Below are positions 1-64,000 of a stretch of DNA of 64,000 nucleotides, piece after piece. Below the pieces are notes generated by a model. It searched no databases, was not told the DNA's origin, and worked only from the letters and a program-made list of their open reading frames with translations. Made by a program: the position numbers and the translations under genes. Numbering within the stretch: position 1 is the first letter of the stretch; each line of letters starts with the position of its first letter. The DNA is from Mucilaginibacter sp. SJ (lineage in GTDB: Bacteria > Bacteroidota > Bacteroidia > Sphingobacteriales > Sphingobacteriaceae): assembly GCF_028993635.1 (NCBI RefSeq), contig NZ_CP118631.1:496001-560000 (forward strand). The letters are read 5' to 3'.

Positions 1-1
1 T

Positions 2-517
2 AAAGCCAATCAGCGCTTAAGAATCCGGTATTACAAAAAAAATATATTTAACCAGGGGCGCTGGTTAAAACTGTTATCGGGGAGAAGTAAATTTCTTAGT
101 TTTAAGAATATAGTGTATGCCGGAAAGCTCATTTTATTATCCACAAAAAAGAAGATAAAACAGTTACGCCGGAAAACAGCAAGAAAAGAAGGCAACTCCA
201 CTGTAATTAGCCGGGAGAACACCCTTTTACCCTGGAAAACTTTGTTTGAAAGGGGCGTGAAAATCCAGATGATTTTTTGTGAGGGAGGTATAGCTGTAGA
301 TATTTATAACTTAACCCTTGCCACACCCTTAATTGATTATCAAAAGCGTAGGGCAATACAAACTATTGTTGTAAACGATGTAGACCATACCTTCACACCT
401 ATATGGTCCCAAAATCATCTCGCTGATTTAACTACGTCTTGGTTGAAGTCGGCTTTTGAGGAGCAATACATTAATAAAACCCATGGAGACCTGGATTTAA
501 TGGAAACGCAGCGTTAA
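2..517 (+). CDS. Alpha/beta hydrolase, C-terminal part (gene starts left of window)
   Basis: The reading frame is open from base 2 to the stop at 515-517, with no start forced inside the window, so this is the 3' end of a longer gene. The last 60 residues carry an acidic-Asp-His-Thr-Phe-Thr-Pro pattern (VNDVDHTFTP) followed by a terminal helix. That matches the catalytic-histidine region of exosortase-type or S33-like alpha/beta hydrolases. The nucleophile would lie upstream and is not visible. The genes that follow (exporter, racemase, thioesterase) suggest a hydrolase accessory to a peptide biosynthetic cluster. The family call rests on the tail only. Confidence 0.5.
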   Translation, partial: KANQRLRIRYYKKNIFNQGRWLKLLSGRSKFLSFKNIVYAGKLILLSTKKKIKQLRRKTARKEGNSTVISRENTLLPWKTLFERGVKIQMIFCEGGIAVDIYNLTLATPLIDYQKRRAIQTIVVNDVDHTFTPIWSQNHLADLTTSWLKSAFEEQYINKTHGDLDLMETQR

Positions 518-889
518 AGATATTATCCGATATTGAATACGGCGCTTAACGTAGCGATGCCTAATTATCTGCCATTTTTCCATAACAGGATAGCTATTAT
601 CCAAACGATGCATATTCATTGTTGCACCGAAACTGTTTTTCAGGAATTGTTTGAAACGTATACTATTTAATGTAAAGGTGTGTACCCTTTTTTAATTGCA
701 GTTTTAAACTGAATTACCAGATATAGTCAGAAGTGAGTTAAAAAAAGCAGTCGCTGTATCCGCTTTCCCGTTACACGGCAAATTGTTAATCAGCTGTGAC
801 GATGTTGTCAAAGCCAGGATTGCTAAGCCGGGGCCATCCCGCATTCGATTTACTAAACCTTAGGTTATAATCCTTAAATACTACTACCG
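518..889. other. Intergenic region, 372 bases
   Basis: No convincing gene, hairpin terminator or promoter was recognised. A 37-codon reading frame starts at ATG 557 but has no ribosome binding site or family resemblance. The region probably holds the promoter of the exporter fusion that starts at 890. Confidence 0.4.
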
Positions 890-3800
890 ATGAGAAAAAT
901 CACATTCAGGATATGCTTGATCATAATAATTGTTTTACACTGTGAATATTCATTTTCTAATCCTGATAAAAGAGCGTTTCCGGTAAATTGGAACAAAGAT
1001 TTTGACAAAGAAATTACGGAAAGTTTTGGGGCCGGAAAAATTCCCGGCATGTCGATAGTGATAGTTTACGGAGATAAAATGCTCTTCAAAAGTTACGGAT
1101 ATGCCAACATTGAAAAAAAAATCCCCGTAAACCCTAACACCCTGTTCCAGATTGGATCATGCAGTAAAGCTTTTACTGCGTTGGCCGTAATGAAACTTGC
1201 GAAAGATGGTCTGATAAGCCTGGACGATAATGTATCTAAATACATTCCTTGGTTTAAAGTGTACTACAAAAATAACAAGGTAGAAATCACAATCAGGCAA
1301 CTCCTGCATCAAAGCAGTGGTATCCCCTGGAATACGATCGCAAAAATCCCTGAATCGAATGTTCAGAACGCTCTCGACAAAACTGTCAAAACAATCGTAG
1401 GAATTCAACTACACAGGTTGCCAGGACAACAATTTGAGTACGCTACAATTAATTATGACATTCTGGCTCTGGCTGTTGAAAAAATCACCAGGCAGTCATT
1501 TGAAAATTATTTGCAGCAGCAAATTCTCGCACCTATGCAACTTGACCACACATCTCTCGGAGTTCCAAAGGGTGGAGATACGATGTCGGAAGGTTATAAA
1601 ATCGGTTTCCTTAAACCAAGAAGGTACGATGCCCCGGTGTATCGGGGAAATAATCCGGCAGGTTATGTGATAACAAATGCACTGGATATGGCAAAATGGC
1701 TTAGGTTCCAAATGGGGAGTGATCATATTTCACTGGCAGATGTCATTGAACAAACCCATCAGCGTGATGAGACAGTGCCCCCACTCCAGAATTATTCTTA
1801 TGCTTCCGGCTGGTATAAATCATTAAATGGAGATAATTTATTATTTCACAGCGGGCATAACCCCAATTTTACTGCATTTGTAGGCTTTGATCCGTCACGA
1901 AAGTATGGCGTCGCTGTGCTGGCAAACTCAAACAGCGCTTACACTGAAATTATAGGGAATAATATTTTAAATATGCTTGCATCTAAAGCTGTAAGCAAAG
2001 AGCAAAATGGGAACGATAATAACGACGGGATGTTTTCAATAGCTACTTTGATTCTTGGTGCTTACATCCTGGTTGTTCTTGCTTTTATGGCATATGTCAT
2101 AGCAGGCATAATTAAAGGAGGCAGGATTAGTGAGCAAATGAATTTAGATAAGGTGAAAGAGCCCATATTAATAATTGTTTTGCTTATTCCCTTTTTATAT
2201 GGCGTTTACAAGCTTCCGAATGCGATAGCAGGGTTTAATTGGAGTGCTACCAGAGTATGGATGCCCCAAAGCTTTTTTGTAATGATCGTACTGTTACTGG
2301 CGGCAATATTAGTTAGCTACATTGCCTATTTCCTAACTTTATATTTTCCGGATCAAAACAAGTACCGAGGTGCGTTTCCTAAACTGCTGTTGATAAGCGC
2401 GATATCCGGAATTGCCAATATGGTTCTGATCTTGCTTATAACATCTGCATTAAAAACAGATATCGAGGTAAAGTTTATTCTTTTTTATTTTGGACTTGTT
2501 CTGTCAATATACCTGGCCGGACGAAGGTTTGTTCAGGTTAAACTCATAAAAATAACAAGAGATCTGATTTACGATCTAAGAATTAAACTGATTGACCGGA
2601 TTTTCAACACCTCTTATCAAAAATTTGAGAAAATTGACAGCGGAAGGATTTATACAGCTTTCAATGATGACGTGGGCACTATAGGCGAATCGACAAATAT
2701 GTTCATCATGTTGGTAACCAACCTGTTTACGGCAATTGCGGCAATGTTGTATTTAGCTTCTATTGCTTTTTGGGCAACTGTGCTTATAATATTGCTCATA
2801 ATTGTGATGTCGTCAATTTATTATTTTGTTGGCCGCAGTACCCATCGTTATTTTGAGGAAGCCAGAGATAGCCGTACCGTTTTTATGCGCCTGCTGAATG
2901 GCATGATTGATGGCTACAAAGAGATAAGTATGCATTTGACCAAAAAGATTTTATATAAAAACGATGTGTCTGAAAGTGCAAACGAATACAGGTTAAAGAT
3001 GTCTACCGCATCAATTCTTTATGTAAATGCTTCATTGGTTGGGGAAATTGTTCTTGTTTCAATACTTGGAACGGTGGCATTCGGTTTCCCGATCTTATTT
3101 CCAGGTATTCCGATCTATGCAATTTCAATGTTTATTGTTGTGTTGTTATACTTGATAGGCCCTGTCAATGCAATTTTGCAATCCGTGCCGGTAGCAATGC
3201 GACTTAATATAGCTTGGAAAAGGGTGCAACAATTTATTAAAGAAATTCCGGCAAATTATGAGATGGATTATAAGATGGTTCACTCCAGGGGTAAACTTGT
3301 TTACAGCCTCAGAACAGAAAATCTTAGATTCACGTATGAAGACGAACATCAATTTGATGTTGGACCTGTTAATCTGGAAGTGAATAGCGGCGAAATCCTT
3401 TTTATAATAGGAGGAAACGGAAGCGGCAAGACAACGCTTGCTAAATTGCTGACAGGTTTGTATGAACCTACCGAGGGAAAAATATATGTAAATGGTAAAG
3501 AAGAGCCTTTTTCACAGCTCGGGGAGCATTTCTCGATTGTTTTTAACCCGCTTTATCTTTTTGAAAAGCTTTATGATATTGAAATAAACGAAAAAAAGGA
3601 TGAAATAAAAAGATATCTGAATTTATTGGATATGCAGGATAAAGTTCAGATTCTGGAAGATGGGACATTTAGTACAACTAGTTTATCGGGGGGCCAGAGA
3701 AAAAGGCTGGCCTTACTTTTATGCTATCTTGAAGATTCACCGATTTATTTATTTGACGAATGGGCCGCCGACCAGGATCCAGAATATCGTAGATTTTTCT

Positions 3801-3958
3801 ACAAGACGCTACTCCCTGAGATGAGAAAAATGGGCAAAATGGTAATTGCCATCACTCATGATGACCATTATTTCGATGTAGCAGACAAGGTTGTAAAAAT
3901 GAACCGTGGAAAATTGGAGGAATATTCAGCCAATCAGCATACCGGGCTTGGATACTAA
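890..3958 (+). CDS. Serine hydrolase (beta-lactamase fold) fused to cyclic peptide export ABC transporter
   Basis: A 1022-residue two-part protein. Residues 1-23 are a signal peptide or membrane anchor. Residues about 30-365 form a class C beta-lactamase/esterase-like domain with SxxK at Ser90-Lys93 and an HSG triad near 320. The second motif, normally YxN, reads Tyr-Ala-Thr at 184-186. Several membrane helices follow (about 385-780), then an ABC ATPase with Walker A GGNGSGKTT near 840, signature LSGGQ near 932, Walker B IYLFDE near 952 and the H-loop His near 988. The C-terminal half resembles SyrD/PvdE-type cyclic peptide exporters. Such exporters move nonribosomal peptides to the periplasm, where the hydrolase domain could trim or cyclise the product. 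The export role is family knowledge; the coupling is inference. Confidence 0.82.
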   Translation: MRKITFRICLIIIIVLHCEYSFSNPDKRAFPVNWNKDFDKEITESFGAGKIPGMSIVIVYGDKMLFKSYGYANIEKKIPVNPNTLFQIGSCSKAFTALAVMKLAKDGLISLDDNVSKYIPWFKVYYKNNKVEITIRQLLHQSSGIPWNTIAKIPESNVQNALDKTVKTIVGIQLHRLPGQQFEYATINYDILALAVEKITRQSFENYLQQQILAPMQLDHTSLGVPKGGDTMSEGYKIGFLKPRRYDAPVYRGNNPAGYVITNALDMAKWLRFQMGSDHISLADVIEQTHQRDETVPPLQNYSYASGWYKSLNGDNLLFHSGHNPNFTAFVGFDPSRKYGVAVLANSNSAYTEIIGNNILNMLASKAVSKEQNGNDNNDGMFSIATLILGAYILVVLAFMAYVIAGIIKGGRISEQMNLDKVKEPILIIVLLIPFLYGVYKLPNAIAGFNWSATRVWMPQSFFVMIVLLLAAILVSYIAYFLTLYFPDQNKYRGAFPKLLLISAISGIANMVLILLITSALKTDIEVKFILFYFGLVLSIYLAGRRFVQVKLIKITRDLIYDLRIKLIDRIFNTSYQKFEKIDSGRIYTAFNDDVGTIGESTNMFIMLVTNLFTAIAAMLYLASIAFWATVLIILLIIVMSSIYYFVGRSTHRYFEEARDSRTVFMRLLNGMIDGYKEISMHLTKKILYKNDVSESANEYRLKMSTASILYVNASLVGEIVLVSILGTVAFGFPILFPGIPIYAISMFIVVLLYLIGPVNAILQSVPVAMRLNIAWKRVQQFIKEIPANYEMDYKMVHSRGKLVYSLRTENLRFTYEDEHQFDVGPVNLEVNSGEILFIIGGNGSGKTTLAKLLTGLYEPTEGKIYVNGKEEPFSQLGEHFSIVFNPLYLFEKLYDIEINEKKDEIKRYLNLLDMQDKVQILEDGTFSTTSLSGGQRKRLALLLCYLEDSPIYLFDEWAADQDPEYRRFFYKTLLPEMRKMGKMVIAITHDDHYFDVADKVVKMNRGKLEEYSANQHTGLGY

Positions 3959-4025
3959 TCTGGAATAACTGATATACCGGTTAACAGCTTGCCGATAAAT
4001 TATATAACTTTTAATTTGCTTTTTT

Positions 4026-4850
4026 ATGGTATATAAAAAGCCTAAAACAATAGGTATTGTTGGTGGAATGGGCCCCCAGGCGGGCATTGCCCTTTATGAA
4101 AACATAGTGAACAATACACGGGCAACTACAGATCAGCAGCATCTTTCTGTTGTTTTAATGGCTTTTCCCGGTGATATCGACGACAGAACTTTGTTTCTGG
4201 AAGGAAAAGCGCTTGCTAATCCCGCTTACGAAATTGTAAAAATTATTGAAAAATTATCGGCCTCAGGTGCTGAGGTGATCGGCGTGGCCTGCAACACCTC
4301 TCATTCGCCTGCTATTTTTGATATTATAACATCAGAGGTTAATAAGCTTAAAAGCAAGGCGATTTTGTTAAATATGCCTTATGAAGTGTGTAATTATATT
4401 TCTGCACATCACCCTGGGATTTCGAAGGTCGGATTGATGACAACAAATGGCTTGTACAAATCCGGTTTATACAAAATCTTGTTACAACAACGCGGATATG
4501 AGGTGGTAATCCCTGATTTTACGTTTCAGGATCGGATTATTCACAGAATGATTTATGATCCCGATATAGGTATTAAGGCAAATAAAAACACCATAACTCA
4601 AAAAGTAAAGTCATTTTGTGATGAAGCCTTATCCTTTTTTAAGGAAAATAACGCAGATGCAGTTATACTTGGGTGTACAGAATTATCTCTGGTACTCAAG
4701 ATGAATGAGGTACATGGAATGCAGATTATTGATTCGACTAAATGTTTAGCCAAAGCTTTAATTAGAGAGGCGATGGCAATTGATACAGGCAATATCAGGC
4801 AGCAAGGATTGTCTGACGTAAATATGCCTAATGGTATGGCAATGCTGTAA
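4026..4850 (+). CDS. Aspartate/glutamate racemase family protein
   Basis: A 274-residue protein opening with GIVGGMGPQAG, the hallmark of the aspartate/glutamate (hydantoin) racemase family. The two catalytic cysteines are visible: Cys89 in ACNTSH and Cys217 in GCTEL. These enzymes are PLP-independent and invert an alpha-carbon using the Cys pair, supplying D-Asp or D-Glu. The gene lies 67 bases after the exporter fusion and just before a type II thioesterase, so a D-acidic residue for a nonribosomal peptide is a reasonable inference. A cell-wall role is less likely because the gene is not near mur genes. Substrate (Asp versus Glu) cannot be told from sequence. Confidence 0.88.
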   Translation: MVYKKPKTIGIVGGMGPQAGIALYENIVNNTRATTDQQHLSVVLMAFPGDIDDRTLFLEGKALANPAYEIVKIIEKLSASGAEVIGVACNTSHSPAIFDIITSEVNKLKSKAILLNMPYEVCNYISAHHPGISKVGLMTTNGLYKSGLYKILLQQRGYEVVIPDFTFQDRIIHRMIYDPDIGIKANKNTITQKVKSFCDEALSFFKENNADAVILGCTELSLVLKMNEVHGMQIIDSTKCLAKALIREAMAIDTGNIRQQGLSDVNMPNGMAML

Positions 4851-4915
4851 AAGAACATTTACAAATTCAGCAGTCAAAGTAATCTTTGGTTTTTATTCAA
4901 GTAAACTTAAATCTC

Positions 4916-5665
4916 GTGTCAACTATAAAATTATTTTGTTTTCCGTATGCAGGAGGATCTGCAACAATATACAGCAAATGGGCTTCCTTTCTCAGTATGA
5001 ACAAAGGTATTGAATTAATCCCGGTGGAACTGTCGGGTAGGGGAAAACGCATAGAAGAGCCTCTGTATAAAAATCTGCAGGATGCCGTCGAAGATTTGCT
5101 TATGAAAATTGAACCCGAAATTACTGATACACCCTATGCTTTTTTTGGACATAGTTTGGGCGGATTATTAGCCTATGAGCTGGCCCTGAAAATAAAACAC
5201 CTCGGCGTCAGACAGCCGCTTCACATATTTTTTTCAGGCAGAGCTGCCCCGGATGTTAAAAGCGAAACAAAGAAAAAGTATCATTTGATGGATGAGGAAG
5301 AATTTAAGAATGAGGTTATAGCCCTGGGCGGAACATCAAAGGAGTTTTTTAATCATCCGGAATTATTGGCGCTTTTCATGCCAATGCTTAGGAATGATTT
5401 TAAGTTAGCAGAAACTGATTTTCATGAACGGGAAACAGATCCTTTTGATTATGACATTACGATCCTTTCGGGGAAGGATGATCATAAAGTTTCTGCGGTA
5501 CAGATCGACGCATGGAAGGGGCACACAAATACCCATTGCGATATTCATTATTTCGAGGGAGGACATTTCTTTCTTCATGACCAAGTTGCCGGGATTACAA
5601 AATTGATACTTGACACAATGAAAAGAACAAGTTTAAAGGATATAAACCTTTATAGCAGACAATAA
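4916..5665 (+). CDS. Type II thioesterase (GrsT/RifR-like)
   Basis: An alpha/beta hydrolase with the type II thioesterase opening LFCFPYAGGSA, nucleophile elbow GHSLGG and C-terminal GGHFFL with the catalytic His. Members remove wrongly loaded acyl groups from carrier proteins of NRPS and PKS lines, so this is the strongest sign that a carrier-protein assembly line lies to the left. No ATG precedes the conserved fold. The first in-frame starts are TTG at 4886 and GTG at 4916; GTG puts the conserved strand at residue 3, as in homologues, and is preferred. Neither start has a clear ribosome binding site. It follows the racemase by about 65 bases and is probably co-transcribed. Confidence 0.85.
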   Translation: MSTIKLFCFPYAGGSATIYSKWASFLSMNKGIELIPVELSGRGKRIEEPLYKNLQDAVEDLLMKIEPEITDTPYAFFGHSLGGLLAYELALKIKHLGVRQPLHIFFSGRAAPDVKSETKKKYHLMDEEEFKNEVIALGGTSKEFFNHPELLALFMPMLRNDFKLAETDFHERETDPFDYDITILSGKDDHKVSAVQIDAWKGHTNTHCDIHYFEGGHFFLHDQVAGITKLILDTMKRTSLKDINLYSRQ

Positions 5666-5849
5666 AACCATCTAAAATAATTATAGCAGATTAAAAGGAT
5701 ACATGATGCCCCCTTCGTAGATATACAGGAGAAAGGAACATATAATTAGTTCTTAAAATAACAACAGGCTTGTTTTGACTTTGTCAATTCATAAGAAAAC
5801 ATTCCTAAAAACACTTTAAATAATCAGTTAATAGTAAATAACCATTATA

Positions 5850-6791
5850 ATGAACTACAAAAGGAGAGACTTAATCTCATTAACACAAATTCGTGACGAA
5901 GAACTTTCCCAGATTATTGAACTCGGGGTGGCTTATGCAAAGGGGGAGGTAAATGAAAAATTACCTTTGCAGGGTCTGGTCATTGGGATATATTTTCTTA
6001 AAACTTCAACCCGAACCAGAACTTCATTTTCTTCTGCAGCCTTACGTTTGGGAGCCCAGATAATATCGTATGGCCCGAATGATTTGCAGCAAAATACCGG
6101 AGAAACGGTACAGGATACCGCAAGAATTCTTTCATTAATGTTAGACGGTTTAGTGGCAAGAACTGCGGGCAGCCGGGAAGATATGGAAACATTGGCCTCG
6201 CAAGACAATATGGCGGTCATAAACGCAATGACAGAGGACGAACATCCTACTCAAGCTTTGGCCGATCTTACTACGATGATACAGCATTTTGGCCGCATTT
6301 CGGGGTTGCGCGTGTTATATCTGGGCGAAGGGAACAATACCGCCGCCGCTCTCGCTTTGTCACTATCCCGCTTTTCGGGTACACAGCTTTATTTCTGTAC
6401 GCCTCCGGGGTATGGTTTGCCTCAGGAAACTATGTTATTGGCGCAGCAATACGCAAAACAACACGGCTCTATTGTCATTGAACAGCATAGCATGGTAGAT
6501 TTACCGCCTGAGTTTGATATTGTTTACACTACCCGATGGGAAACGACGGGTACAATTAAAAAAGACCCGGACTGGAAGGAGATTTTCAGGCCATTTAAGG
6601 TTTCAAAGGTGTTAATGGATAAATATCCGGATGCTGTATTTATGCATGATCTCCCTGCACATAGAGAGGAAGAAGTTGAAACATCTGTTATTGATGGACC
6701 TCAAAGCATCGTTTTTAAACAGGCAGAAAATAAATTCCACGGTGCCTGTGCAGTATTGCATTGGTGTTTAAAGCCGACCGGTAATTTTTAG
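5850..6791 (+). CDS. Ornithine/aspartate carbamoyltransferase family protein, atypical active site
   Basis: A 313-residue carbamoyltransferase. The carbamoyl-phosphate loop STRTRTSF (residues 53-60) and the HPTQ motif are intact, so carbamoyl transfer is plausible. Two ornithine-binding hallmarks are altered. The usual HCLP has become His-Asp-Leu-Pro (266-269), losing the catalytic Cys, and the SMG loop is replaced by WETTG. The C-terminal pattern (PAHREEEV, DGPQS, QAENKFH) is otherwise ornithine-carbamoyltransferase-like. Substrate is therefore probably not ornithine. The position between a thioesterase and a MurJ-like flippase, away from arginine genes, suggests carbamoylation of an amine in a secondary metabolite. 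A housekeeping argF/argF' role cannot be fully excluded. Confidence 0.78.
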   Translation: MNYKRRDLISLTQIRDEELSQIIELGVAYAKGEVNEKLPLQGLVIGIYFLKTSTRTRTSFSSAALRLGAQIISYGPNDLQQNTGETVQDTARILSLMLDGLVARTAGSREDMETLASQDNMAVINAMTEDEHPTQALADLTTMIQHFGRISGLRVLYLGEGNNTAAALALSLSRFSGTQLYFCTPPGYGLPQETMLLAQQYAKQHGSIVIEQHSMVDLPPEFDIVYTTRWETTGTIKKDPDWKEIFRPFKVSKVLMDKYPDAVFMHDLPAHREEEVETSVIDGPQSIVFKQAENKFHGACAVLHWCLKPTGNF

Positions 6792-6794
6792 ATT

Positions 6795-8360
6795 ATGCCG
6801 GCAGGTATTTACAAACTCACCACCTACATTGCTCAAATGATTAAAATATTAAACAATAAACCTATTCTTAAAGCTTCTTTCGCGGTAGGTTTAATTACCT
6901 TATCAACAAGGCTTTTGGGATATATTGAAAAGGTAATTTTAGCTTTTTATTTTGGCACTGGTTACCAGGTTGATGTTTATACCATAATTATTTCCATTGT
7001 AACTGCAGTATTCATTTTTATAAGGGAAGTAATAGAGCCCGGCTTTTTGAATGTATTCCTAAAGAGGTTAAATGATAAAGATGGTAAAAGTGCCTGGGCC
7101 CTCTTTAATAAGATTGCGCGGCTTATAATTTTTTCAACCATTTTCATTTCAATAATAGCCTTTGTTTTTCCGCATATAGTTATTGATCTGTTTGCTCCCG
7201 GATTTAAAGGTGAAAAAAGGGAAATGACTGTTAAGATAATTCAATCGGCATTTCCCGCAACTGTCTTTTTATCTTTATCTGCCCTGACCAATATTACATT
7301 AAACGGGCTGAAAAGATTTGGATTACCTGCTTTGGGTGACTTTGCCTTCAAGGCTGTTATTTTGTTGTGCCTTCTGATTTTATTTAAATATACAGGAATA
7401 TACTCAATCATCTACGGCTTGATCTTAGGGGCATTCATCAAGATACTTATCCACTCCGCCGGTCTATACAGGAATTATTCATTAAAAAAGATAAACCTGG
7501 ATTCTGGCTACGCCCTGGATACCTGGAATCTTACATGGCCGCTTCTTATAGGCGTTACCTTTTCGCAAATCAGCGGTTTAGTGGATAATATTTTTGCATC
7601 CTATATGCAGGAAGGTGCGCTATCTGCTTTAAGTTATTCAAAAAAGATTATTGACCTGCCTGTATTATTATTTCCATACATTTTAAGCACGGTTGTGTTT
7701 CCTTATTTCTCGGAGTTAGCTATCGCAAAGGAAAAGGGGAAATTATCTGTATTATTTTTAAAATCAATTTATTGTATTGTGATTGTGTTTTTGCCACTCT
7801 CAGTTTTTTTCTACATGTTTTCTTATGAAATCATAGAAATAATTTTTAAAAGAGGGGCTTTTAACGAATTTTCAACGATGCTGACTGCTAAACCATTCGC
7901 TGTTTATTCATTAGGCATGACTTTTTTTGCGCTGGAAACGGTCTTAGTCATCTTTTATTATTCTAATTCAAACACTAAAACCCCAATTTTTATTGGAGTT
8001 TTGTGTGTAATTGAAAATATTATACTAACGTATTTCTTAATAGATAAATTAGGTTATCTGGGTATCGCATTAGCTCTTGTAATTTCAAAAGTGACAAAAA
8101 TAGTGATTCTCTCGCTGCTTGTAAGAAAGAGTTTAATTGCCGATTATCATGACGTAATGGTTTTTATATTCAAAGTTATTTTTTCGACTGTAGTATTTGG
8201 AGTAGTTATCTCTTTATCGAAACATTTTCTTGAGGCACCTGCATTTACATTAAGTAAGAAGATCACCTCGGTGGCAGTAGCGTTTTTAATTGGTACAATA
8301 TCGTATATGCTACTTTTATTTCTATTGAGACTAAAAATTGCAAAGTCTCCTAAATCTTAA
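6795..8360 (+). CDS. MurJ/MviN-like lipid flippase family membrane protein
   Basis: A 521-residue polytopic membrane protein with about 13-14 hydrophobic segments. The N-terminal STRLLGYIEKVILAFYFG segment and the internal GAFNEFST and ALSYSKKI segments fit the MurJ/MviN branch of the MOP superfamily, which flips lipid II across the inner membrane. It starts 3 bases after the carbamoyltransferase stop, so translation is likely coupled; a second ATG lies at 6837. Being the last gene of a peptide-type cluster rather than among cell-wall genes, it may be a dedicated exporter or a lipid-II-flippase paralogue giving self-resistance. That role is inference. Confidence 0.8.
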   Translation: MPAGIYKLTTYIAQMIKILNNKPILKASFAVGLITLSTRLLGYIEKVILAFYFGTGYQVDVYTIIISIVTAVFIFIREVIEPGFLNVFLKRLNDKDGKSAWALFNKIARLIIFSTIFISIIAFVFPHIVIDLFAPGFKGEKREMTVKIIQSAFPATVFLSLSALTNITLNGLKRFGLPALGDFAFKAVILLCLLILFKYTGIYSIIYGLILGAFIKILIHSAGLYRNYSLKKINLDSGYALDTWNLTWPLLIGVTFSQISGLVDNIFASYMQEGALSALSYSKKIIDLPVLLFPYILSTVVFPYFSELAIAKEKGKLSVLFLKSIYCIVIVFLPLSVFFYMFSYEIIEIIFKRGAFNEFSTMLTAKPFAVYSLGMTFFALETVLVIFYYSNSNTKTPIFIGVLCVIENIILTYFLIDKLGYLGIALALVISKVTKIVILSLLVRKSLIADYHDVMVFIFKVIFSTVVFGVVISLSKHFLEAPAFTLSKKITSVAVAFLIGTISYMLLLFLLRLKIAKSPKS

Positions 8361-9269
8361 TACCCGGAATGTACTTGACGGCTACCTGAAGACAACCAAA
8401 CGAGTGAAAGCTATTTTAGATAGTTTTGGGGATGATCGTGGAATGGGCCTACCGGGCTGCGGTTTAAAAATATGGGCATCCCTAACGGCCGGGCTTTTCA
8501 CCGTATCTTCTGCGAAGTATGCCGCTGCAATCCCTGAGGCACTGAAATGAAAACGCCACAACGCTCCGGTTATGTAATCCGATAAAGGACTTGCCAGGTA
8601 AATTACTGCTGTTGCCACCTCTTCTGATCAAAAATATGGAAGACTATTTTGAAAAATCACCATGCTTTATTTTTGTTGAATTATAACATCTTTTTATCTT
8701 TTATGAGATTGTATTCACTGCCCGTTAACAAATCAAGAGAGATATGATCAAGCGTGGGTGGATAGAACCACCGGGGCGTTTGAATGGACATCGACTCGCG
8801 GGTGCCATAATGGCCGCCCGGCAAAAGGAGCATCATCAGAATTGATTGTTGAACCAAGCAGCGGTAAATTAGCCCTTAAGCTCGTTTTACTGACCGATAA
8901 TTACTCAGATTCGCTTTCGGAGAGGAGCGGAAAAGTCTCACAGCAATGTGGGGCTTTTGGGTGTCGGAAATTTTAGAACGGTTTGGGGATTAATGCATCC
9001 CGACGGTGTCGGGAGGGTTGCTGGTTCAAGCCCATTCTCAGGAGTATAAAAACCTCACCGTAATGTGTGCTTTTATTATGTTATGAAATTTCGAATAATG
9101 ATCGTTAAAAGGACTTCGCCCATCCATGAATCTTAATATTTACTGATTAGTTCAGCATTTATTGCCTGTTCTGTTTCGCCGAAATTTGCAGTTAACGGTT
9201 CGAAATTATTCCGCCTGCTGGGCGGAATAATTTTTCCTTGCTTGTGGCTCAAAATTAAAAGCACAATGG
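8361..9269. other. Gene-poor stretch of 909 bases with decayed coding remnants
   Basis: No intact gene. An SDR C-terminal remnant lies on the minus strand (8510-8640, listed separately). The rest has a few short open frames without family resemblance, a 6-bp hairpin CCCGAC/GTCGGG near 8999 and a tRNA-like GGTTCAAG at about 9022 that does not fold into a tRNA. It appears to be an accretion zone left by earlier insertions. Confidence 0.5.
8510..8640 (-). pseudogene. Short-chain dehydrogenase remnant (C-terminal end)
   Basis: Read on the minus strand, the frame gives EEVATAVIYLASPLSDYITG followed by ALWR, the well-known C-terminal segment of SDR oxidoreductases (substrate-loop region before the final strand). 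After this the expected glycine-rich end is missing and the frame drifts into unrelated residues. Nothing upstream resembles the Rossmann half. It is a remnant of a deleted gene. Confidence 0.6.
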
Positions 9270-9740
9270 TTGCTACAGAACAAAACAAGGTTGCTTGAAA
9301 ATGTAAAAGATTCGATATCGCTGTCGCGGGATATTGAATACCTGAAAAACTATATCCTGTTGCAAAAGTTGCGCAGCGCTACATCGCCTTCCATCACTAT
9401 AGAGACAGATATTGAGGAATACCAAGGGCCATTGAACATTACACCAATGTTGCTGATCCCTTTTGTGGAAAACGCATTTAAGCATGGTATCAGTTTGCAA
9501 AACCCATCACATATCGAGGCCGCGCTGCAAATTGAGGGCGACACCCTTTATTTTGATCTACATAACAGTGTTCACAGCCGACAGGATAACGACCCGGAAA
9601 AGGAGCGGGGTAGCATGGGGCTTGAAAACGTAAAACAAAGGCTAAATTTGCAATATCCCAACCGGCACGAACTGATGATCCGAGAAAATGCCCGGGAGTT
9701 TTTTGTTCACCTCACCATGCAATTGGCCGTTAATCATTAA
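9270..9740 (+). pseudogene. LytS/YehU-type sensor histidine kinase, C-terminal fragment
   Basis: A 156-residue frame matching the back half of LytS-family kinases: a YLKNYILLQKLR helix, then the PMLLIPFVENAFKHG N-box, and a G-box-like SMGLENVKQRL. The membrane domain and the phospho-accepting HisKA_7TM/His_kinase segment (NPHFLFN) are absent, and no in-frame upstream sequence supplies them. The protein could bind ATP but cannot be a working kinase as encoded. It sits 9 bases before a receiver fragment, the usual LytS-LytR gene order, so both are parts of one broken two-component pair. Confidence 0.75.
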
Positions 9741-9749
9741 TTTAAAAGT

Positions 9750-9950
9750 ATGATAGCCATCGCCATTGATGATGAACCCATAGCCCTCGATGTTGTAAGG
9801 GCGCATGCCACTATGGTGCCCTTTATTGAGTTAAGAGACGTGTTCACCAACGCCTTTGAAGCACTAAGCTATCTGCAGAAAAATAAAGTCGACCTTATTT
9901 TTCTGGATATAAAATGCCCGACATCAGCCGCCTCGACAAAGATCATTCTC
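9750..9950 (+). pseudogene. LytTR-type response regulator, receiver fragment with frameshift
   Basis: The frame begins IAIDDEPIAL, the acidic pocket of a receiver domain, and runs to FLDIK, containing the phospho-accepting Asp. Directly after this the expected MPDISRLD is present but in the next frame (ATG 9914), indicating a one-base deletion near 9912. Receiver homology then stops near 9940, and no LytTR DNA-binding domain follows. The gene is broken both by frameshift and by truncation. Confidence 0.72.
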
Positions 9951-10163
9951 CTGCTTACCTGATCCTGGAAAAGCACTTGCAGTCATTGACTGACATAAAA
10001 TATATTTATAATCAGGCTGATATCCTGCAAAAACGCGAATTTATAGACCTGGGGTTCGATAGCAACTTATACTATGAAAATGGGGTCTATCGAACCCCTT
10101 CCATGTTAGAAATATTTTCACATAATCACTTGAAAATGAGAGAGAAAGAATTGTTAATTTATG

Positions 10164-10195
10164 AAAAAAAAGGGATTTTCCTGAGAAAATCCCTT
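10164..10195 (-). terminator. Displaced native tmRNA terminator
   Basis: A 10-bp perfect stem (aagggatttt / aaaatccctt) with a 6-base loop, followed on the minus strand by a run of T. It lies 3 bases beyond the left 17-bp repeat, exactly where the tmRNA terminator would sit before integration of the 26.8-kb element. Confidence 0.75.
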
Positions 10196-10198
10196 CGG

Positions 10199-10215
10199 GT
10201 GGAGCCGGAGGGATT
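10199..10215. repeat. attL: 17-bp copy of tmRNA 3' end
   Basis: GTGGAGCCGGAGGGATT is identical to 37006-37022, which is the acceptor end and part of the T arm of the tmRNA gene. The flanking bases differ on both sides, so the shared core is exactly 17 bp. It marks the left boundary of the integrated element. Confidence 0.85.
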
Positions 10216-10264
10216 TGTGTTTCTCTCTCATTGCTCTGATATTCAATATTTTATGCGGGTTTAA

Positions 10265-10588
10265 ATTCTTACTCACCGAATTACTCACCACTTTTATTTA
10301 CAGATTAATTGCAAATCTTATTAGATAAAAATACATAATATAATTTTATCAATCAAATTTTATATCTATCTCACTAAAAGGCAATCGGCCATATAAGGTG
10401 TTACTACCCAATCCAGTGAAGTTAAACTTTTGGTCTTTATAAAAATTGGGGTCTATGTAAAACAACCATCTAACCGATATTGCTGGCGATAGTAGGATAT
10501 ATAATCAAACAGTGTGGTTGTGTTATTTGTAGTAGTGTTGCGTAGGAGTCGGCAGCCCTCCCGCATGCAACATTAAATCAGGAAAGCC
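10265..10588. other. Left end of the integrated element, non-coding
   Basis: ACTCACC occurs twice at 10271-10290; the 13-mer ACTCACCGAATTA (10271-10283) recurs at 36885-36897 near the right end, and its reverse motif GGTGAGT lies at 36861. These are likely arm-type binding sites for the integrase or excisionase. The rest is AT-rich with no recognised gene. Confidence 0.5.
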
Positions 10589-11037
10589 ATGAATAGATCA
10601 GCCAATATCCTGTTATCAGCTACCGCCGGGACAACAATGATGACCTTGTTTAGCTACCTCGTGTCACTGGCAGCAGATAAAAATTTTAGTGAACCGGAAC
10701 ACCTGGGCACCCTAATCCATCGGTTGGCGCCAGGCACTTCTAAAAAGCAGGGCCAGGCGATTGACTGGGGTGCACATTACGCGGTCGGGCTGCTATTCGT
10801 TCTGGCTTATCAAGAACTTTGGCGTACAGGAAAGATCAAAAAAAGCATTCGGAACGGTCTTGTTTTAGGTGCATTGAGCGGCGCCTTGGCGGTCTTGGTC
10901 TGGAAGGCAACATTAAAAATGCACCCTGCCCCCCCTGGATAGATTTTACCAATTATTATATCCAGTTGGTACCGGCGCATATCGTTTTTGCGGTTTGCGC
11001 AACCTTAACTTCACGCTTGCTCGACGAGCGCGTTTAG
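10589..11037 (+). pseudogene. Small membrane protein (YagU-like region) split by a frameshift in a C tract
   Basis: The first frame (10589-10942) encodes a hydrophobic protein with helices near residues 7-28, 62-78 and 88-104. It stops just after a run of seven C at 10929-10935. With one more C the frame continues WIDFTNYYIQLVPAHIVFAV and further, ending at 11037 with another helix. The joined product of about 149 residues looks complete, so the C-run has either lost a base or is phase-variable. The size and the DWGAHYAVG segment recall DUF1440/YagU-type inner-membrane proteins, but this is weak. Its 3' end overlaps the convergent DUF72 gene by about 27 bases. Confidence 0.6.
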
Positions 11038-11757
11038 CGTGGCCAGGTTTTGCACCGCATCGCCCATGGTGTTGTTAAAATAGGCATAGACCGTTTTACC
11101 TTCTTCCCGCCATTCACGAATGTAGGTACTATACTCCTGCAAAACCTCGGCGGAATAGCTGCCACTATATTTTCCACCAGGACCGTGAAAGCGAAGATAT
11201 ACCGTATTGCCGGCTGCATAATAGAATGGTGTGGCTGAGGATGGAATGTCCTGTATGACAATGGTCAGCAGGTTTTCTTCAGCAAATTGTTGGATATGTT
11301 CCGTATACCATGATGGATGACGGAATTCCAGTGCTGGCTGCCAGATCTGATCAGGATCGGCTTCACGGATTCGGCCAATTAATTCTTGCAGCTGAGGTAG
11401 TAAATTTATTCTGACTCCTGGTGGAAACTGAATCAGGAAACATCCTTTACAATTTCCCGCGGCGTTGATCGCCTGTATAAAACGGTCTAGATCTGCTGGG
11501 TTGTACAACAATTCTTTTTCATGAGTGATACCTTGCCAGAGTTTGAAAGTGAACCGGAAATTATCGGGCACGGATTCCGCCCACTTTGCGATGATTTTAC
11601 TTTGTGGTATCTTATAAAAAGACGAATTGATCTCGATACTGTTAAAAAGAGAGCCATAATAAGCAATCCTGCTTTTGTCCTTGAATTGAACCGGATAATA
11701 CGTTTTATTTGGAACAGGCAATACCAGCCCGCTGGTACCAGCGAAATAATTATCCAT
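11011..11757 (-). CDS. DUF72 domain-containing protein (YecE-like TIM barrel)
   Basis: About 248 residues with the DUF72/YecE signature: an N-terminal YFAGTSG strand, FNSIEINSSFY, FRFTFKLWQ, ALEFRHPSWY, the YLRFHGPGG loop and a C-terminal AYFNN. DUF72 proteins adopt a TIM barrel; their biochemical role is unknown, although they occur often with stress genes. The ATG at 11757 is preferred over one at 11775 because it overlaps the stop of the upstream SDR gene by 8 bases (ATGGATAA), a coupling arrangement. The two genes form an operon on the minus strand. Confidence 0.88.
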   Translation of the reverse strand: MDNYFAGTSGLVLPVPNKTYYPVQFKDKSRIAYYGSLFNSIEINSSFYKIPQSKIIAKWAESVPDNFRFTFKLWQGITHEKELLYNPADLDRFIQAINAAGNCKGCFLIQFPPGVRINLLPQLQELIGRIREADPDQIWQPALEFRHPSWYTEHIQQFAEENLLTIVIQDIPSSATPFYYAAGNTVYLRFHGPGGKYSGSYSAEVLQEYSTYIREWREEGKTVYAYFNNTMGDAVQNLATLNALVEQA

Positions 11758-12595
11758 TGACCACTTCACCACCATTCACGTGAATAACCTGTCCGGTGAT
11801 ATATGAAGCATCGTCAGAAGCAAGAAATACATAAGCAGGAGCAAGCTCTGAAGGCTGACCAGCCCTCTTCATTGCCGTTTCTGAACCAAATTTTTTGATC
11901 TTTTCCTCATCAAACGTAGCAACAATAAGCGGTGTCCAGACCGGGCCGGGCGCCACGGCATTAACCCGGATCTTTTTCTCCACAATATTGGTGGCTAATG
12001 AACGGGTGAAGGAAGTAATAGCTCCTTTAGTGGAGGAATAATCGACGAGGCTCGGTGAAGAGCGATAAGCGGTCACCGAAGTGGTATTGATGATGCTGTC
12101 GCCGGCTTTCATATACTCCAAAGCCTCGTTGGCAAAATGGAAATAAGCAAAAATATTGGTACTGAAGGTATCTTCCAATTGTTTTTCATCAATCGCCTTG
12201 GGATCTTTTTGCAGAATCTGCATCCCGGCGTTATTGACCAGGACGTTCAGCCCGCCCAGCTTTTTAACCGTTTGCTGCACCGCCTTTTTGCAAAAGCCGC
12301 TCTTTTTAACATCACCTTTAATCAGCAGGCATTGCCGGCCTTCGGCTTCCACCAATGCCTTTGTTTTTTCTGCATCTATATCCTCACCAAGGTAAACGAT
12401 AGCGATATCTGCACCCTCGCGAGCAAAATGAACGCAGACAGCGCGACCAATACCACTGTCGCCACCGGTGATCAGTGCGATTTTGCCCTTCAATTTTCCA
12501 GAGCCCTGGTAACTGGGCTTGATATATTCCGGTGCCGGATCCATTTTGGCTTCAATGCCGGGCTGCCTGTTTTGTTTTTTCGGTGTCTTGCTCAT
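11750..12595 (-). CDS. SDR family oxidoreductase (YghA/glucose-1-dehydrogenase-like)
   Basis: About 281 residues from the ATG at 12595 (MSKTPKKQ). The longer frame to 12715 has no family support. The N-terminal extension of about 40 residues (KMDPAPEYIKPSYQGSGKLKG) is typical of the YghA group of NAD(P)-dependent SDRs. The cofactor loop TGGDSGIGRA, the NNAG strand, and the Ser-Tyr-Lys triad in TSVTAYRSSPSLVDYSSTKG are all intact, and the protein ends with YITGQVIHVNGGE. Members reduce aldehydes or ketones and are often induced by osmotic or general stress. It leads an operon with DUF72 and is divergent from the GH130 remnant. Confidence 0.9.
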   Translation of the reverse strand: MSKTPKKQNRQPGIEAKMDPAPEYIKPSYQGSGKLKGKIALITGGDSGIGRAVCVHFAREGADIAIVYLGEDIDAEKTKALVEAEGRQCLLIKGDVKKSGFCKKAVQQTVKKLGGLNVLVNNAGMQILQKDPKAIDEKQLEDTFSTNIFAYFHFANEALEYMKAGDSIINTTSVTAYRSSPSLVDYSSTKGAITSFTRSLATNIVEKKIRVNAVAPGPVWTPLIVATFDEEKIKKFGSETAMKRAGQPSELAPAYVFLASDDASYITGQVIHVNGGEVVNG

Positions 12596-12678
12596 ATCGC
12601 TTTGTGATATAACCTTTCGGCCAACATATAGTTTTACTGATAATTGAAACAGTGCCGGGGCTTTACTGTTGAAAGAAC

Positions 12679-13592
12679 ATGAAAGACATCGCCCGACGCT
12701 TCCCTGAAAACCCACTATTGCTACCTAAGGATCTGAAGCCAAGCGGAGCAGGTCTGCAAGTCATCAGTTTACTTAATCCGGGTGTATTCCGTTTTGACGG
12801 TAAAATCTGGTTGTTGGTGCGGGTGGCTGAAGGCGTATCGCAAAAGGAAGGCGTGCTCTTTTTCCCTGCATTGAATGCAACGGGCAATATGGAGATCATC
12901 GAGGTGCCATTAAATGATCCTGACCTCATTGCTACCGATGCACGGGTGATCAACTACAAAGGGCTTGATTATCTAACCACGATATCACACCTTCGTCTGT
13001 TAGCCAGTGTCGACGGAGTACATTTTTCGGAACAGGATGGGTATTTATCGCTATTCGGCCAAGGTTACCTGGAGCGTTTCGGTATAGAGGATTGTCGGGT
13101 GAGCCAAATAGAGGACACTTATTACCTCACCTACACTGCCGTATCTGACAGCGGTGTTGGCGTGGGCTTAAAAACCACCAAAGACTGGCAGCATTTTGAA
13201 TCCGGGGGGATGATCCTGCCGCCGCATAATAAAGATTGTGCGATGTTTGAAGAAAAGATCGGCGGAAAATATTATTGTCTGCACCGGCCTAGCAGCAAGG
13301 AAATAGGTGGTAATTATATCTGGCTAGCAGAGTCTTCTGATGGCAGGCAATGGGGTAACCAGGTGCTTTTTTGATGGATATTAACGATCCGTCCAAAGTG
13401 ATCTCGCGAACAATCGAACCGATCATGGTGCCGACGGAAACCTATGAATTAAGTGGCTTTTTTGGATATGTGGTATTTACAAATGGCCACGTGCTGGATG
13501 GTGATAGCCTGACCATTTATTATGGCGCGGCGGATGAATTTGTCTGCGGAGCGCATTTTTCCATCGATGAAATTTTAAGTAAACTGAGCTAA
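12679..13592 (+). pseudogene. GH130 family glycosidase/phosphorylase, internally deleted
   Basis: The first frame (12679-13374, 231 residues) shows GH130 hallmarks: LNPGVFRFDGK, LLVRVAEG, GIEDCRV (catalytic Asp region), YYLTYTAVS and an LHRP turn. It stops at 13372-13374. A second frame from 13371 supplies the family's C-terminal part (DINDPSKVI, YELSGFFG, IYYGAADEFV). The middle section that normally carries GxGxPPI and IYHGV is missing: about 50-60 residues have been deleted and the junction is out of frame. GH130 enzymes phosphorolyse beta-mannosides, so the gene is probably inactive here, unless the N-terminal part alone binds sugar. Confidence 0.8.
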
Positions 13593-13644
13593 AGAAAGTT
13601 TCCTATAGCTAAATAACAGATCTGTGTAGAAGGGTTATTAAAAA

Positions 13645-13701
13645 AACAGCCCGCTTAAGCGGGCTGTTGGATCGGCTCATAAAAAGCCCCTGCGGGCTTT
13701 T
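13645..13701. terminator. Two adjacent intrinsic terminators
   Basis: The first hairpin is aacagcccgc-ttaa-gcgggctgtt at 13645-13668. The second is aaaagccc-ctgc-gggctttt at 13682-13701. Both have A/T flanks on each side and could act in either direction. They close the GH130 remnant transcript. Confidence 0.75.
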
Positions 13702-13882
13702 ACAAAATTAAAAACAAAAAGTGATTCTCCAATTTAGTGGTGAACTGAAAACAAATGAAACATTTGTGATAATTGTCAGTTGTTTTAACAACACTTCTAT
13801 ACTTACTCACTGGTGACCGGCAGTGTGTAAGCGTTTGCGGGCCGCCTGGCCGTTCAATCACCCGGCCATAATAGCGCAAAAA

Positions 13883-14230
13883 ATGAAGTTGCAGCTGACC
13901 TCTGAACTATTGGACTTTTTGACCGGTCAAGGTTACCGGCATTGTTTTTCACGGACAACATTAAGTGGTTCCGACAACGATATGGTTACGATCACATTGA
14001 CCCCGGCATTTTCCCGCCCCAAAACCCGTCACCTTCCAAAAGCATATGATACGCATTTTTGTCTCAATCAAGAACCCCGGCAAATGGCAACTGGATTGAC
14101 AGGGATATTGGTGTTGGTTGACATAAAAGAGGAAGTATTAGTGGCTTATTTCAAGTGTCTGATATCACCGAACGCCGGAAATACTCCAGTAATGAGGTCA
14201 AAACGCCATTTAATGTACATTCAAAAATAA
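13883..14230 (+). CDS. Hypothetical protein
   Basis: About 115 residues from the ATG at 13883 (MKLQLTSELL); an upstream GTG/ATG extension to 13823 is less likely. No domain was recognised and no signal peptide or membrane segment is visible. The middle is rich in Thr, Pro and Arg, and the end (VMRSKRHLMYIQK) is basic. It lies alone between a double terminator and the convergent minus-strand stress operon. It may be an orphan small protein or decayed sequence; codon use does not settle this. Confidence 0.4.
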   Translation: MKLQLTSELLDFLTGQGYRHCFSRTTLSGSDNDMVTITLTPAFSRPKTRHLPKAYDTHFCLNQEPRQMATGLTGILVLVDIKEEVLVAYFKCLISPNAGNTPVMRSKRHLMYIQK

Positions 14231-14269
14231 ATATAAAGCCCGGCTCACTATGTAAACCGGACTCTATAA

Positions 14270-14428
14270 TTACACTGCTGGAGTGTCTTTTCTCAGGATA
14301 CCCAATACAAAGGCAATCACGGCGATCACCAATAAAACATGTATCAGGCTGCCTGCTGCGTAAGCAAAAGTTCCGATAGCCCATCCTATGATCAGGATAA
14401 CCGCTATGATATACAAAATTGATCTCAT
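14270..14428 (-). CDS. Small membrane protein, lmo0937 family
   Basis: A 52-residue protein that begins MRSILYIIAVILIIGW and has two membrane helices (about 4-20 and 27-45), ending LRKDTPAV. The length, the two-helix layout and the central GxxAYAAGSLIHVLLVIA-like segment fit the lmo0937 family of stress-linked small membrane proteins. Function is unknown. It is the last gene of a minus-strand operon with Mn-catalase and YciE, starting 22 bases after the YciE stop. Confidence 0.8.
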   Translation of the reverse strand: MRSILYIIAVILIIGWAIGTFAYAAGSLIHVLLVIAVIAFVLGILRKDTPAV

Positions 14429-14450
14429 GGTTGTATGTTTTTATAGATAA

Positions 14451-15605
14451 TTAGTTCTTACCTGGTTCGGTACTGGCGTCGTAATTGGTGTGACTTTCGG
14501 CGATCTCCGTTAATTTCGCGTCGGCCGCTTTTTCTTCGTCCAGTGTCAGTACAAGCAGTTCGGCAACTTCATAGTAACCCAATGTTTTGGCTAAGGAGAT
14601 CATGCCGCCGTAGGAGGCGATCTCGTAATGCTCGGCCTTTTGCCCGGCAAAGATCAGGCCCACATCGCGTTGTGCGGTGCCTTCCTCAGTCGCGCTGATA
14701 ATATCATCACCCTCATCGACGATCCCAGCCATAGCTTCACATTTACGACTTTCAGGTTCCAGACCCAGGATACCAAAGACTTGTTCCAGCCGGGACACGT
14801 GGCCTTCCGTTTCTGTCAGGTGCTCCTCAAAAGCATTCTTTAGTTCATTTGAAGTAGCTGCCTCCGCCAAATCAGGCAAAGTATCCACCAGTTCACGTTC
14901 GGCCCACAGCAGGTCTTTAAGTTCATTGATAAAGAATTCCGACAATTTAGAATTACCTGCATTCGCGTCCTGACTTTCGTCCCAGGCGTCCTCCTGCTCC
15001 AAACTTTCCGGCTCAGGAACATAGGCTCTCGGGGCTTGATATTCACCGGCCGCTGCTTCGTAGGATGGTTGTTCTGTAAACTGTTCCTGGTGAGCTGGTT
15101 CTCCGGATGTTAGATGACTTCCATTGTTTTCCTGTGTTTCTTCTGCAGATTTTGCCTGGTCGCGCAAAGACTTAATCAGGTCATGACCTTCCCTGATTCC
15201 TTGTTGGTGTATTTCTATGAGCTGGGTCAACTCTGGCGTTAATTCACTCTTGGGTGCAAGCGCGTCAAGGTAGGCAGCTTTGGCTGCATCTTCACCCCGT
15301 TCGCATTCGTTGAGGATGGCGAGCAGGTCATGGCCGGTAAATGTAGCTTTAATATCGATCCAGGCACGGTGAAGATCACCTGAGGTACTGGTGCCCTCAG
15401 CGGCTTCCCCTCCGTACTGCCTGGCAATATCTGTGAGTTCCACAACATATTGCCGGCTTTCATCAGCTAGTTTATTAAAGACTGTGATCAGTCCGTTATC
15501 AGCGTTTTCGAGATCGATGCCTGCTTTTTGAAAACCGGCTACGCGGTCATTATTGATCTTGATCAGATCATTGATTACATCAAGTGATTTTTCTGAAATT
15601 TCCAT
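14451..15605 (-). CDS. DUF2383 (PA2169-type) four-helix bundle fused to YciE/DUF892 ferritin-like domain
   Basis: A 384-residue fusion. Residues 1-150 match the PA2169/DUF2383 four-helix bundle (INDLIKINNDRVAGFQKAG, CERGEDAAK). Residues 150-215 form a low-complexity linker rich in Glu, Gln and Pro. Residues about 220-375 match YciE/YciF-type DUF892 proteins (FINELKDLLWAERELVDTLP, QKAEHYEIASYGG, TLDEEKAADAKL) with Glu and His ligands spaced for a di-iron site. Both families are ferritin-like and stress-induced; fusion in one chain is less usual. It follows the 53-residue gene by 34 bases in the catalase operon. A role in metal or peroxide handling is inferred. Confidence 0.88.
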   Translation of the reverse strand: MEISEKSLDVINDLIKINNDRVAGFQKAGIDLENADNGLITVFNKLADESRQYVVELTDIARQYGGEAAEGTSTSGDLHRAWIDIKATFTGHDLLAILNECERGEDAAKAAYLDALAPKSELTPELTQLIEIHQQGIREGHDLIKSLRDQAKSAEETQENNGSHLTSGEPAHQEQFTEQPSYEAAAGEYQAPRAYVPEPESLEQEDAWDESQDANAGNSKLSEFFINELKDLLWAERELVDTLPDLAEAATSNELKNAFEEHLTETEGHVSRLEQVFGILGLEPESRKCEAMAGIVDEGDDIISATEEGTAQRDVGLIFAGQKAEHYEIASYGGMISLAKTLGYYEVAELLVLTLDEEKAADAKLTEIAESHTNYDASTEPGKN

Positions 15606-15639
15606 AGGTGTTTTTATTTCTAATTAGTTTTTATTTTTT

Positions 15640-15801
15640 TTATCCTGCGCTGCTATCGTCTTCTACTTTGTCCGAAGGAAATGTACTGATGGAACCATTA
15701 TCCAGCTTGATCACTACCTTATCCCCGATAAGTTCGACCACCTCGCCCGGTCCATCGGGCGTTTTGACGCGTTGCCCTTTTGGCAAAAAAATACTATCCA
15801 T
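15640..15801 (-). CDS. Small protein with SH3/KOW-like fold, hypothetical
   Basis: A 53-residue protein (MDSIFLPKGQRVKTPDGPG...) with a strand-turn pattern VKTPDGPGEVVELIGDKVVI, as in small SH3-like or KOW barrels. Its end, DKVEDDSSAG, is acidic. It lies between the catalase and the DUF2383-YciE gene on the same strand (69 and 34 bases), so it is almost certainly translated from the same transcript. Function is unknown. Confidence 0.68.
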   Translation of the reverse strand: MDSIFLPKGQRVKTPDGPGEVVELIGDKVVIKLDNGSISTFPSDKVEDDSSAG

Positions 15802-15870
15802 TGGCTTATTGATTTTTGAACATGGCCTGAAAGGTATATGATTGCTTCATTTTTTCCATCGCGGTTCGGA

Positions 15871-16812
15871 TTATACCCGGGCGGCTTCGTAGGTGCTCCA
15901 TTGCGCAACACCTTTTGGCTCCGCGTTTTTCACTTCGGCGCTTTTAACAGCACTCATCTCTTTATCAAGTTTCTCCGCTGCTTTCAGTTCCGTGGTATAA
16001 TCATCTGGCAATTTGGTTTGACCATCGGTTTCCTGCACATAATCCAAGGGATTTTCGATGTAAATAAATTTTTTACCCATCCCTTTTATTTCGCCTTCAT
16101 TCCAGGGTCCGCGAACGGTGCCTTCAGAAAAATTATAAGCTTGTTGCAGATATCTCGGATCAGCAGCCAGCACAGCAGGTGGGAAATTAGGTTGTATACT
16201 GTCCAGAGCCGCCTCAAACATTTTATAGTGCGTTACTTCGCGGGTCATCAGGAAAGACAATGTTTGGTGGATATATGGATCGTCGGTAAATTTCATCAAG
16301 TGTTCGTAAACCAGTTTGGCTCTTGACTCCGATGCGAGGTTGCTGCGCAGGTCGACGGTTAGGTCACCATTGGAGTGGATATAGGACGCACACCATGGAA
16401 TACCCTGGCTGTTGCGCGGGGTTACACCACCACCGGTAATCATAACAAACTGCGGGTTGGCTGTCAGCGCCTCGTGGATAATGTTTTCTTTAGCTGCTTT
16501 TCCGTTCATCACCTGCATGATCTCAGACTGGTCTGCGGCGTCCTTTAACTCTCCATTGACTCCTTTTAATAACATCTGTATAGTTGCACCAACGATCTCC
16601 AGGTGACTGAATTCCTCCGTGGCGATATCCATCAGCATATCGTATTTATCGGGGTGTGGCACTTTGGCACCGAATGCCTGGGTAAAGTATTGCATGGCCG
16701 CGGCCAGCTCACCATTTTCGCCGCCGAATTGCTCCAACAATAAGTTGGCAAAACGCGGATCAGGACGGGATACCCTGGCATTGAATTGTAAAGACTTGAC
16801 GTGGTGAAACAT
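15871..16812 (-). CDS. Manganese catalase
   Basis: A 313-residue non-haem catalase. Ligands of the di-manganese centre are recognisable: Glu35 in GGENGEL, Glu66/Glu67 and His70 in ATEEFSHLE, then a Glu in ASESRAK and Glu-His in REVTHYK. Two Mn ions cycle to disproportionate hydrogen peroxide. The C-terminal 60 residues are Lys/Glu-rich, as in related Bacteroidota and Bacillus spore-type proteins. It is first in a four-gene minus-strand operon with the KOW-like protein, the DUF2383-YciE fusion and the lmo0937 membrane protein. A perfect -7 element (TAGTTTTG on the minus strand, about 16873-16880) lies upstream, without an obvious -33 TTG. Confidence 0.92.
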   Translation of the reverse strand: MFHHVKSLQFNARVSRPDPRFANLLLEQFGGENGELAAAMQYFTQAFGAKVPHPDKYDMLMDIATEEFSHLEIVGATIQMLLKGVNGELKDAADQSEIMQVMNGKAAKENIIHEALTANPQFVMITGGGVTPRNSQGIPWCASYIHSNGDLTVDLRSNLASESRAKLVYEHLMKFTDDPYIHQTLSFLMTREVTHYKMFEAALDSIQPNFPPAVLAADPRYLQQAYNFSEGTVRGPWNEGEIKGMGKKFIYIENPLDYVQETDGQTKLPDDYTTELKAAEKLDKEMSAVKSAEVKNAEPKGVAQWSTYEAARV

Positions 16813-17006
16813 AATAGTAGATTTTAATGGTGAACTATTACGCTTACAATTTTAGATCCAAAACTATAGTTTTAATTAAATATTTTTTTAAATATGAAAA
16901 TTAAAACAATTGATATTTAATTCGGTTTAAGTACATACATTTTTATTGTTGCGCTATTCGCGGCGTGCACGGATTAATAAAGCATTATTAAACGATCAAT
17001 TTTACT

Positions 17007-19217
17007 ATGAATGCAGTATCTCCCTGGCTCTTATCCATTAACGCCCAATTGAACAATTCTGATCTGGAGGCCGTCTATGATCAGGAAGTGTTGGGTTATA
17101 CCTTTAAAGTTTATTTGATTGGTGATTCCTGCTGGCTCGTTGTAGCATGGCCAAAGGGTAGCCGTATCGCTTTCCGCCTGGCTTATTCGCCCAATGATAA
17201 ACTGCAGCTTAAGAAAGTCTCTGGAAAAGATAAAAAAATCACTTTCCATATTTCGTCCTTAATAGGCGACTATCAATCTGACCTGGAATTACCCGTCGGG
17301 GATCATCCAGTGTTCCGGCTGACAACTACACTTAAAACTTCTGCCCCGCTGTTATTTCCTTATTGGCCCCGTGATATTGCCCCGCTGGGAGCAGCCGGCA
17401 GCGACTTTTTAGCCAAAGGCGAGATTAGGATCAGCCAGGTTGGTAACCGGTCAGGCCTGCTTTATTTTAACTTAAGCCAGCCTAAAGCAGGCTCGGTATT
17501 GTATCTGCAAAACCTGACGGCGCTGGCAGATTATAACCAACAAACAGAAACCTCGGCCGGAGATACAGTAGGCGGCGAATGGCCGGAAATTGGCTTTGCG
17601 CTGCCGCCAACGTTAAAGAATAAAGCGCTTGAAGCAGATAAAAATTACACCCTAAGCGATGCTTATATCGCTTTGTCAGATGAGGTACCAGCCAACGAAC
17701 CAGCTATGGTGAAGCAGTATTTAAATCTGCTGGCAGCTATTTATTTACAACTGTCCAAACCGGCAACTGCTTATAAACATTGGCCGGATATCTTGCAAAA
17801 AGGATTGACAGACCTGACCGAAAGTCCCGGCTGTTGGAACCAGGTAGATGGAAATCATTATTTGAATGCCTATGTCTGCGATTATGCGACACCGCCAGAG
17901 ATCATGGTACAATTAGCGGTGCTATTGCCTTTGCTCGATTATGTGGAGTGGAACGATTCGCAATTAGCCATCATGAAAAAGATCAAGGATGGCCTGCCCG
18001 CGTTTTATGATCAGAAACTCGGAACCATTATGCGCTGGCATCCGAAAATGGCAGATACTATGGATGGTGAGGAAGAACATAAAAAGCCCCTGGTTATGGA
18101 TTCCTGGTACCTGAACCACCCCCTGCTTAACCTGTCAAGGCTGGCGCTTAAGGGTGATCAGGTGGCAAAAAAGCTATTCCTGGATTCCCTGGACTATGCC
18201 ATTAAAGTGGCCCGTCATTTTAATTATACGTGGCCGGTGTTTTATAAAATGGATACGCTGGAAGTGATCAAGGCCGAAACCCAGCCTGGCAAAGGTGGTG
18301 AAAAAGACGTACCCGGGCTATATGCACACGTCATGCTGCAGGCCTGGGAGTTGACCGGCGAAAAACGTTACCTGGCAGAAGCGGAAAAAGCCGCATTAAA
18401 ACTAAGAGGTCTGGGATTTGAATTATTTTACCAGGCCAATAATACCGCGTTCTCAGCAGGTGCTTTATTGCGGCTTTATAAAGTAACCCAAAAAGAGGTT
18501 TATAAAGAATTAAGTTATTTGTGTCTGGCGAACCTGTTTAAAAATGTTCAACTGTGGGACTGTAACTATGGATACGGGCGAAATTTCCCGTCGTTCTTCG
18601 CGCTTTTTCCGCTGAACGATGCACCTTATACGGCAGTTTACGAAGAGCAGGAAGTTTTCTGCGCTTTTCATGATTACCTGAAACACGCCGAAGGGCAGGA
18701 TATCCTGCCGGCTGCACGGCTATTATTAGCCGAATACATCCGGTTTGTAGTTGAGCGGGCAGTGTATTATTATCCGCCGATGCTGCCGAAGGACATGTTG
18801 TCAGAAGAAGTAAAGACTGGTGAAGTAGATCCAAGCCTGTGGATAGCCTTGGAGGATATGCATGACGGCTGGGAAAAATCAGGTGAGGTTGGCCAGGAAG
18901 TTTACGGGGCAGGCAATGCTTTTGGCATTCTGCCGCGCCACTATATGCAGGTAGAAGGCCAATCATTTATGATCTATACGGATTATCCAACCTATGGCTT
19001 TTCACCTAAAAAACATCGACCTGCAAATTTTAAACTCGCTGGTGACGGCAGGTTGAGCAGCCGTGTGATGCTGGTTAAAACAGACAAAGATAAAATGCCG
19101 GAATTCTCTGTTACGCTTAAGGGTAGCAAAGAAACGATCAAAGGAAAGAAAACCAGGGAGGGACACCTGGAATTTACCGTTGCCGGTGACAGCGAAATTC
19201 ATATCAACTGGAAATGA
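17007..19217 (+). CDS. Putative six-hairpin glycosidase-like protein, function unknown
   Basis: A 736-residue protein without signal peptide. Residues 1-240 are rich in beta-strand pattern. Residues about 245-640 are a run of amphipathic helices with paired Trp/Tyr-rich loops (CWNQVDGNHYLNAYVCDYAT, RNFPSFFALFPLND, DMHDGWEKSGEVGQEVYGAG), as in alpha/alpha-barrel glycosidases. The last 100 residues are again strand-like and Lys-rich. No catalytic pair could be assigned. It begins a plus-strand set with the iron permease family gene 4 bases later, so an intracellular sugar-processing or protective role is possible. The family is not identified. Confidence 0.5.
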   Translation: MNAVSPWLLSINAQLNNSDLEAVYDQEVLGYTFKVYLIGDSCWLVVAWPKGSRIAFRLAYSPNDKLQLKKVSGKDKKITFHISSLIGDYQSDLELPVGDHPVFRLTTTLKTSAPLLFPYWPRDIAPLGAAGSDFLAKGEIRISQVGNRSGLLYFNLSQPKAGSVLYLQNLTALADYNQQTETSAGDTVGGEWPEIGFALPPTLKNKALEADKNYTLSDAYIALSDEVPANEPAMVKQYLNLLAAIYLQLSKPATAYKHWPDILQKGLTDLTESPGCWNQVDGNHYLNAYVCDYATPPEIMVQLAVLLPLLDYVEWNDSQLAIMKKIKDGLPAFYDQKLGTIMRWHPKMADTMDGEEEHKKPLVMDSWYLNHPLLNLSRLALKGDQVAKKLFLDSLDYAIKVARHFNYTWPVFYKMDTLEVIKAETQPGKGGEKDVPGLYAHVMLQAWELTGEKRYLAEAEKAALKLRGLGFELFYQANNTAFSAGALLRLYKVTQKEVYKELSYLCLANLFKNVQLWDCNYGYGRNFPSFFALFPLNDAPYTAVYEEQEVFCAFHDYLKHAEGQDILPAARLLLAEYIRFVVERAVYYYPPMLPKDMLSEEVKTGEVDPSLWIALEDMHDGWEKSGEVGQEVYGAGNAFGILPRHYMQVEGQSFMIYTDYPTYGFSPKKHRPANFKLAGDGRLSSRVMLVKTDKDKMPEFSVTLKGSKETIKGKKTREGHLEFTVAGDSEIHINWK

Positions 19218-19221
19218 GACT

Positions 19222-19680
19222 ATGAAAAAGAAAATAAATTTATTTGAGCGATTTTCCAACTGGGCAACCACAGCCACCGGTAGTTCCGCAGCTTTTATTA
19301 TCGCAGCGGCGACCGTCATTGTATGGGCCATCAGCGGGCCTTTGTTCCATTATTCTGAGACCTGGCAGTTGGTCATCAATACAGGTACTACCATTATTAC
19401 CTTTTTGATGGTTTTCCTGATCCAGAAATCACAAAATAAAGATTCTAAAGCTGTTCACCTTAAATTGAATGAACTGCTGGCCTCGCATGAAGGAACCAGT
19501 AACCGCATTGTCGATATCGAAAACCTGACTGAAAAAGAGCTGGATGAACTCCATCGGTTCTATGCGAAATTATCGGCGCTGGCAGAAAAAGAACATGATA
19601 TCACCAGCACGCATTCCATAGATGCAGCCGAAGAAAATCAACGGAGAAAATCTACCAGTCGAAATCCTAAATCACAATAA
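19222..19680 (+). CDS. Low-affinity iron permease family membrane protein
   Basis: About 152 residues from the ATG at 19222 (MKKKINLFERFSNWATT). The upstream start at 19180 lies inside the previous gene and is not needed. Two membrane helices (about 17-36 and 47-67) follow the FSNWATTATGSSAAF segment; then QKSQNKDSKAVHLKLNEL, the conserved loop of the bacterial low-affinity Fe/Cu permease (Fet4-related) family, and a soluble helical tail. Most bacterial members are unproven as transporters. It sits next to YciE-type ferritin-like proteins, so iron handling is a fair inference. Confidence 0.83.
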   Translation: MKKKINLFERFSNWATTATGSSAAFIIAAATVIVWAISGPLFHYSETWQLVINTGTTIITFLMVFLIQKSQNKDSKAVHLKLNELLASHEGTSNRIVDIENLTEKELDELHRFYAKLSALAEKEHDITSTHSIDAAEENQRRKSTSRNPKSQ

Positions 19681-19784
19681 CATAAAATAATCACATTCAG
19701 TAATTACCGGAACAGCTATTGCACTATATCAAGCGATTGATAAAAACAGTTAAAAACAATCACTAATCATTAAAATCTACCATT

Positions 19785-20342
19785 ATGACTACAAAAACAA
19801 ACAAGAACACAACCGCTTCAGTAGCGGTCCGTTCACCCAAAGCCGAAAGTGCTTTAAAAGAATTATTTATCGATGAGGTTAAAGACATTTATTGGGCCGA
19901 AAAGCATTTGGCCTCCGCGTTGCCAAAGCTGATCAAGGGCGCTACTTCAGCAGATCTGAAACAAACGATCACGACACACCTGGAAGAAACTAAAAACCAG
20001 ATCACTCGTTTGGAAAGCGTATTCGCTTCTATCGGAGAAAAGGCCGTGGCCAAGAAATGCCTGGCTATGGAAGGTTTATTGAAGGAAGCAACTGAGCTGT
20101 TAGCGGATACCGATAAAGGAACCGAAGTACGGGATGTAGCGATCATTTCCGCCGCTCAAAAAGTGGAACATTACGAGATCGCTTCCTATGGCACATTACG
20201 CACCCTTGCAGGTACATTAGGTTACGGCGAAGCGCAAGGTCTGTTGGATGAAACTCTGGCAGAAGAAAAGAATGCAGATTCCTTGTTAACACAGGTAGCC
20301 GAAAACTACGTAAATGAAGCTGCTGCGGCAGAAGTAGAATAA
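19785..20342 (+). CDS. YciE/YciF ferritin-like DUF892 protein
   Basis: A 185-residue stand-alone DUF892 protein with a Thr/Lys-rich N-terminus, then LKELFIDEVKDIYWAEKHLASALPKL, THLEETKNQITRLE, and AAQKVEHYEIASYGTL. These helices carry the Glu/His set of a ferritin-like di-metal bundle. It is clearly paralogous to the C-terminal half of the DUF2383-YciE fusion at 14451-15605. The family is induced by osmotic and oxidative stress in enterobacteria; the exact chemistry is unknown. It is probably transcribed alone or with the iron permease gene 104 bases upstream, and ends at a terminator at 20371. Confidence 0.9.
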   Translation: MTTKTNKNTTASVAVRSPKAESALKELFIDEVKDIYWAEKHLASALPKLIKGATSADLKQTITTHLEETKNQITRLESVFASIGEKAVAKKCLAMEGLLKEATELLADTDKGTEVRDVAIISAAQKVEHYEIASYGTLRTLAGTLGYGEAQGLLDETLAEEKNADSLLTQVAENYVNEAAAAEVE

Positions 20343-20370
20343 GTAGGCTCTTATAAAATGATTTCATTAT

Positions 20371-20395
20371 AAAGGGGCGCTATAGGCTCCCCTTT
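20371..20395 (+). terminator. Intrinsic terminator after YciE gene
   Basis: Stem aaagggg / cccctttt-type pairing (20371-20377 with 20389-20395) around an 11-base loop, 29 bases after the stop and between two convergent genes. Confidence 0.55.
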
Positions 20396-20466
20396 ACTTA
20401 AATTTTAGATAACTCAATAATGCTGTGCGATATATGGACCTATTGTAAAAAGGAATAATATACAAT

Positions 20467-22446
20467 TTATTGGCAAAGTGGCAGTGAAAAGGAAAAGGTA
20501 GAACCTACACCTCTTTCACTCGTGGCCCAGATTTTACCATCATGCCGCTGGATGATCTCGGAGCTCAAATAGAGCCCAACTCCAAAACCGGCGATATTTT
20601 TAGTTTGCTCATTAGTTGCGCGATAATAACGATCGAAAATGCGAGACAGGTCATATGGGCTAATCCCTGTTCCTTCATCTTCCACACTAAGTATCGCCTG
20701 CCCATTCTCCGCGGTGCAGGTAACGGTGATATGTGTTCCCTTCGCCGAATATTTAACTGCATTTGATAACAGGTTAGAAATTACTGAACCGATTTTCTGA
20801 CGATCGGCCAAAACGTTCACCGCTAAATGGCAGTTGAGGATAAGCATATGATCGGCAGCTGTCAGGCGGATCTCTTCTGCTTCTTCGGCGGCCAGCTCGC
20901 TCAGATCAAAGGGCTCTGGCATAATCTCCAGTTTACCAGACTCCAGGCGGGAAACATTCAGAAAACCGTTGATCAGGCTACTCATTCTTTTAATCTGTTG
21001 AGTCGCTTTGGCTAACGCATGAGGTAAAAATGGGTCAGCGTTATCCTTAACCTTGTGTTGAAGTATTTGCATCAGTGCCGATAGCGAAGTAAGAGGTGTT
21101 TTGAGCTCATGACTTGCCATGCCGATAAAATCGCTTTTGCGCTGTTCATCGCGCTTTTGCTCGGAGATATCACGAGCTATCTTGGAGACGCCAATAACCC
21201 GACCCTCTTTATCCCGGATCGGAGAAATAGTCAAAGATACAGGAATTAGTCTACCGTCTGCTGTTTGACGGATGGTTTCATAATGATCGATCTTTTCGCC
21301 TTTACGCAGGCGGCTGAGAATCTCAGGTTCCTCATGCTTAAGGTCTTCTGGAATCAGCCTTAAGATGGGCTGCCCTATAATGTCCGATTCCTTATAGCCA
21401 AAAATTCGTTCGGCACCACGATTCCAACTGGTGATGATACCGTCTAAGTTCTTACCGATGATGGCATCGTCGGAAGATTCCACGATAGCCGCCAGCTTGG
21501 CGCTGTGTTCATCGGCGTTTTGCAGCTGCTCGACCATTTGCCGAGACCGGAATTCACTTTGAGCCAGTTCTTCATTAGTTGCAATCAATTCTTCGTTAGC
21601 AGAAGCCATTTCTTCGTTTACAACGGTCAGCTCTTCATTTAAGGATTGCAATTCCTGTTCAAACGTTTTTCGTTCTGTAACATCCCGGGTAGTGCCCGCG
21701 ACAGCTTCTACCTCACCATTTTTATCGAGTACCGGCGTTAAAATATAATCATAAACCCGGCGGCCTAAAACAGCGTGCGGGAAGGATACCTCTCCGCGGA
21801 CTGGTTTTTTCATGGCGCGGACCTGGTCTATCTCCCGTTCATGCATTTGAGCGTGCCATTCTTCATAGCCATTCTCGCGTAAACCTTTGCCAACGGCTGT
21901 ATCCCACGTCTTGCCCCACATGGTGAGTAGGGCCTGGTTTACGTACGTAAAGCGATAATCCAGACTGAAGACATAGATCAGGTCGGGTGTACTGCTATTA
22001 ATAGTTTCATATAATCGCTTTTGCTGTTCGGCCTGCTCCTTACTTTCCCGCAACGGTGTAATATCGGTGGCCGCGCCGAACCATTCAATAATTTCATTCT
22101 TTTCGTTTAGAATAGGTACAGCTCGTGAAAGCGCCCAGCCAGGGGTGCCATCCGAACGGATGACGCGATGTTCAAGCCGGAACATCTGCTTGTTGGCAAC
22201 GGCTTCAGCGATAGCCGTTTTAACGGCCTCCTGATCTTCCTGTAAAATATATTTCCGTAGCCAGTCTGTGTTTGGCTCCAAATTGTCAGATAAAAAACCG
22301 CGGCCGTCCAGTTGTTGCATTACAGTCCAGTCAGCGTTCATCGCGTAGACAATGTCAGCAGTAGCCATGATCAGCGCGCGAAAACGCCCTTCACGTTCGG
22401 CTATAACCTGAGTTGTTGAATCGGCTTGATGTGTTGATGTCGTCAT
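20467..22446 (-). CDS. PAS-domain sensor histidine kinase
   Basis: About 659 residues from the ATG at 22446 (MTTSTHQ). Three PAS domains are recognisable (about 20-135, 140-265, 330-445). A coiled coil with repeated ELI/EEM heptads (residues 270-320) separates the second and third. The HisKA phospho-His is in MASHELKTPL; the ATP domain follows with N-box NLLSNAVKYS, DEGTGI, F-box and a final GVGSTFSFSLPL. No membrane helix and no receiver are present, so this is a cytosolic orphan kinase. It lies 188 bases downstream of the kaiB-like gene on the same strand and is probably co-transcribed. Its kinase core is closely similar to the end of the CheB-CheR kinase at 26046. Confidence 0.9.
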   Translation of the reverse strand: MTTSTHQADSTTQVIAEREGRFRALIMATADIVYAMNADWTVMQQLDGRGFLSDNLEPNTDWLRKYILQEDQEAVKTAIAEAVANKQMFRLEHRVIRSDGTPGWALSRAVPILNEKNEIIEWFGAATDITPLRESKEQAEQQKRLYETINSSTPDLIYVFSLDYRFTYVNQALLTMWGKTWDTAVGKGLRENGYEEWHAQMHEREIDQVRAMKKPVRGEVSFPHAVLGRRVYDYILTPVLDKNGEVEAVAGTTRDVTERKTFEQELQSLNEELTVVNEEMASANEELIATNEELAQSEFRSRQMVEQLQNADEHSAKLAAIVESSDDAIIGKNLDGIITSWNRGAERIFGYKESDIIGQPILRLIPEDLKHEEPEILSRLRKGEKIDHYETIRQTADGRLIPVSLTISPIRDKEGRVIGVSKIARDISEQKRDEQRKSDFIGMASHELKTPLTSLSALMQILQHKVKDNADPFLPHALAKATQQIKRMSSLINGFLNVSRLESGKLEIMPEPFDLSELAAEEAEEIRLTAADHMLILNCHLAVNVLADRQKIGSVISNLLSNAVKYSAKGTHITVTCTAENGQAILSVEDEGTGISPYDLSRIFDRYYRATNEQTKNIAGFGVGLYLSSEIIQRHDGKIWATSERGVGSTFSFSLPLCQ

Positions 22447-22634
22447 GAATTGATAAGAACTAGCCTCTGTTAGTCGGGAGCAAAAACACGACAGCACGCG
22501 TGGCTATACTTACTATGGCCTCGGTTACGATCAAAGTAGCGTGATTATCTTTTTTGAATGGATTTTTCATGCTCATACAACAAGTCTCGCGGTGTATTGT
22601 TCGACATTGATTTTAAGTCCGTTATGTGGAGGAT

Positions 22635-22928
22635 TTATCGCGTTGAATCACTCGTTACCAGATTAAGCCCAACCAATACTTTGCTTTTATCGGAAAGGTC
22701 GCCAACCAATATACGCATGGGGGCCGGCAGTTTTTTAATCAGGGTGGGTACGGCTATGATCTGTTCGCCTTCGGCCAGGTGAGGATGTTCCAGCAGGTCG
22801 ATGATCTCGACGGTGAATTGGTCTCTTAACTCGGCCTCGCAATACTTTCTGAGGTTTTCGATGGCCTTGTTGGATTTTTGAGTTTTTCCTGCGATGTACA
22901 GGCACAGTTTGTATTTTTTAGCTTCCAT
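22635..22928 (-). CDS. KaiB-like protein
   Basis: A 97-residue KaiB/SasA N-domain-type protein from the ATG at 22928 (MEAKKYKL); the frame to 22964 is an extension. Key pattern: LCLYIAG at the first strand, then EIIDLLEHP, a cis-Pro VPTL turn, and LPAPMRILVGDLSDKSKVLVGL, which matches KaiB very well. KaiB binds the KaiC ATPase ring in cyanobacteria; outside them, KaiB and KaiC homologues are linked to stress tolerance. No kaiC or kaiA lies in this window. The gene precedes the PAS kinase on the same strand, a context suggesting KaiB-kinase signalling. Confidence 0.9.
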   Translation of the reverse strand: MEAKKYKLCLYIAGKTQKSNKAIENLRKYCEAELRDQFTVEIIDLLEHPHLAEGEQIIAVPTLIKKLPAPMRILVGDLSDKSKVLVGLNLVTSDSTR

Positions 22929-23296
22929 AACAATTTCAAGGTTATTTAAGCCTTTGTATAACAAGCTTGTAAAGCAGTATATGTTTTAATAAGGCGTAAA
23001 TATTCCTGTTCATCATCAACTATAACTATTTGAGCCTTTATACAAAGGCTCAAATGACAGACCTGTTTTTATCCTGCAATAGTATGGAACAAAAAGCGTT
23101 TTAAACTGTAGTATCTTAAGCTAACATCAAGTACCTGCTGTTTTTTGGCCGGTCAGCGCACCTTAATCCCTTATCGCGCTGCCTATCCAGGTGAAGTCCA
23201 GGCCACAGTGAAAAATCTCTCTCTGTTTACTAAAATCATTAATCATACCAGGATGTGCCCGGTTATGGATCGTTCTATTGCTTTTAATCTATTTTT
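22929..23296. promoter_or_regulatory. Divergent intergenic region with 11-bp inverted repeat
   Basis: Between kaiB (minus) and the desaturase (plus). TTTGAGCCTTT-atac-AAAGGCTCAAA (23029-23054) is a perfect 11-bp palindrome with a 4-base loop. Because both neighbouring genes point away from it, it is not an ordinary gene terminator; it may be an operator or a terminator for an unseen short RNA. No coding frame was recognised. Confidence 0.5.
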
Positions 23297-24031
23297 ATGC
23301 TGATCATCCTCTCATTTTTTGTTGCCCACTGGTTCCTGTCCCTGTTCTTTCAAACATTTTTCCAGCACCGGTATGCTTCGCACCGCATGTTCACAACCAA
23401 TAGGTTTTGGGAACGGGTGTTTTATTTACTGGCCTACCTGTTTGAAGGCGCTTCTTTTTTAAATCCCCGTGCTTATGCTTTAATGCACCGGGCACATCAT
23501 GCTTACAGCGATACCGAACAGGACCCACATTCGCCGCATTTCTTCGTGGATGTTTATCAAATGATGAAGGCGACCATTATCACTTTTGGTGATTATGTGA
23601 AACGCATTAAAGACCCCGAGGCGCAATTTCCCGGACACTACCCGGAATGGCCGCTGATCGACCGGATGGGCTCGTCATTGTTGTCACGGCTTTTATTTGG
23701 CGCGGCCTATACCATGTTCTATATCTTCTTTGCGCCCTATTGGTGGCTGTTCCTGTTACTGCCCATCCACTTTATGATGGGGCCGATCCATGGCGCTATC
23801 GTCAACTGGTGCGGGCACAAGTACGGTTATACCAATTTCGATAATAAAGATAAGTCTAAGAACACCACACCGTTTGATTTCCTGATGCTTGGCGAACTGT
23901 TCCAGAATAATCACCATAAGCATCCTAATAGCGCCAACTTTGGCACACGCTGGTTCGAGATCGATCCTGTTTACCCGGTGATGAAAATTATGCACTGGTT
24001 GCGCATCATCAAGCTGAGAAAAGTTTATTGA
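23297..24031 (+). CDS. Membrane fatty acid (acyl-CoA) desaturase
   Basis: A 244-residue integral membrane di-iron desaturase. The three His boxes are present: HRYASH (24-29), HRAHH and NNHHKHP, with an extra GHKYGY. Four hydrophobic segments occur around 2-20, 45-60, 125-150 and 150-165. Members introduce a double bond, usually delta-9, into acyl chains and so adjust membrane fluidity in cold or other stress. It is the first gene of a tight plus-strand set with the Lys-rich 43-residue protein, a 107-residue unknown, and an outer-membrane barrel. Confidence 0.9.
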   Translation: MLIILSFFVAHWFLSLFFQTFFQHRYASHRMFTTNRFWERVFYLLAYLFEGASFLNPRAYALMHRAHHAYSDTEQDPHSPHFFVDVYQMMKATIITFGDYVKRIKDPEAQFPGHYPEWPLIDRMGSSLLSRLLFGAAYTMFYIFFAPYWWLFLLLPIHFMMGPIHGAIVNWCGHKYGYTNFDNKDKSKNTTPFDFLMLGELFQNNHHKHPNSANFGTRWFEIDPVYPVMKIMHWLRIIKLRKVY

Positions 24032-24060
24032 CCCAATATTAACAATTTAAAATAACAATC

Positions 24061-24192
24061 ATGAGTAAAGATAAAGGCAGTAAAAATGTAAAAAAGGCAC
24101 CGGCCACAGAAGGTAAAAAGGCAACTTCAGATTACCAGGCAGGTAAGAAAAGCGTATCAAAAGACGATGTGTCTATTAACAAAAAGAAATAA
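24061..24192 (+). CDS. Small Lys-rich protein, hypothetical
   Basis: A 43-residue protein (MSKDKGSKNVKKAPATEGKK...) with about one third Lys, no membrane segment, and probably disordered. The ATG follows AACAATC and lies 29 bases after the desaturase stop; the stop is 2 bases before the next gene's ATG. That spacing argues for real translation. Similar short Lys/Ser/Thr-rich proteins occur in Sphingobacteriaceae stress loci, but no function is known. Confidence 0.65.
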   Translation: MSKDKGSKNVKKAPATEGKKATSDYQAGKKSVSKDDVSINKKK

Positions 24193-24194
24193 TC

Positions 24195-24518
24195 ATGAGT
24201 GATCAAACCATTGAATTCCAGGCAAAGATCTATGTCTATGACCTGAAGAACTGTGCACGTGAATTTGGCTTCAAAGCCGGTGAGGATTGGGAAGTTGGCA
24301 TGGCAACCAGCGAAGAAAAGACGTCTATCGAGAACCGGTATTTCCCGACGCTGTCTGCAAGTGTACTGCCGGAGATGCTGATCGAAATGTTCCACTCGGT
24401 TAAGGCCAAATTAACCCAACAGATAGTCGGATTGGAAAAGAATTTGGATACGGCTGCGATTCGCCGCAACCACTTACAGTACCTGATAGCCTATAACCCC
24501 AAGAGGCTGCGACGCTAA
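24195..24518 (+). CDS. Conserved hypothetical protein
   Basis: A 107-residue soluble protein. The N-terminus has strand pattern (IEFQAKIYVYDL), then GFKAGEDWEVGM and a Leu-rich helix IEMFHSVKAKLTQQIVGLE; the end is basic (NPKRLRR). No domain was recognised. It starts 2 bases after the Lys-rich gene and ends 6 bases before the barrel gene, so it is certainly part of the operon. Confidence 0.6.
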   Translation: MSDQTIEFQAKIYVYDLKNCAREFGFKAGEDWEVGMATSEEKTSIENRYFPTLSASVLPEMLIEMFHSVKAKLTQQIVGLEKNLDTAAIRRNHLQYLIAYNPKRLRR

Positions 24519-24524
24519 GCAAAA

Positions 24525-25766
24525 ATGAAGATGAGAACTAATAGTATATTTCAAGCGGCCTTGTTTCTGCTATGCTTTATTCCTGCTACGTTGCTGGCAC
24601 AGGACGCATCAAACATGATCCCCAAACAAGGCACGGTGAAAGATACGTCGCGGCAAACCGACCTGATCGATATCGCAAAGAACCTGTTTAATATCAATCC
24701 TAAGGAACCGAGGGTACAGCGGGAAAAGAAGATATATTTTACTTTCCTGCCTATTCCGGGCTCGGTACCTGGTGGTGCGGGAAGAGCATTGATCACCAGT
24801 ACCACGGCCGGCACTTACCTGGGGCCGCAAAGTACGACGAATCTATCCAGCGCTAGTTTTGCACCTTACTGGAATCTGAAGAGTCGTTTTGGTCTTCCTT
24901 TACGTTCCAGCATTTGGTTGAAGGATAACACCTGGAATATCCAGGGTGATATTCGTTTCTTAGTTTATCCCCAATATACCTGGGGCCTGGGCAGCAAAAA
25001 TGCGCCTAACGATAAGACCCTAGTTGATGATAATTATATTCGTTTTTACCAAAGTGCGCTCAAGCAGATCACACCTTACTTTTTTGCGGGGGGCGGTTAT
25101 AATATCGACTACCGGAGCAGTATAAAAAGTGATGACCCGGCAGTCGACCTAAAGCAGTTTACCGGCTATGCTTATGGCACTGGTGGCAGCTCTGTTTCTT
25201 CGGGTATTAACCTGAACCTGTTGTATGATACCCGTAACAATTCTATTAACCCGTTGCCAGGTTCTTATGTTAACGTTGTCTACCGTATTAATCCGAAGTT
25301 CATGGGGAGCAATGATAACTGGAATTCCTTGTACGTCGATGTCAGAAAATACCTGCCGCTGAATCCGGCTAATAAGAATCAGCAAAACATGCTGGCCTTC
25401 TGGTCATACTTCTGGACGGTGTTCAATAGTAACGCGCCATATCTGGATCTGCCCAGCATTGGCTGGGATCCTTATAATCGTTCGGGTGAGGGTATGGATC
25501 AGAACCGTTACCGCGGGAAATCCTTATTTTACGTGGAAAGTGAATACCGGCGGGATATTACCGACAATGGCTTACTGGGTTTCGTGCTTTTTGCCAATGT
25601 CAATACTGTCAGTGGTTCAGGTACTTTATTTAAATCCTGGCACCCGGCCGCTGGCTCCGGGCTGCGGATAAAATTCAATAAAGGATCCAATACCAATATC
25701 GGCATCGATTATGGTTTCAGCAAAGGGTATAATGCTGTGGTGTTGAATATCGGCGAAGCATTTTAA
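24525..25766 (+). CDS. BamA/TamA-type outer-membrane beta-barrel protein
   Basis: A 413-residue protein. Residues 1-26 are a signal peptide ending in ALA-like LLAQ. A mature barrel of alternating hydrophobic strands follows; NLLYDTRNNSINPLPGSYVN is the typical surface-antigen motif of the Omp85 barrel, and the chain ends with an aromatic residue (Phe413), as required for Bam recognition. No POTRA domains are visible, so it is a short barrel-only member like those annotated as surface antigen (D15)-like. It is last in the desaturase operon, suggesting coordinated change of both membranes. Confidence 0.82.
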   Translation: MKMRTNSIFQAALFLLCFIPATLLAQDASNMIPKQGTVKDTSRQTDLIDIAKNLFNINPKEPRVQREKKIYFTFLPIPGSVPGGAGRALITSTTAGTYLGPQSTTNLSSASFAPYWNLKSRFGLPLRSSIWLKDNTWNIQGDIRFLVYPQYTWGLGSKNAPNDKTLVDDNYIRFYQSALKQITPYFFAGGGYNIDYRSSIKSDDPAVDLKQFTGYAYGTGGSSVSSGINLNLLYDTRNNSINPLPGSYVNVVYRINPKFMGSNDNWNSLYVDVRKYLPLNPANKNQQNMLAFWSYFWTVFNSNAPYLDLPSIGWDPYNRSGEGMDQNRYRGKSLFYVESEYRRDITDNGLLGFVLFANVNTVSGSGTLFKSWHPAAGSGLRIKFNKGSNTNIGIDYGFSKGYNAVVLNIGEAF

Positions 25767-26045
25767 TCAACGGCTTGTTTACCAAAGTTGGGAGGGGAGT
25801 CCTTCGGGGTTCAAATGATCAATCTAAATATTTGATTCCTGACGACTTGTGTTTTAGTTAGCGAAAAATGACTACCAAATCCTTATTTATCTTCACAATA
25901 ATCCTTTTACCCAATAATTATAGCTGAAGAAAAAATAAGAGAAACGGCTTCCCCTAATCCGGATATATAGTTGTAAATTTGATCTCCTACTTTACTCATC
26001 TCTAAGAATTTAATAAATTCTAATACCGCTCTTTAAGTTCATGCC

Positions 26046-29000
26046 ATGCTGAAAGTCGATCCCCATCACATCATTGCCATTGGCGCCTCCGCGGGCGGTA
26101 TGGAAGAGATCAATTCCTTTTTTGATCACACCCCTTTAGATGGGGTATCCTATGTAATTATTCAACACTTATCAGCCGATTTTAAAAGCAGGATGCTCGA
26201 CTTGTTGACCCGACACAGCAAGCTTATTGTTGAGGAAGCCGAAGATGGCATGAAAGTGCAATGTAACCAGGTATACCTCATCCCCAGCAATAAATACATG
26301 ACCATACGCGGGGGAAACCTGTATTTAACCGAAAAAGAAAAAATCCAGGGCCCGCATTTAACCATCAACACCTTTTTTGAATCCCTTGCTGAAAGCTATG
26401 AAAAAAAAGCCATTGGCATCGTGCTGTCTGGTTTAGGATCCGACGGCACGGAAGGTATAAAAGCCATAAAAAGAGCAGGCGGAATGGTGATGGCCCGCGA
26501 CCCTAAAACTTCGGAGTTTAGCAGTATGCCCACCCATGCTATCGCTACGGGATTGGTTGATTTTGTATTGGAACCCGCCTTAATGCCCGGGGCGATTGAA
26601 GATTATGTAAAACAAGAAGGAAATTCAGTAACAGATAATCGGGATGATGAGAAAGATCTTTTGGCCATTATCGACCTGATCAAAGAAAGATCGCCGCTTG
26701 ATTTTTCGGACTATAAACAAGCAACCATATTACGACGAACAAAAAAAAGAGCTTCGATCCATAATTTTAATACGCTGGGAAAATACCTGAGCTACTTAAA
26801 AGAAGCTCCCCTGGAGGTAGACGCCCTGGCCAAAGAGTTCCTCATCAGCGTTACTTCCTTTTTCCGGGATACAGAAGCTTTTGATTTTATACAAAATAAG
26901 GTATTACCCGATATACTGGAAAAACTAACCCCGGACGAAGAACTGAAAATGTGGGTTGCCGGCTGCGCTACAGGCGAGGAGGTTTATTCATTGGCTATAT
27001 CGATAGCGGAACAGTTAACGGGTCGATTATCGGACACCGTAGTAAAGCTATTCGCTACGGATATTGACAGCGACGCGTTGATTCATGCGGGCAAAGGGGT
27101 TTATAGTAAAATCATTTCCAAAAACATGTCCCAGGAACGGCTCGAAAAGTATTTTTTTAAAGAGGGTGAGAACTACCGGGCAAAGTCGGTTATCCGTAAA
27201 ATGGTGATCTTTGCCAAGCATGACCTGGTAAAAAATCCGCCTTACTGCAATATGCACCTGATCAGCTGCCGTAACCTGCTCATCTATATGGCGCCTGTTT
27301 TGCAAAAGAAAATATTTACCATGATGCTTTTCGGGCTTAAAAAAGATGGTTATTTATTTTTAGGATCGAGCGAAAACCCCATGCCCATTATCAAAAACCT
27401 GGAAGTGGTCAATAAAAAATGGAAGATCTATAAAAACCTCGAAACCAAACGGGCTATAAGCTTTGAAGCATTCTCCATGCCCGATGTGCCGGATACCAAA
27501 CACACGCCGCCTCACTTTTCATCCGGCGCAGCTAAAAACACCAATCATAATAATTTGTCCGAAGAAATTCATGAAAGCCTGGCCAACAAGCTGGATTACC
27601 TGGCTGTTTGTATTGATGAACATAACCAGGTGGTGCGCTCATACGGAGATACTACAAAATACCTGCTCCATAAACATTTCAGTTCTGACCTGACCGAACT
27701 TTTACCAAAACCTCTTGCCGTAGCTTTCAACACCCTGAGCACAGAGGTTTTAAAAACAAACGAAAGTGTTGTGCTTAACGGCATAAAAATTAAACGGGGT
27801 CAGCATATGGTTAGCGTTAGCTTGTCCATCAGTCCATTAATATTAAAAGGCAGGGAAAAATTTTTATGGGTAACTTTTAGTGAGGATAAATCTGCCCTGC
27901 CGATACAAAAAAACGCCGTATATGATGAAAAGATCTACCTGGATCAATACATCGTTAACCTGGAAGAGGAACGGAAGGAATTAAAGGACAAACTTTATGC
28001 CTCTAATGAAAAGCTGGATGCTTCTAATGAGAACATGCAATCTTTTAATGAGGAGCTGATCTCGGCCAATGAGGAAATGCAAAGCACTAACGAAGAAATG
28101 CAATCCGTAAATGAGGAACTGCATACCATTAATTCAGATTACCAGCTAAAAAATAAAGAACTGCTGGAAATTAATGACGATTTGAATAATTATTTCAGGA
28201 GTAATATCAACGGACAACTATTTATTGATAATGAGCTACGTTTAATGAAATTTTCGCCTGGAACGGTAAAACAGATCAACCTGCTGGAAACGGATATCGG
28301 CAGGCCGCTCAGCAATATTTCTACCAATATCAAATTCGAAACCATTATAGACGATATTAAAAAGGTATTGGCAGAAGGGTGCGTCATTACTAAAGAAATT
28401 GAAACCAATAACGGTAAATGGTACCAGATCATGACCATGCCTTATGTGCAGCAGGCAGACCATATTAACAATGGCGCCATCATTACATTTAATGATATCA
28501 CAGAGTTAAAAAGGATCCAGCAGGAACTGGATATCAGCAATAAAACACTGGGCATGGCTATCGACTCTGCCCAAATGGGAATCTGGTCAATAGACGTAGA
28601 AACCCGGGAGTTTATTCCATCACCGCGCCTTAAAGAGTTGTTTGGTTTTCATGCCGATGAGCCAATGAGCTATGAATCAACCATTGGCCAGATTGATAGT
28701 ACCTATCAGCCAGGTGTAACAGGTGCTATTGAAGCGGCCATTACCCGTGGGGAAGTATGTGATGTAGAATTTCCGCTGAAGGGGTTTCACGATGGAAAAC
28801 TGCGTTGGGTGAGGGCTAATGGAAACCTTACGCACGACCAGGATGGCAAACCGGGATATTTTACAGGAGTAATGCATGATGTTACCGTGCACAAGCAGGA
28901 TGACATCCGAAAAAGTGATTTTATTGCCATGGCGAGCCATGAGCTCAAAACACCGTTAACAACGCTACGGGCCTATGTACAGATGTTAGCTGCCAAAGCT

Positions 29001-29576
29001 GATAAAGCCGGGGACGCTTTTGCCGTTGGTGCACTGGAGAAGGCTAATATACAGGTGAAGAAAATGTCGGCTCTGATCAATGGCTTTTTGAGCGCATCGA
29101 GCTTTGAAGCAGGTAAAATTTACCTGAATGAGCAGCCTTTTGAGTTGAATACCTTACTGAAGGAAATTGTGGAGGACATGATATTGATCACCCAAAGCCA
29201 CTATATTATTGTAACTTCCGATTGTAATATAATTGTTTGTGCCGACAGGGACAAGATAGGTCAGGTGATAACCAACTTTTTAAGCAATGCGATCAAGTAT
29301 TCGGCAAAAGGAAAAAGCATCACAGTTTCCTGCCGGGAAACGAAGGACGTAGTTGAGGTGAGCATAACAGACGAAGGCTTGGGCATAGCGCCACAGGACC
29401 AGGAAAAACTGTTCGATCGTTATTACCGCGTTGAAAACGAACAAACACAAAACATTTCGGGTTTCGGGCTGGGCCTTTACCTATCGGCCGAGATCATCCA
29501 AAGACATAAGGGTAAAGTATGGGTGGAAAGCGAAATGAATAAAGGATCAACATTTTACTTTAATTTACCTTTATAG
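26046..29576 (+). CDS. CheB-CheR-PAS hybrid sensor histidine kinase
   Basis: A 1176-residue multi-domain protein. Residues 1-195 are a CheB methylesterase with Ser15 (GASAGG), His41 (IQHLS) and Asp133 (GSDGTEG). Residues about 205-480 are a CheR methyltransferase with VAGCATGEEVYS and SCRNLLIYM. A long coiled coil (about 640-715) with repeated SFNEEL/STNEEM heptads follows, then two PAS domains (about 715-830, 835-955), HisKA with MASHELKTPL near 965, and an ATP domain ending GSTFYFNLPL. It has no receiver domain and no chemotaxis genes nearby, so it belongs to the stress-sensing CheB/CheR-kinase group rather than flagellar chemotaxis. The C-terminal kinase half parallels that at 20467-22446. 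Confidence 0.9.
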   Translation: MLKVDPHHIIAIGASAGGMEEINSFFDHTPLDGVSYVIIQHLSADFKSRMLDLLTRHSKLIVEEAEDGMKVQCNQVYLIPSNKYMTIRGGNLYLTEKEKIQGPHLTINTFFESLAESYEKKAIGIVLSGLGSDGTEGIKAIKRAGGMVMARDPKTSEFSSMPTHAIATGLVDFVLEPALMPGAIEDYVKQEGNSVTDNRDDEKDLLAIIDLIKERSPLDFSDYKQATILRRTKKRASIHNFNTLGKYLSYLKEAPLEVDALAKEFLISVTSFFRDTEAFDFIQNKVLPDILEKLTPDEELKMWVAGCATGEEVYSLAISIAEQLTGRLSDTVVKLFATDIDSDALIHAGKGVYSKIISKNMSQERLEKYFFKEGENYRAKSVIRKMVIFAKHDLVKNPPYCNMHLISCRNLLIYMAPVLQKKIFTMMLFGLKKDGYLFLGSSENPMPIIKNLEVVNKKWKIYKNLETKRAISFEAFSMPDVPDTKHTPPHFSSGAAKNTNHNNLSEEIHESLANKLDYLAVCIDEHNQVVRSYGDTTKYLLHKHFSSDLTELLPKPLAVAFNTLSTEVLKTNESVVLNGIKIKRGQHMVSVSLSISPLILKGREKFLWVTFSEDKSALPIQKNAVYDEKIYLDQYIVNLEEERKELKDKLYASNEKLDASNENMQSFNEELISANEEMQSTNEEMQSVNEELHTINSDYQLKNKELLEINDDLNNYFRSNINGQLFIDNELRLMKFSPGTVKQINLLETDIGRPLSNISTNIKFETIIDDIKKVLAEGCVITKEIETNNGKWYQIMTMPYVQQADHINNGAIITFNDITELKRIQQELDISNKTLGMAIDSAQMGIWSIDVETREFIPSPRLKELFGFHADEPMSYESTIGQIDSTYQPGVTGAIEAAITRGEVCDVEFPLKGFHDGKLRWVRANGNLTHDQDGKPGYFTGVMHDVTVHKQDDIRKSDFIAMASHELKTPLTTLRAYVQMLAAKADKAGDAFAVGALEKANIQVKKMSALINGFLSASSFEAGKIYLNEQPFELNTLLKEIVEDMILITQSHYIIVTSDCNIIVCADRDKIGQVITNFLSNAIKYSAKGKSITVSCRETKDVVEVSITDEGLGIAPQDQEKLFDRYYRVENEQTQNISGFGLGLYLSAEIIQRHKGKVWVESEMNKGSTFYFNLPL

Positions 29577-29637
29577 CCGTGGATTAATGAATACAATAGG
29601 TCATATTCATCATGTAAGCAACCAAAAGGGCGTAGCT

Positions 29638-29714
29638 GGGTAAAATGTCAAGGCCGAGGCAAACCTACAAAAAACAAAATAGCCTCGCTCGCTGTAGCCT
29701 TGACATTTTATCCC
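29638..29714. repeat. Long imperfect inverted repeat between cargo and mobilisation genes
   Basis: TAAAATGTCAAGGC (29641-29654) is matched by its reverse complement GCCTTGACATTTTA (29697-29710), with an inner CGAGGC/GCCTCG pair (29655-29660, 29682-29687) and matching GGG/CCC at the outer ends. No T-run follows. It may be an IS-end remnant, a regulatory stem-loop or a second transfer-origin-like structure. Confidence 0.6.
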
Positions 29715-29841
29715 TGCTTAGGCCATCTTCGCGTTTGTGGTGAATGTGGATTGTTTTCTTTCATTGGCAAACAAACGTTATATCTTGGGAAGAAAAAAAG
29801 CCAAGAGGCCGTTACAAATGAGATATATTTAATATGTCCAG

Positions 29842-30543
29842 TTATCGCTTAATTCTACCGCCTTGATCTTGCCCATTATTTTGCTTTAATTGTTGTTTTT
29901 GTTCCTCCTTTTGATCTTCAAGAAGTTTCTGAGATTGTTTTAGATCTATGCTTTTTATCAATTTGTTGACCCAATCCGGCAATTGTTCAGCTCGTTCTTT
30001 GAAATGACCTTGTTCTAGGGTTAAGTAAGAACTTAATTTGATATCCTGCTCATTTGTCGGGAAGCCTTTAACGATATGTACAGAATCAAAAGCAAAATAA
30101 TAACGCTCTAAATTTTTAAGTCCCGATTCATAGTTTGCTTTAATATTGTCGAGACTAACTTCATGTCCGCCATTCAAAACCCGGAGTTTTACCCGGTCAA
30201 TAGATGCTTCCACGTTATCGAGACCGAAAAATATTAACCGGGTTGCATAGCCCTGGTCCTTAAATTCCTTTACCGAGTTCATCACATCAGCCGACCTGAA
30301 ATTGGTTTCAAATGCGCAGTCGATACGTTCCTTTTTTGCCTTATTTTTCCAGTCCGAAAAAATGTGTCCGTTTACAGCCTCAAAAAGATTCCCGCTGTCT
30401 GTAGTTGGAAATTGCTGCCTTAGCAGTGCTATTTCTTTATCGCCATCAAATATAGGCGTGCCAGGTGCAAGCATACTAGCCGACAACGTGCTCTTACCGG
30501 CACCATTGGGTCCGGCAAAAACATACAATTGCGGTTGTTTCAT
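29842..30543 (-). CDS. Zeta-toxin-family P-loop protein
   Basis: A 233-residue protein with Walker A GPNGAGKST (residues 12-20), FDGDKEI after strand 2, and the CAFETNF substrate-loop region found in zeta toxin/UNAG kinase-type ATPases. The tail is Gln/Lys-rich. Zeta toxins phosphorylate UDP-N-acetylglucosamine; many relatives have unproven substrates. The start codon overlaps the end of the preceding gene by 1 base, suggesting a two-gene toxin-antitoxin module carried for element maintenance. Confidence 0.8.
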   Translation of the reverse strand: MKQPQLYVFAGPNGAGKSTLSASMLAPGTPIFDGDKEIALLRQQFPTTDSGNLFEAVNGHIFSDWKNKAKKERIDCAFETNFRSADVMNSVKEFKDQGYATRLIFFGLDNVEASIDRVKLRVLNGGHEVSLDNIKANYESGLKNLERYYFAFDSVHIVKGFPTNEQDIKLSSYLTLEQGHFKERAEQLPDWVNKLIKSIDLKQSQKLLEDQKEEQKQQLKQNNGQDQGGRIKR

Positions 30544-30941
30544 TAGAAATTTCTTTTGATCGTTTGGGTATGGCCTGTATCTGCATCCACCTTCACCAGC
30601 TCTCTGTGGTCAGCATATTGGTGAATAAAAAGATCTTTTGATGTACAGTATTTGTCGTCTTGATAGATGTTGTATAAACCTTGCTGTAAATTGGCGGTTT
30701 CTACCTGTTCAATTTCATGATGCAGCCATTTTCCCTGCTCCTTTAAGGAACGTTCAAAAATCGGTTTAAATGTTAACTGCTCCATAAGCCGGTGTAATTC
30801 ACAATTTTTATCTACTGAGGGTGCTATCTTTGACCATTGCTTTAAAGGAATTAAAACGCCCATGGGCTCCTGTTCAGAATTGACAAAGATGCTGAGTGTG
30901 TCATGTTCGGCGAACTCATTCAAATTTAAGGATTTCTTCAT
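30543..30941 (-). CDS. Putative partner/antitoxin of zeta-like protein
   Basis: A 132-residue protein directly upstream of, and overlapping by 1 base, the zeta-like gene. Residues 15-40 (LSIFVNSEQEPMGVLIPLKQW) look like the strand-helix start of Phd/YefM-type antitoxins; the rest is helical and ends HTQTIKRNF. The antitoxin role is inferred from gene order only; it might instead be an accessory mobilisation protein. Confidence 0.5.
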   Translation of the reverse strand: MKKSLNLNEFAEHDTLSIFVNSEQEPMGVLIPLKQWSKIAPSVDKNCELHRLMEQLTFKPIFERSLKEQGKWLHHEIEQVETANLQQGLYNIYQDDKYCTSKDLFIHQYADHRELVKVDADTGHTQTIKRNF

Positions 30942-30964
30942 GATGTTACAAGTTTTAATGTTGA

Positions 30965-31483
30965 CTATTCATTATGCTTAGCCCTGCTTTTACGCACTTT
31001 TGCTTTGTTTTTTGGAGGTTTATTTTCTTTGATTGGGGCATTTCCGGACGCACTTACGACCGTTTCGCCAAATTGCCTGGCCATCCTAAGTTCATGAGCT
31101 TCAAATGCAAAACCAATGGTCGTTCCTGTTAAAACAGCAACTAACAAGATCAGCATAAAATAGATAATCAGTATCCACTTTGATTTAGCCTCAAAATGAT
31201 GATGATGCTCAACAGGTATAACCTTAGGAATGGCTTGTATTCTATTGTCCAATTGATCTAATCGTGCCTGCCATCTTTCTTTAGCGTAGTTCTCGTTGAG
31301 CAGCGCCAACTGACTACCTACGTGTTTGAGCTCGTCTTTATAATCAGGAATATAAACCTGAGGATATAAAGAGGATTTTGTTTCCATTGCCAATTGTCTT
31401 TCCTGAAGTTCTCTATTGTCCTTGATCAATTGATTAATGACCTCTTCCTGTGTATTTAATTTTTCTAATGCTTCGTCTTTCAT
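30965..31483 (-). CDS. Coiled-coil membrane-anchored protein of the mobilisation region
   Basis: A 172-residue protein. Residues 1-85 are a Glu/Gln/Leu-rich coiled coil. HHHHF at 92-96 precedes one membrane helix (about 106-128), and the C-terminus is strongly basic (PPKNKAKVRKSRAKHNE). Similar proteins follow the relaxase gene in Bacteroidota mobilisable elements; their function is not known. It starts 29 bases after the relaxase stop. Confidence 0.6.
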   Translation of the reverse strand: MKDEALEKLNTQEEVINQLIKDNRELQERQLAMETKSSLYPQVYIPDYKDELKHVGSQLALLNENYAKERWQARLDQLDNRIQAIPKVIPVEHHHHFEAKSKWILIIYFMLILLVAVLTGTTIGFAFEAHELRMARQFGETVVSASGNAPIKENKPPKNKAKVRKSRAKHNE

Positions 31484-31512
31484 GTTGTCTGGGATTAGAT
31501 TTAATATTCGAG

Positions 31513-32496
31513 CTACCTGCTGATACGATAATCTTGGTCATGACCAGGACCCTTGCCTTTTTTTCGTTTTTTCCTTCGGTAAGCGTCTTCATCTGTTGAA
31601 ACCTGTACGGAGAACTGTGGTTCCAACAATATTGATAGAATCGAGTTATTATCCCGATGAAACGTCGGTCCTTTCGACATTGCCTCGCCTTGATGGTAAC
31701 TGCGTACGGCTCCCCGTAATTGTCCGACAAATTGCCGCTGCCTTAATTTCTGTTCTTGTTGTTGGATCGCTCGTTGTTCAATACTATGGCTTAGCTTACC
31801 ATAGCTCAAACTCCGATCGATCTCTGATCCTTTGAATTTATAATCGTCCTTACCGAAGCTGACACCTTGTATTTCCCGACTACCGCTTTTGTATTTATAT
31901 AGCATGCCGATACCTTGTTTTTGTAATTGCTGCTGCAATTCATCCATATTATTAACTTTTTGACTTGCTATTTTAATGGCATCATAAAGCTCATATTTCA
32001 CTTTATCTATCCCTTTGAGTTGCTGGCGGTTCACTTGTTCTTTGCCTTTTGACAAGTACATATCATGCTTTAGGGTCAGCGCTTTGGCTACTTTAATGTT
32101 TAATTTCCACTGAAATTTGTCGGATATGGTTTGACCTTGGTTATTTACCCGATTATAAACGATATGCAGATGCGGATGATCCCGATCTTTGTGCCTTACC
32201 ATTAACACTTGTGTATCCAGGATCTTCATTTTATACAAGTACTCATTGGCAATATTGATCATCAGATCGTTATTAAGCTTACCTGCATCATTGGGGCTCC
32301 AGCTCAAAGCAATATGGCCGACAGCGTTTCCAAGGTCAGGATTTAGCTTTCGCTGCATATTAAAGTCCGCAATAGTATGATTAACCTGATCGGCCCTCAC
32401 GCCATCTGCATACAAGATCTCTGCATCTTTCTTTTGTACATTGTACCTTACACAACCTGCAAAACTTTTACCCGGTTTAGGAATTTTCCCCATCAT
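31513..32496 (-). CDS. Relaxase/mobilisation nuclease (MobA/VirD2 type)
   Basis: A 327-residue relaxase. The N-terminal strand GKSFAGCVRYN is followed by the metal-binding three-His motif HPHLHIVYNRV (near residue 105), the hallmark of MOB-P-type relaxases; the nicking Tyr is probably one of those in the first 30 residues. It would nick one strand at the transfer origin and lead DNA into a conjugation channel supplied by another element. It overlaps the end of mobC by 20 bases. Length is normal for mobilisable transposon relaxases. Confidence 0.9.
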   Translation of the reverse strand: MMGKIPKPGKSFAGCVRYNVQKKDAEILYADGVRADQVNHTIADFNMQRKLNPDLGNAVGHIALSWSPNDAGKLNNDLMINIANEYLYKMKILDTQVLMVRHKDRDHPHLHIVYNRVNNQGQTISDKFQWKLNIKVAKALTLKHDMYLSKGKEQVNRQQLKGIDKVKYELYDAIKIASQKVNNMDELQQQLQKQGIGMLYKYKSGSREIQGVSFGKDDYKFKGSEIDRSLSYGKLSHSIEQRAIQQQEQKLRQRQFVGQLRGAVRSYHQGEAMSKGPTFHRDNNSILSILLEPQFSVQVSTDEDAYRRKKRKKGKGPGHDQDYRISR

Positions 32497-32878
32497 GATT
32501 AAAATATTTTATCGCTATATCAATTTCACTTAAGAGGTTTGCACATTTCAAAGCAATGCTAACAATACCATTAGCATGAGCTAACTTGGTTAACTGGTTG
32601 AGATTATTAGCTAAGCCTGACAACATTCGGAGCAATTGCATTTCTTCTGGTTTCAGGCGGGTCGTTACCTTTGCGTTCTTAGCGGCTGCCCGGAGCCAGC
32701 TACTCGAACGCATACCTGCTTCCCGGGCTTTTGCTTTAATCAGGAACTCTTCCGTTGGTGTTAGACGGATTTTCATTTCTTTTTCACGCCTGACTTTTAA
32801 TCGGGGCCGACCGCCTTTATGTCTCAGCCGGTCCGATTTGATAGTTGTATTTCGCTGTTCTTTAATAATCGTGTTCAT
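32477..32878 (-). CDS. mobC: MobC-like relaxosome accessory protein
   Basis: About 133 residues from the ATG at 32878 (MNTIIKEQR); the longer frame to 33013 lacks family support and crosses the inverted repeats of the candidate transfer origin. The Arg/Lys-rich start (KGGRPRLKVRREKEMKIRLT) is a ribbon-helix-helix-like DNA-binding part, followed by the MobC domain (LRMLSGLANNLNQLTKLAH). MobC opens DNA at oriT for the relaxase. It overlaps the relaxase gene and forms one transcript with it. Confidence 0.86.
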   Translation of the reverse strand: MNTIIKEQRNTTIKSDRLRHKGGRPRLKVRREKEMKIRLTPTEEFLIKAKAREAGMRSSSWLRAAAKNAKVTTRLKPEEMQLLRMLSGLANNLNQLTKLAHANGIVSIALKCANLLSEIDIAIKYFNHDGENS

Positions 32879-32956
32879 TGATTCCTTCCTTAGTGACACA
32901 TATAATAAACTACATTCTTTAACTCTTATCCCTTTTGCGACCAACGGGAGTAAAAG

Positions 32957-33019
32957 GCAAGTTTGCCCCCTTGCCGAAGGCTTGGGGGAGTTTTTGCGGG
33001 AGCAAAAACACAAACTTGC
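32957..33019. other. Candidate origin of transfer (oriT)
   Basis: Nested inverted repeats upstream of mobC: outer GCAAGTTTG (32957-32965) with CAAACTTGC (33011-33019), and inner GTTTTTGC-ggga-GCAAAAAC (32990-33009), with a CCCCC...GGGGG pairing between. Transfer origins of MobA/MobC elements usually lie just upstream of mobC and contain such repeats. The nick site itself cannot be named. Confidence 0.5.
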
Positions 33020-33034
33020 TCCTTACAAGCGAAT

Positions 33035-33070
33035 AAAAAACCGCTACCCCTGAAAGCGGGGATAGGCGGT
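33035..33070 (-). terminator. Intrinsic terminator after the small DNA-binding genes
   Basis: On the minus strand ACCGCC-TATCCCC / GGGGTAGCGGT forms a GC-rich stem followed by TTTTTT. It lies 14 bases past the stop of the 33084 gene and separates that transcript from mobC. Confidence 0.7.
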
Positions 33071-33083
33071 ATATCTGCATATC

Positions 33084-33407
33084 TCAAACTGCTTTAGATC
33101 CGTTGGCTTTTAAGCCATCCGGCCAATAAATCAAGCTGCCTTTTGCAGGGTGAAAAGACGGCTGATAACGGATGTAACCATACTCGTCCAATTCCCTGAT
33201 GCACTTGTGATAAGTAGCAATGGATGCTGTTTTAGAAAACGCCATTACCGACTTTCGGGTGATGGCAAAAGGACTAACAAAGCCATCCTGCTGCCAAAAA
33301 ATAAATAATGAAGTGAACAAGCTTACATGGGTGGCCTGTACCCGCTTGTCCGTTCCCATGCGCTTAATAATGTCGCTGTAACCATTTAATTCTTTTGAGA
33401 TAATCAT
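33084..33407 (-). CDS. Winged-helix-like regulator/replication-associated protein
   Basis: A 107-residue protein common in form among Bacteroidota mobilisable elements: VSLFTSLFIFWQQ, then SPFAITRKSVMAFSKTASIATYHKCIRELDEYGYIRY, a winged-helix recognition region. Its start overlaps the stop of the upstream HTH gene by 4 bases (ATGA). It likely controls excision or mobilisation, though a specific role is not known. Confidence 0.6.
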   Translation of the reverse strand: MIISKELNGYSDIIKRMGTDKRVQATHVSLFTSLFIFWQQDGFVSPFAITRKSVMAFSKTASIATYHKCIRELDEYGYIRYQPSFHPAKGSLIYWPDGLKANGSKAV

Positions 33408-33664
33408 TGCCCGTTCTCCTCCAAAATCTTGTTAATGTCCTCTAACTTGTAAAACATGATGCTGCCCATTTTAGTGAAGCGTAGTGTACCGTTTATGCGT
33501 AGATTCTGTAAAGTGCCGGGTGATATATTTAGCATCTTCCTTACCTCGCTGCTCTTTAGCCATTTTTTAGGCTGGCTCTGTCCCGGCTGTACAATCTGCT
33601 TTATCTCTTTTAATAAATCTTCCAACCGCCTTAAATCCTCTCTTGTGACCAATTCCACATTCAT
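33404..33664 (-). CDS. Excisionase-family helix-turn-helix protein
   Basis: An 86-residue MerR/Xis-type HTH protein: KWLKSSEVRKMLNISPGTLQNLRINGTLRFTKMGSIMFYKLEDINKILE. Such small DNA-binding proteins direct excision or act as regulators in integrative elements. It overlaps the next gene by 4 bases and follows another HTH gene by 13 bases; all three are one transcript. Confidence 0.8.
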   Translation of the reverse strand: MNVELVTREDLRRLEDLLKEIKQIVQPGQSQPKKWLKSSEVRKMLNISPGTLQNLRINGTLRFTKMGSIMFYKLEDINKILEENGQ

Positions 33665-33677
33665 CTGTCATCCTCCT

Positions 33678-33947
33678 TTAATCTTTAATAGTTTGTTGCA
33701 TGGCATTGAGTACCTCACTTTTTTTGAAGTACACCCGTTTATGCAGGCGCAAATAGGGTAAGCCTTTTTTCATCCAGTCGGTAAGCGTTACCAATGACAC
33801 GCCGAGTTCGGCGGCAAGTTCCTGCTTGGATAAAAGTTTTTCTGAATCCTGCGGCTGGCTGCCGCCTGTTTTAAAGTGTTCCTGTAGTTCTGCCCTGACT
33901 GCCTCACGTATGCATTGGCTTAGGGCGTTTGTGCTGAATATTTCCAT
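33678..33947 (-). CDS. Helix-turn-helix domain protein
   Basis: An 89-residue protein with an N-terminal helix, then LLSKQELAAELGVSLVTLTDWMKKGLPYLRLHKRVYFKKSEVLNAM, a typical HTH_17/MerR-like domain. A second Xis-like protein is usual in CTnDOT-type modules. It is the first gene of the three-gene DNA-binding set; 174 AT-rich bases upstream probably hold its promoter. Confidence 0.78.
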   Translation of the reverse strand: MEIFSTNALSQCIREAVRAELQEHFKTGGSQPQDSEKLLSKQELAAELGVSLVTLTDWMKKGLPYLRLHKRVYFKKSEVLNAMQQTIKD

Positions 33948-34121
33948 AGCCTTTGATTTTTGTTCAAAGGAATAATGAAAATGAACTTTTTCGTTACCAT
34001 GCAGATTCGCATGGTTAAATTGGGGTGGTTTGAGTTAAATTGCAATTCTGTGCAATTATCTCATTATCAATAAAATGACAGATGGTGTTAAACAAAGGGG
34101 CTAAGCGAAAAGCAAGCTATA

Positions 34122-34880
34122 TCAGCTTCGCTTTTTCGCTTCAACTATTTGGAAAAGCTGTGATTTGGTGGGAACAGCGGCTGACCTGCCGCTGGGTTCA
34201 TCAGGGTTGCCGGGGAAATATCGCCGTATGGTTTCAAATTTAATTTCCCTGTTGCCATGCCGGAAATTCTTACAGATCATCTTTGTCCAGACAGTTTGTG
34301 TTTGTGAAAATACAAGTTCCTTACCATTCAATTCTAATTCCTGCATTTTCTTTGCGAGGTCAACCACGGTCAAAAGATAGCCCTCCTGAATATTAATAAA
34401 GTCTTCGGTTTCTAATTTCCTTGCAGCTTTAAGTTCTTCTTTTAGCTCGGCATTTTGTTCTTTCAAGCTTCGGATTTCACCTTCTTTATCTGCAATGATT
34501 TCATCCTTGGTTCGGCCTGTGTTCCATTGGTCAATAGTTTTAAGATAGGCTAAGAAACTTTTTAAATGCTGTTTATTTTTAAACTCCATTGCGTGCCTGG
34601 AAGTGTAGCGGTTTTTTACTTTCAGTTCGGCGGTGGCATCGTCAATTATTTCCCAAACGTGTGTGAAAAATTCTTTTTCTTCGGCATCGGGATAATTCTT
34701 CAGAAAATCGTCAAGATGGTATTGATAAAAAGCAGGAAACTCTGCTTCCTGCTTATCATATAGCCTGTATAAAAAATGATTGTCTTCGTTATCTTTCGGC
34801 CAAAACAAGGGACGGCCTATGTCGTTGCTATCTTTGGAAAAATCGGCCCAATGACGATGTTTAAAATATTGTGCTCTCAT
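34122..34880 (-). CDS. Hypothetical protein of the element's regulation region
   Basis: A 252-residue protein. The N-terminal 120 residues are Trp/Phe/Asp-rich (RHWADFSKD, FWPKDNEDNHFLYRLYDK). A coiled coil spans about 125-165 (EIRSLKEQNAELKEELKAARK), and the C-terminal part (TVWTKMICKNFRHGNREIKFETIRRYFPG) recalls the helix-turn-helix-like end of RteC-type regulators. I do not recognise the family with confidence. Its place between the HTH set and the ORF6N gene suggests a regulatory role. Confidence 0.5.
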   Translation of the reverse strand: MRAQYFKHRHWADFSKDSNDIGRPLFWPKDNEDNHFLYRLYDKQEAEFPAFYQYHLDDFLKNYPDAEEKEFFTHVWEIIDDATAELKVKNRYTSRHAMEFKNKQHLKSFLAYLKTIDQWNTGRTKDEIIADKEGEIRSLKEQNAELKEELKAARKLETEDFINIQEGYLLTVVDLAKKMQELELNGKELVFSQTQTVWTKMICKNFRHGNREIKFETIRRYFPGNPDEPSGRSAAVPTKSQLFQIVEAKKRS

Positions 34881-34937
34881 AAACTTGTTTTTTAGGTAGA
34901 TAACAAATTTACGTAATGACTTTGTTTAAAATGAGTC

Positions 34938-35468
34938 TTAAAAACCGTCTGGTTTAAAGCCAATTGCTTTTCGTGGCGGTTGGTTGTCTTTTTTATCGAT
35001 TAGCTCGTCAAGATAACGGAATACTATTTCCATATTCTTATCCTGATTATCAAGCTTGGATTTTATCTTTTCAATAGCTAACCAAACTTCCGTTTGCTCG
35101 GCATAGACCTCCCTTAGCCTGACAAAAACATCTATAATCCGAATACTTACCTTTACCGCGCTTTCACTTTTAAGCACATTAGATAACATTAAAATACCAT
35201 GTTCCGTAAAAACAAATGGCAAGTATTTGGAATGTTCCCCTTTCTTTAAGGTCGCATTTTGCGACCTTAGAAGTTCATTTTCTTCTTTTGTCAACTCAAA
35301 CATATAGTGGTTTGGGAATCTGTTCAGATTTCTATTGACTTGTTGCTTAAGCTTTTTTGTTTCTGTACCATACAATTCTGCCAAATCTTTATCAAGCATT
35401 ACTTTCTGCCCTCTGATATAAAATATCTTAGTCATGATTACTTCATCGGGTATTATTTGATTTTCCAT
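34938..35468 (-). CDS. ORF6N domain protein (KilA-N-like DNA-binding family)
   Basis: About 176 residues from the ATG at 35468 (MENQIIPDE). The ORF6N domain is clear: IFYIRGQKVMLDKDLAELYG, LKQQVNRNLNRFP, FELTKEE, LRSQNATLKK, LPFVFTEHGILMLSNVLKS. A C-terminal helical region follows. ORF6N proteins are phage- and element-borne, and some act as antirepressors. A 15-bp-armed palindrome lies 29 bases upstream of the start, and a shorter version of the same palindrome is inside the coding sequence at 35247-35269. It is 68 bases downstream of the integrase. Confidence 0.85.
   Translation of the reverse strand: MENQIIPDEVIMTKIFYIRGQKVMLDKDLAELYGTETKKLKQQVNRNLNRFPNHYMFELTKEENELLRSQNATLKKGEHSKYLPFVFTEHGILMLSNVLKSESAVKVSIRIIDVFVRLREVYAEQTEVWLAIEKIKSKLDNQDKNMEIVFRYLDELIDKKDNQPPRKAIGFKPDGF
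35247..35269. repeat. Palindrome inside ORF6N gene
   Basis: TAAGGTCGCA-ttt-TGCGACCTTA, 10-bp perfect arms. It differs from the intergenic palindrome core (35502-35524) only by one compensated base pair, so the symmetry is preserved. Confidence 0.8.
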
Positions 35469-35496
35469 TATTTTCTTGTATTTTAAAAAAGGAGAA

Positions 35497-35529
35497 ATCT
35501 CTAAGGTCACATTTTGTGACCTTAGAGAT
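35497..35529. promoter_or_regulatory. Perfect 15-bp-armed palindrome between integrase and ORF6N genes
   Basis: ATCTCTAAGGTCACA-ttt-TGTGACCTTAGAGAT. It starts 8 bases after the integrase stop and lies upstream of the ORF6N start. On the minus strand it is followed by a T-rich stretch, so it may end the integrase transcript, act as an operator, or both. Confidence 0.65.
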
Positions 35530-35536
35530 CATAAGA

Positions 35537-36754
35537 TTAAATTGCGGCGTATTTCTGTCTAATGGCGGCCATGTCCTGGCTAACTTTTAAATCCAATATT
35601 TTTGCGTAGTGCTGTGTAGTTTTAATATTGGTATGACCTAGCATTTTGCTTACGCTCTCTATAGGTACACCGTTGGATAGTGTAACGGTAGTGGCAAAAG
35701 TATGTCGGGCAATATGAAAAGTCAAAGGTTTATCTATGCCACAAATCCCTGCTATTTCTTTTAAATAAGCATTCATTTTTTGATTGGTACTTACTGGAAG
35801 GGCTTTACCTAAATTACTGCAAACTGGATGATCTGCGTATTTATCAAGTAGAGTTAAGGCAGATGGTAATAATGGAATACGGCTTGGGGTGTCTGTTTTT
35901 TTACGTTTTGTGAATATCCACATTTCTCCATCCAGACCTTTGACAATTTCGTTGCGTTTAAGCTTGTTTACATCAGCATAAGCTAAACCCGTAAAACAGC
36001 AAAATAAAAAAATATCTCTTACCTGGTTTAATCGCTCTGTTGAAAATACTTTGTCGGCTATAGCTTGCAAATCATCTCCATTCAGAAAAAACCTGTCAAC
36101 CTGCTTAATCCTTATTTTGTAATTGATAAATGGGTCTTTGTCTAACCACCCGCTTGATAAGCAAATACCAACGATTTTTTTGAAATTCTTTATGTATTTA
36201 AAAGCAGAGTTATTAGCGCAATTGCGTTCTGAACGGAGATAAAACTCGTAATTGGCAATAAAATCATGGTCGATTTTTTTAATATCTATATCCGACACTT
36301 TGTATTGCCACTGCAAATATTCTTGTGTGTGTTTTAGTGAGGTTTGATAGCGAATTGAAGTACCTGAGGCATACTCTTTACCAACTAAAGTGGCAATTTT
36401 CTTGTTGTGGTCTTTAAATACGTCTATAAGCATTCTTGTTTTTTCGCTTTTACCCAATAGCCTATCTCTAAGAGTTTCAGCGGTAATACTGCTTTTTGCT
36501 TCGGTCAGTTGACTGTGCGCCTCGTACACTTGTTTTTTCAAAGTGTCTAAGTAGGCATTAAAAGATTTAGTGTCCTCCTTAGTCCCTTTTAATCTTCCCG
36601 CAATGCTGTTCCACAGACTTGGCTCACATTCCCGCCCTGTGGTAGTTTCGGAACGTTTACCGTTTACGGTAATACGTAGATAAATCGGCACCAGGCCGGC
36701 TTGATAGTTTTTTGGCTTTTTTAAATAAAAAAGCAAGCTGAAATTAGTTTTCAT
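35537..36754 (-). CDS. int: Tyrosine-type site-specific integrase
   Basis: A 405-residue recombinase of the CTnDOT-like Bacteroidota group, with an N-terminal arm-binding region (FSLLFYLKKPKNYQAG), a SAM-like core-binding domain, and a catalytic domain. Box II H-x-x-R is HIARHTF, followed by LGHTNIKTTQHYAKI with the nucleophile Tyr. The Arg I position reads FTGLAYAD, with Ala in place of Arg, as in other members of this group. It lies 252 bases from the tmRNA 3' end with its start toward the att site, and so is the integrase of the 26.8-kb element. Confidence 0.93.
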   Translation of the reverse strand: MKTNFSLLFYLKKPKNYQAGLVPIYLRITVNGKRSETTTGRECEPSLWNSIAGRLKGTKEDTKSFNAYLDTLKKQVYEAHSQLTEAKSSITAETLRDRLLGKSEKTRMLIDVFKDHNKKIATLVGKEYASGTSIRYQTSLKHTQEYLQWQYKVSDIDIKKIDHDFIANYEFYLRSERNCANNSAFKYIKNFKKIVGICLSSGWLDKDPFINYKIRIKQVDRFFLNGDDLQAIADKVFSTERLNQVRDIFLFCCFTGLAYADVNKLKRNEIVKGLDGEMWIFTKRKKTDTPSRIPLLPSALTLLDKYADHPVCSNLGKALPVSTNQKMNAYLKEIAGICGIDKPLTFHIARHTFATTVTLSNGVPIESVSKMLGHTNIKTTQHYAKILDLKVSQDMAAIRQKYAAI

Positions 36755-36950
36755 AATGTTTTAAGCATTAAAAAGTGAAACAAAATTAAGCTTGCAATCA
36801 CATCTGTACAAGATGTTCAAAATTTGAATATCTTGATTATCAAATAGATATGCGGTTTTGGTGAGTAAAGAATCTCTAAAACATACTCACCGAATTACGC
36901 TCCATTTTATCGCGAATTGATGAATAATATAGTCATTTGACTAAAAAACA

Positions 36951-36981
36951 AAAGCCTGCAATCATTTGATTTGCAGGCTTT
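36951..36981 (-). terminator. Terminator now serving the tmRNA gene (element-borne)
   Basis: On the minus strand AAAGCCTGCA / TGCAGGCTTT forms a stem around an AT-rich loop, followed by TTTTGTTTTTT. It lies inside the element, 25 bases beyond the att core, replacing the native terminator displaced to 10164. Confidence 0.75.
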
Positions 36982-37005
36982 TAGTCTGTTTTAATACTGA
37001 ATTCA

Positions 37006-37022
37006 GTGGAGCCGGAGGGATT
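37006..37022. repeat. attR: 17-bp repeat at the tmRNA 3' end
   Basis: GTGGAGCCGGAGGGATT, identical to 10199-10215. It covers the discriminator, the acceptor 3' strand and part of the T arm of the tmRNA, a standard integration target that keeps the RNA gene whole. Confidence 0.85.
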
Positions 37023-37372
37023 CGAACCCTCGTCCAAACATGGTATAAGGTAAGCTTTCTACATGCTTAGCTTCTGTTTAATTGTAGGGAAGGGGAAGGT
37101 CAGCCGCTTACCTGTACCGTCTTCCTTAGGTGCTTTATCTTACCCGCTTATCACACCCTAAGCAGGCCAGTTTCATCTTTCGATGCCCCGATTGCCGATC
37201 CGGTGAAACGGAAAATCGGCGGGACAAAAGCTATGCTAATTCTAAATTAGGCAGCTAAGGCGTAGTTATTTTCGCCATTTGTAAGTTTGAGCGTTCAGAT
37301 TAAAGCGCTAATTCACCCAACGCGCTGCATGCTTACCTACTTATCTCCATCCTGTCAATTCCGGTCGACCCC
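37007..37372 (-). ncRNA. ssrA: tmRNA (ssrA)
   Basis: About 366 nt. The 5' end GGGGTCG pairs with 3' CGGCTCC to form the acceptor stem with one G-U pair; the T arm GGGTTCGAATCCC is intact and CCA is not encoded. The tag frame ends GENNYALAA followed by TAA (stop at 37249-37247 on the minus strand), with the YALAA degradation signal seen in Bacteroidota. The RNA rescues stalled ribosomes with SmpB. Its 3' end is the integration site of the element to its left. Confidence 0.95.
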
Positions 37373-37415
37373 ATTTATTGGAGCTTAAATCTGAAAGGAT
37401 AAAACAAAAAGCCAT

Positions 37416-37446
37416 CAAAGATATAAAATTTTAGCTAACTGGGCAA
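37416..37446 (-). promoter_or_regulatory. Promoter of tmRNA, Bacteroidota type
   Basis: On the minus strand TTG (37446-37444), 20 bases, then TATCTTTG (37423-37416), a perfect TAnnTTTG -7 element. It would start transcription roughly 35-40 bases before the mature tmRNA 5' end. The -33 element overlaps the end of the aminotransferase gene. Confidence 0.7.
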
Positions 37447-37448
37447 AT

Positions 37449-38681
37449 TCAAACGCTTTCTGCCTTTTGCTTTAAGCTTTCAGCTACCACGCGGCCCGGA
37501 TAAACTTTCAATGCTTCATCCAAACAAATCATCGCTTTTTTAAGGTCGTTATTATTTAAGACGTATGCCATACGCACTTCATTTAATCCCGCGCCCGGTG
37601 TGCTGTAAAAGCCGGTGGCAGGGGCCATCATCACCGTTTCATTGCTGAGGCTGAAGCATTCAAGCATCCATTGGCAAAACTTGTCGGCATCGTCAATAGG
37701 TAATTTGGCAACCACATAAAAAGCCCCGCCCGGATTAGGGCAATAAACGCCATCCATTTTGTTCAATGCATTAACAAGTGTGTTGCGCCTGCTGGTATAT
37801 TCTTTATTTACGGCTTCAAAATAGCTATCCGGAGTATCAACTGCAGCTTCGCCGGCAATTTGTTCAACCATGCCTGCGCTTAAACGGGCCTGGGCAAATT
37901 TTAAAGCTGTGGTACGCAACTCTTTATTTTTAGTGATCAGACAGCCTAACCGGGCGCCGCACGCGCTGTAGCGTTTGCTTACCGTATCCAATATTACAAC
38001 GTTTTCTTCAAGCCCATCCATGTGCACCGGTGATATAAATGAACGGCCATCATAGCAAAACTCGCGGTAAGCTTCATCCGAAAAAAGGTAAAGGTCATGC
38101 TTTAAAACCAGTTGTTTCAATGCTTCCATCTCTTCTTTTGAGTATAAATACCCGGTAGGATTGTTAGGATTGCATATGATGATGGCCCTGGTTTTATCTG
38201 TAATCAGTTTTTCAAATTCGCTGATAGGAGGGAGCGCGAAACCATTATCAATGTATGACAATATAGGCTTAACCACAATATCGCCCTGGCTTGCAAATCC
38301 ATTATAATTGGCATAAAAAGGTTCAGGGATAATCACTTCATCGCCCGAATCAAGGCAGGCCATCATGGCAATTGTAATCGCTTCCGAACCTCCTGTGGTA
38401 ACAATAATATCTTCGGGAGTAATATTATAATCCAACTTGTTATAATATTCAGTAAGCTTTTTGCGATAGCTTAATGTGCCCTCACTTGGGGTATAGGCCC
38501 AAACCTTAAAATCAATATTTTTAATGGCATTCAGCATGCCATCGGGTGTTGCAATATCGGGTTGGCCGATGTTGAGATGATACACCTTTTTCCCATCCTG
38601 CTTTGCTTTATCAGCAAAAGGTGTCAATTTACGTATCGGTGATGCGGGCATCCGCTGCCCTTTTTTAGATATTTTTGGCAT
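37449..38681 (-). CDS. Pyridoxal-phosphate-dependent aminotransferase (class I/II)
   Basis: A 410-residue fold-type I aminotransferase. Substrate- and PLP-binding segments are clear: LNIGQPDIATPDGM, IVTTGGSEAI, IICNPNNPTGYLYS, FSDEAYREFCYDG, and the PLP-Lys in TVSKRYSACGARLG. These enzymes use aspartate, tyrosine or related amino acids with 2-oxoglutarate. The last dozen residues (ESLKQKAESV) are encoded by an exact 7-bp-period repeat (37455-37489), so the C-terminus may have been remodelled. It is transcribed toward the tmRNA gene. Confidence 0.9.
   Translation of the reverse strand: MPKISKKGQRMPASPIRKLTPFADKAKQDGKKVYHLNIGQPDIATPDGMLNAIKNIDFKVWAYTPSEGTLSYRKKLTEYYNKLDYNITPEDIIVTTGGSEAITIAMMACLDSGDEVIIPEPFYANYNGFASQGDIVVKPILSYIDNGFALPPISEFEKLITDKTRAIIICNPNNPTGYLYSKEEMEALKQLVLKHDLYLFSDEAYREFCYDGRSFISPVHMDGLEENVVILDTVSKRYSACGARLGCLITKNKELRTTALKFAQARLSAGMVEQIAGEAAVDTPDSYFEAVNKEYTSRRNTLVNALNKMDGVYCPNPGGAFYVVAKLPIDDADKFCQWMLECFSLSNETVMMAPATGFYSTPGAGLNEVRMAYVLNNNDLKKAMICLDEALKVYPGRVVAESLKQKAESV
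37455..37489. repeat. Degenerate heptamer array in the aminotransferase 3' end
   Basis: Five consecutive 7-mers: GCTTTCT GCCTTTT GCTTTAA GCTTTCA GCTACCA. The array is translated as the C-terminal residues of the aminotransferase. Confidence 0.75.
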
Positions 38682-38735
38682 CCTGCAAAATTACTAAAAA
38701 TGAAAATATTGTTTTGTAAAACCTTTGTAAATGAA

Positions 38736-38759
38736 AAAAGACCCGGTTTCGGGTCTTTT
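38736..38759 (-). terminator. Intrinsic terminator after DUF1573 gene
   Basis: AAAAGACCCG-gttt-CGGGTCTTTT, a 10-bp perfect stem with A/T-rich ends on both sides, 58 bases past the DUF1573 stop. Confidence 0.8.
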
Positions 38760-38816
38760 AAATATTATTTTTAAATATCCCGGTTGATATACGGGATATA
38801 TCAAGCATGCAATCAG

Positions 38817-39215
38817 TTATTTGCTTGCCGCGGGTTTAGCTACAACTTCACCAACAATGTTCAAATATTTTTCGGGCGTTACTGCGTTTGATTTAACAAC
38901 AATAGTTTTGTTAAACGGAGCAGCAGCAGCAGCATTGTAAGTTATCTTGATTGTTCCCTTATCACCGCTTTTTACAGGGGTTTTAGTATAATCGGCAATG
39001 GTACAACCGCAGGTCGGTCTTACTTCTGTTAAAATAAGCGGTTCTTTACCAATATTGGTAAATTCAAACACAGTAGTAACCGGAGTGCCTTGGGGTATTT
39101 TACCGAAGTCATGCTTTTCTTCGTTAAACTTAAATTCAGCCTTTCCGCTATCTTGTGCTGATGCGGTGAAGGCAAAGCCTAATATTACCGCGCAAATCAT
39201 TAATATCTTTTTCAT
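38817..39215 (-). CDS. DUF1573 domain-containing secreted protein
   Basis: A 132-residue protein with a signal peptide (1-20, ending TASA) and a DUF1573 immunoglobulin-like domain: FNEEKHDFGKIPQG, VFEFTNIGKEPLILTEVRPTCGCT, KGTIKITYNA, KTIVVKSNA. DUF1573 proteins are very common in Bacteroidota as periplasmic or surface proteins of unknown function. The two Cys (PTCGC) may bind metal. It is monocistronic and divergent from the E1 gene. Confidence 0.9.
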   Translation of the reverse strand: MKKILMICAVILGFAFTASAQDSGKAEFKFNEEKHDFGKIPQGTPVTTVFEFTNIGKEPLILTEVRPTCGCTIADYTKTPVKSGDKGTIKITYNAAAAAPFNKTIVVKSNAVTPEKYLNIVGEVVAKPAASK

Positions 39216-39351
39216 ACGTTATATTTGATTATTACAAATATAAAAGGTTTAATGTAATTACAAAACTATTACTCAAACTCCGGGTTTTATCTGTTAGTTT
39301 GCTTAATACAGAATAGAATTTTATACTTTTACCGTCTAAACAAAATTTTAT

Positions 39352-41787
39352 ATGCCTGAAACTACAACACGCGCTACCAGTAAATTTAATACTGCCGAGC
39401 TCAGTTTTGATGATTTCAAGAAGATAGTTATTGATGATTACCGCATTGGTTATGAGAGCCGTCAGGCCAGTTTAATAGGCCGCAGGGAAGTACTAACGGG
39501 CAAGGCAAAGTTCGGTATTTTTGGCGACGGTAAAGAGCTTGCACAACTGGCAATGGCCAAGGCTTTCCGCGCCGGCGACTGGCGCGCGGGCTACTACCGC
39601 GATCAAACTTTTATGTTTGCTACAGGCATGAGCAATATGAAAGAGTTTTTTGCCCAGTTATATGCTAACCCAGATATTGAAAAAGATCCTGCATCAGGCG
39701 GCAGGCAAATGAACTGTCATTACGCTACACGCTTTGTAAATACTGATGGCAGCTGGGTTAACCAGGCTGAAACAATGAACAGTTCGTCGGATATATCAAC
39801 CACTGCCGGACAAATTCCCCGCTTATTAGGGTTAGCTTACGCATCAAAGCTATATCGCCAAAATAAAGAACTGGATTATCTGAAACAATTTTCGATTAAC
39901 GGTAATGAGGTAGCTTTTGGCAGTGTTGGCAATGGTGCTACCTCCGAAGGTTCGTTTTTTGAGACTTTCAATGCAGGGGGGGTACTACAGGTGCCTATGG
40001 CCATCTCTATTTGGGATGATGCTTATGCTATTTCGGTACCAGCAAACCTGCAAACTACCAAAGAAGATATTTCTGAAATATTAAAAGGCTTTCAACGCGA
40101 AAATGGAAGCAACGGTTACGAGATCTTTAAAGTTCGCGGTTGGGATTATATTGCTCTTTGTGAAACTTACGAGCGTGCCATTAATATTTGCCGTGAGGAA
40201 CATGTGCCTGTGCTGATTCACGTTACCGAAATGACCCAACCACAGGGCCACTCAACTTCGGGCTCACACGAGCGTTATAAAAGCAGGGAGCGCCTTATTT
40301 GGGAAGATGAGCACGATTGTTTGTTAAAAATGCGCGAATGGATGATCACATCGGCTATCTCGACCGAAATTGAACTGGAAGAGCTTGAAGCTGAAGCGAA
40401 AAGGTATGTACGCGAATGTCAGCGTGAGGCGGCTAATGAATTGGCTGTCGTAATAAAAAGCGAAATAGAAGAAGCTGCAGCATTGATCGATGCCTTTGCC
40501 GAAACAATGCCGGATAAAAAAGAAGCAATATCAGCATTATCAGCTGGTTTGCGCTCCAGTATTGATGCCGGGCGCCGCGAAATCTTTTCAGCTATCCGCA
40601 AAACATTACGTTTAACCACTACCAAAAATAATATTGAACGCCAGCTTTTAACAGAATGGTTAAAAGTTGAGAAAGTAAAAAATACGGAACGTTACAACTC
40701 AAAGCTGTTTACCGGAACTCCTGAATCCCCTCTGTATGTGCCTGTTGTGCCCGCTATTTATAGTGATGATGCAAAGTTAATAGATGGAAGGGAAGTATTG
40801 AATGCCGCTTTCGATGCTAATTTTGCACGTGATAAAAGCATTGTTGCATTTGGTGAAGATTTGGGTGCGATAGGCGATGTTAACCAGGGTTTTGCCGGTT
40901 TACAGGCAAAATATGGGGAAATCCGCATTACAGATACGGGCATTCGCGAAACAAGTATCATAGGGCAGGGTATGGGTCTTGCTATGCGCGGCCTAAGGCC
41001 AATTGCAGAGATCCAATACCTTGACTATCTGATCTATGCCATAACCATCATCAGTGATGATATAGCCAGTTTAAGTTACCGTACCATGGGCGGGCAAAAA
41101 GCTCCGCTGATTATTCGTACCCGTGGCCATCGTTTAGAAGGAATCTGGCATTCAGGTTCGCCAATGAGTGTTATTTTAGGGTCAATGCGCGGCTTTCATA
41201 TTTGTGTACCCCGTAACATGACTCAGGCAGCAGGTATGTACAATACGCTATTAAGGGGTGATGAACCTGCGCTGGTAATAGAATGCCTGAACGGTTATCG
41301 CCTGAAAGAAAAGTTACCTGCCAATGTCGGCGAATTTACTGTACCGCTTGGTAAGGCCGAGGTTTTGCGCGAAGGCAACGATATTACCGTTGTATCTTAT
41401 GGTTCAACGCTGCGCATCGTACAGGAGGCATCGGAAGAGCTTGCAGCAATGGGTATCAATATCGAAATTATCGATCCGCAAACTTTATACCCTTTTGATA
41501 CAGAGGGTGTTTGTGGTGTTTCGTTAAAGAAAACCAGCAAGTTGCTTGTTGTTGATGAGGATTTACCGGGTGCTGGCTCAGCTTATATTCTGCAAAAGAT
41601 AATGGAAGGCCAAAATGGCTATTATGCGCTTGATGCCCAGCCAAAAACGCTTACCGCAAAAGAACACAGGCCGCCTTATGGTTCGGACGGAGACTACTTC
41701 AGCAAGCCTTCTGTTGATGATGTTGTTGAAATTGTTTACGCTATGATGAACGAGGCTAATCCATCAAAATATCCTGCTATTTATTAA
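39352..41787 (+). CDS. Fused 2-oxoacid dehydrogenase E1 (alpha-beta), thiamine pyrophosphate-dependent
   Basis: An 811-residue E1 component with alpha and beta subunits in one chain. Residues 1-430 are the alpha half, with the TPP/Mg motif around GNGATSEGSF and then IWDDAYAIS. Residues about 475-805 are the beta half (DKSIVAFGEDLGAIGDVNQGF, GMGLAMRGLRPIAEIQYLDY, PQTLYPFD). The complex decarboxylates a branched-chain or related 2-oxoacid and passes the acyl group to lipoyl-E2. Fused alpha-beta E1 proteins are usual in Bacteroidota. E2 and E3 are not in the window. A strong 15-bp terminator follows. Confidence 0.9.
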   Translation: MPETTTRATSKFNTAELSFDDFKKIVIDDYRIGYESRQASLIGRREVLTGKAKFGIFGDGKELAQLAMAKAFRAGDWRAGYYRDQTFMFATGMSNMKEFFAQLYANPDIEKDPASGGRQMNCHYATRFVNTDGSWVNQAETMNSSSDISTTAGQIPRLLGLAYASKLYRQNKELDYLKQFSINGNEVAFGSVGNGATSEGSFFETFNAGGVLQVPMAISIWDDAYAISVPANLQTTKEDISEILKGFQRENGSNGYEIFKVRGWDYIALCETYERAINICREEHVPVLIHVTEMTQPQGHSTSGSHERYKSRERLIWEDEHDCLLKMREWMITSAISTEIELEELEAEAKRYVRECQREAANELAVVIKSEIEEAAALIDAFAETMPDKKEAISALSAGLRSSIDAGRREIFSAIRKTLRLTTTKNNIERQLLTEWLKVEKVKNTERYNSKLFTGTPESPLYVPVVPAIYSDDAKLIDGREVLNAAFDANFARDKSIVAFGEDLGAIGDVNQGFAGLQAKYGEIRITDTGIRETSIIGQGMGLAMRGLRPIAEIQYLDYLIYAITIISDDIASLSYRTMGGQKAPLIIRTRGHRLEGIWHSGSPMSVILGSMRGFHICVPRNMTQAAGMYNTLLRGDEPALVIECLNGYRLKEKLPANVGEFTVPLGKAEVLREGNDITVVSYGSTLRIVQEASEELAAMGINIEIIDPQTLYPFDTEGVCGVSLKKTSKLLVVDEDLPGAGSAYILQKIMEGQNGYYALDAQPKTLTAKEHRPPYGSDGDYFSKPSVDDVVEIVYAMMNEANPSKYPAIY

Positions 41788-41800
41788 TAACATAATTACA

Positions 41801-41848
41801 GGTTGTTGAAATCAGTGATTCATAATCCTGATTTCAACAACCCTTTTT
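41801..41848 (+). terminator. Strong intrinsic terminator
   Basis: GGTTGTTGAAATCAG (41801-41815) pairs perfectly with CTGATTTCAACAACC (41828-41842), 12-base loop, then CTTTTT. It separates the E1 gene from the nitroreductase. Confidence 0.85.
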
Positions 41849-41855
41849 ATCTGAA

Positions 41856-42434
41856 ATGGACAATACTTTTTTAACCGTTGCCGAGAATATCAAAACCCGC
41901 CGTACCGTAAAACCAGCCATGATGAATGGTCATAAGGCACCAAACGGTCATATAGCCGCCCTGCTGGAACTTGCTGATTGGGCACCAACCCATGGTTTCA
42001 CCGAGCCCTGGCGCTTTATTGTTTATGAAAACCCGGAGCAGTTTTGTGCCGAACATGCCGAAGTTTATAAACAGAGTGTATCTGCCGAAGAATTTAATGA
42101 GGCTGCATACAACAACCTGAAAACCCTTGGCAACAAAGTTTCGCATGTGATCATTTCGGTAATGCAGCGCGGCGATTTGCCTAAAATACCGCCGTTCGAG
42201 GAAGTTGCAGCTGTATCGAGCGCTATTCAGAATATCCTTTTAGGAGCCACCGCCTTAAATATAGCCTCATTCTGGAGCACAGGCGGTGCTATCCTGAAAC
42301 CTGCTTTTAAAGAATTTTTGAATTTGCGGGATGAGGATAATGTAATGGGGGTATTATATCTTGGTTATGCCGACCAGTATCCCGAAGGTAAACGCACTAT
42401 TCCTCTTGAAAATAAAATTAAATGGGTTAAATAA
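41856..42434 (+). CDS. Nitroreductase family protein
   Basis: A 192-residue FMN-dependent nitroreductase: the IKTRRTVKP start (phosphate-binding Arg pair), DWAPTHGFTEPWRFIVY, AIQNILLGATALNIASFWSTGG, and a VLYLGYADQYP end. It forms a dimer with FMN at the interface and reduces nitro groups, quinones or flavin using NAD(P)H. It starts 7 bases after a strong terminator, so it must have its own initiation or partial read-through. Length is normal for the family. Confidence 0.9.
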   Translation: MDNTFLTVAENIKTRRTVKPAMMNGHKAPNGHIAALLELADWAPTHGFTEPWRFIVYENPEQFCAEHAEVYKQSVSAEEFNEAAYNNLKTLGNKVSHVIISVMQRGDLPKIPPFEEVAAVSSAIQNILLGATALNIASFWSTGGAILKPAFKEFLNLRDEDNVMGVLYLGYADQYPEGKRTIPLENKIKWVK

Positions 42435-42537
42435 ATTTAATCTATAACCTTTCCTTTTTTCGCTCGTATAACAGTTTAAAATATTGCTTATTTTTAAATT
42501 TATTTTCATTTTAGTAAAAAAATATCATTTTTCTGAT

Positions 42538-42567
42538 TTGGATTTTAAGTTTTAAAGTATATTTTTG
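42538..42567 (+). promoter_or_regulatory. Promoter of L,D-transpeptidase gene
   Basis: TTG (42538-42540), 19 bases, then TATTTTTG (42560-42567), matching the Bacteroidota TTG/TAnnTTTG promoter. The transcript would have an untranslated leader of about 85 bases before the ATG at 42658. Confidence 0.72.
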
Positions 42568-42657
42568 TATTAATCTGTTAATAGCAGGTTAACCTTTTAT
42601 CCAAACCCTGTTACTATACCCTAATTAATTAAAATTAAATTAAACTCAGGCAAGCGT

Positions 42658-43449
42658 ATGAGGAAACATTTTTTGTGGGTCACTATGTCGATCTTTTTTC
42701 TTTCAGCAACAATTTTAAGCTGGAAATCGGATGGTGCAAACAGATCAGTGAGCGTAAGGAAAGAAAATGCAGCGTTTACAACAAAGGAACTATTCGAGCA
42801 ATATGTTAATAATTTATACGAGGCGGCGCATCTTAAGGAGGCCGGTTTAGCTTTTAACGTGTTTGAAAAAGCTGTAACAGGCTATACCAATCTGAAGCTT
42901 TCGCACCAGGTACCTCAAAGCAGTGAGGTGCTTACCGTGGTTGATTTCTCCAAATCAAGCCGTGAAAAGCGTATGTGGATTATAAATTTGTTAAACAAAC
43001 AGTTGGTGCTCAATACATGGGTTGCACATGGATCAGGCAGCGGGCAGGAAATGGCAAATCATTTTTCGGATGCTAACGATTCACATGAAAGCAGTCTGGG
43101 ATTTTATGTAACTGATAAGGTTTATAATGGTAAACATGGGCGTTCACTATACCTTGACGGTATGGATGAAGGCTTTAACGGTAATGCCCGTATGCGCAGC
43201 ATTGTTGTACATGGCGCTAACTATGTTGGGCCGGCTGCTATCAATGAGCAGGGATATATCGGCAGAAGCTTTGGTTGCCCTGCGGTATCGCCGAAAGTGG
43301 TTAATAAAGTTATCAATACCATTGCCGGCAAAACCGTTTTATTTATTAATGGAAACGATGAGTCGTACTATTCAAAATACCTGGATGAAACGGGGCCGCT
43401 TAACTTAATGGCAAGCGCTGATACTTCGTTCAATTTTACAAAGTTTTAA
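42658..43449 (+). CDS. Murein L,D-transpeptidase catalytic domain (YkuD_2-type) protein
   Basis: A 263-residue secreted protein with an N-terminal signal segment (1-20). The catalytic core shows VVDFSKSSREKRMWIIN, THVAHGSG-like start, IVVHGANYVG with the His, and GRSFGCPAVSP with the catalytic Cys. Such enzymes make or remodel peptidoglycan 3-3 cross-links or attach proteins to them. It has its own promoter and is convergent with the second transpeptidase across a shared terminator. Confidence 0.87.
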   Translation: MRKHFLWVTMSIFFLSATILSWKSDGANRSVSVRKENAAFTTKELFEQYVNNLYEAAHLKEAGLAFNVFEKAVTGYTNLKLSHQVPQSSEVLTVVDFSKSSREKRMWIINLLNKQLVLNTWVAHGSGSGQEMANHFSDANDSHESSLGFYVTDKVYNGKHGRSLYLDGMDEGFNGNARMRSIVVHGANYVGPAAINEQGYIGRSFGCPAVSPKVVNKVINTIAGKTVLFINGNDESYYSKYLDETGPLNLMASADTSFNFTKF

Positions 43450-43478
43450 ATCCAACCCAACTATAAACCAAATCATGA

Positions 43479-43514
43479 AGCCCGGCTTACCCAAAAGTTT
43501 GCCGGGCTCTTTTT
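43479..43514. terminator. Shared bidirectional terminator
   Basis: AGCCCGGC (43479-43486) pairs with GCCGGGCT (43501-43508), followed by TTTTTT. It sits between two convergent L,D-transpeptidase genes. Confidence 0.8.
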
Positions 43515-45055
43515 TATTTGGCTAAAAAGCTTTGCAGGTGTGCATAAAGCACTATATCTAAACCATAAACATCTGGGCGGTATTGAATGGTGCCATTGTC
43601 ATCTGCCCAGCAGGTTACATAGGTGATGTAAATAGGCGTTTTCTTTGGCAAGCCTATATTGGTAGGATTCGGTTTATCTTCAACCATATCTTTCGAAATG
43701 GTGTCGAGGTCTGCACCTTCTCCAAACAGGTTTTGCGCCAGGCCAAGCGGATCACCCAATCGTACACAGCCGTGACTTACTGCACGCATAGCATGCCTGA
43801 ATGCTTCTTTATTAGGGGTATCATGCAGGTAAACGCTGCTACGGTTTTTAAACAGGAACTTTATTTTACCCAGCGAGTTGTCTTCTCCGGGGCGTTGTTT
43901 GAACTCGTATTCCAGATTGTCGGGCGTAACCTGCGACCAGTCGATAGTTTCCGGGTCTTCAATCCTTTTACCGTCCTTAAAAACATCTATATTTTTGTTG
44001 GAGAGGTAGTAACGGTCGTCGGCTGCCTCAACAATGATCTCTTTTGTGGCAATACTGCGGGGAATATTCCAAATAGGATTTACCTCAACGCTATGGATCA
44101 GGCTGTTCAGTATCGGCGTTTCCCGGGGAAAAGGTTTATCGGCCCTCGCTGTATCATCAAAATGTTCAAGCGTGTTCTGGTTTTTCATGTTTCGTCCCTG
44201 GCCTACACAAACTTTCATATTTAAAACCGATTTGCCATCTTCGATAACGTCGAGCCTGAAATCGGGGATATTTACAATCACGTATTTGGGTTCGAACGGT
44301 TTATTTCGCCAACGCAGCCGCTCCAGGCTAACCAATAAATAGCGTTTGCTCTCCTCGTGGGAAAGGCCTTCGATAGTTGTACTATCCCTGTATGCTTTTT
44401 GCAACGCTAAATATTGAGGGCTTTTAGGTTGGATACTGTCAAGGAATGTTTTAAAGTCCGCCCGGTTTAAGGTGGCAATCATCGTCGTGCTATCAGGCCG
44501 GCGGGTGGCCATAAAATACCTCGAGTAGATCTTTTTAGGATTGATCACCCCGTATTGCAGCGCATTGGAGTATTTTGTCAAAGCGCCCGCTGTTAACACC
44601 TCAAGTTTGGCAACAGTTTCATAGGCTTCATCAATTGTTTTTATAGCCTTTTTGTCTTTGAGTTTGGCTACAAGCGCTTTGATCTCTGCCGATGGATACA
44701 CAGTTGGATCAAGACCATGTTCATTGATCTTATCAAGATATTCTGTTAAAGCTTCGAGATCACCATTATTTAAGTGGTTTATAACTAAAAGGGGCTGGTA
44801 TTCGTTCTTTTTGAAAAATGATTCGATAACCAGCGAATTAGCTGTCTTGGACCGGTATTTTGTGAATACTCTTTTAAAAACAGGGATGTATCCTTCAGTA
44901 TCGGCCTTTTTAAAAATTTCATTTTGTGTGATCCTGAACATATCTTCAGCAATCATTTCATGCTTTTTCTTACAGCTTTGTAATACAGCAGGCAAAACCA
45001 AACACGTGGAAAGTATAATCGGGATAAAGTGTTTCCTAAAGGGAATAGGTATCAT
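43514..45055 (-). CDS. YcbB/LdtD-type L,D-transpeptidase lipoprotein
   Basis: A 513-residue protein with a lipoprotein-type signal (VLQSC, lipid Cys near residue 28). A scaffold domain (about 40-270) precedes the YkuD catalytic domain: KYVIVNIPDFRLDVIEDG, NPIWNIPRSI, SSVYLHDTP, and the SHGCVRLGDP Cys motif. YcbB-type enzymes form 3-3 peptidoglycan cross-links and give beta-lactam tolerance. It is convergent with the smaller transpeptidase; two such enzymes side by side are notable. Confidence 0.9.
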   Translation of the reverse strand: MIPIPFRKHFIPIILSTCLVLPAVLQSCKKKHEMIAEDMFRITQNEIFKKADTEGYIPVFKRVFTKYRSKTANSLVIESFFKKNEYQPLLVINHLNNGDLEALTEYLDKINEHGLDPTVYPSAEIKALVAKLKDKKAIKTIDEAYETVAKLEVLTAGALTKYSNALQYGVINPKKIYSRYFMATRRPDSTTMIATLNRADFKTFLDSIQPKSPQYLALQKAYRDSTTIEGLSHEESKRYLLVSLERLRWRNKPFEPKYVIVNIPDFRLDVIEDGKSVLNMKVCVGQGRNMKNQNTLEHFDDTARADKPFPRETPILNSLIHSVEVNPIWNIPRSIATKEIIVEAADDRYYLSNKNIDVFKDGKRIEDPETIDWSQVTPDNLEYEFKQRPGEDNSLGKIKFLFKNRSSVYLHDTPNKEAFRHAMRAVSHGCVRLGDPLGLAQNLFGEGADLDTISKDMVEDKPNPTNIGLPKKTPIYITYVTCWADDNGTIQYRPDVYGLDIVLYAHLQSFLAK

Positions 45056-45181
45056 ATAGACGAAAGATAGTTAAATATTGCTTATGAATAGCAATAGCCA
45101 TACCATAAACGGCCGTGCTTTTTATTTATTTTTGAACAAAGCCTATTATCTCCTTTAAGCCGAATAGCCTGTTTAATTAAA

Positions 45182-46192
45182 ATGAAAAAACTACTCCCGC
45201 TTGCTCTCATCATATCATTGCCATTCATGGCATTAGCACAACGTTTTAAACCAGTAAATAAAGAAGCATCGCCTGAGGTAAATAAATTGCTTAGCTTCCT
45301 TTATAGTATAAAAGGTAAACATATTTTATCGGGGCAGCAAAATTATAACAGTGACCGTGACGTTTTTTCAGACAGTGCTAAAGCCATTACAGGACAATAT
45401 CCCGCCGTGTGGGGCTCTGATTTCATGCTTTGGGGAGATAAGGACCTGGGGCAGGACCTCGTTAACGAAGCTAAACAGAAATGGCAGGACGGCTATCTCG
45501 TAACATTGATGTGGCACCAGGGCAGGCCAATTGATAACCCTCCCTATGATTGGAAGCAAAGCATCCAGGGGAAATTGACCGATGGGCAATGGAAGGAGTT
45601 AATTACTCCCAATACCGAATTGAATAAAAAATGGTTGGCGCAGATTGACGTTGTAGCCGGTTACCTGAAACAGTTAAGGAATGCCCATGTGCCTGTTTTG
45701 TGGCGCCCATACCATGAAATGAACGGCGTATGGTTTTGGTGGGGAAACAAAAAAGGTAATGACGGTATTATCAAACTTTGGAAAATGATGTATGACCGGT
45801 ACACAAATTATCATCATTTAAACAATCTGATTTGGGTATGGGGCCCTAATGGTTTGCGCGACCTGCCATTAGATGAAGCATATGACTATAAGGACTTTTA
45901 TCCGGGTGCCGGTTATGTAGATATTTTAGGTGCTGATATCTATCATTTCGATTATGAACAACGGGATTATAACGATTTGCTTAAGGTTGCTAATGGCAAG
46001 ATCATTGCGCTGACAGAAACCGGCGAACTGCCAAAACCCGAAATTCTGGCAGCCCAGCCCGAATGGGCCTGGTTTATGGTGTGGACAAGCTGGCTTTGGA
46101 CTGATAATACACACGAGCGTGTAAGAACCATCTATGGTTTGCCTCAAACCTTGAATCACGAACAAGTGAAAACACTGTTAAATAAAAACTAA
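45182..46192 (+). CDS. GH26 family glycoside hydrolase (beta-mannanase-like)
   Basis: A 336-residue secreted enzyme; residues 1-19 are a signal peptide ending ALA-Q. The GH26 pattern is clear: GKHILSGQQNYN, VTLMWHQGRPIDNPPYDW, the acid/base Glu in WRPYHEMNGVWFWWG, and the nucleophile Glu in ALTETGELP. It would cleave beta-1,4-mannan or mixed-link glucans in the periplasm or outside. No SusC/D pair is near. A DinB-family gene overlaps its stop (TAATG), so the two are co-translated. Confidence 0.9.
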   Translation: MKKLLPLALIISLPFMALAQRFKPVNKEASPEVNKLLSFLYSIKGKHILSGQQNYNSDRDVFSDSAKAITGQYPAVWGSDFMLWGDKDLGQDLVNEAKQKWQDGYLVTLMWHQGRPIDNPPYDWKQSIQGKLTDGQWKELITPNTELNKKWLAQIDVVAGYLKQLRNAHVPVLWRPYHEMNGVWFWWGNKKGNDGIIKLWKMMYDRYTNYHHLNNLIWVWGPNGLRDLPLDEAYDYKDFYPGAGYVDILGADIYHFDYEQRDYNDLLKVANGKIIALTETGELPKPEILAAQPEWAWFMVWTSWLWTDNTHERVRTIYGLPQTLNHEQVKTLLNKN

Positions 46193-46722
46193 TGTCTACT
46201 CAAAAATTACCTGAAGTTTGGCTTCGCGGTGCGCTGGACGAGATGCCCGCCCTGCTTCAACCTGTGGCGCATGCCCTTTTACAGGCAAGGGAAGAGCTTA
46301 ATGAATTGATGATCGATTTTCCGGAAAAACTGTTATGGGAAAATCTTGCTGGCATGGCTTCACCTGGTTTTCATTTGCAACACCTTACTGGGGTACTTAA
46401 CCGGCTTTTTACTTACGCAAAAGGAGAGGGGCTTAGCGAAACTCAACTAAGTTATCTTGCAGCCGAAGGTAAACCTGGTGAGTATAAAATTACCGTTATT
46501 GATTTGATAAAAGCGTTTAATTCCCAGGTTGATGATGCTATCAATCAACTCAAAGCTACCGATGAAGCTATATTAACCGATTGGCGGGGAGTAGGCCGGG
46601 GGCAATTACCATCAACAGTTATCGGCTTGTATACGCATTCGGCCGAGCATACCATGCGTCATCTCGGGCAGCTTTTGGTTACTGTAAAGGTGCTTAAGCA
46701 ACAACAGCGGTCGCGTCTTTGA
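46192..46722 (+). CDS. DinB/YfiT family putative metal-dependent protein
   Basis: A 176-residue four-helix-bundle protein of the DinB superfamily. The three metal-binding His are likely in FHLQHLTG and THSAEHTMRHLGQ. DinB-family members bind Zn or Ni and include thiol S-transferases, but most are uncharacterised. The ATG overlaps the stop of the GH26 gene, and the 3' end overlaps the convergent HAD gene by 29 bases. Confidence 0.85.
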   Translation: MSTQKLPEVWLRGALDEMPALLQPVAHALLQAREELNELMIDFPEKLLWENLAGMASPGFHLQHLTGVLNRLFTYAKGEGLSETQLSYLAAEGKPGEYKITVIDLIKAFNSQVDDAINQLKATDEAILTDWRGVGRGQLPSTVIGLYTHSAEHTMRHLGQLLVTVKVLKQQQRSRL

Positions 46723-47320
46723 GATTTTGTGAACGATAGGTTACCCGGGCATTAGGATGTTCATTTTCAGGATCGTATAAGAAAGTATCGATACCCAATT
46801 CGCTTGCTGCTTTTATTTCAGATTCTGGATCATCCCCAATAACGAGTACATCTTCGGGTTTGTAATCATATTTCTCCAAGATCAACGCGAAAATATCTTT
46901 CTTGGTGAGGGGCGAAAGCTCAGGGTCTACAATGTGGATGGCTTCAAAATCTGCTTCAATGTTCAGCATTTTAACTTTGCTCCATTGCAGTTTGGTAAAG
47001 CCCGTGGTAACCAAAAACTTGGTGATCTTTACTTCGCGGATCTGTTTGTAATCGTCAAAAGGCTGCATTGGCCGGTTGTATTCGATGTTATTCAATAGTT
47101 CGAGCCCTTTATTTTTAACCAGTTCGCTAAACTGATATTTGTCTGCCACCTTTTGATAGGGAATCCTCTTCAAATCCTCCTTTGCTTTATTGATATGCTC
47201 GATACTCTCACCGGCAATATGCTGATCAAGAAAGCTGAATAGTTCATTAAACAAATGATCGGCAATGGAACTTACCGGGTATATGGTATTATCAAGATCT
47301 AATATGATGGCTTTTTTCAT
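46694..47320 (-). CDS. HAD family hydrolase (pyrimidine 5'-nucleotidase/YjjG-like)
   Basis: A 208-residue HAD phosphatase: motif I DLDNTIYP (nucleophile Asp8 and Asp10), motif II Thr in FLVTTGF, motif III Lys in PLTKKDIF, and motif IV VIGDDPESEIKAA. The cap is C1 type, all helical. The DLDNTIYP start is shared with pyrimidine 5'-nucleotidases; substrate is uncertain. It lies 9 bases downstream of the MFS gene stop and may be co-transcribed with it. Confidence 0.87.
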   Translation of the reverse strand: MKKAIILDLDNTIYPVSSIADHLFNELFSFLDQHIAGESIEHINKAKEDLKRIPYQKVADKYQFSELVKNKGLELLNNIEYNRPMQPFDDYKQIREVKITKFLVTTGFTKLQWSKVKMLNIEADFEAIHIVDPELSPLTKKDIFALILEKYDYKPEDVLVIGDDPESEIKAASELGIDTFLYDPENEHPNARVTYRSQNLKDATAVVA

Positions 47321-47329
47321 GGTAGCAAA

Positions 47330-48562
47330 TTAAGGTAAAACAGGCACTCGTTTATTGATATGGATAGATCGCTTCATAATGAAGTAACCGCAGGCCACAA
47401 GCATACAAACACCGCCCAGTAACCACCAAAGCATTTCAAACCCTCCGTAGGCGATCACCTGGCTACCCAAAAATGGAGCGATGATCTGTGCACCGGCCCA
47501 TGACATGCTGTATAACGCAGCATACTCACCACGGTTACGCACATTTGAACGGCTTATCCAAAACGTGTTCATAAATGGCATGGAAAGCATTTCACCCAAT
47601 GTTATCATGCATACAATTAATATGGCTACTAAAGGCACATGCGGCATCAGGTTAAGCAAAACAAAACCAGCCCCGGTAACCAGGATACCCGAGATAATAT
47701 AGGTTAGCGCATGGCGTTTGCCTTCAAGCCAGTTAATCAATATCATTTCAATCAAAACGATAAGTATTCCGTTTAGCGCAAGCAGGAAACCGATAAAACG
47801 CTCGTTAAAATGCCATTGTATTTTATAAAATACGGGTTGCATAATAAAGAACTGGAAAAAACAAGTTGCGAACAGGGTTGCCAATAAGATAAACAGCAGG
47901 TAAACCCCATCTTTATAAGCCGATGAAACCACTTCATCAAAGCCGGCCACTGCTTCTTTGATTGTTTTTGCCACTTTTGAACGGGGCATCAAAGTGAGCA
48001 ATAGTATACTTGCCGAGATATTTGTACAACCATCTACCCAAAAAAGTAAATGATAATTTATAGATGCCAATAATCCCCCTAAACCGCCGCCAAAGGCCCA
48101 TCCTAAGTTTGTAGCTAACCGGTTAAGCGAGTAGGAGCGCGTTTTGTTTTCTTCGGTACTGTAATGGGCTATAGCTGTTGAGTTTGCGGGTCTGAACGAC
48201 TCATTGCAGATGCTCAATAGGAATGTAAAAATAGCCATACTGATGAAACTTGTTTGATAGCCCAGTACCAGGAACAGTAAGCCGCCGGTAAGCAATGCCC
48301 CAACCTGCAAATCATAAAAGCCTATTTTATTGATCAGCTTACCACCGATGAAGCCGCCGGAAACAGCACCCACGCCAAAAATAGCCATAATATATCCCGA
48401 CTGTTCAATGGTAAAATGCAGCTGCCTGATGGTATAAATGGTCATGAATGGTACAACCATGGTACCGCTGCGGTTAATAAGCATTACAATGCTCAGGTAC
48501 CAGCTGTTTTTTGAAAGCCCGCTGTAAGCTTGCTTGTATAATTGGATAAGAGAGGTAGCCAT
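47330..48562 (-). CDS. MFS transporter
   Basis: A 410-residue protein with about 12 membrane helices. The cytoplasmic loop between helices 2 and 3 reads GGKLINKIGFYD, the MFS signature region. The central loop (SKVAKTIKEAVAGF) is short. It belongs to the drug/metabolite efflux-like branch of the major facilitator superfamily; substrate cannot be told. Transcribed on the minus strand ahead of the HAD gene, and separated from aroC by inverted heptamer arrays. Confidence 0.87.
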   Translation of the reverse strand: MATSLIQLYKQAYSGLSKNSWYLSIVMLINRSGTMVVPFMTIYTIRQLHFTIEQSGYIMAIFGVGAVSGGFIGGKLINKIGFYDLQVGALLTGGLLFLVLGYQTSFISMAIFTFLLSICNESFRPANSTAIAHYSTEENKTRSYSLNRLATNLGWAFGGGLGGLLASINYHLLFWVDGCTNISASILLLTLMPRSKVAKTIKEAVAGFDEVVSSAYKDGVYLLFILLATLFATCFFQFFIMQPVFYKIQWHFNERFIGFLLALNGILIVLIEMILINWLEGKRHALTYIISGILVTGAGFVLLNLMPHVPLVAILIVCMITLGEMLSMPFMNTFWISRSNVRNRGEYAALYSMSWAGAQIIAPFLGSQVIAYGGFEMLWWLLGGVCMLVACGYFIMKRSIHINKRVPVLP

Positions 48563-48586
48563 AGCTTTGCAAAGGTAGGTTATTGG

Positions 48587-48621
48587 GCTGAAAGCTTAAA
48601 GCAGAAAGCCTAAAGCAAAAA
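48587..48621. repeat. Degenerate heptamer array
   Basis: Five consecutive 7-mers GCTGAAA GCTTAAA GCAGAAA GCCTAAA GCAAAAA. Intergenic, upstream of the MFS gene. Confidence 0.8.
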
Positions 48622-48637
48622 TTATAATAAATAAAAG

Positions 48638-48701
48638 GCCGAAAGTTCAAAGCTTCTCATTAGAACGCTTTAAGCTTTCGGCCTTTTGCTTTGAGCTAAA
48701 A
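48638..48701. repeat. Paired heptamer arrays in inverted orientation, terminator-like
   Basis: GCCGAAA GTTCAAA (48638-48651) faces GCTTTAA GCTTTCG GCCTTTT GCTTTGA GCTAAAA (48667-48701). AAAGGCCGAAAG and CTTTCGGCCTTT can form a stem, so this probably also terminates the aroC transcript, whose stop is at 48709. Confidence 0.75.
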
Positions 48702-48708
48702 TATACCA

Positions 48709-49803
48709 TTAACTCAAACGTGCGTTTCTATTCCTGAGCCAATGATCAGCCAATACGAGGGCAGCCATGGCTTCAACAATAGGTACAGCGCGCGGAACCA
48801 CACAAGGATCGTGACGGCCTTTGCCCGATATTTCAGCAGCATTGCCCTGGCTGTCGATGGTTGCCTGGTTTTTCATGATGGTGGCTACGGGTTTAAAGGC
48901 TACCTTAAATTCGATAGGCATACCATTGCTGATGCCTCCCTGGATCCCGCCCGAAAAATTGGTAATGGTTTGTATATCACCCAGGTGCGATTTTACAAAG
49001 ATATCGTTATGCTCAGACCCACGCATTTCGCTGCCTTCAAAGCCCGAGCCAAACTCAAAGCCATGAACAGCGTTGATGCTTAACATTGCTTTGCCTAAAT
49101 CGGCATGCAGTTTATCAAACACAGGTTCGCCAAGGCCAACGGGGCAGTTTTTTATATAGCAGCTGATCTTGCCGCCAACGGTATCGCCATCCTTACGTAC
49201 GCTGTCAATAAATTCGATCATCTCTTCCGCAGTGGCAGGGTCGGCACAACGTACAATATTTTTTTCGCGTTCTGCAATAAACTCAATCGGATCGCTGATA
49301 AATACGTTAGGCGCATTGATTTTACCTACACTGCTTACATGGGCAACAATTTCTATACCCTGTGTTTTAAGCAGCAGTTTAGCTAAAGCGCCGGCAGCAA
49401 CGCGGGCTGCGGTTTCGCGGGCAGATGAGCGGCCGCCGCCGCGATGGTCACGGATGCCATATTTAGTTTGATAGGTATAATCGGCATGCGACGGACGATA
49501 TACATCCACGTTATGGCTGTAATCTTTTGAACGCTGATCTTCATTGGGGATCAGCATAGCTATAGGTGTACCAGTGGTTTTACCTTCAAACGTGCCCGAA
49601 AGGATCTTTACAGTGTCGCTCTCTTTGCGTTGGGTGGTGATCTTTGACTGGCCGGGTTTGCGTTTATCCAGTTCGCCCTGGATATAATCAAGATCAACCT
49701 GTAAACCGGCCGGGCATCCGTCAATAATTACACCGATGGCCTCGCCATGTGATTCGCCAAAAGTAGTTATCCTGAATAATTGCCCGAATGAATTGCCTGC
49801 CAT
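48709..49803 (-). CDS. aroC: Chorismate synthase
   Basis: A 364-residue chorismate synthase: [19 protein letters not shown] at the start, [33 protein letters not shown], and a [14 protein letters not shown]/substrate region, ending [17 protein letters not shown]. It converts EPSP to chorismate with reduced FMN, the last common step of aromatic synthesis. It is the last gene of the minus-strand operon pheA, DAHP synthase-chorismate mutase, aroA, aroC. The 260-base gap before it holds two palindromic repeats. Confidence 0.96.
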
Positions 49804-49809
49804 AGTTTT

Positions 49810-49840
49810 AGATATGAGATGTTAGATATGAGATATGAGG
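49810..49840. repeat. Degenerate heptamer array (AGATATG)
   Basis: AGATATG AGATGTT AGATATG AGATATG AGG, period exactly 7, immediately upstream of aroC. Confidence 0.8.
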
Positions 49841-49884
49841 ACATCCTATCTGAATATCTTTAATTGGTTTATAAATGTTATTGT

Positions 49885-49931
49885 AGAATCCAGACTTACG
49901 AAGTATTTAAAACTTCGTAAGTCCGGATTCT
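49885..49931. repeat. Long inverted repeat between aroA and aroC
   Basis: AGAATCC-a-GACTTACGAAGT (49885-49904) pairs with ACTTCGTAAGTC-c-GGATTCT (49912-49931), 7-base loop, followed by a T-run on the plus strand. On the minus (operon) strand there is no T-run after it, so it is not an aroA terminator in the usual sense. Confidence 0.7.
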
Positions 49932-49941
49932 TTTTTATAAC

Positions 49942-50023
49942 CGTCATTGCGAGGTACGAAGCAATCGCGAACTTTGCAGGGCGCACCTGCTAACTGGGGA
50001 TTGCTTCCTTCCTCGCAATGACG
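49942..50023. repeat. REP/MITE-like palindrome (CGTCATTGCGAGG family)
   Basis: CGTCATTGCGAGGTACGAAG then CAATC, at the left end, and GATTGCTTCCTTCCTCGCAA then TGACG at the right, are near-perfect inverted ends of an 82-base element. Repeats beginning CGTCATTGCGAGG are scattered in many bacterial genomes. It is non-coding and lies in the aroA-aroC gap. Confidence 0.75.
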
Positions 50024-50038
50024 TAGTTTTGTGTTTAT

Positions 50039-50073
50039 GCTTTGGGATTTCGGCCTTCAGCTTTAAGCCTCAA
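50039..50073. repeat. Degenerate heptamer array at the aroA 3' end
   Basis: GCTTTGG GATTTCG GCCTTCA GCTTTAA GCCTCAA. It crosses the aroA stop (50063), so the last three codons of aroA are part of the array. Confidence 0.72.
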
Positions 50074-51379
50074 CTTCTTCCACTTCAAACCCCTGCTTTT
50101 CCAGGTCATTCCAGAAAGCGGGATATGATTTATCAACCACCGGACCGTTCTCAAATTCCATTTGTGGAAGAACGAGGGCCAGCGGCGCGAAGGCCATTGC
50201 CATTCGGTGGTCATGATAAGTATTGATGAAGATACCATCAGGGGTAAATTTCCCGCTGCAATCAAGCGTGTAAACTTCATCTTTTTCAATCAGCTTAACA
50301 CCCATTTTGCCAAGCTCTGTTTGCAGGGCCAGGATGCGGTCGGTTTCTTTGATCTTTAAAGTTTCCAGGCCGGTAAAAGATGCTTCATGATTAAGTGCCG
50401 CGCAAACAACAATTAGTGTTTGTGCCAGATCGGGGCATTCTTTCAGGTCAAACTCACGGCGGGAGATAGGTTTGTTCTCTTTTTTAAGATGAACGCCACC
50501 ATCCCTGAACTGCGAAGTAATACCAAAGTTAGCCATGATTTCGGTGATTACACTATCGCCCTGCAAACTGTAAGGGGTAAGGCCTGTTAAAAACAATTCA
50601 GCCTCATCTGCAAGCGCAGCAATAGCATACCAGTATGAGGCGGCACTCCAGTCCGGTTCAACGTACAGTGATGTTGTTGTAAATTCCTGGTTTGTAATTG
50701 CGATAACATTACCTTCCCACATGTGCTTGATACCAGAAGTTTCCAGCATGGCCAGGGTCATTTCAACATAAGGGCGCGAGGTTAATTCGCCTTCAATATG
50801 CAATTCCAAACCCAAAGGTAATGCAGGAGCGATGAGTAACAATGCGGTAATGTATTGGCTACTGATGTTACCCTTTATACTAATCTTATCGGTTTGCTGC
50901 CTGAAGCCTCCTTTTAATTTGATGGGAGGATAGCCATCATTCTCTTCATAATCAATATTGGCACCCAGCACGCGCAATGCATCAACCAGTATACCTATTG
51001 GCCGTTCCTTCATGCGTTTACTGCCGGTTAAGATCACTTCATCTTCCTGTATAGCATAGTAAGCTGTCAAAAAGCGCATTGCTGTGCCCGCCGGACCGAT
51101 GTCTACGATTTCGGATTTGCAATTTTCGATTTCGGAATTATCAGGAGAAGCGTTTCCTGCCAGAACCTCCTGGCTCTTGGCTCTTGACTGTTGGTTCTCC
51201 CTTAAAATACCTGCCAGTAAAACAGCGTCAGCAGCGTCAGATACGTTTTCAACCCTCACTTTACCTTTGCTTAACGCTTCGATGATCAGGGCGCGGTTAC
51301 ACTCACTTTTTGAACCGGTGAGGTTAACCGTGCCGTTAATGAACTTATTATTTCTTTTCAGAATGATGTTATGCATCAT
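50063..51379 (-). CDS. aroA: 3-phosphoshikimate 1-carboxyvinyltransferase (EPSP synthase)
   Basis: A 438-residue EPSP synthase with GSKSECNRALIIEAL, the DIGPAGTAMRFLTAY motif, GSKRMKERPIGILVD, ISSQYITALLLIAP and KETDRILAL. It joins shikimate-3-phosphate with phosphoenolpyruvate. Residues about 60-92, just before DIGPAGTA, are an unusual hydrophilic insertion (QQSRAKSQEVLAG...); the encoding DNA is two exact 7-bp-period arrays (51107-51141, 51167-51201). It lies 8 bases downstream of the DAHP synthase gene in the attenuated operon. Confidence 0.95.
   Translation of the reverse strand: MMHNIILKRNNKFINGTVNLTGSKSECNRALIIEALSKGKVRVENVSDAADAVLLAGILRENQQSRAKSQEVLAGNASPDNSEIENCKSEIVDIGPAGTAMRFLTAYYAIQEDEVILTGSKRMKERPIGILVDALRVLGANIDYEENDGYPPIKLKGGFRQQTDKISIKGNISSQYITALLLIAPALPLGLELHIEGELTSRPYVEMTLAMLETSGIKHMWEGNVIAITNQEFTTTSLYVEPDWSAASYWYAIAALADEAELFLTGLTPYSLQGDSVITEIMANFGITSQFRDGGVHLKKENKPISRREFDLKECPDLAQTLIVVCAALNHEASFTGLETLKIKETDRILALQTELGKMGVKLIEKDEVYTLDCSGKFTPDGIFINTYHDHRMAMAFAPLALVLPQMEFENGPVVDKSYPAFWNDLEKQGFEVEEVEA
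51107..51141. repeat. Degenerate heptamer array inside aroA
   Basis: GATTTCG GATTTGC AATTTTC GATTTCG GAATTAT. Encodes aroA residues about 80-91 on the minus strand. Confidence 0.75.
51167..51201. repeat. Second degenerate heptamer array inside aroA
   Basis: CTCCTGG CTCTTGG CTCTTGA CTGTTGG TTCTCCC. Encodes aroA residues about 60-71; with the array at 51107 it makes up the insertion. Confidence 0.75.
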
Positions 51380-51387
51380 TAAAAATA

Positions 51388-52518
51388 TTAGGCGTGTGTA
51401 AGTTTTTCTGCTGCCTGGCCCTGAGCGGCGTCGGCGTTCATTACTTCTGTTTGCCTGCGGATAGATTCGTTGTGAACTAATTCAAGCAATTTTTCAGTAA
51501 ACTCGGCGCTTAATTTTAATGCTTTACCGTAAGTTGTACGTTTTTGAAGGATTTCATCCCAGCGGCCAACTTGTAAAATGGTAATGTTGTTATCTTTTTT
51601 GTACTGGCCGATTTTTTCTGCAATCTGCATACGCTCAGCAATTTTCTGGATTAACAGGTCGTCGATCTTGTCGATCTGGTTACGTAGTTCAGCCAGTTTA
51701 TCGTTTACTTCAGAATTTCTAACTTCCGCTTTACGCAAAGTTAAGTGGTCGATGATATCGGCAAGAGCTGCAGGAGTAACCTGTTGTTTAGCATCTGTCC
51801 AGGCTACGCTTGGATCGATATGTGATTCGATCATTAAGCCTTGCATATCAAGGTCTAAAGCTTTTTGTGAAACATAACCGATCAGATCGCGATTACCTGA
51901 AATATGGCTCGGGTCATTAATAAGAGGTAATTCAGGAGCCAGGGTTTTTAAGGCGATAGCAACATCCCACATCGGTTCATTACGGAAAGCAGATTTTTCG
52001 TAAGATGAGAAACCGCGGTGGATCGCAGCTAATTTAGTAATACCTGCATTATTGATACGCTCTAAAGCGCCGACCCATAATGAAAGATCAGGATTTACCG
52101 GGTTTTTAACCATTACAGGCACATCAACACCTTTTAAAGCATCGGCGATTTCCTGAACTGTGAATGGATTGGCAGTTGAACGTGCACCTACCCAAAGGAT
52201 ATCAACACCGGCTTTTAAAGCTTCTTCAACGTGTTTTGCTGTAGCAACCTCAACAGCTGTTGGCAAGCCTGTTTCTTCTTTAGCGCGTTTTAACCATTCC
52301 AAACCAATGCTGCCAATACCTTCAAACTCACCCGGGCGTGTACGTGGTTTCCAGATACCTGCACGCAAAGCTGAGATTTTACCTGTTTGGGCTAATAAAT
52401 GAGCTGTGGCTACTAATTGTTCCTCTGTTTCAGCGCTGCAAGGGCCTGAAATAACCAAGGGCTCCTTACCTGTTTTAATCCAGGTGTTAAGCGGCTGTAT
52501 GTTTAAATTTAGTTTCAT
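51388..52518 (-). CDS. Bifunctional DAHP synthase / chorismate mutase (AroQ type)
   Basis: A 376-residue fusion. Residues 1-255 are a type I-beta (KDO8P-like) DAHP synthase: VISGPCSAETEEQ, ALRAGIWKPRTRPGEFEG, ILWVGARSTANPFTVQE, NDPSHISGNRDL. Residues about 270-360 are an AroQ chorismate mutase helix bundle (KLAELRNQIDKIDDLLIQKIAERM). It both begins the pathway and commits chorismate to prephenate. In Bacteroidota the mutase often regulates the synthase domain. It lies 93 bases downstream of pheA and under the same attenuator. Confidence 0.95.
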   Translation of the reverse strand: MKLNLNIQPLNTWIKTGKEPLVISGPCSAETEEQLVATAHLLAQTGKISALRAGIWKPRTRPGEFEGIGSIGLEWLKRAKEETGLPTAVEVATAKHVEEALKAGVDILWVGARSTANPFTVQEIADALKGVDVPVMVKNPVNPDLSLWVGALERINNAGITKLAAIHRGFSSYEKSAFRNEPMWDVAIALKTLAPELPLINDPSHISGNRDLIGYVSQKALDLDMQGLMIESHIDPSVAWTDAKQQVTPAALADIIDHLTLRKAEVRNSEVNDKLAELRNQIDKIDDLLIQKIAERMQIAEKIGQYKKDNNITILQVGRWDEILQKRTTYGKALKLSAEFTEKLLELVHNESIRRQTEVMNADAAQGQAAEKLTHA

Positions 52519-52611
52519 CGTTTTTTTGTTTGTCCGGCGATAGCCGGGAATGTTAGTTAATAATTTAAATTATGTTAGTTTTTTGGGTTTCTGCTTGTTA
52601 ATGGTCTTTAT

Positions 52612-53520
52612 TTATACATTACGCCTGATATTGATATACTTGCGGATGCTCCGTTCGGCCCGGCGAGGTTTTGGGCTCACCGCATGCTCATCATCGTGCC
52701 TTTCGTACTCGCCAAGGATATTGAAGTTATGGGTGTACTTAAGGATTTGCCTTATGGAAGCGTCATATTGTTTTTGCTCTTCCCATTCTATATCTACATA
52801 AAAATTGTACTCGTTGCGCTTGCCCAAAATCGGCATCGACTGAATTTTGCTCATATTTACACCTTCTTCGGCAAAAATATTAAGCACTTTAGCCAACGCA
52901 CCAACTTTGTTACTCACCTGGAAGCATAAAGAAGCTTTGTTAGCCGGTTTCTTCTCGATATTATCATGATGGGTAAGGATCAGAAAACGGGTAAAGTTTC
53001 TTTTGTTCGATTCGATGCGGCGTTCCAAAACATCCAGACCGTAAAGCTTGGCGGCTAAGGAGTTTGCAATAGCAACCGTATCTGTTAGCTGTTCATCCCT
53101 GATGCGTTTAGCACAGGCTGCAGTATCACTGCTCTCCACAATTTTAAGGTGCGGATATTCGTCAAAAAAATCAACACACTGGCGTAAGGCAATGGGGTGG
53201 GAGGTTACATATTTGATATCCTCGAATTTTACCCCGGGTAAAGCCATCAGGTGCAGTTGAATGGGCAGGTAAATTTCACCAACTACGGGAAAGCCATAAT
53301 CAAGCAGCAAGGTATAGTTTGGCAGGATGCTGCCGGCGATGCTGTTTTCGATAGCCATTACCACATAATCGGCCTCACGGTTTTTTAAACTCTCAAATGT
53401 TTGTTTGAAAGAGTTGCATTCAATGGTCTCGGTGTTTTCGCCGAAGTATTTCAATGCAGCTTCTTCGTGAAAAGAGGCCCGGATACCCTGAATTGCGACT
53501 TTTGGTTGTTCTATTTTCAT
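52612..53520 (-). CDS. pheA: Prephenate dehydratase
   Basis: A 302-residue protein. Residues 1-180 are the prephenate dehydratase domain (IQGIRASFHEEAA, the SNxxxA-like IENSIAGSI, and the NFTRFLIL Thr-Arg-Phe motif). Residues about 195-275 are an ACT domain (SLCFQVSNKVGALAKVLNIF) for phenylalanine feedback. It turns prephenate into phenylpyruvate. It is the first gene of the operon, directly downstream of the Phe/Tyr leader peptide and its terminator. The basic tail (PKPRRAERSIRKYINIRR) is longer than usual. Confidence 0.95.
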   Translation of the reverse strand: MKIEQPKVAIQGIRASFHEEAALKYFGENTETIECNSFKQTFESLKNREADYVVMAIENSIAGSILPNYTLLLDYGFPVVGEIYLPIQLHLMALPGVKFEDIKYVTSHPIALRQCVDFFDEYPHLKIVESSDTAACAKRIRDEQLTDTVAIANSLAAKLYGLDVLERRIESNKRNFTRFLILTHHDNIEKKPANKASLCFQVSNKVGALAKVLNIFAEEGVNMSKIQSMPILGKRNEYNFYVDIEWEEQKQYDASIRQILKYTHNFNILGEYERHDDEHAVSPKPRRAERSIRKYINIRRNV

Positions 53521-53535
53521 AAACCTGCTTAAAGC

Positions 53536-53567
53536 AAAAAGTCCCGGCTGGTAGGCCGGGACTTTTT
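53536..53567 (-). terminator. Attenuator terminator of the aromatic operon
   Basis: On the minus strand AAAAAGTCCCGGC-ctacca-GCCGGGACTTTTT, a 13-bp perfect stem with a T-run, placed between the leader peptide and pheA. Its 5' arm AGTCCCGGC can instead pair with GCCGGGACT at the end of the leader peptide gene (53599-53607), giving a 9-bp antiterminator. Confidence 0.88.
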
Positions 53568-53596
53568 AGTTTCTTTATATGTTTGTTTTGTACATA

Positions 53597-53662
53597 TTAG
53601 TCCCGGCTCTCACTGGTAAAGTAAAAGTAGTAGCCAAAGAAGTATGCACCTGTTAATTTCAT
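53597..53662 (-). CDS. Phe/Tyr-rich leader peptide of the pheA operon
   Basis: A 21-residue peptide, ATG at 53662 and TAA at 53599-53597. Residues 7-15 read YFFGYYFYF: four Phe and four Tyr among nine residues, the hallmark of an attenuation leader. The last codons (Ser-Arg-Asp-stop) overlap GCCGGGACT, which can pair with the terminator's 5' arm. A ribosome that finishes the peptide would cover this segment and let the terminator form; a ribosome stalled on Phe or Tyr codons would free it to act as antiterminator. This is a complete classical attenuator layout. Confidence 0.9.
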   Translation of the reverse strand: MKLTGAYFFGYYFYFTSESRD

Positions 53663-53684
53663 TTGTCGTTTTTTTATTACGACG

Positions 53685-53714
53685 TAAATGTACGGTAAAA
53701 AAAGAGTTTGTCAA
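53685..53714 (-). promoter_or_regulatory. Promoter of the leader peptide-pheA operon
   Basis: On the minus strand TTG (53714-53712), 19 bases, then TACATTTA (53692-53685), one base off the TAnnTTTG consensus. Transcription would begin about 15-20 bases before the leader ATG. Confidence 0.7.
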
Positions 53715-53968
53715 TAGAAAATTTTATTTTTTGTTAAAAAAGAATAGTCAACAAAATTAAATTTGGCGAAAGTCGGTTTTTTGATTCGCCAAACGTTGTT
53801 TTTCCGATGTAAGTTATCTTAACACCCGATTTTTCAGGATGGTTTCATTAAAGGTACGGGTTTGCTCGTCAGAATACCCGGATTTTTGTAACTGTTTTGC
53901 TCGAGCTTGGATATTAACTGCAGTATTGTTTTAGGTATGCTTGAAGGCAGCATCCAAATATACTGTGG

Positions 53969-54895
53969 CTAAGCGGCTGTTTCGTGTTTTTTATGCGTCT
54001 CTTCCATCGCTTTATATTCGCGTTGCAATATGCGCGCGGTCTGGGTACTGCCATCATGGCTCCATCCCGGAGGATTTAAGAGATAGCCGATCTTTGATTT
54101 AAGATCGGGAGCATTTTTTACATCATGCAATAAAGCCTTCCATTCATGGAATAGAACATTCACAGGCCCCATATCTTCAGGCTGTTTGGTTAAGCCATAT
54201 TTAACCGGCTCTGGTAAATCTTCATCGCGGAAAGTACCAAATATTCTGTCCCAGATAATCAATACCATGCCCATGTTTTTATCCAGGTAAGGAATGTTTG
54301 ATGCATGGTGTACACGGTGATGGGCAGGTGTCACAAAGATCCATCCGTACCATTTTGGCAAGGGAATTTTGTACTGCGTATGCACGAGGTTGCCGTATAG
54401 CTGTGTAATTAAATAAGCATACAAGATATCTAAAGCAGTAAAGCCCATTACCGCCAATGGTAAATAAAAGAACACCCTGTAAAGGGGTTCAAAAACTGTA
54501 GATCTAAAACCTGTTGTAAAATTAAAATGCTCGGACGAGTGATGGGTAACATGCATCGCCCAAAACATTCGGCAGTAGTGCCCGGTGTAATGCAAAACCC
54601 AATATAAAAAATCCTGCACTACGACAAGGGTAAACCAATACAGAAATATATTATGAATCTGGAATAACCTAAAATGCAGGTATGTATAATCTAAAATAAA
54701 AAAAGTAAAAAACTTAACGCAAAGGTTGATTACAACAGCCAGGGCAGTAAGGTAGATATTGGTCAGCGTATCGCGGGTTTCATAGTACTTGCGATCTTCC
54801 CAATAGCTCAGAGCCATTTCAACAAGCGTTAAAATAACCAATAAGCCCATTAAAACAAGGGCCGCCTGATTTCGCGGATCTAAATGCTGAAGCAT
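53969..54895 (-). CDS. Sterol desaturase/fatty acid hydroxylase family protein
   Basis: A 308-residue membrane di-iron oxygenase. His boxes: HYTGHYCRMFWAMHVTHHSSEH and, later, THAHHRVHHA-type TPAHHRVHHAS. Four hydrophobic segments span 10-125. Related enzymes hydroxylate or desaturate sterols, carotenoids or fatty acids; in Bacteroidota most are uncharacterised lipid-modifying enzymes. It starts 1 base after the aroB stop, so it is the last gene of the S4-aroB operon. Confidence 0.87.
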   Translation of the reverse strand: MLQHLDPRNQAALVLMGLLVILTLVEMALSYWEDRKYYETRDTLTNIYLTALAVVINLCVKFFTFFILDYTYLHFRLFQIHNIFLYWFTLVVVQDFLYWVLHYTGHYCRMFWAMHVTHHSSEHFNFTTGFRSTVFEPLYRVFFYLPLAVMGFTALDILYAYLITQLYGNLVHTQYKIPLPKWYGWIFVTPAHHRVHHASNIPYLDKNMGMVLIIWDRIFGTFRDEDLPEPVKYGLTKQPEDMGPVNVLFHEWKALLHDVKNAPDLKSKIGYLLNPPGWSHDGSTQTARILQREYKAMEETHKKHETAA

Positions 54896-54896
54896 G

Positions 54897-55955
54897 TTAC
54901 AAGTTAATGTAATATCTTAAACTTTCACAAAGTTCGTGGGCAGTGCACACATTATCAATACTAAACTCACCTATATGTGTTAATAAGGTGCAATTAATCT
55001 CATCACCAACGTTCTTTTTGTCCTTTTTCATATTCAACAGCAGTTCGTCGAAACTGTCTTCATTGATGGTATGCCTGGGATAAAGATCGGTCAATACCTT
55101 TACAATTTCATGAAGTTCTTCTGAAGGCAACCCTGTTTTTTTGTGGGCGAGGTATGATTCGCAAATCATGCCGATAGCTACGGCTTCACCGTGCGAAAGG
55201 CTATCTTCATCATGCAGTAAAGAATAAGTTTCGACAGCGTGGCCGATAGTATGCCCAAAGTTAAGCGCTTTACGGATGCCTTTCTCGTGCGGGTCTTGTA
55301 TGGTAATTTCGTTTTTGATCTGTACCGAACGATGTACCAATTCAACCGATGGGTTTTTCAGGTCGCTGTTTTTTAGTTTGTTCCAGTAAGCGGCATCAAC
55401 AATTAAACCATGTTTGAGCATTTCGGCCAAACCTGAAAGGATCTGGCGCGGCGGGAGGCTTTGTAAAAATTCATGTGCTATAAACACAGCTTTAGGCATA
55501 GTGAATGTACCGATGATGTTTTTAATCCCATCAACATCGATACCTGTTTTGCCTCCAACCGAGGCGTCAACCTGCGAAAGCAGGGTAGTAGGCACCTGTA
55601 CAAAATCTATCCCTCTTTTGTAAGTAGAAGCGGCAAAGCCCCCCATATCTGTAATAACGCCACCACCTAAATTGATCATAAGGCTCTTGCGGTCAGCACC
55701 AAAGTCAATCAGCATTTTCCAAACACCTACGCAAAAATCAATGTTTTTGCTTTCCTCGCCTGATGAAACCTCGATCAGGTCGTAATTATTAAAGTCTGTA
55801 AGTTTGCTGGTAAGTAACGGCAGGCAATGTGCGCCCGTGTTTTCGTCGGTTAAAATAAAAAATTTTGAATAGTTGCCTTTTTTGATAAAATCAACCAACT
55901 CATCAAGGCTATTATCGAAATAAACCGAGTAATTATCGCTTAAAATAGTGTTCAT
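54897..55955 (-). CDS. aroB: 3-dehydroquinate synthase
   Basis: A 352-residue protein with the AroB NAD and Zn motifs: LTDENTGAHCLPLL, GEESKN, NLGGGVITDMGGFAASTYKRGIDF, PTTLLSQVDASVGGKTGID, and the Zn His in LNFGHTIGHAVE. It cyclises DAHP to dehydroquinate, the second step of the shikimate pathway. It is not under the Phe/Tyr attenuator but lies 1.4 kb upstream of it (in map terms) in a separate minus-strand operon with the S4 protein (2 bases) and the desaturase (1 base). Confidence 0.96.
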   Translation of the reverse strand: MNTILSDNYSVYFDNSLDELVDFIKKGNYSKFFILTDENTGAHCLPLLTSKLTDFNNYDLIEVSSGEESKNIDFCVGVWKMLIDFGADRKSLMINLGGGVITDMGGFAASTYKRGIDFVQVPTTLLSQVDASVGGKTGIDVDGIKNIIGTFTMPKAVFIAHEFLQSLPPRQILSGLAEMLKHGLIVDAAYWNKLKNSDLKNPSVELVHRSVQIKNEITIQDPHEKGIRKALNFGHTIGHAVETYSLLHDEDSLSHGEAVAIGMICESYLAHKKTGLPSEELHEIVKVLTDLYPRHTINEDSFDELLLNMKKDKKNVGDEINCTLLTHIGEFSIDNVCTAHELCESLRYYINL

Positions 55956-55957
55956 TA

Positions 55958-56164
55958 TTATATTACTATAATTTTATTTCCATCGAACTCAACCGTGTCA
56001 CCTCTTTTTACTTTGAGTCGTTTTCGGTAATCAACCGCGCCGTTATACTTCACGAGGCCTTCAGTTACAACTATTTGCGCCTCGCCGCCGGTTTGCACTA
56101 AGTTCACAGCCTTGAGTAGCTGGATCATTGGGATAAAGTCCCCTTCTAACTTAAATTCGATCAT
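55958..56164 (-). CDS. S4-domain RNA-binding protein (YaaA/YbcJ-like)
   Basis: A 68-residue protein consisting of one S4 domain: FIPMIQLLKAVNLVQTGGEAQ, VTEGLVKYNG, RKRLKVKRGDTV. It probably binds structured RNA or ribosomes. It is first in the operon with aroB and divergent from proline dehydrogenase. Confidence 0.87.
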   Translation of the reverse strand: MIEFKLEGDFIPMIQLLKAVNLVQTGGEAQIVVTEGLVKYNGAVDYRKRLKVKRGDTVEFDGNKIIVI

Positions 56165-56222
56165 GGGATGGCAAAAATAAACTATTCATGCAATTATGAG
56201 TTATCATTTTATAATTTTGCAG

Positions 56223-57425
56223 ATGACCTCTAACGAAACTAACAATAATCAAGGACGAACTACGCCCTCGTTCGAAAATACAGAAATAGCTTTTCGCCAT
56301 TCATCCAATGCCGATCTTAACCGGGCGTACTGGCTGTTCAGGATGATTAATGTCAACTTTTTAGTGAGGATTGGCCCGCCGATTACCAATTTTGCCATGA
56401 AGATTGGTTTGCCGATAAAGAGTATTATCAAAGCTACCATATTTAAACATTTTTGCGGCGGTGAAACTATTGCCGAATGTGATAATACCATCAAAAATCT
56501 TTATAGCGGTAGGGTAGGTACTATCCTGGATTATTCGGTAGAGGGAGAGGAAGAAGAAACCGTATTTGATAATACCCGCGATGAGATTATCCGTACTATT
56601 GACCGCGCTGCCAAAGACAAAGCTATTCCGCTTACTGTATTTAAAATAACAGGCGTAGGCCGTTTTGGCCTGCTTGAGAAGCTTGATGCGCGCCTTAAAC
56701 TAAACGATACTGAAGAAGAGGAGTGGAGAAGGGTACAAGCCCGGGTGTTGGCGATATGTGATAAGGCATATAAAAACAATGTACCGGTAATGATAGATGC
56801 AGAGGAAAGCTGGATCCAGGATACCATCGATCTTTTGGCACTTACAATGATGACTCAGTTTAACAAGCAAAAACCGATAGTATATAATACCTATCAAATG
56901 TACAGGCATGATAAACTGGCCTCGATGTTAAACGATCATGCTATTGCTCAAAGCGAAGGCTTTATCTTGGGAGCGAAAATAGTACGCGGTGCGTATATGG
57001 AGAAAGAGCGCAAACGTGCCGAAGAAAGAGGTTATCCTTCTCCGATTCAGCCCGATAAAAAATCTGCTGATCTTGATTATGATTCAGCACTTGATTATTG
57101 TACCAGTCATATCAATGAAATAGCTTTTATAGCAGGCACACATAATGAAGAAAGCTGCCGTTTGCTGGCCGAATTGCTGGATAATAAAAGTATCGATCAT
57201 AAACATCCGCATGTTTATTTTTCGCAATTGCTTGGCATGAGCGATAACTTAAGCTTTAACCTCGCCCATGCCGATTATAATGTAGCTAAATACGTGCCTT
57301 ATGGACCGGTAAAGGCTGTATTACCATATTTATTTCGCCGTGCACAGGAAAATACGGCAATAGCCGGGCAAATGAGCCGCGAGTTAAGCTTAATTACAAA
57401 AGAAAGAAAGCGCCGAAGCGCTTAA
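56223..57425 (+). CDS. Proline dehydrogenase
   Basis: A 400-residue PRODH-type TIM-barrel protein from ATG 56223 (MTSNETNNN); the earlier ATG at 56196 is less likely. Segments VFKITGVGRFGLLEKL, NNVPVMIDAEESW, YNTYQMYRHDKL, GAKIVRGAYMEKERKRAEERGYP, and AGTHNEESC, with the YVPYGPV end, match the family. It is monofunctional: FAD-dependent oxidation of proline to P5C. It is divergent from the S4-aroB operon. Confidence 0.93.
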   Translation: MTSNETNNNQGRTTPSFENTEIAFRHSSNADLNRAYWLFRMINVNFLVRIGPPITNFAMKIGLPIKSIIKATIFKHFCGGETIAECDNTIKNLYSGRVGTILDYSVEGEEEETVFDNTRDEIIRTIDRAAKDKAIPLTVFKITGVGRFGLLEKLDARLKLNDTEEEEWRRVQARVLAICDKAYKNNVPVMIDAEESWIQDTIDLLALTMMTQFNKQKPIVYNTYQMYRHDKLASMLNDHAIAQSEGFILGAKIVRGAYMEKERKRAEERGYPSPIQPDKKSADLDYDSALDYCTSHINEIAFIAGTHNEESCRLLAELLDNKSIDHKHPHVYFSQLLGMSDNLSFNLAHADYNVAKYVPYGPVKAVLPYLFRRAQENTAIAGQMSRELSLITKERKRRSA

Positions 57426-57444
57426 CTTATAAAACTACCATACA

Positions 57445-57479
57445 AGAGAGCATTTATTAAATTAGTTGCTCTCTTTTTG
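57445..57479. terminator. Terminator of proline dehydrogenase gene
   Basis: AGAGAGCA (57445-57452) pairs with TGCTCTCT (57467-57474), then TTTTT. It overlaps the end of the convergent HAD gene. Confidence 0.65.
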
Positions 57480-58089
57480 CAAAGGACTGTATAGTATCCG
57501 GAGCCGTCATAAGAAAGGTCTGGATGCCCAACTTTTTTGCGGCCTCCAGGTGCTGCGGGCTATCGTCAATAAATAAGGTTTCTTCGGGCTTTAACTTATT
57601 TTCCTTAAGTACCTGCTCAAAAATTGCAGGCTCTGGCTTGCGTTTGCCCGTAAGGTGCGAGTAATATGTTTTTTCGAACAGGTGATCGTTCCCCTCAAAA
57701 CCGAAATCGGTTTTAAGATAGTTCATGATATAATCATAATGGATAGCGTTAATATTGCTAAGCAAAAAAGTACGGTATTTGTCTTTTAGCTTTAACAGTA
57801 ATTCGTGATTCCCTTCGGCAATTCCGACCAATATACTGTTCCATGCAGCATCAATCTGAAGATCGGTAAGGGAAGAGTCGTTGGTTTTTTCTCTTACGTA
57901 ATCCCTGAATTGTGCTGCGGTAACTTCGCCACGATCAAATTTATCAAAAATTTCATCCTGGGTTTTGTGGCCAAAAAACGCTTCGGGGTTACTTATACCT
58001 AATTGATTCCATGATTGTTGAACACGGAGAAAGTCGATACTGAAAATAACGTTACCATAATCGAAGATGATATTTTTAATATTTTCCAT
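57457..58089 (-). CDS. HAD family hydrolase
   Basis: A 210-residue HAD phosphatase from the ATG at 58089 (MENIKNI); the frame to 58137 is an extension. Motifs: FDYGNVIFSID with the nucleophile Asp, the FLLSN Ser, KRKPEPAIF with the Lys, and LFIDDSPQHLEAA. The C1 cap is helical. The FDYGNV start resembles YihX/haloacid dehalogenase-like sugar phosphatases. Substrate unknown. It is convergent with proline dehydrogenase. Confidence 0.88.
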   Translation of the reverse strand: MENIKNIIFDYGNVIFSIDFLRVQQSWNQLGISNPEAFFGHKTQDEIFDKFDRGEVTAAQFRDYVREKTNDSSLTDLQIDAAWNSILVGIAEGNHELLLKLKDKYRTFLLSNINAIHYDYIMNYLKTDFGFEGNDHLFEKTYYSHLTGKRKPEPAIFEQVLKENKLKPEETLFIDDSPQHLEAAKKLGIQTFLMTAPDTIQSFAKREQLI

Positions 58090-58154
58090 AAAAAGAGTTT
58101 GAGATATGGCCGCAAATATGTAAAATTGCACCCGCAAACAAAAACAAAATAACT

Positions 58155-58228
58155 GCGCCTATAGCTCAGTCGGTTAGAGTAGAAGACTCATAATCTTTTG
58201 GTCCCTGGTTCGAGCCCAGGTGGGCGCA
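58155..58228 (+). tRNA. tRNA with CAT anticodon (Met, or Ile if lysidine-modified)
   Basis: 74 nt. Acceptor GCGCCTA pairs with TGGGCGC; D stem GCTC/GAGT; anticodon stem GAAGA/TCTTT with loop CTCATAA (anticodon CAT); T stem CCTGG/CCAGG around TTCGAGC. CCA is not encoded. Elongator Met versus Ile2 (lysidine) cannot be decided. A terminator follows, and a recombinase gene lies 184 bases downstream, so its 3' end may be an attachment site. Confidence 0.93.
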
Positions 58229-58234
58229 CTTAGT

Positions 58235-58268
58235 AAAAAAGCCGTTTCTGCATCAGAAATGGCTTTTT
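58235..58268 (+). terminator. Terminator of the tRNA gene
   Basis: AAAAAAGCCGTTTCT / AGAAATGGCTTTTTT, with one G-T pair and a short GCATC-type loop, followed by T. It lies 6 bases after the tRNA. Confidence 0.78.
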
Positions 58269-58412
58269 TTGTTTCTAAACGCCGAGTTCGGTCCCTCAGC
58301 AGCATCGTCACTGTGAAGTTTTCGTGACGAGATTTACAGGTTTTTTTGTTGAACTTGACACGTAATCTTCACAAATACGTCACGAAGATTTCGGGTCATA
58401 AATGTAAATTTT

Positions 58413-59726
58413 ATGGCAACTGTAGCTGCAGTCGTTTATGAACACCACAAAAAAAATGATGGAACTTTTAACGTAAAAATTAGGGTCTATCACAAGTCGC
58501 AAAAGAAGTATATTGATACTACTCATTTTGTCTCAAGGAGACAATTGGATGCGGAATTCAATATCAAAGACAAGTATCTTTTACGGGTGCTTGAAGAAAC
58601 TCTCGAAGAATATCGCGAAGAGATCACTCGACTTAAAAGTAAGATCGATTTTCTTACCTGTGAAGGCTTACGTGACTATTTACAAAATTTGAACAGCGAT
58701 ATTGATTTCATAAAATTCGCACAGGAGCACATCGATCGATTGATCGAAGAAAAACGAGAGCCTTACTCCAAATGCTTTCGAGTAGTGAGGAATAGTCTGA
58801 TCGATTATTTCAAACGTACTTCCGCTTCAATCACAGAAATCACGTCGACAATGCTCCATAGCTATGAGCGCTTTCTAAAAAGTGAAAGAACGCATAAACG
58901 GATCAATCAACTGGGTAAAGAAGTTACAACTACGGAGAAAGGATTGACGGAGAGTGGTCTTCACAATCACATGAGAGATCTAAGAACCTTGTTCAATGCA
59001 GCAAGGAATCTATACAATGATGATGATCTCGGCATTTACAAGATAAAGCATTATCCGTTCAAAAAATACAAAATCGGATCTGCCCCACTTACAGAAAGTA
59101 GAGATAACACAATTGAAGAGGTGAAGACCATCATGGAATGTGTGGCGGAGTCCGGTAGCCGTGCGGAGTTAGCGAAAGACCTTTACATGCTTTCATTTTT
59201 CATGTGTGGGATGAATGCGGTCGACCTATATAATTCTGAAACCAAGTGGATCAAAAATGGCAGACTTGAATATAATCGTGCAAAAACGAAAGGCAGGAGA
59301 AAAGACAGGGCTTTTATCAGTATCAAAATAATTGATGAAGCGATTCCATTATTAAATAAATATATAGGTAAGTTAACGACCAGATATTGCAATTACGAAG
59401 GCTTGGACACTGCCCTATCTGATGGCATGAAGAAGCTTAGGGAACTGACAGGTATTCCTGATATTACACTTTATTGGGCTCGGCATACATTTGCTACTCT
59501 TGCCAGAAATGAGTGCCGGATGAGTAAAGATGACGTTGGTCAGGCATTAAACCATATTGATAATGGCCATCGTACTACCGATATATATATCGCAAAAGAC
59601 TGGCGTATAGTGGATGAGGTTCAGGAGAATGTAGTCGATTTGCTGCGCTCAATCAGTAAAGATGTCGAGATCCTTCAAATTGATCCAATTGTTCAACGCG
59701 GTGCTATGCGAGCTATCTATGCTTAA
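58413..59726 (+). CDS. Tyrosine recombinase/integrase of a second element
   Basis: A 437-residue site-specific recombinase of the Bacteroidota group. N-terminal arm/core-binding region (YEHHKKNDGTFNVKIRVYHK) and a catalytic half with TLYWARHTFATLA, ALNHIDNGHRTTDIYIA (nucleophile Tyr). The Arg I position reads MCGMNAVDLYN and the box II His is Tyr; both are common deviations in CTnDOT-like relatives, so activity is still possible. It lies just downstream of the tRNA, the usual layout of an element integrated at the tRNA 3' end, and it heads the element that continues past the right edge. Confidence 0.9.
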   Translation: MATVAAVVYEHHKKNDGTFNVKIRVYHKSQKKYIDTTHFVSRRQLDAEFNIKDKYLLRVLEETLEEYREEITRLKSKIDFLTCEGLRDYLQNLNSDIDFIKFAQEHIDRLIEEKREPYSKCFRVVRNSLIDYFKRTSASITEITSTMLHSYERFLKSERTHKRINQLGKEVTTTEKGLTESGLHNHMRDLRTLFNAARNLYNDDDLGIYKIKHYPFKKYKIGSAPLTESRDNTIEEVKTIMECVAESGSRAELAKDLYMLSFFMCGMNAVDLYNSETKWIKNGRLEYNRAKTKGRRKDRAFISIKIIDEAIPLLNKYIGKLTTRYCNYEGLDTALSDGMKKLRELTGIPDITLYWARHTFATLARNECRMSKDDVGQALNHIDNGHRTTDIYIAKDWRIVDEVQENVVDLLRSISKDVEILQIDPIVQRGAMRAIYA

Positions 59727-59854
59727 GTGTTCTCTAATGGAATCGTTGAATTCTAAAGACCGAATAGATCTATTAATATTTGTATTAGTAGCTTAATCCC
59801 TCAAACACTCGGCTAAGTTTGGTATCTTGCTTTTCCTAACCATCGCAAACAATA

Positions 59855-62800
59855 ATGAGAATAACATCGATAAAAGGACTAACACAGGAACAGGAAAGGA
59901 TATATGATGGATTGTTGCAAATAGGTGAGCTGCTTGCCGCCTTTTACATTGACGCGGTTCTCATTGCCCGCGAACAATGTTTCTTACAAACAAAGGTCAA
60001 TTTAATTGCTCATTGTGCGCGTGAAATAGACGGAGGTTTACGGGAGATTTTTGTACCTGATAGGGAAAAATTAACCGTGGAAGCCACTCTGCCAGGAAAA
60101 AACAAAGGACATTATGCGTCGATACTTGTTGCATTAGGAAACAACAATACGGCAATTGCCGACGAATGGCTTGATGTTGCAAAACGGTTTCACGGTTTGG
60201 CTCATCGCCATCAACCGTGGTTGAAACCCAAGAATGTTTCCGAAGTCTTTGAACTATGGGCGCGTTATGAAAAAATCCTATTCATCTTAACGGGCTCATT
60301 TTATGCGATTAAGGACAGGATCGACCAGCTTACGAATTTGGCTGTTCCGACGCCAGAGATCATAGAAGTGCTCAAAAACCTGAATCAGGGCCGCCAAAAT
60401 GAATTTCAATTTTTTAAAAACCTTAACAAACCTGATTGGCTAAAACCACTGTTTGAGGCCGGTGCATTTGATCTTGCTAAACAAGAACCTGTGTATGACC
60501 ACTTAGGCAGACAAGTCCTAATTGATTGGCTTCCTTTACGCTATTTGGCGAACATTGCTGAGGCTGCTACCATTAGGAAGGAAAAAATAATAGTCGACAT
60601 CATCGACGGTTTAAAAAAACAAGTTATAGCAAGAGAATTTTTTGTTGACGACTACTCTGTTTATATGATATACAAAACATTAGGTGGTCTGCGGAATTAC
60701 ATATTTAATCAAAGTGATGTAGAATTTCTCAATGCCTATTATGATTATGCTCCCCGTGGCCAATTTCCATTGCACGAATCTTACTTATTGGAAACTTTAG
60801 TGAAGAAATATGTGACCGGCGGACAGAAAGATGGCCTTATGACGTTGCTCACTTATTGCTTCGGATTTCGAAAAAAAGAAGAAAAAGTGGATTTCTTTAA
60901 AGAAATTGGGATATATACCCACAACAGCATTTTTCCCAATTTTTCATCTATAACTCACCACTATACAATAGACGACTTTTTGTCCAGGATCATTGAGATT
61001 ACCGGCACCGATTTGCTCTTTGCTCTTAGTGACACCGTTGAAGAACTCGCCGAAGTTAGATCGTATGAATTAAATAGTATTCCCTCTGTTGAGGTCAGTC
61101 AGCAAACTGAAATGTACATGCATGACTGGATACTAAACCTCGTAGAATTTATACGTAACGGGGCAGAGTCATTGTCAAAAGAGGAACTTATATCTTTTGT
61201 AAAGCATTTGCTTAGTAAAGAAACGGATATACTTCAGCGTATTGCTATCCACCTGATTCGGTTTTCTTACGAGGATACCAGTGATCTGTTTTGGGATTGG
61301 ATTGGCGCGAACCGCTTGAAAGGATACTTTAACATTCATGAATTATACTTACTAATTCAAATTATATCTGGAAAGCTCAATATCGAAGAATTTAAAAAGC
61401 TGGTCGATTGGATCGAGCAAATGCTTTATGAGTCAGAACATTACAAACAGGAAGAGTTGGTGAGGTTTAAAGCACATCGCATTCGGTGCTACTTTTCAGC
61501 TTTTCAACCGGAGGAACAACCACAGGCAGATTTATTAAAAGAAAGATCAGCGCATTATCTGCAGATAGATAGCTGGCCACTGGAGCATCCTGAATATGAT
61601 ACTTATTCGACTTCAAGCATGGGTTATGATATTCCTATCCAGGCTGTCGAACTTGAAGCCATGTCCGTGAATGAACAAGTTGCATATATAAAAGCATTAC
61701 CAAAAAAGGATGACTTTGATACTACACCACAGGGATTAGGTCTTTTGCTCAATAACGCGATTATAGGAGCGCCGGGAAAATATGAATCTGCTTTGCCAGA
61801 GTTATTGACATTGGGCGATTTGTATTTACAACAAGTTATCAGCTCTTTTGGCTGGGTAGTTAAGAATGGTACATTATCGGATTGGAAAACGCTGATAACA
61901 AAAATAGATGAAAGGTTGCTTAGGGGTGAAAATCCCCAGGCGGGCTTGAATGACTATGAGCAAACACTTACTGCTTTGGCAGAATTACTTGTCCAACTAT
62001 ACGAACACGGCGATAAATTCGACTATTCACTGGATGACCTTGATTATTTGATAGGTCTTTGTGAAAGGTTGCTGTTGATAGATTTTCCTAATCAACTATC
62101 TGAAAGTTCTTATCGCGACCATCTTTCTGATCGGCTCAACAGCCTTTGGGGTAAGGCTTTTGACGCGCTGGTTGGCTTTAATAGATTCTGGTCAAATCAC
62201 GCCGAAAACAAAGGCGGAGTCAAACTTAACAAAACTATTTCCGCTTATATAGAAAAATATATTAGCAGCCCCGAAACCACACCACCGTCCTTTTTTATCA
62301 ATATAGGATGGCACTTCCCATATTTGTTGGCAATTGGCCCAGAATGGTGCGCAAAGCATGCAGGGCAGTTGTTCCCTATTGAACATGGGTATCAATTTGG
62401 GCTGGTGATTGATAACGTTTTATCCCCATATCAGGAAGTTCACAAAAACGTATTGCTGTATTTCGGTGATAATAATTTAAATGCCTATCTGGTAAATCGG
62501 AAATACTCTGACGAAGCCAGCTTCAATAGAGTTTGCCGTTATGCCTTAACAGAGTTAAACTATATTGATAATCAGTCTATTGATAGGCAAGGGTCATTGA
62601 TAAATCTAATAGTAGAAAAGGGCGATCCGGAGCAATACAAAGCGCTGATTACTGTGGCTTTACAAAATAAACATGCAAACGAGATGGCGATGATGACGTT
62701 ATGGTCAAATCTCCAGGATCGTATATTAAAAGCGGAAAAAGAATACGAAGTTGTAATAGCCAATGTTGGTAGTCTTGCTTTAATAAGTGGTGTTTCCACA

Positions 62801-63130
62801 CAAACGCTTGATTTATTGGATAAAGCGATCCCATATTTAAAAAATGGGTCGGTACCTTACCAACTTACAGCGCTATTATCGCGAAGATTTGAAATCTCGC
62901 CAGTTCGGATTGCGGAAACTATATTAGCCATTTGGGATCAGACGAAATTACGGGTTATGGTTACCGAGGAATTATCCGATTTCATAGAGAAGCTGTATGC
63001 ACAAGGTTTCAAAGCATCAGCAGATGAATTATGTATTTACGTGGGTGGGCTGGGGAACTATGAACTGAAGCCTATATTTGATAAATACCAGGTAAAGAAT
63101 TTACCGTCATTAAACGGAGATGGCTTATAA
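59855..63130 (+). CDS. Large helical-repeat protein of unknown family, candidate defence protein
   Basis: A 1091-residue protein with no signal peptide, no membrane helix and no P-loop seen. Residues 1-170 are helical and contain NLIAHCAREIDGGLREI, then WLDVAKRFHGLAHRH, in which Arg111-x5-His117 has the spacing of a HEPN ribonuclease motif. Residues about 200-1080 look like HEAT/TPR-like helical pairs (for example LLSKETDILQRIAIHLIRFS), as in the C-terminal sensor parts of large defence proteins, but without the NTPase or SIR2 part those normally carry. It lies between the element's integrase and a HamA-like gene, all on one strand. Function is not recognised; a defence role is inferred from context. 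Confidence 0.5.
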   Translation: MRITSIKGLTQEQERIYDGLLQIGELLAAFYIDAVLIAREQCFLQTKVNLIAHCAREIDGGLREIFVPDREKLTVEATLPGKNKGHYASILVALGNNNTAIADEWLDVAKRFHGLAHRHQPWLKPKNVSEVFELWARYEKILFILTGSFYAIKDRIDQLTNLAVPTPEIIEVLKNLNQGRQNEFQFFKNLNKPDWLKPLFEAGAFDLAKQEPVYDHLGRQVLIDWLPLRYLANIAEAATIRKEKIIVDIIDGLKKQVIAREFFVDDYSVYMIYKTLGGLRNYIFNQSDVEFLNAYYDYAPRGQFPLHESYLLETLVKKYVTGGQKDGLMTLLTYCFGFRKKEEKVDFFKEIGIYTHNSIFPNFSSITHHYTIDDFLSRIIEITGTDLLFALSDTVEELAEVRSYELNSIPSVEVSQQTEMYMHDWILNLVEFIRNGAESLSKEELISFVKHLLSKETDILQRIAIHLIRFSYEDTSDLFWDWIGANRLKGYFNIHELYLLIQIISGKLNIEEFKKLVDWIEQMLYESEHYKQEELVRFKAHRIRCYFSAFQPEEQPQADLLKERSAHYLQIDSWPLEHPEYDTYSTSSMGYDIPIQAVELEAMSVNEQVAYIKALPKKDDFDTTPQGLGLLLNNAIIGAPGKYESALPELLTLGDLYLQQVISSFGWVVKNGTLSDWKTLITKIDERLLRGENPQAGLNDYEQTLTALAELLVQLYEHGDKFDYSLDDLDYLIGLCERLLLIDFPNQLSESSYRDHLSDRLNSLWGKAFDALVGFNRFWSNHAENKGGVKLNKTISAYIEKYISSPETTPPSFFINIGWHFPYLLAIGPEWCAKHAGQLFPIEHGYQFGLVIDNVLSPYQEVHKNVLLYFGDNNLNAYLVNRKYSDEASFNRVCRYALTELNYIDNQSIDRQGSLINLIVEKGDPEQYKALITVALQNKHANEMAMMTLWSNLQDRILKAEKEYEVVIANVGSLALISGVSTQTLDLLDKAIPYLKNGSVPYQLTALLSRRFEISPVRIAETILAIWDQTKLRVMVTEELSDFIEKLYAQGFKASADELCIYVGGLGNYELKPIFDKYQVKNLPSLNGDGL

Positions 63131-63288
63131 TTAAATATGGGAGATGTTTTGAGGATACCAATTTCCGTTGCCTCCCCGAATTGTTGGAAATTAGAAAACG
63201 ACGTTAACTGTTTTCTAAAAATAAAACTGTTTGTACCTTAGTGAAACAAAGCCTTAGTGCTATCATACTTAACCTTATTATTTATTAA

Positions 63289-64000
63289 TTGGAAATCTCA
63301 GAAGAAAAACTTAAGGCACTAAGAACTTATACATGTTCAGTTATGAACCATGTATATTGGGTTAAGCAAGCCTTTGATGTAGTTCCATCAAAGGAGCATT
63401 ATGCATCCTGTATTAATTATGTCGATTTACAAGAATATAGAGATGAGTTCTGCGATGAACTTGTCAATACTATTCCTGAATGGATATATAGTAACAAGAA
63501 AGCTGCCGAGATAATCGACCAAATGATCACCGAAGAAGGTCGAAGTCCTCGAAATGCCGAGTCTGCACTACGAACTGCTACCTTTCATAAATTCAGAAAT
63601 GGAGAGACAGACGAAATGTTACTTCAAGGGCAGTTTGGAGAACTGGTTCTATTCAATCTACTTCAAGTATTTTTTGACGCAATACCTTTGCTACGCAAAA
63701 TGTCTTTGACAACGTCAGAGAAAATGGAACGTTATGGCGCTGATGCAATTCATTATAACTATACTAATTCCAAGCACTTACTGTATTTAGGTGAGGCTAA
63801 AGCGTATATTAGTTCGTATCAGTTTAATACAGCCTTTGAAAAAGCCTTAAACAGCATTTTGGATAGCTATAAGAATCATAGAACCGAGCTCAAACTTTAC
63901 ATCTATGATGACTTCCTGGATGACGAACTTATACCGATAGCCCAAGCTTACAAAAATGGCACTTTGAGACCTGTTGAATTACAGTTTGTGTCTGTGATAC
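63289..64000 (+). CDS. hamA: HamA-like (DUF1837) nuclease of Hachiman anti-phage system, N-terminal part
   Basis: The frame is open from TTG 63289 (preceded by an in-frame TAA) to the window edge; the first ATG is 63343. The start is therefore unsettled. The visible 237 residues include LLQGQFGELVLFNLLQ, KMSLTTSEKMERYGADAIHY and YLGEAKAYISSY, matching DUF1837/HamA. The Asp of GAD and Glu-x-Lys of GEAK form a PD-(D/E)xK-like site. HamA degrades DNA when licensed by the helicase HamB, so a hamB gene is expected just right of the window. It lies 158 bases after the 1091-residue gene. Confidence 0.75.
   Translation, partial: MEISEEKLKALRTYTCSVMNHVYWVKQAFDVVPSKEHYASCINYVDLQEYRDEFCDELVNTIPEWIYSNKKAAEIIDQMITEEGRSPRNAESALRTATFHKFRNGETDEMLLQGQFGELVLFNLLQVFFDAIPLLRKMSLTTSEKMERYGADAIHYNYTNSKHLLYLGEAKAYISSYQFNTAFEKALNSILDSYKNHRTELKLYIYDDFLDDELIPIAQAYKNGTLRPVELQFVSVI

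Follow-up and report, generated by a model that had tools for sequence, protein, structure and literature searches.

What does the short region in front of pheA do in the soil bacterium Mucilaginibacter sp. SJ, and to which signal would it answer? The window analysed here is a 64,000-nucleotide stretch (bases 496001-560000) of a genome assembled as a 6.82-Mb single contig. Its PheA and the PheA of Mucilaginibacter gossypii Gh-67 (locus L103) are 100% identical, and on sequence grounds the genome is close to M. gossypii. An earlier note on this DNA had placed a promoter, a terminator and a 9-bp alternative pairing before pheA, all of which are present within 53714-53536 (Table 1), the promoter as a promoter-like pair, together with a leader peptide of 21 residues, rich in aromatics. 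The leader was found as MKLTGAYFFGYYFYFTSESRD, with 8 aromatic residues within residues 7-15.

We consider it very probable, at about 0.9, that the pheA leader works as a ribosome-mediated transcription attenuator of the trpL/pheL type, which would sense charged tRNA-Phe and tRNA-Tyr. As far as the DNA allows it to be judged, every feature of this type that is testable here was found, save a clearly exclusive 1:2 helix. Observations made on the sequence itself, taken up below in turn, are the parts of the device and how well they are conserved, the coevolving alternative pairings, the ruler geometry and the association with pheA.

Parts of the leader and the proposed switch

Table 1. Coordinates of the pheA leader, of the genes that follow it and of two further leaders of the same genome.
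Feature	Position	Strand	Detail
Promoter-like pair	TTGACA 53714-53709; TACATT 53692-53687	minus	16-nt spacer
Leader ORF MKLTGAYFFGYYFYFTSESRD	ATG 53662 to TAA 53597	minus	21 codons + TAA
Control codons 7-15	53618-53644	minus	TAC TTC TTT GGC TAC TAC TTT TAC TTT; 4 Tyr + 4 Phe
Candidate outer helix (1:2), 5′ strand GTGCATA	53643-53649	minus	fold; covariation of the family-wide helix
Candidate outer helix (1:2), 3′ strand TATGTAC	53590-53596	minus	directly 3′ of the stop codon
Coding-region hairpin, 5′ strand CTTTTAC	53621-53627	minus	codons 12-14; covariation, RNAalifold consensus
Coding-region hairpin, 3′ strand GTGAGAG	53607-53613	minus	codons 17-19; covariation, RNAalifold consensus
Antiterminator strand GCCGGGACT	53607-53599	minus	codons 19-21 + first stop base
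Terminator 5′ arm AGTCCCGGC	53563-53555	minus	also antiterminator partner
Intrinsic terminator hairpin AAAAAGTCCCGGCCTACCAGCCGGGACTTTTT	53567-53536	minus	13-14 pairs, T run; predicted from sequence
pheA, prephenate dehydratase with ACT domain	52612-53520	minus	Pfam PDT + ACT over cut-off
DAHP synthase fused to chorismate mutase	51388-52518	minus	Pfam DAHP_synth_1 + CM_2 over cut-off
aroA, EPSP synthase	50063-51379	minus	
aroC, chorismate synthase	48709-49803	minus	
Thr/Ile attenuator before thrA-like gene	G000:C1:3778394 onwards (L224, from base 195)		
Trp leader before trpE-like gene	G000:C1:3408700-3409500 (L225)	minus	

The two uses of the terminator 5′ arm are evident from its letters: the antiterminator strand GCCGGGACT can pair with AGTCCCGGC over 9 bp, and the same letters as in GCCGGGACT occur in part of the terminator 3′ arm. 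The hairpin ends 15 bases before the start of pheA (53520). Folding of the 151-nt leader gave −38.6 kcal/mol (z −4.74), and none of 200 shuffles was as low. The coding-region hairpin found across the family is close to a hairpin in the fold of the window leader; this hairpin, which lies inside the aromatic codons, and the candidate outer helix were absent from the earlier reading. A single promoter-like site was found in the leader region, for which shuffles expect 2.3, so the match in the window is by itself no proof of a promoter. Across relatives, 59 of 63 genus and family leaders have the pattern TTG-N18-24-TAnnTTT in the 75 nt before them, against 1.9 of 63 with shuffled bases. Downstream, the cluster runs pheA, DAHP synthase/chorismate mutase, aroA and aroC on one strand, and aroA and aroC presumably share the pheA transcript.

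We infer the start of transcription, the stalling of the ribosome, the direction of the response and the role of the 1:2 helix as follows. RNA polymerase would start near 53680 and make the leader RNA with a ribosome close behind. When Phe- or Tyr-tRNA is scarce, the ribosome would stall within codons 7-15 with its footprint ending at about the start of GCCGGGACT, which would leave this strand free to pair with the emerging AGTCCCGGC; no terminator would then form and pheA, the DAHP synthase/chorismate mutase gene, aroA and aroC would be transcribed. With Phe and Tyr ample, the ribosome would reach the stop codon and cover GCCGGGACT, the terminator would form and transcription would end. The coding-region hairpin, perhaps along with the outer helix, probably either fixes the base state while no ribosome is present, pauses the polymerase until one arrives, or does both. 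Phe and Tyr as joint signals are suggested by the codon content of the leader.

Conservation and coevolution across pheA loci

The earlier note had proposed to look for conservation and covariation of the leader in relatives, and the search bore this out: the leader is kept and its pairings coevolve. We take the family sampled to be Sphingobacteriaceae and the class Bacteroidia, and a pheA/PDT match was obtained in 183 of 201 family genomes and 43 of 148 class genomes. Under the strict rule applied earlier, which asks for five or more F/Y/W among 8 residues and a terminator no more than 130 nt away, 76 of the 102 regions upstream of pheA have the element; the antisense strands of these regions pass in 4 of 102 cases and their dinucleotide shuffles in 2 of 2040. 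By group, the rule is passed by 23/25 genus, 36/40 family and 17/37 class loci, and E. coli pheL, used as positive control, passes it as well. The folding rule behind our curated counts was written after the strict rule had missed leaders with mismatched stems. Of the 25 genus loci, 23 pass it; the other two, L009 and L011, miss it because their T runs have four Ts, yet they show the leader. With this rule, all 40 family loci from other genera, selected from 148 genomes with a match so as to span 21 genera, have an aromatic leader with a terminator hairpin behind it. Among class loci outside the family, 26 of 37 have the leader by the same rule, one class genome with a partial PDT match (G324) having been excluded before this count; no recognisable leader was found in the 11 others (L026, L071, L073, L074, L076, L077, L082, L090, L092, L099 and L100).

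Outside the class, one of 20 pheA loci passes the strict rule, the one rule used there, and 19 fail. These 20 were drawn from 95 genomes with a match; one of them, L206, comprises 272 bases, and where PDT is part of a long fused frame, as in L193 and L207, the 700 bases read may not extend to the gene start. Given the 11 of 37 class loci and 19 of 20 outside-class loci that fail, pheA can do without a leader.

Named relatives are represented by the best 80 of 224 pheA loci, of which 69 are titled Mucilaginibacter and 11 are Bacteroidetes-bacterium MAGs. Leader and terminator lie within 400 nt of pheA in 77 of these best 80. In L128 and L131, also among the best 80, the contig end falls inside the leader, and in L154 leader and terminator stand at −595, where a small ORF, with MKKTEQIIRDYVNAYNNF at its start, separates the terminator from pheA. 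The leader of L018 is found at −219 with extra DNA between attenuator and pheA, leader and terminator being retained. Across genera and families the order of the aromatic residues varies while their composition is kept (YFYGYFYFW, YWFFGFFYF, FFFYFYN and YFFFFFYYFYF are examples). Trp is present in many related leaders, and the window leader has no Trp codon.

Coevolution of the alternative pairing was assessed with the tail that follows the last aromatic codon and the 5′ arm of the terminator picked independently of each other. For the 26 class loci outside the family, the tail-arm duplex averages −15.2 kcal/mol, against −10.2 kcal/mol for permuted combinations (SD 0.52; 0/5000). With one locus per family (16 loci) the values are −15.9 and −11.1 kcal/mol (0/5000), and within the family, whose 22 genera are more alike, −17.6 and −16.7 kcal/mol (14/5000). 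Taken individually, the 2:3 duplex is better than that of shuffled tails (reached by at most 2 of 200) in 29 of 37 representative loci, and in the remaining 8 more than 2 of 200 shuffled tails reach it. Antiterminator pairs elsewhere read GGAGGCGGGA/TCCCGCCTCC (L072), TGAAGCGGGA/TCCCGCTTCA (L081) and ACGGGAGG/CCTCCCGT (L087).

In the family alignment, 94.2% of the cells of the 2:3 helix are paired, against 17-59% when one strand is slid, and for the terminator the corresponding figures are 96.9% and 36-68%. The core of the 2:3 helix shows very little variation within the family, and pairs changed on both sides number 3 in this helix and 4 in the terminator; the 3 double-changed 2:3 pairs are reached by 9 of 500 shuffles, and one slid version has 5. 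On these alignments and duplexes, we read the antiterminator pairing as mutually exclusive with the terminator and as conserved by covariation.

The spacing of the parts is kept as well. In 37 loci, each standing for one genus or family, the distance from the last aromatic codon to the start of the antiterminator is 8.7 ± 2.1 nt (range 5-14), against 19.7 ± 12.6 nt for shuffled tails on the same ruler; measured from the stop codon, the start has an SD of 9.5. The antiterminator strand had been described as lying within the last codons of the leader, which is true in the window; however, because the distance to the last aromatic codon is kept and the position of the stop is not, its being coded is incidental, and 12 of 89 leaders have their stop codon 5′ of the antiterminator. 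According to a passage of PMC4833913, a ribosome covers about 12 nt past the codon being read, so that a ribosome held in the aromatic run would leave the strand largely free and one that has gone past the run would cover it. The control codons thus appear to be positioned such that a stalled ribosome exposes the antiterminator strand and a finished one covers it.

A covariance model (R1) was built from 65 leaders and run on 151 family genomes. It matches the leader in all 135 genomes having pheA, in 133 of them at 55 bits or more; the other two, from genus g24, score 48.4 and 42.7 bits and are told from second-rank matches, which reach 51.7 bits among the matches listed, by position only. The 16 family genomes without a pheA match have best R1 E-values from 5.1e-5 (44.2 bits) to 0.007. 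The position check covered 116 of the 135 genomes, the other 19 not being comparable, and in 116 of 116 genomes with listed coordinates the match is immediately upstream of pheA and co-directional with it; 75 of these were held out. Five of six inspected second-rank matches in genus g30 (of 10 listed) are Thr/Ile leaders with an aspartokinase-like gene next to them (L209-L212 and L214; L213 is not one), and five from other genera (L215-L219) look like ordinary terminators or show nothing evident.

The pheA leader matches no Rfam family over its cut-off: in the window, tmRNA and tRNA were all that exceeded it. Membership of a known family (riboswitch, T-box, Thr_leader, Bacteroid-trp and others) was rejected, since nothing in the leader reaches the gathering cut-off, nor does anything in eight related loci. 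By bits, the top match of the leader is Thr_leader (RF00506), with 26.7 against a gathering score of 55; that family has the same gross layout, with Thr/Ile there and Phe/Tyr here. Sub-threshold matches to BTnc231, RsaJ, SNORA19 and others were taken as chance. A second genomic copy of the same leader core was likewise dismissed, the exact pattern occurring once in the genome. R1 could serve for annotating the element, to which no Rfam family was found to correspond. The tmRNA gene of the window is an ordinary one with the tag GENNYALAA (37004-37372, minus strand).

Pairings inside the aromatic codons and alternative readings

Codon usage within the leader is unusually uniform. Among 77 Mucilaginibacter-clade leaders, 74 have 21 residues, and in these codons 12, 13 and 14 are TAC, TTT and TAC in 74/74 each, Ser17 is AGT in 74/74, and codon 15 is TTT in 72 of the 73 that have Phe there; at 27 conserved Phe/Tyr columns of pheA itself, the commonest codon is used in 51-95% of cases (80 loci). 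Such invariance of synonymous third positions indicates an RNA pairing, and RNAalifold, unprompted, pairs codons 12-14 with codons 17-19. What is new here is this predicted and conserved hairpin within the aromatic codons, which can explain the invariant synonymous codons. Written as CTTTTAC/GTRAGAG, it shows compensatory changes, including one pair that goes from C-G to U-A in 8 sequences.

In the family, a candidate outer helix of the strands GCATAT and ATATGC encloses the leader ORF. Its outermost pair is G-C in 24 sequences, G-U in 16, A-U in 15 and unpaired in 10, and the helix is missing from the RNAalifold consensus. Considered jointly, the coding-region hairpin and the outer helix pair in 93.6% of cells, against 23-49% when slid; their covariation score is above all 500 shuffles, and their count of further pair types is reached by 21 of 500. 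They hold 6 double-changed pairs, which two slid versions equal with fewer such cells. Because related sequences can beat such shuffles without any structure, covariation of the 1:2 helix is taken as support and not as proof. The coding-region hairpin overlaps the antiterminator by at most 1 base and, in the fold, could stack on it; with so small an overlap it is neither the textbook protector nor a clearly exclusive 1:2 helix.

Polymerase pause sites have the consensus G-10 Y-1 G+1. A TG that fits it is found 11 nt after the CC of the antiterminator, past the stop codon, in 52 of 65 family leaders, and in 2 more by eye. The position of the hairpin before this TG may recall a pause hairpin, and the outer helix would constrain the same bases. 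One could picture a three-state device that goes beyond a two-way switch, consisting of the codon-embedded hairpin and the outer helix closing the ORF, a tentative idea to which we give rather less than even odds. In such a device the hairpin, which with a GG/CC extension counted in would sit 11 nt before the TG, would act as a built-in pause signal for RNA polymerase, keeping transcription waiting until the first ribosome arrives. These bacteria seldom use Shine-Dalgarno initiation, and a built-in pause, if true, would be evidence for transcription-translation coupling despite this rarity.

The aromatic run itself could be understood as an arrest sequence, with the leader peptide halting the ribosome on a free aromatic metabolite in the manner of TnaC or SecM. 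In the 74 Mucilaginibacter-clade leaders of 21 residues, there is indeed almost no variation at residues 10-15 (G Y/F Y F Y F); beyond the genus, however, it is the composition and not the order of the aromatics that survives, and the invariance within the genus extends to the synonymous third positions discussed above, pointing to RNA pairing, so we find peptide arrest very improbable. The leader might also mainly report that translation slows in general, or how much of all aromatics, Trp among them, is available, which would suit both the Trp found in many related leaders and the common-pathway genes of the cluster. The lack of a Trp codon in the window leader and the separate Trp leader before a trpE-like gene in the same genome argue for Phe and Tyr specifically, and the broader signal is in our view quite unlikely.

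Other roles have to be weighed for the hairpin too. If it acted by hiding the start of pheA, control would fall on translation and not on transcription, and the median distance of 17 nt from hairpin end to pheA start (a rough measure, 89 loci) would be in keeping with that; the T runs are no evidence on this point, being required by the search. This reading fits poorly with the hairpins 73-183 nt upstream of pheA in L018, L051, L088, L091 and L094, and with L154, which keeps leader and terminator despite a whole small ORF before pheA, and we hold translational control to be highly doubtful. Scarcely credible, to our judgement, is a plain terminator of the upstream FA_hydroxylase gene, pheA being transcribed without any leader. 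That gene (53969-54895) does share the strand, and the palindrome can terminate both ways, but a terminator of this sort would not account for alternative pairings that coevolve, for promoter-like pairs before the leaders, or for an element that adjoins pheA in 116 of 116 checked family genomes; moreover, the gap of only 15 bases leaves no room for a promoter between hairpin and pheA. Ribosome-mediated transcription attenuation is the reading that we retain.

Leaders elsewhere in the genome and known systems

The same genome has a thrA-like gene, with a homoserine-dehydrogenase domain and beginning like an aspartokinase, that is preceded by the leader MTIYNTISTIIITTGINLGGR and a terminator. 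Its 9-bp antiterminator (−16.8 kcal/mol) is unrelated in sequence and follows the same layout, and the leader scores 37.7 bits with Rfam Thr_leader, under the cut-off of 55. A Trp-rich leader, MIKNTHKNSWWHQLNWQPACAF, and an intrinsic terminator precede the trpE-like gene, where no match to Bacteroid-trp (RF01692) was returned at E up to 0.1. The presence of such leaders before pheA, thrA and trpE in one genome suggests attenuation as a main route of amino-acid control. Leader switches also make transcription-translation coupling in Bacteroidota testable, because the ribosome must follow the polymerase closely. A His-rich leader, MNGIALHHLHLHHHHVVIS, stands before hisG (L188, G000:C1:6534900, minus strand), with its His codons inside a self-complementary stretch, ATCACCACCATGTGGTGAT; no intrinsic terminator was recognised before hisG by the rule used, so its mechanism may differ.

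As to Tyr supply, one gene of the genome (L186) codes for a biopterin-dependent aromatic amino acid hydroxylase of 593 aa (PRK14056, 795 bits, cut-off 346). The best TyrA candidate is divergent (L184, 419 aa), with 27.9 bits for Pfam PDH_N (cut-off 26.5) and scores far below the NCBIfam cut-off. In Echinicola vietnamensis, another member of Bacteroidota, formation of Tyr from Phe by a hydroxylase is proposed beside the usual route in a passage of PMC7311316. By analogy, the hydroxylase of the window genome may make Tyr from Phe and, if so, pheA would feed both amino acids.

Attenuation, which the earlier note held to be less studied in this phylum, is not unknown there, with the Bacteroid-trp RNA and leaders of Flavobacterium psychrophilum already published. 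Attenuators in Bacteroidetes/Chlorobi were reportedly included in the survey of Vitreschak et al. in 2004. A statement of 2010, as worded in its passage, had leader-peptide systems known only in Proteobacteria and Actinobacteria (PMC2965389). Bacteroid-trp (Rfam RF01692; Weinberg et al. 2010, PMC2864571) is presented in the cited passage as a leader-type RNA of the same phylum before trp genes, and a passage of PMC6414381 likens it to the E. coli trp leader; it differs from the pheA leader in the genes it precedes, and RF01692 gives no match to the latter at E up to 1. For F. psychrophilum, leader-peptide attenuation before amino-acid operons was deduced from transcript maps and structure (PMC9723704). 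Phylum and kind of mechanism are the same as here, and the passage concerned neither mentions a leader of pheA nor shows an alignment.

Short ORFs have also been noted near genes of the shikimate pathway. Passages on uORFC-13-1, before aroF of Acholeplasma, propose a terminator and attenuation (PMC8632094), and two further uORF candidates with Phe and Tyr codons stand before shikimate-pathway genes (PMC6429828). What they share with the pheA leader is a short ORF that has Phe (and Tyr) codons and precedes such genes; the difference is the host, Acholeplasma for uORFC-13-1, and the uORF passages of both papers do not include a Bacteroidota pheA. No description of a Bacteroidota pheA leader turned up in searches of open-licence papers.

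E. coli pheL-pheA shares with our locus the aromatic leader and the terminator before pheA, and its antiterminator begins 7 nt past the last aromatic codon on the ruler used above. It differs in having Phe only and an antiterminator that comes after the stop codon, whereas the window leader has Phe and Tyr in equal number, its antiterminator in the last codons, no Rfam match and common-pathway genes following. Control of this kind has so far mostly been inferred piecemeal in the phylum, and the present set catalogues one leader attenuator across a whole family, with statistical support. Seen against these systems, the pheA leader belongs to a classical type of control device, well conserved here, and is not a new kind.
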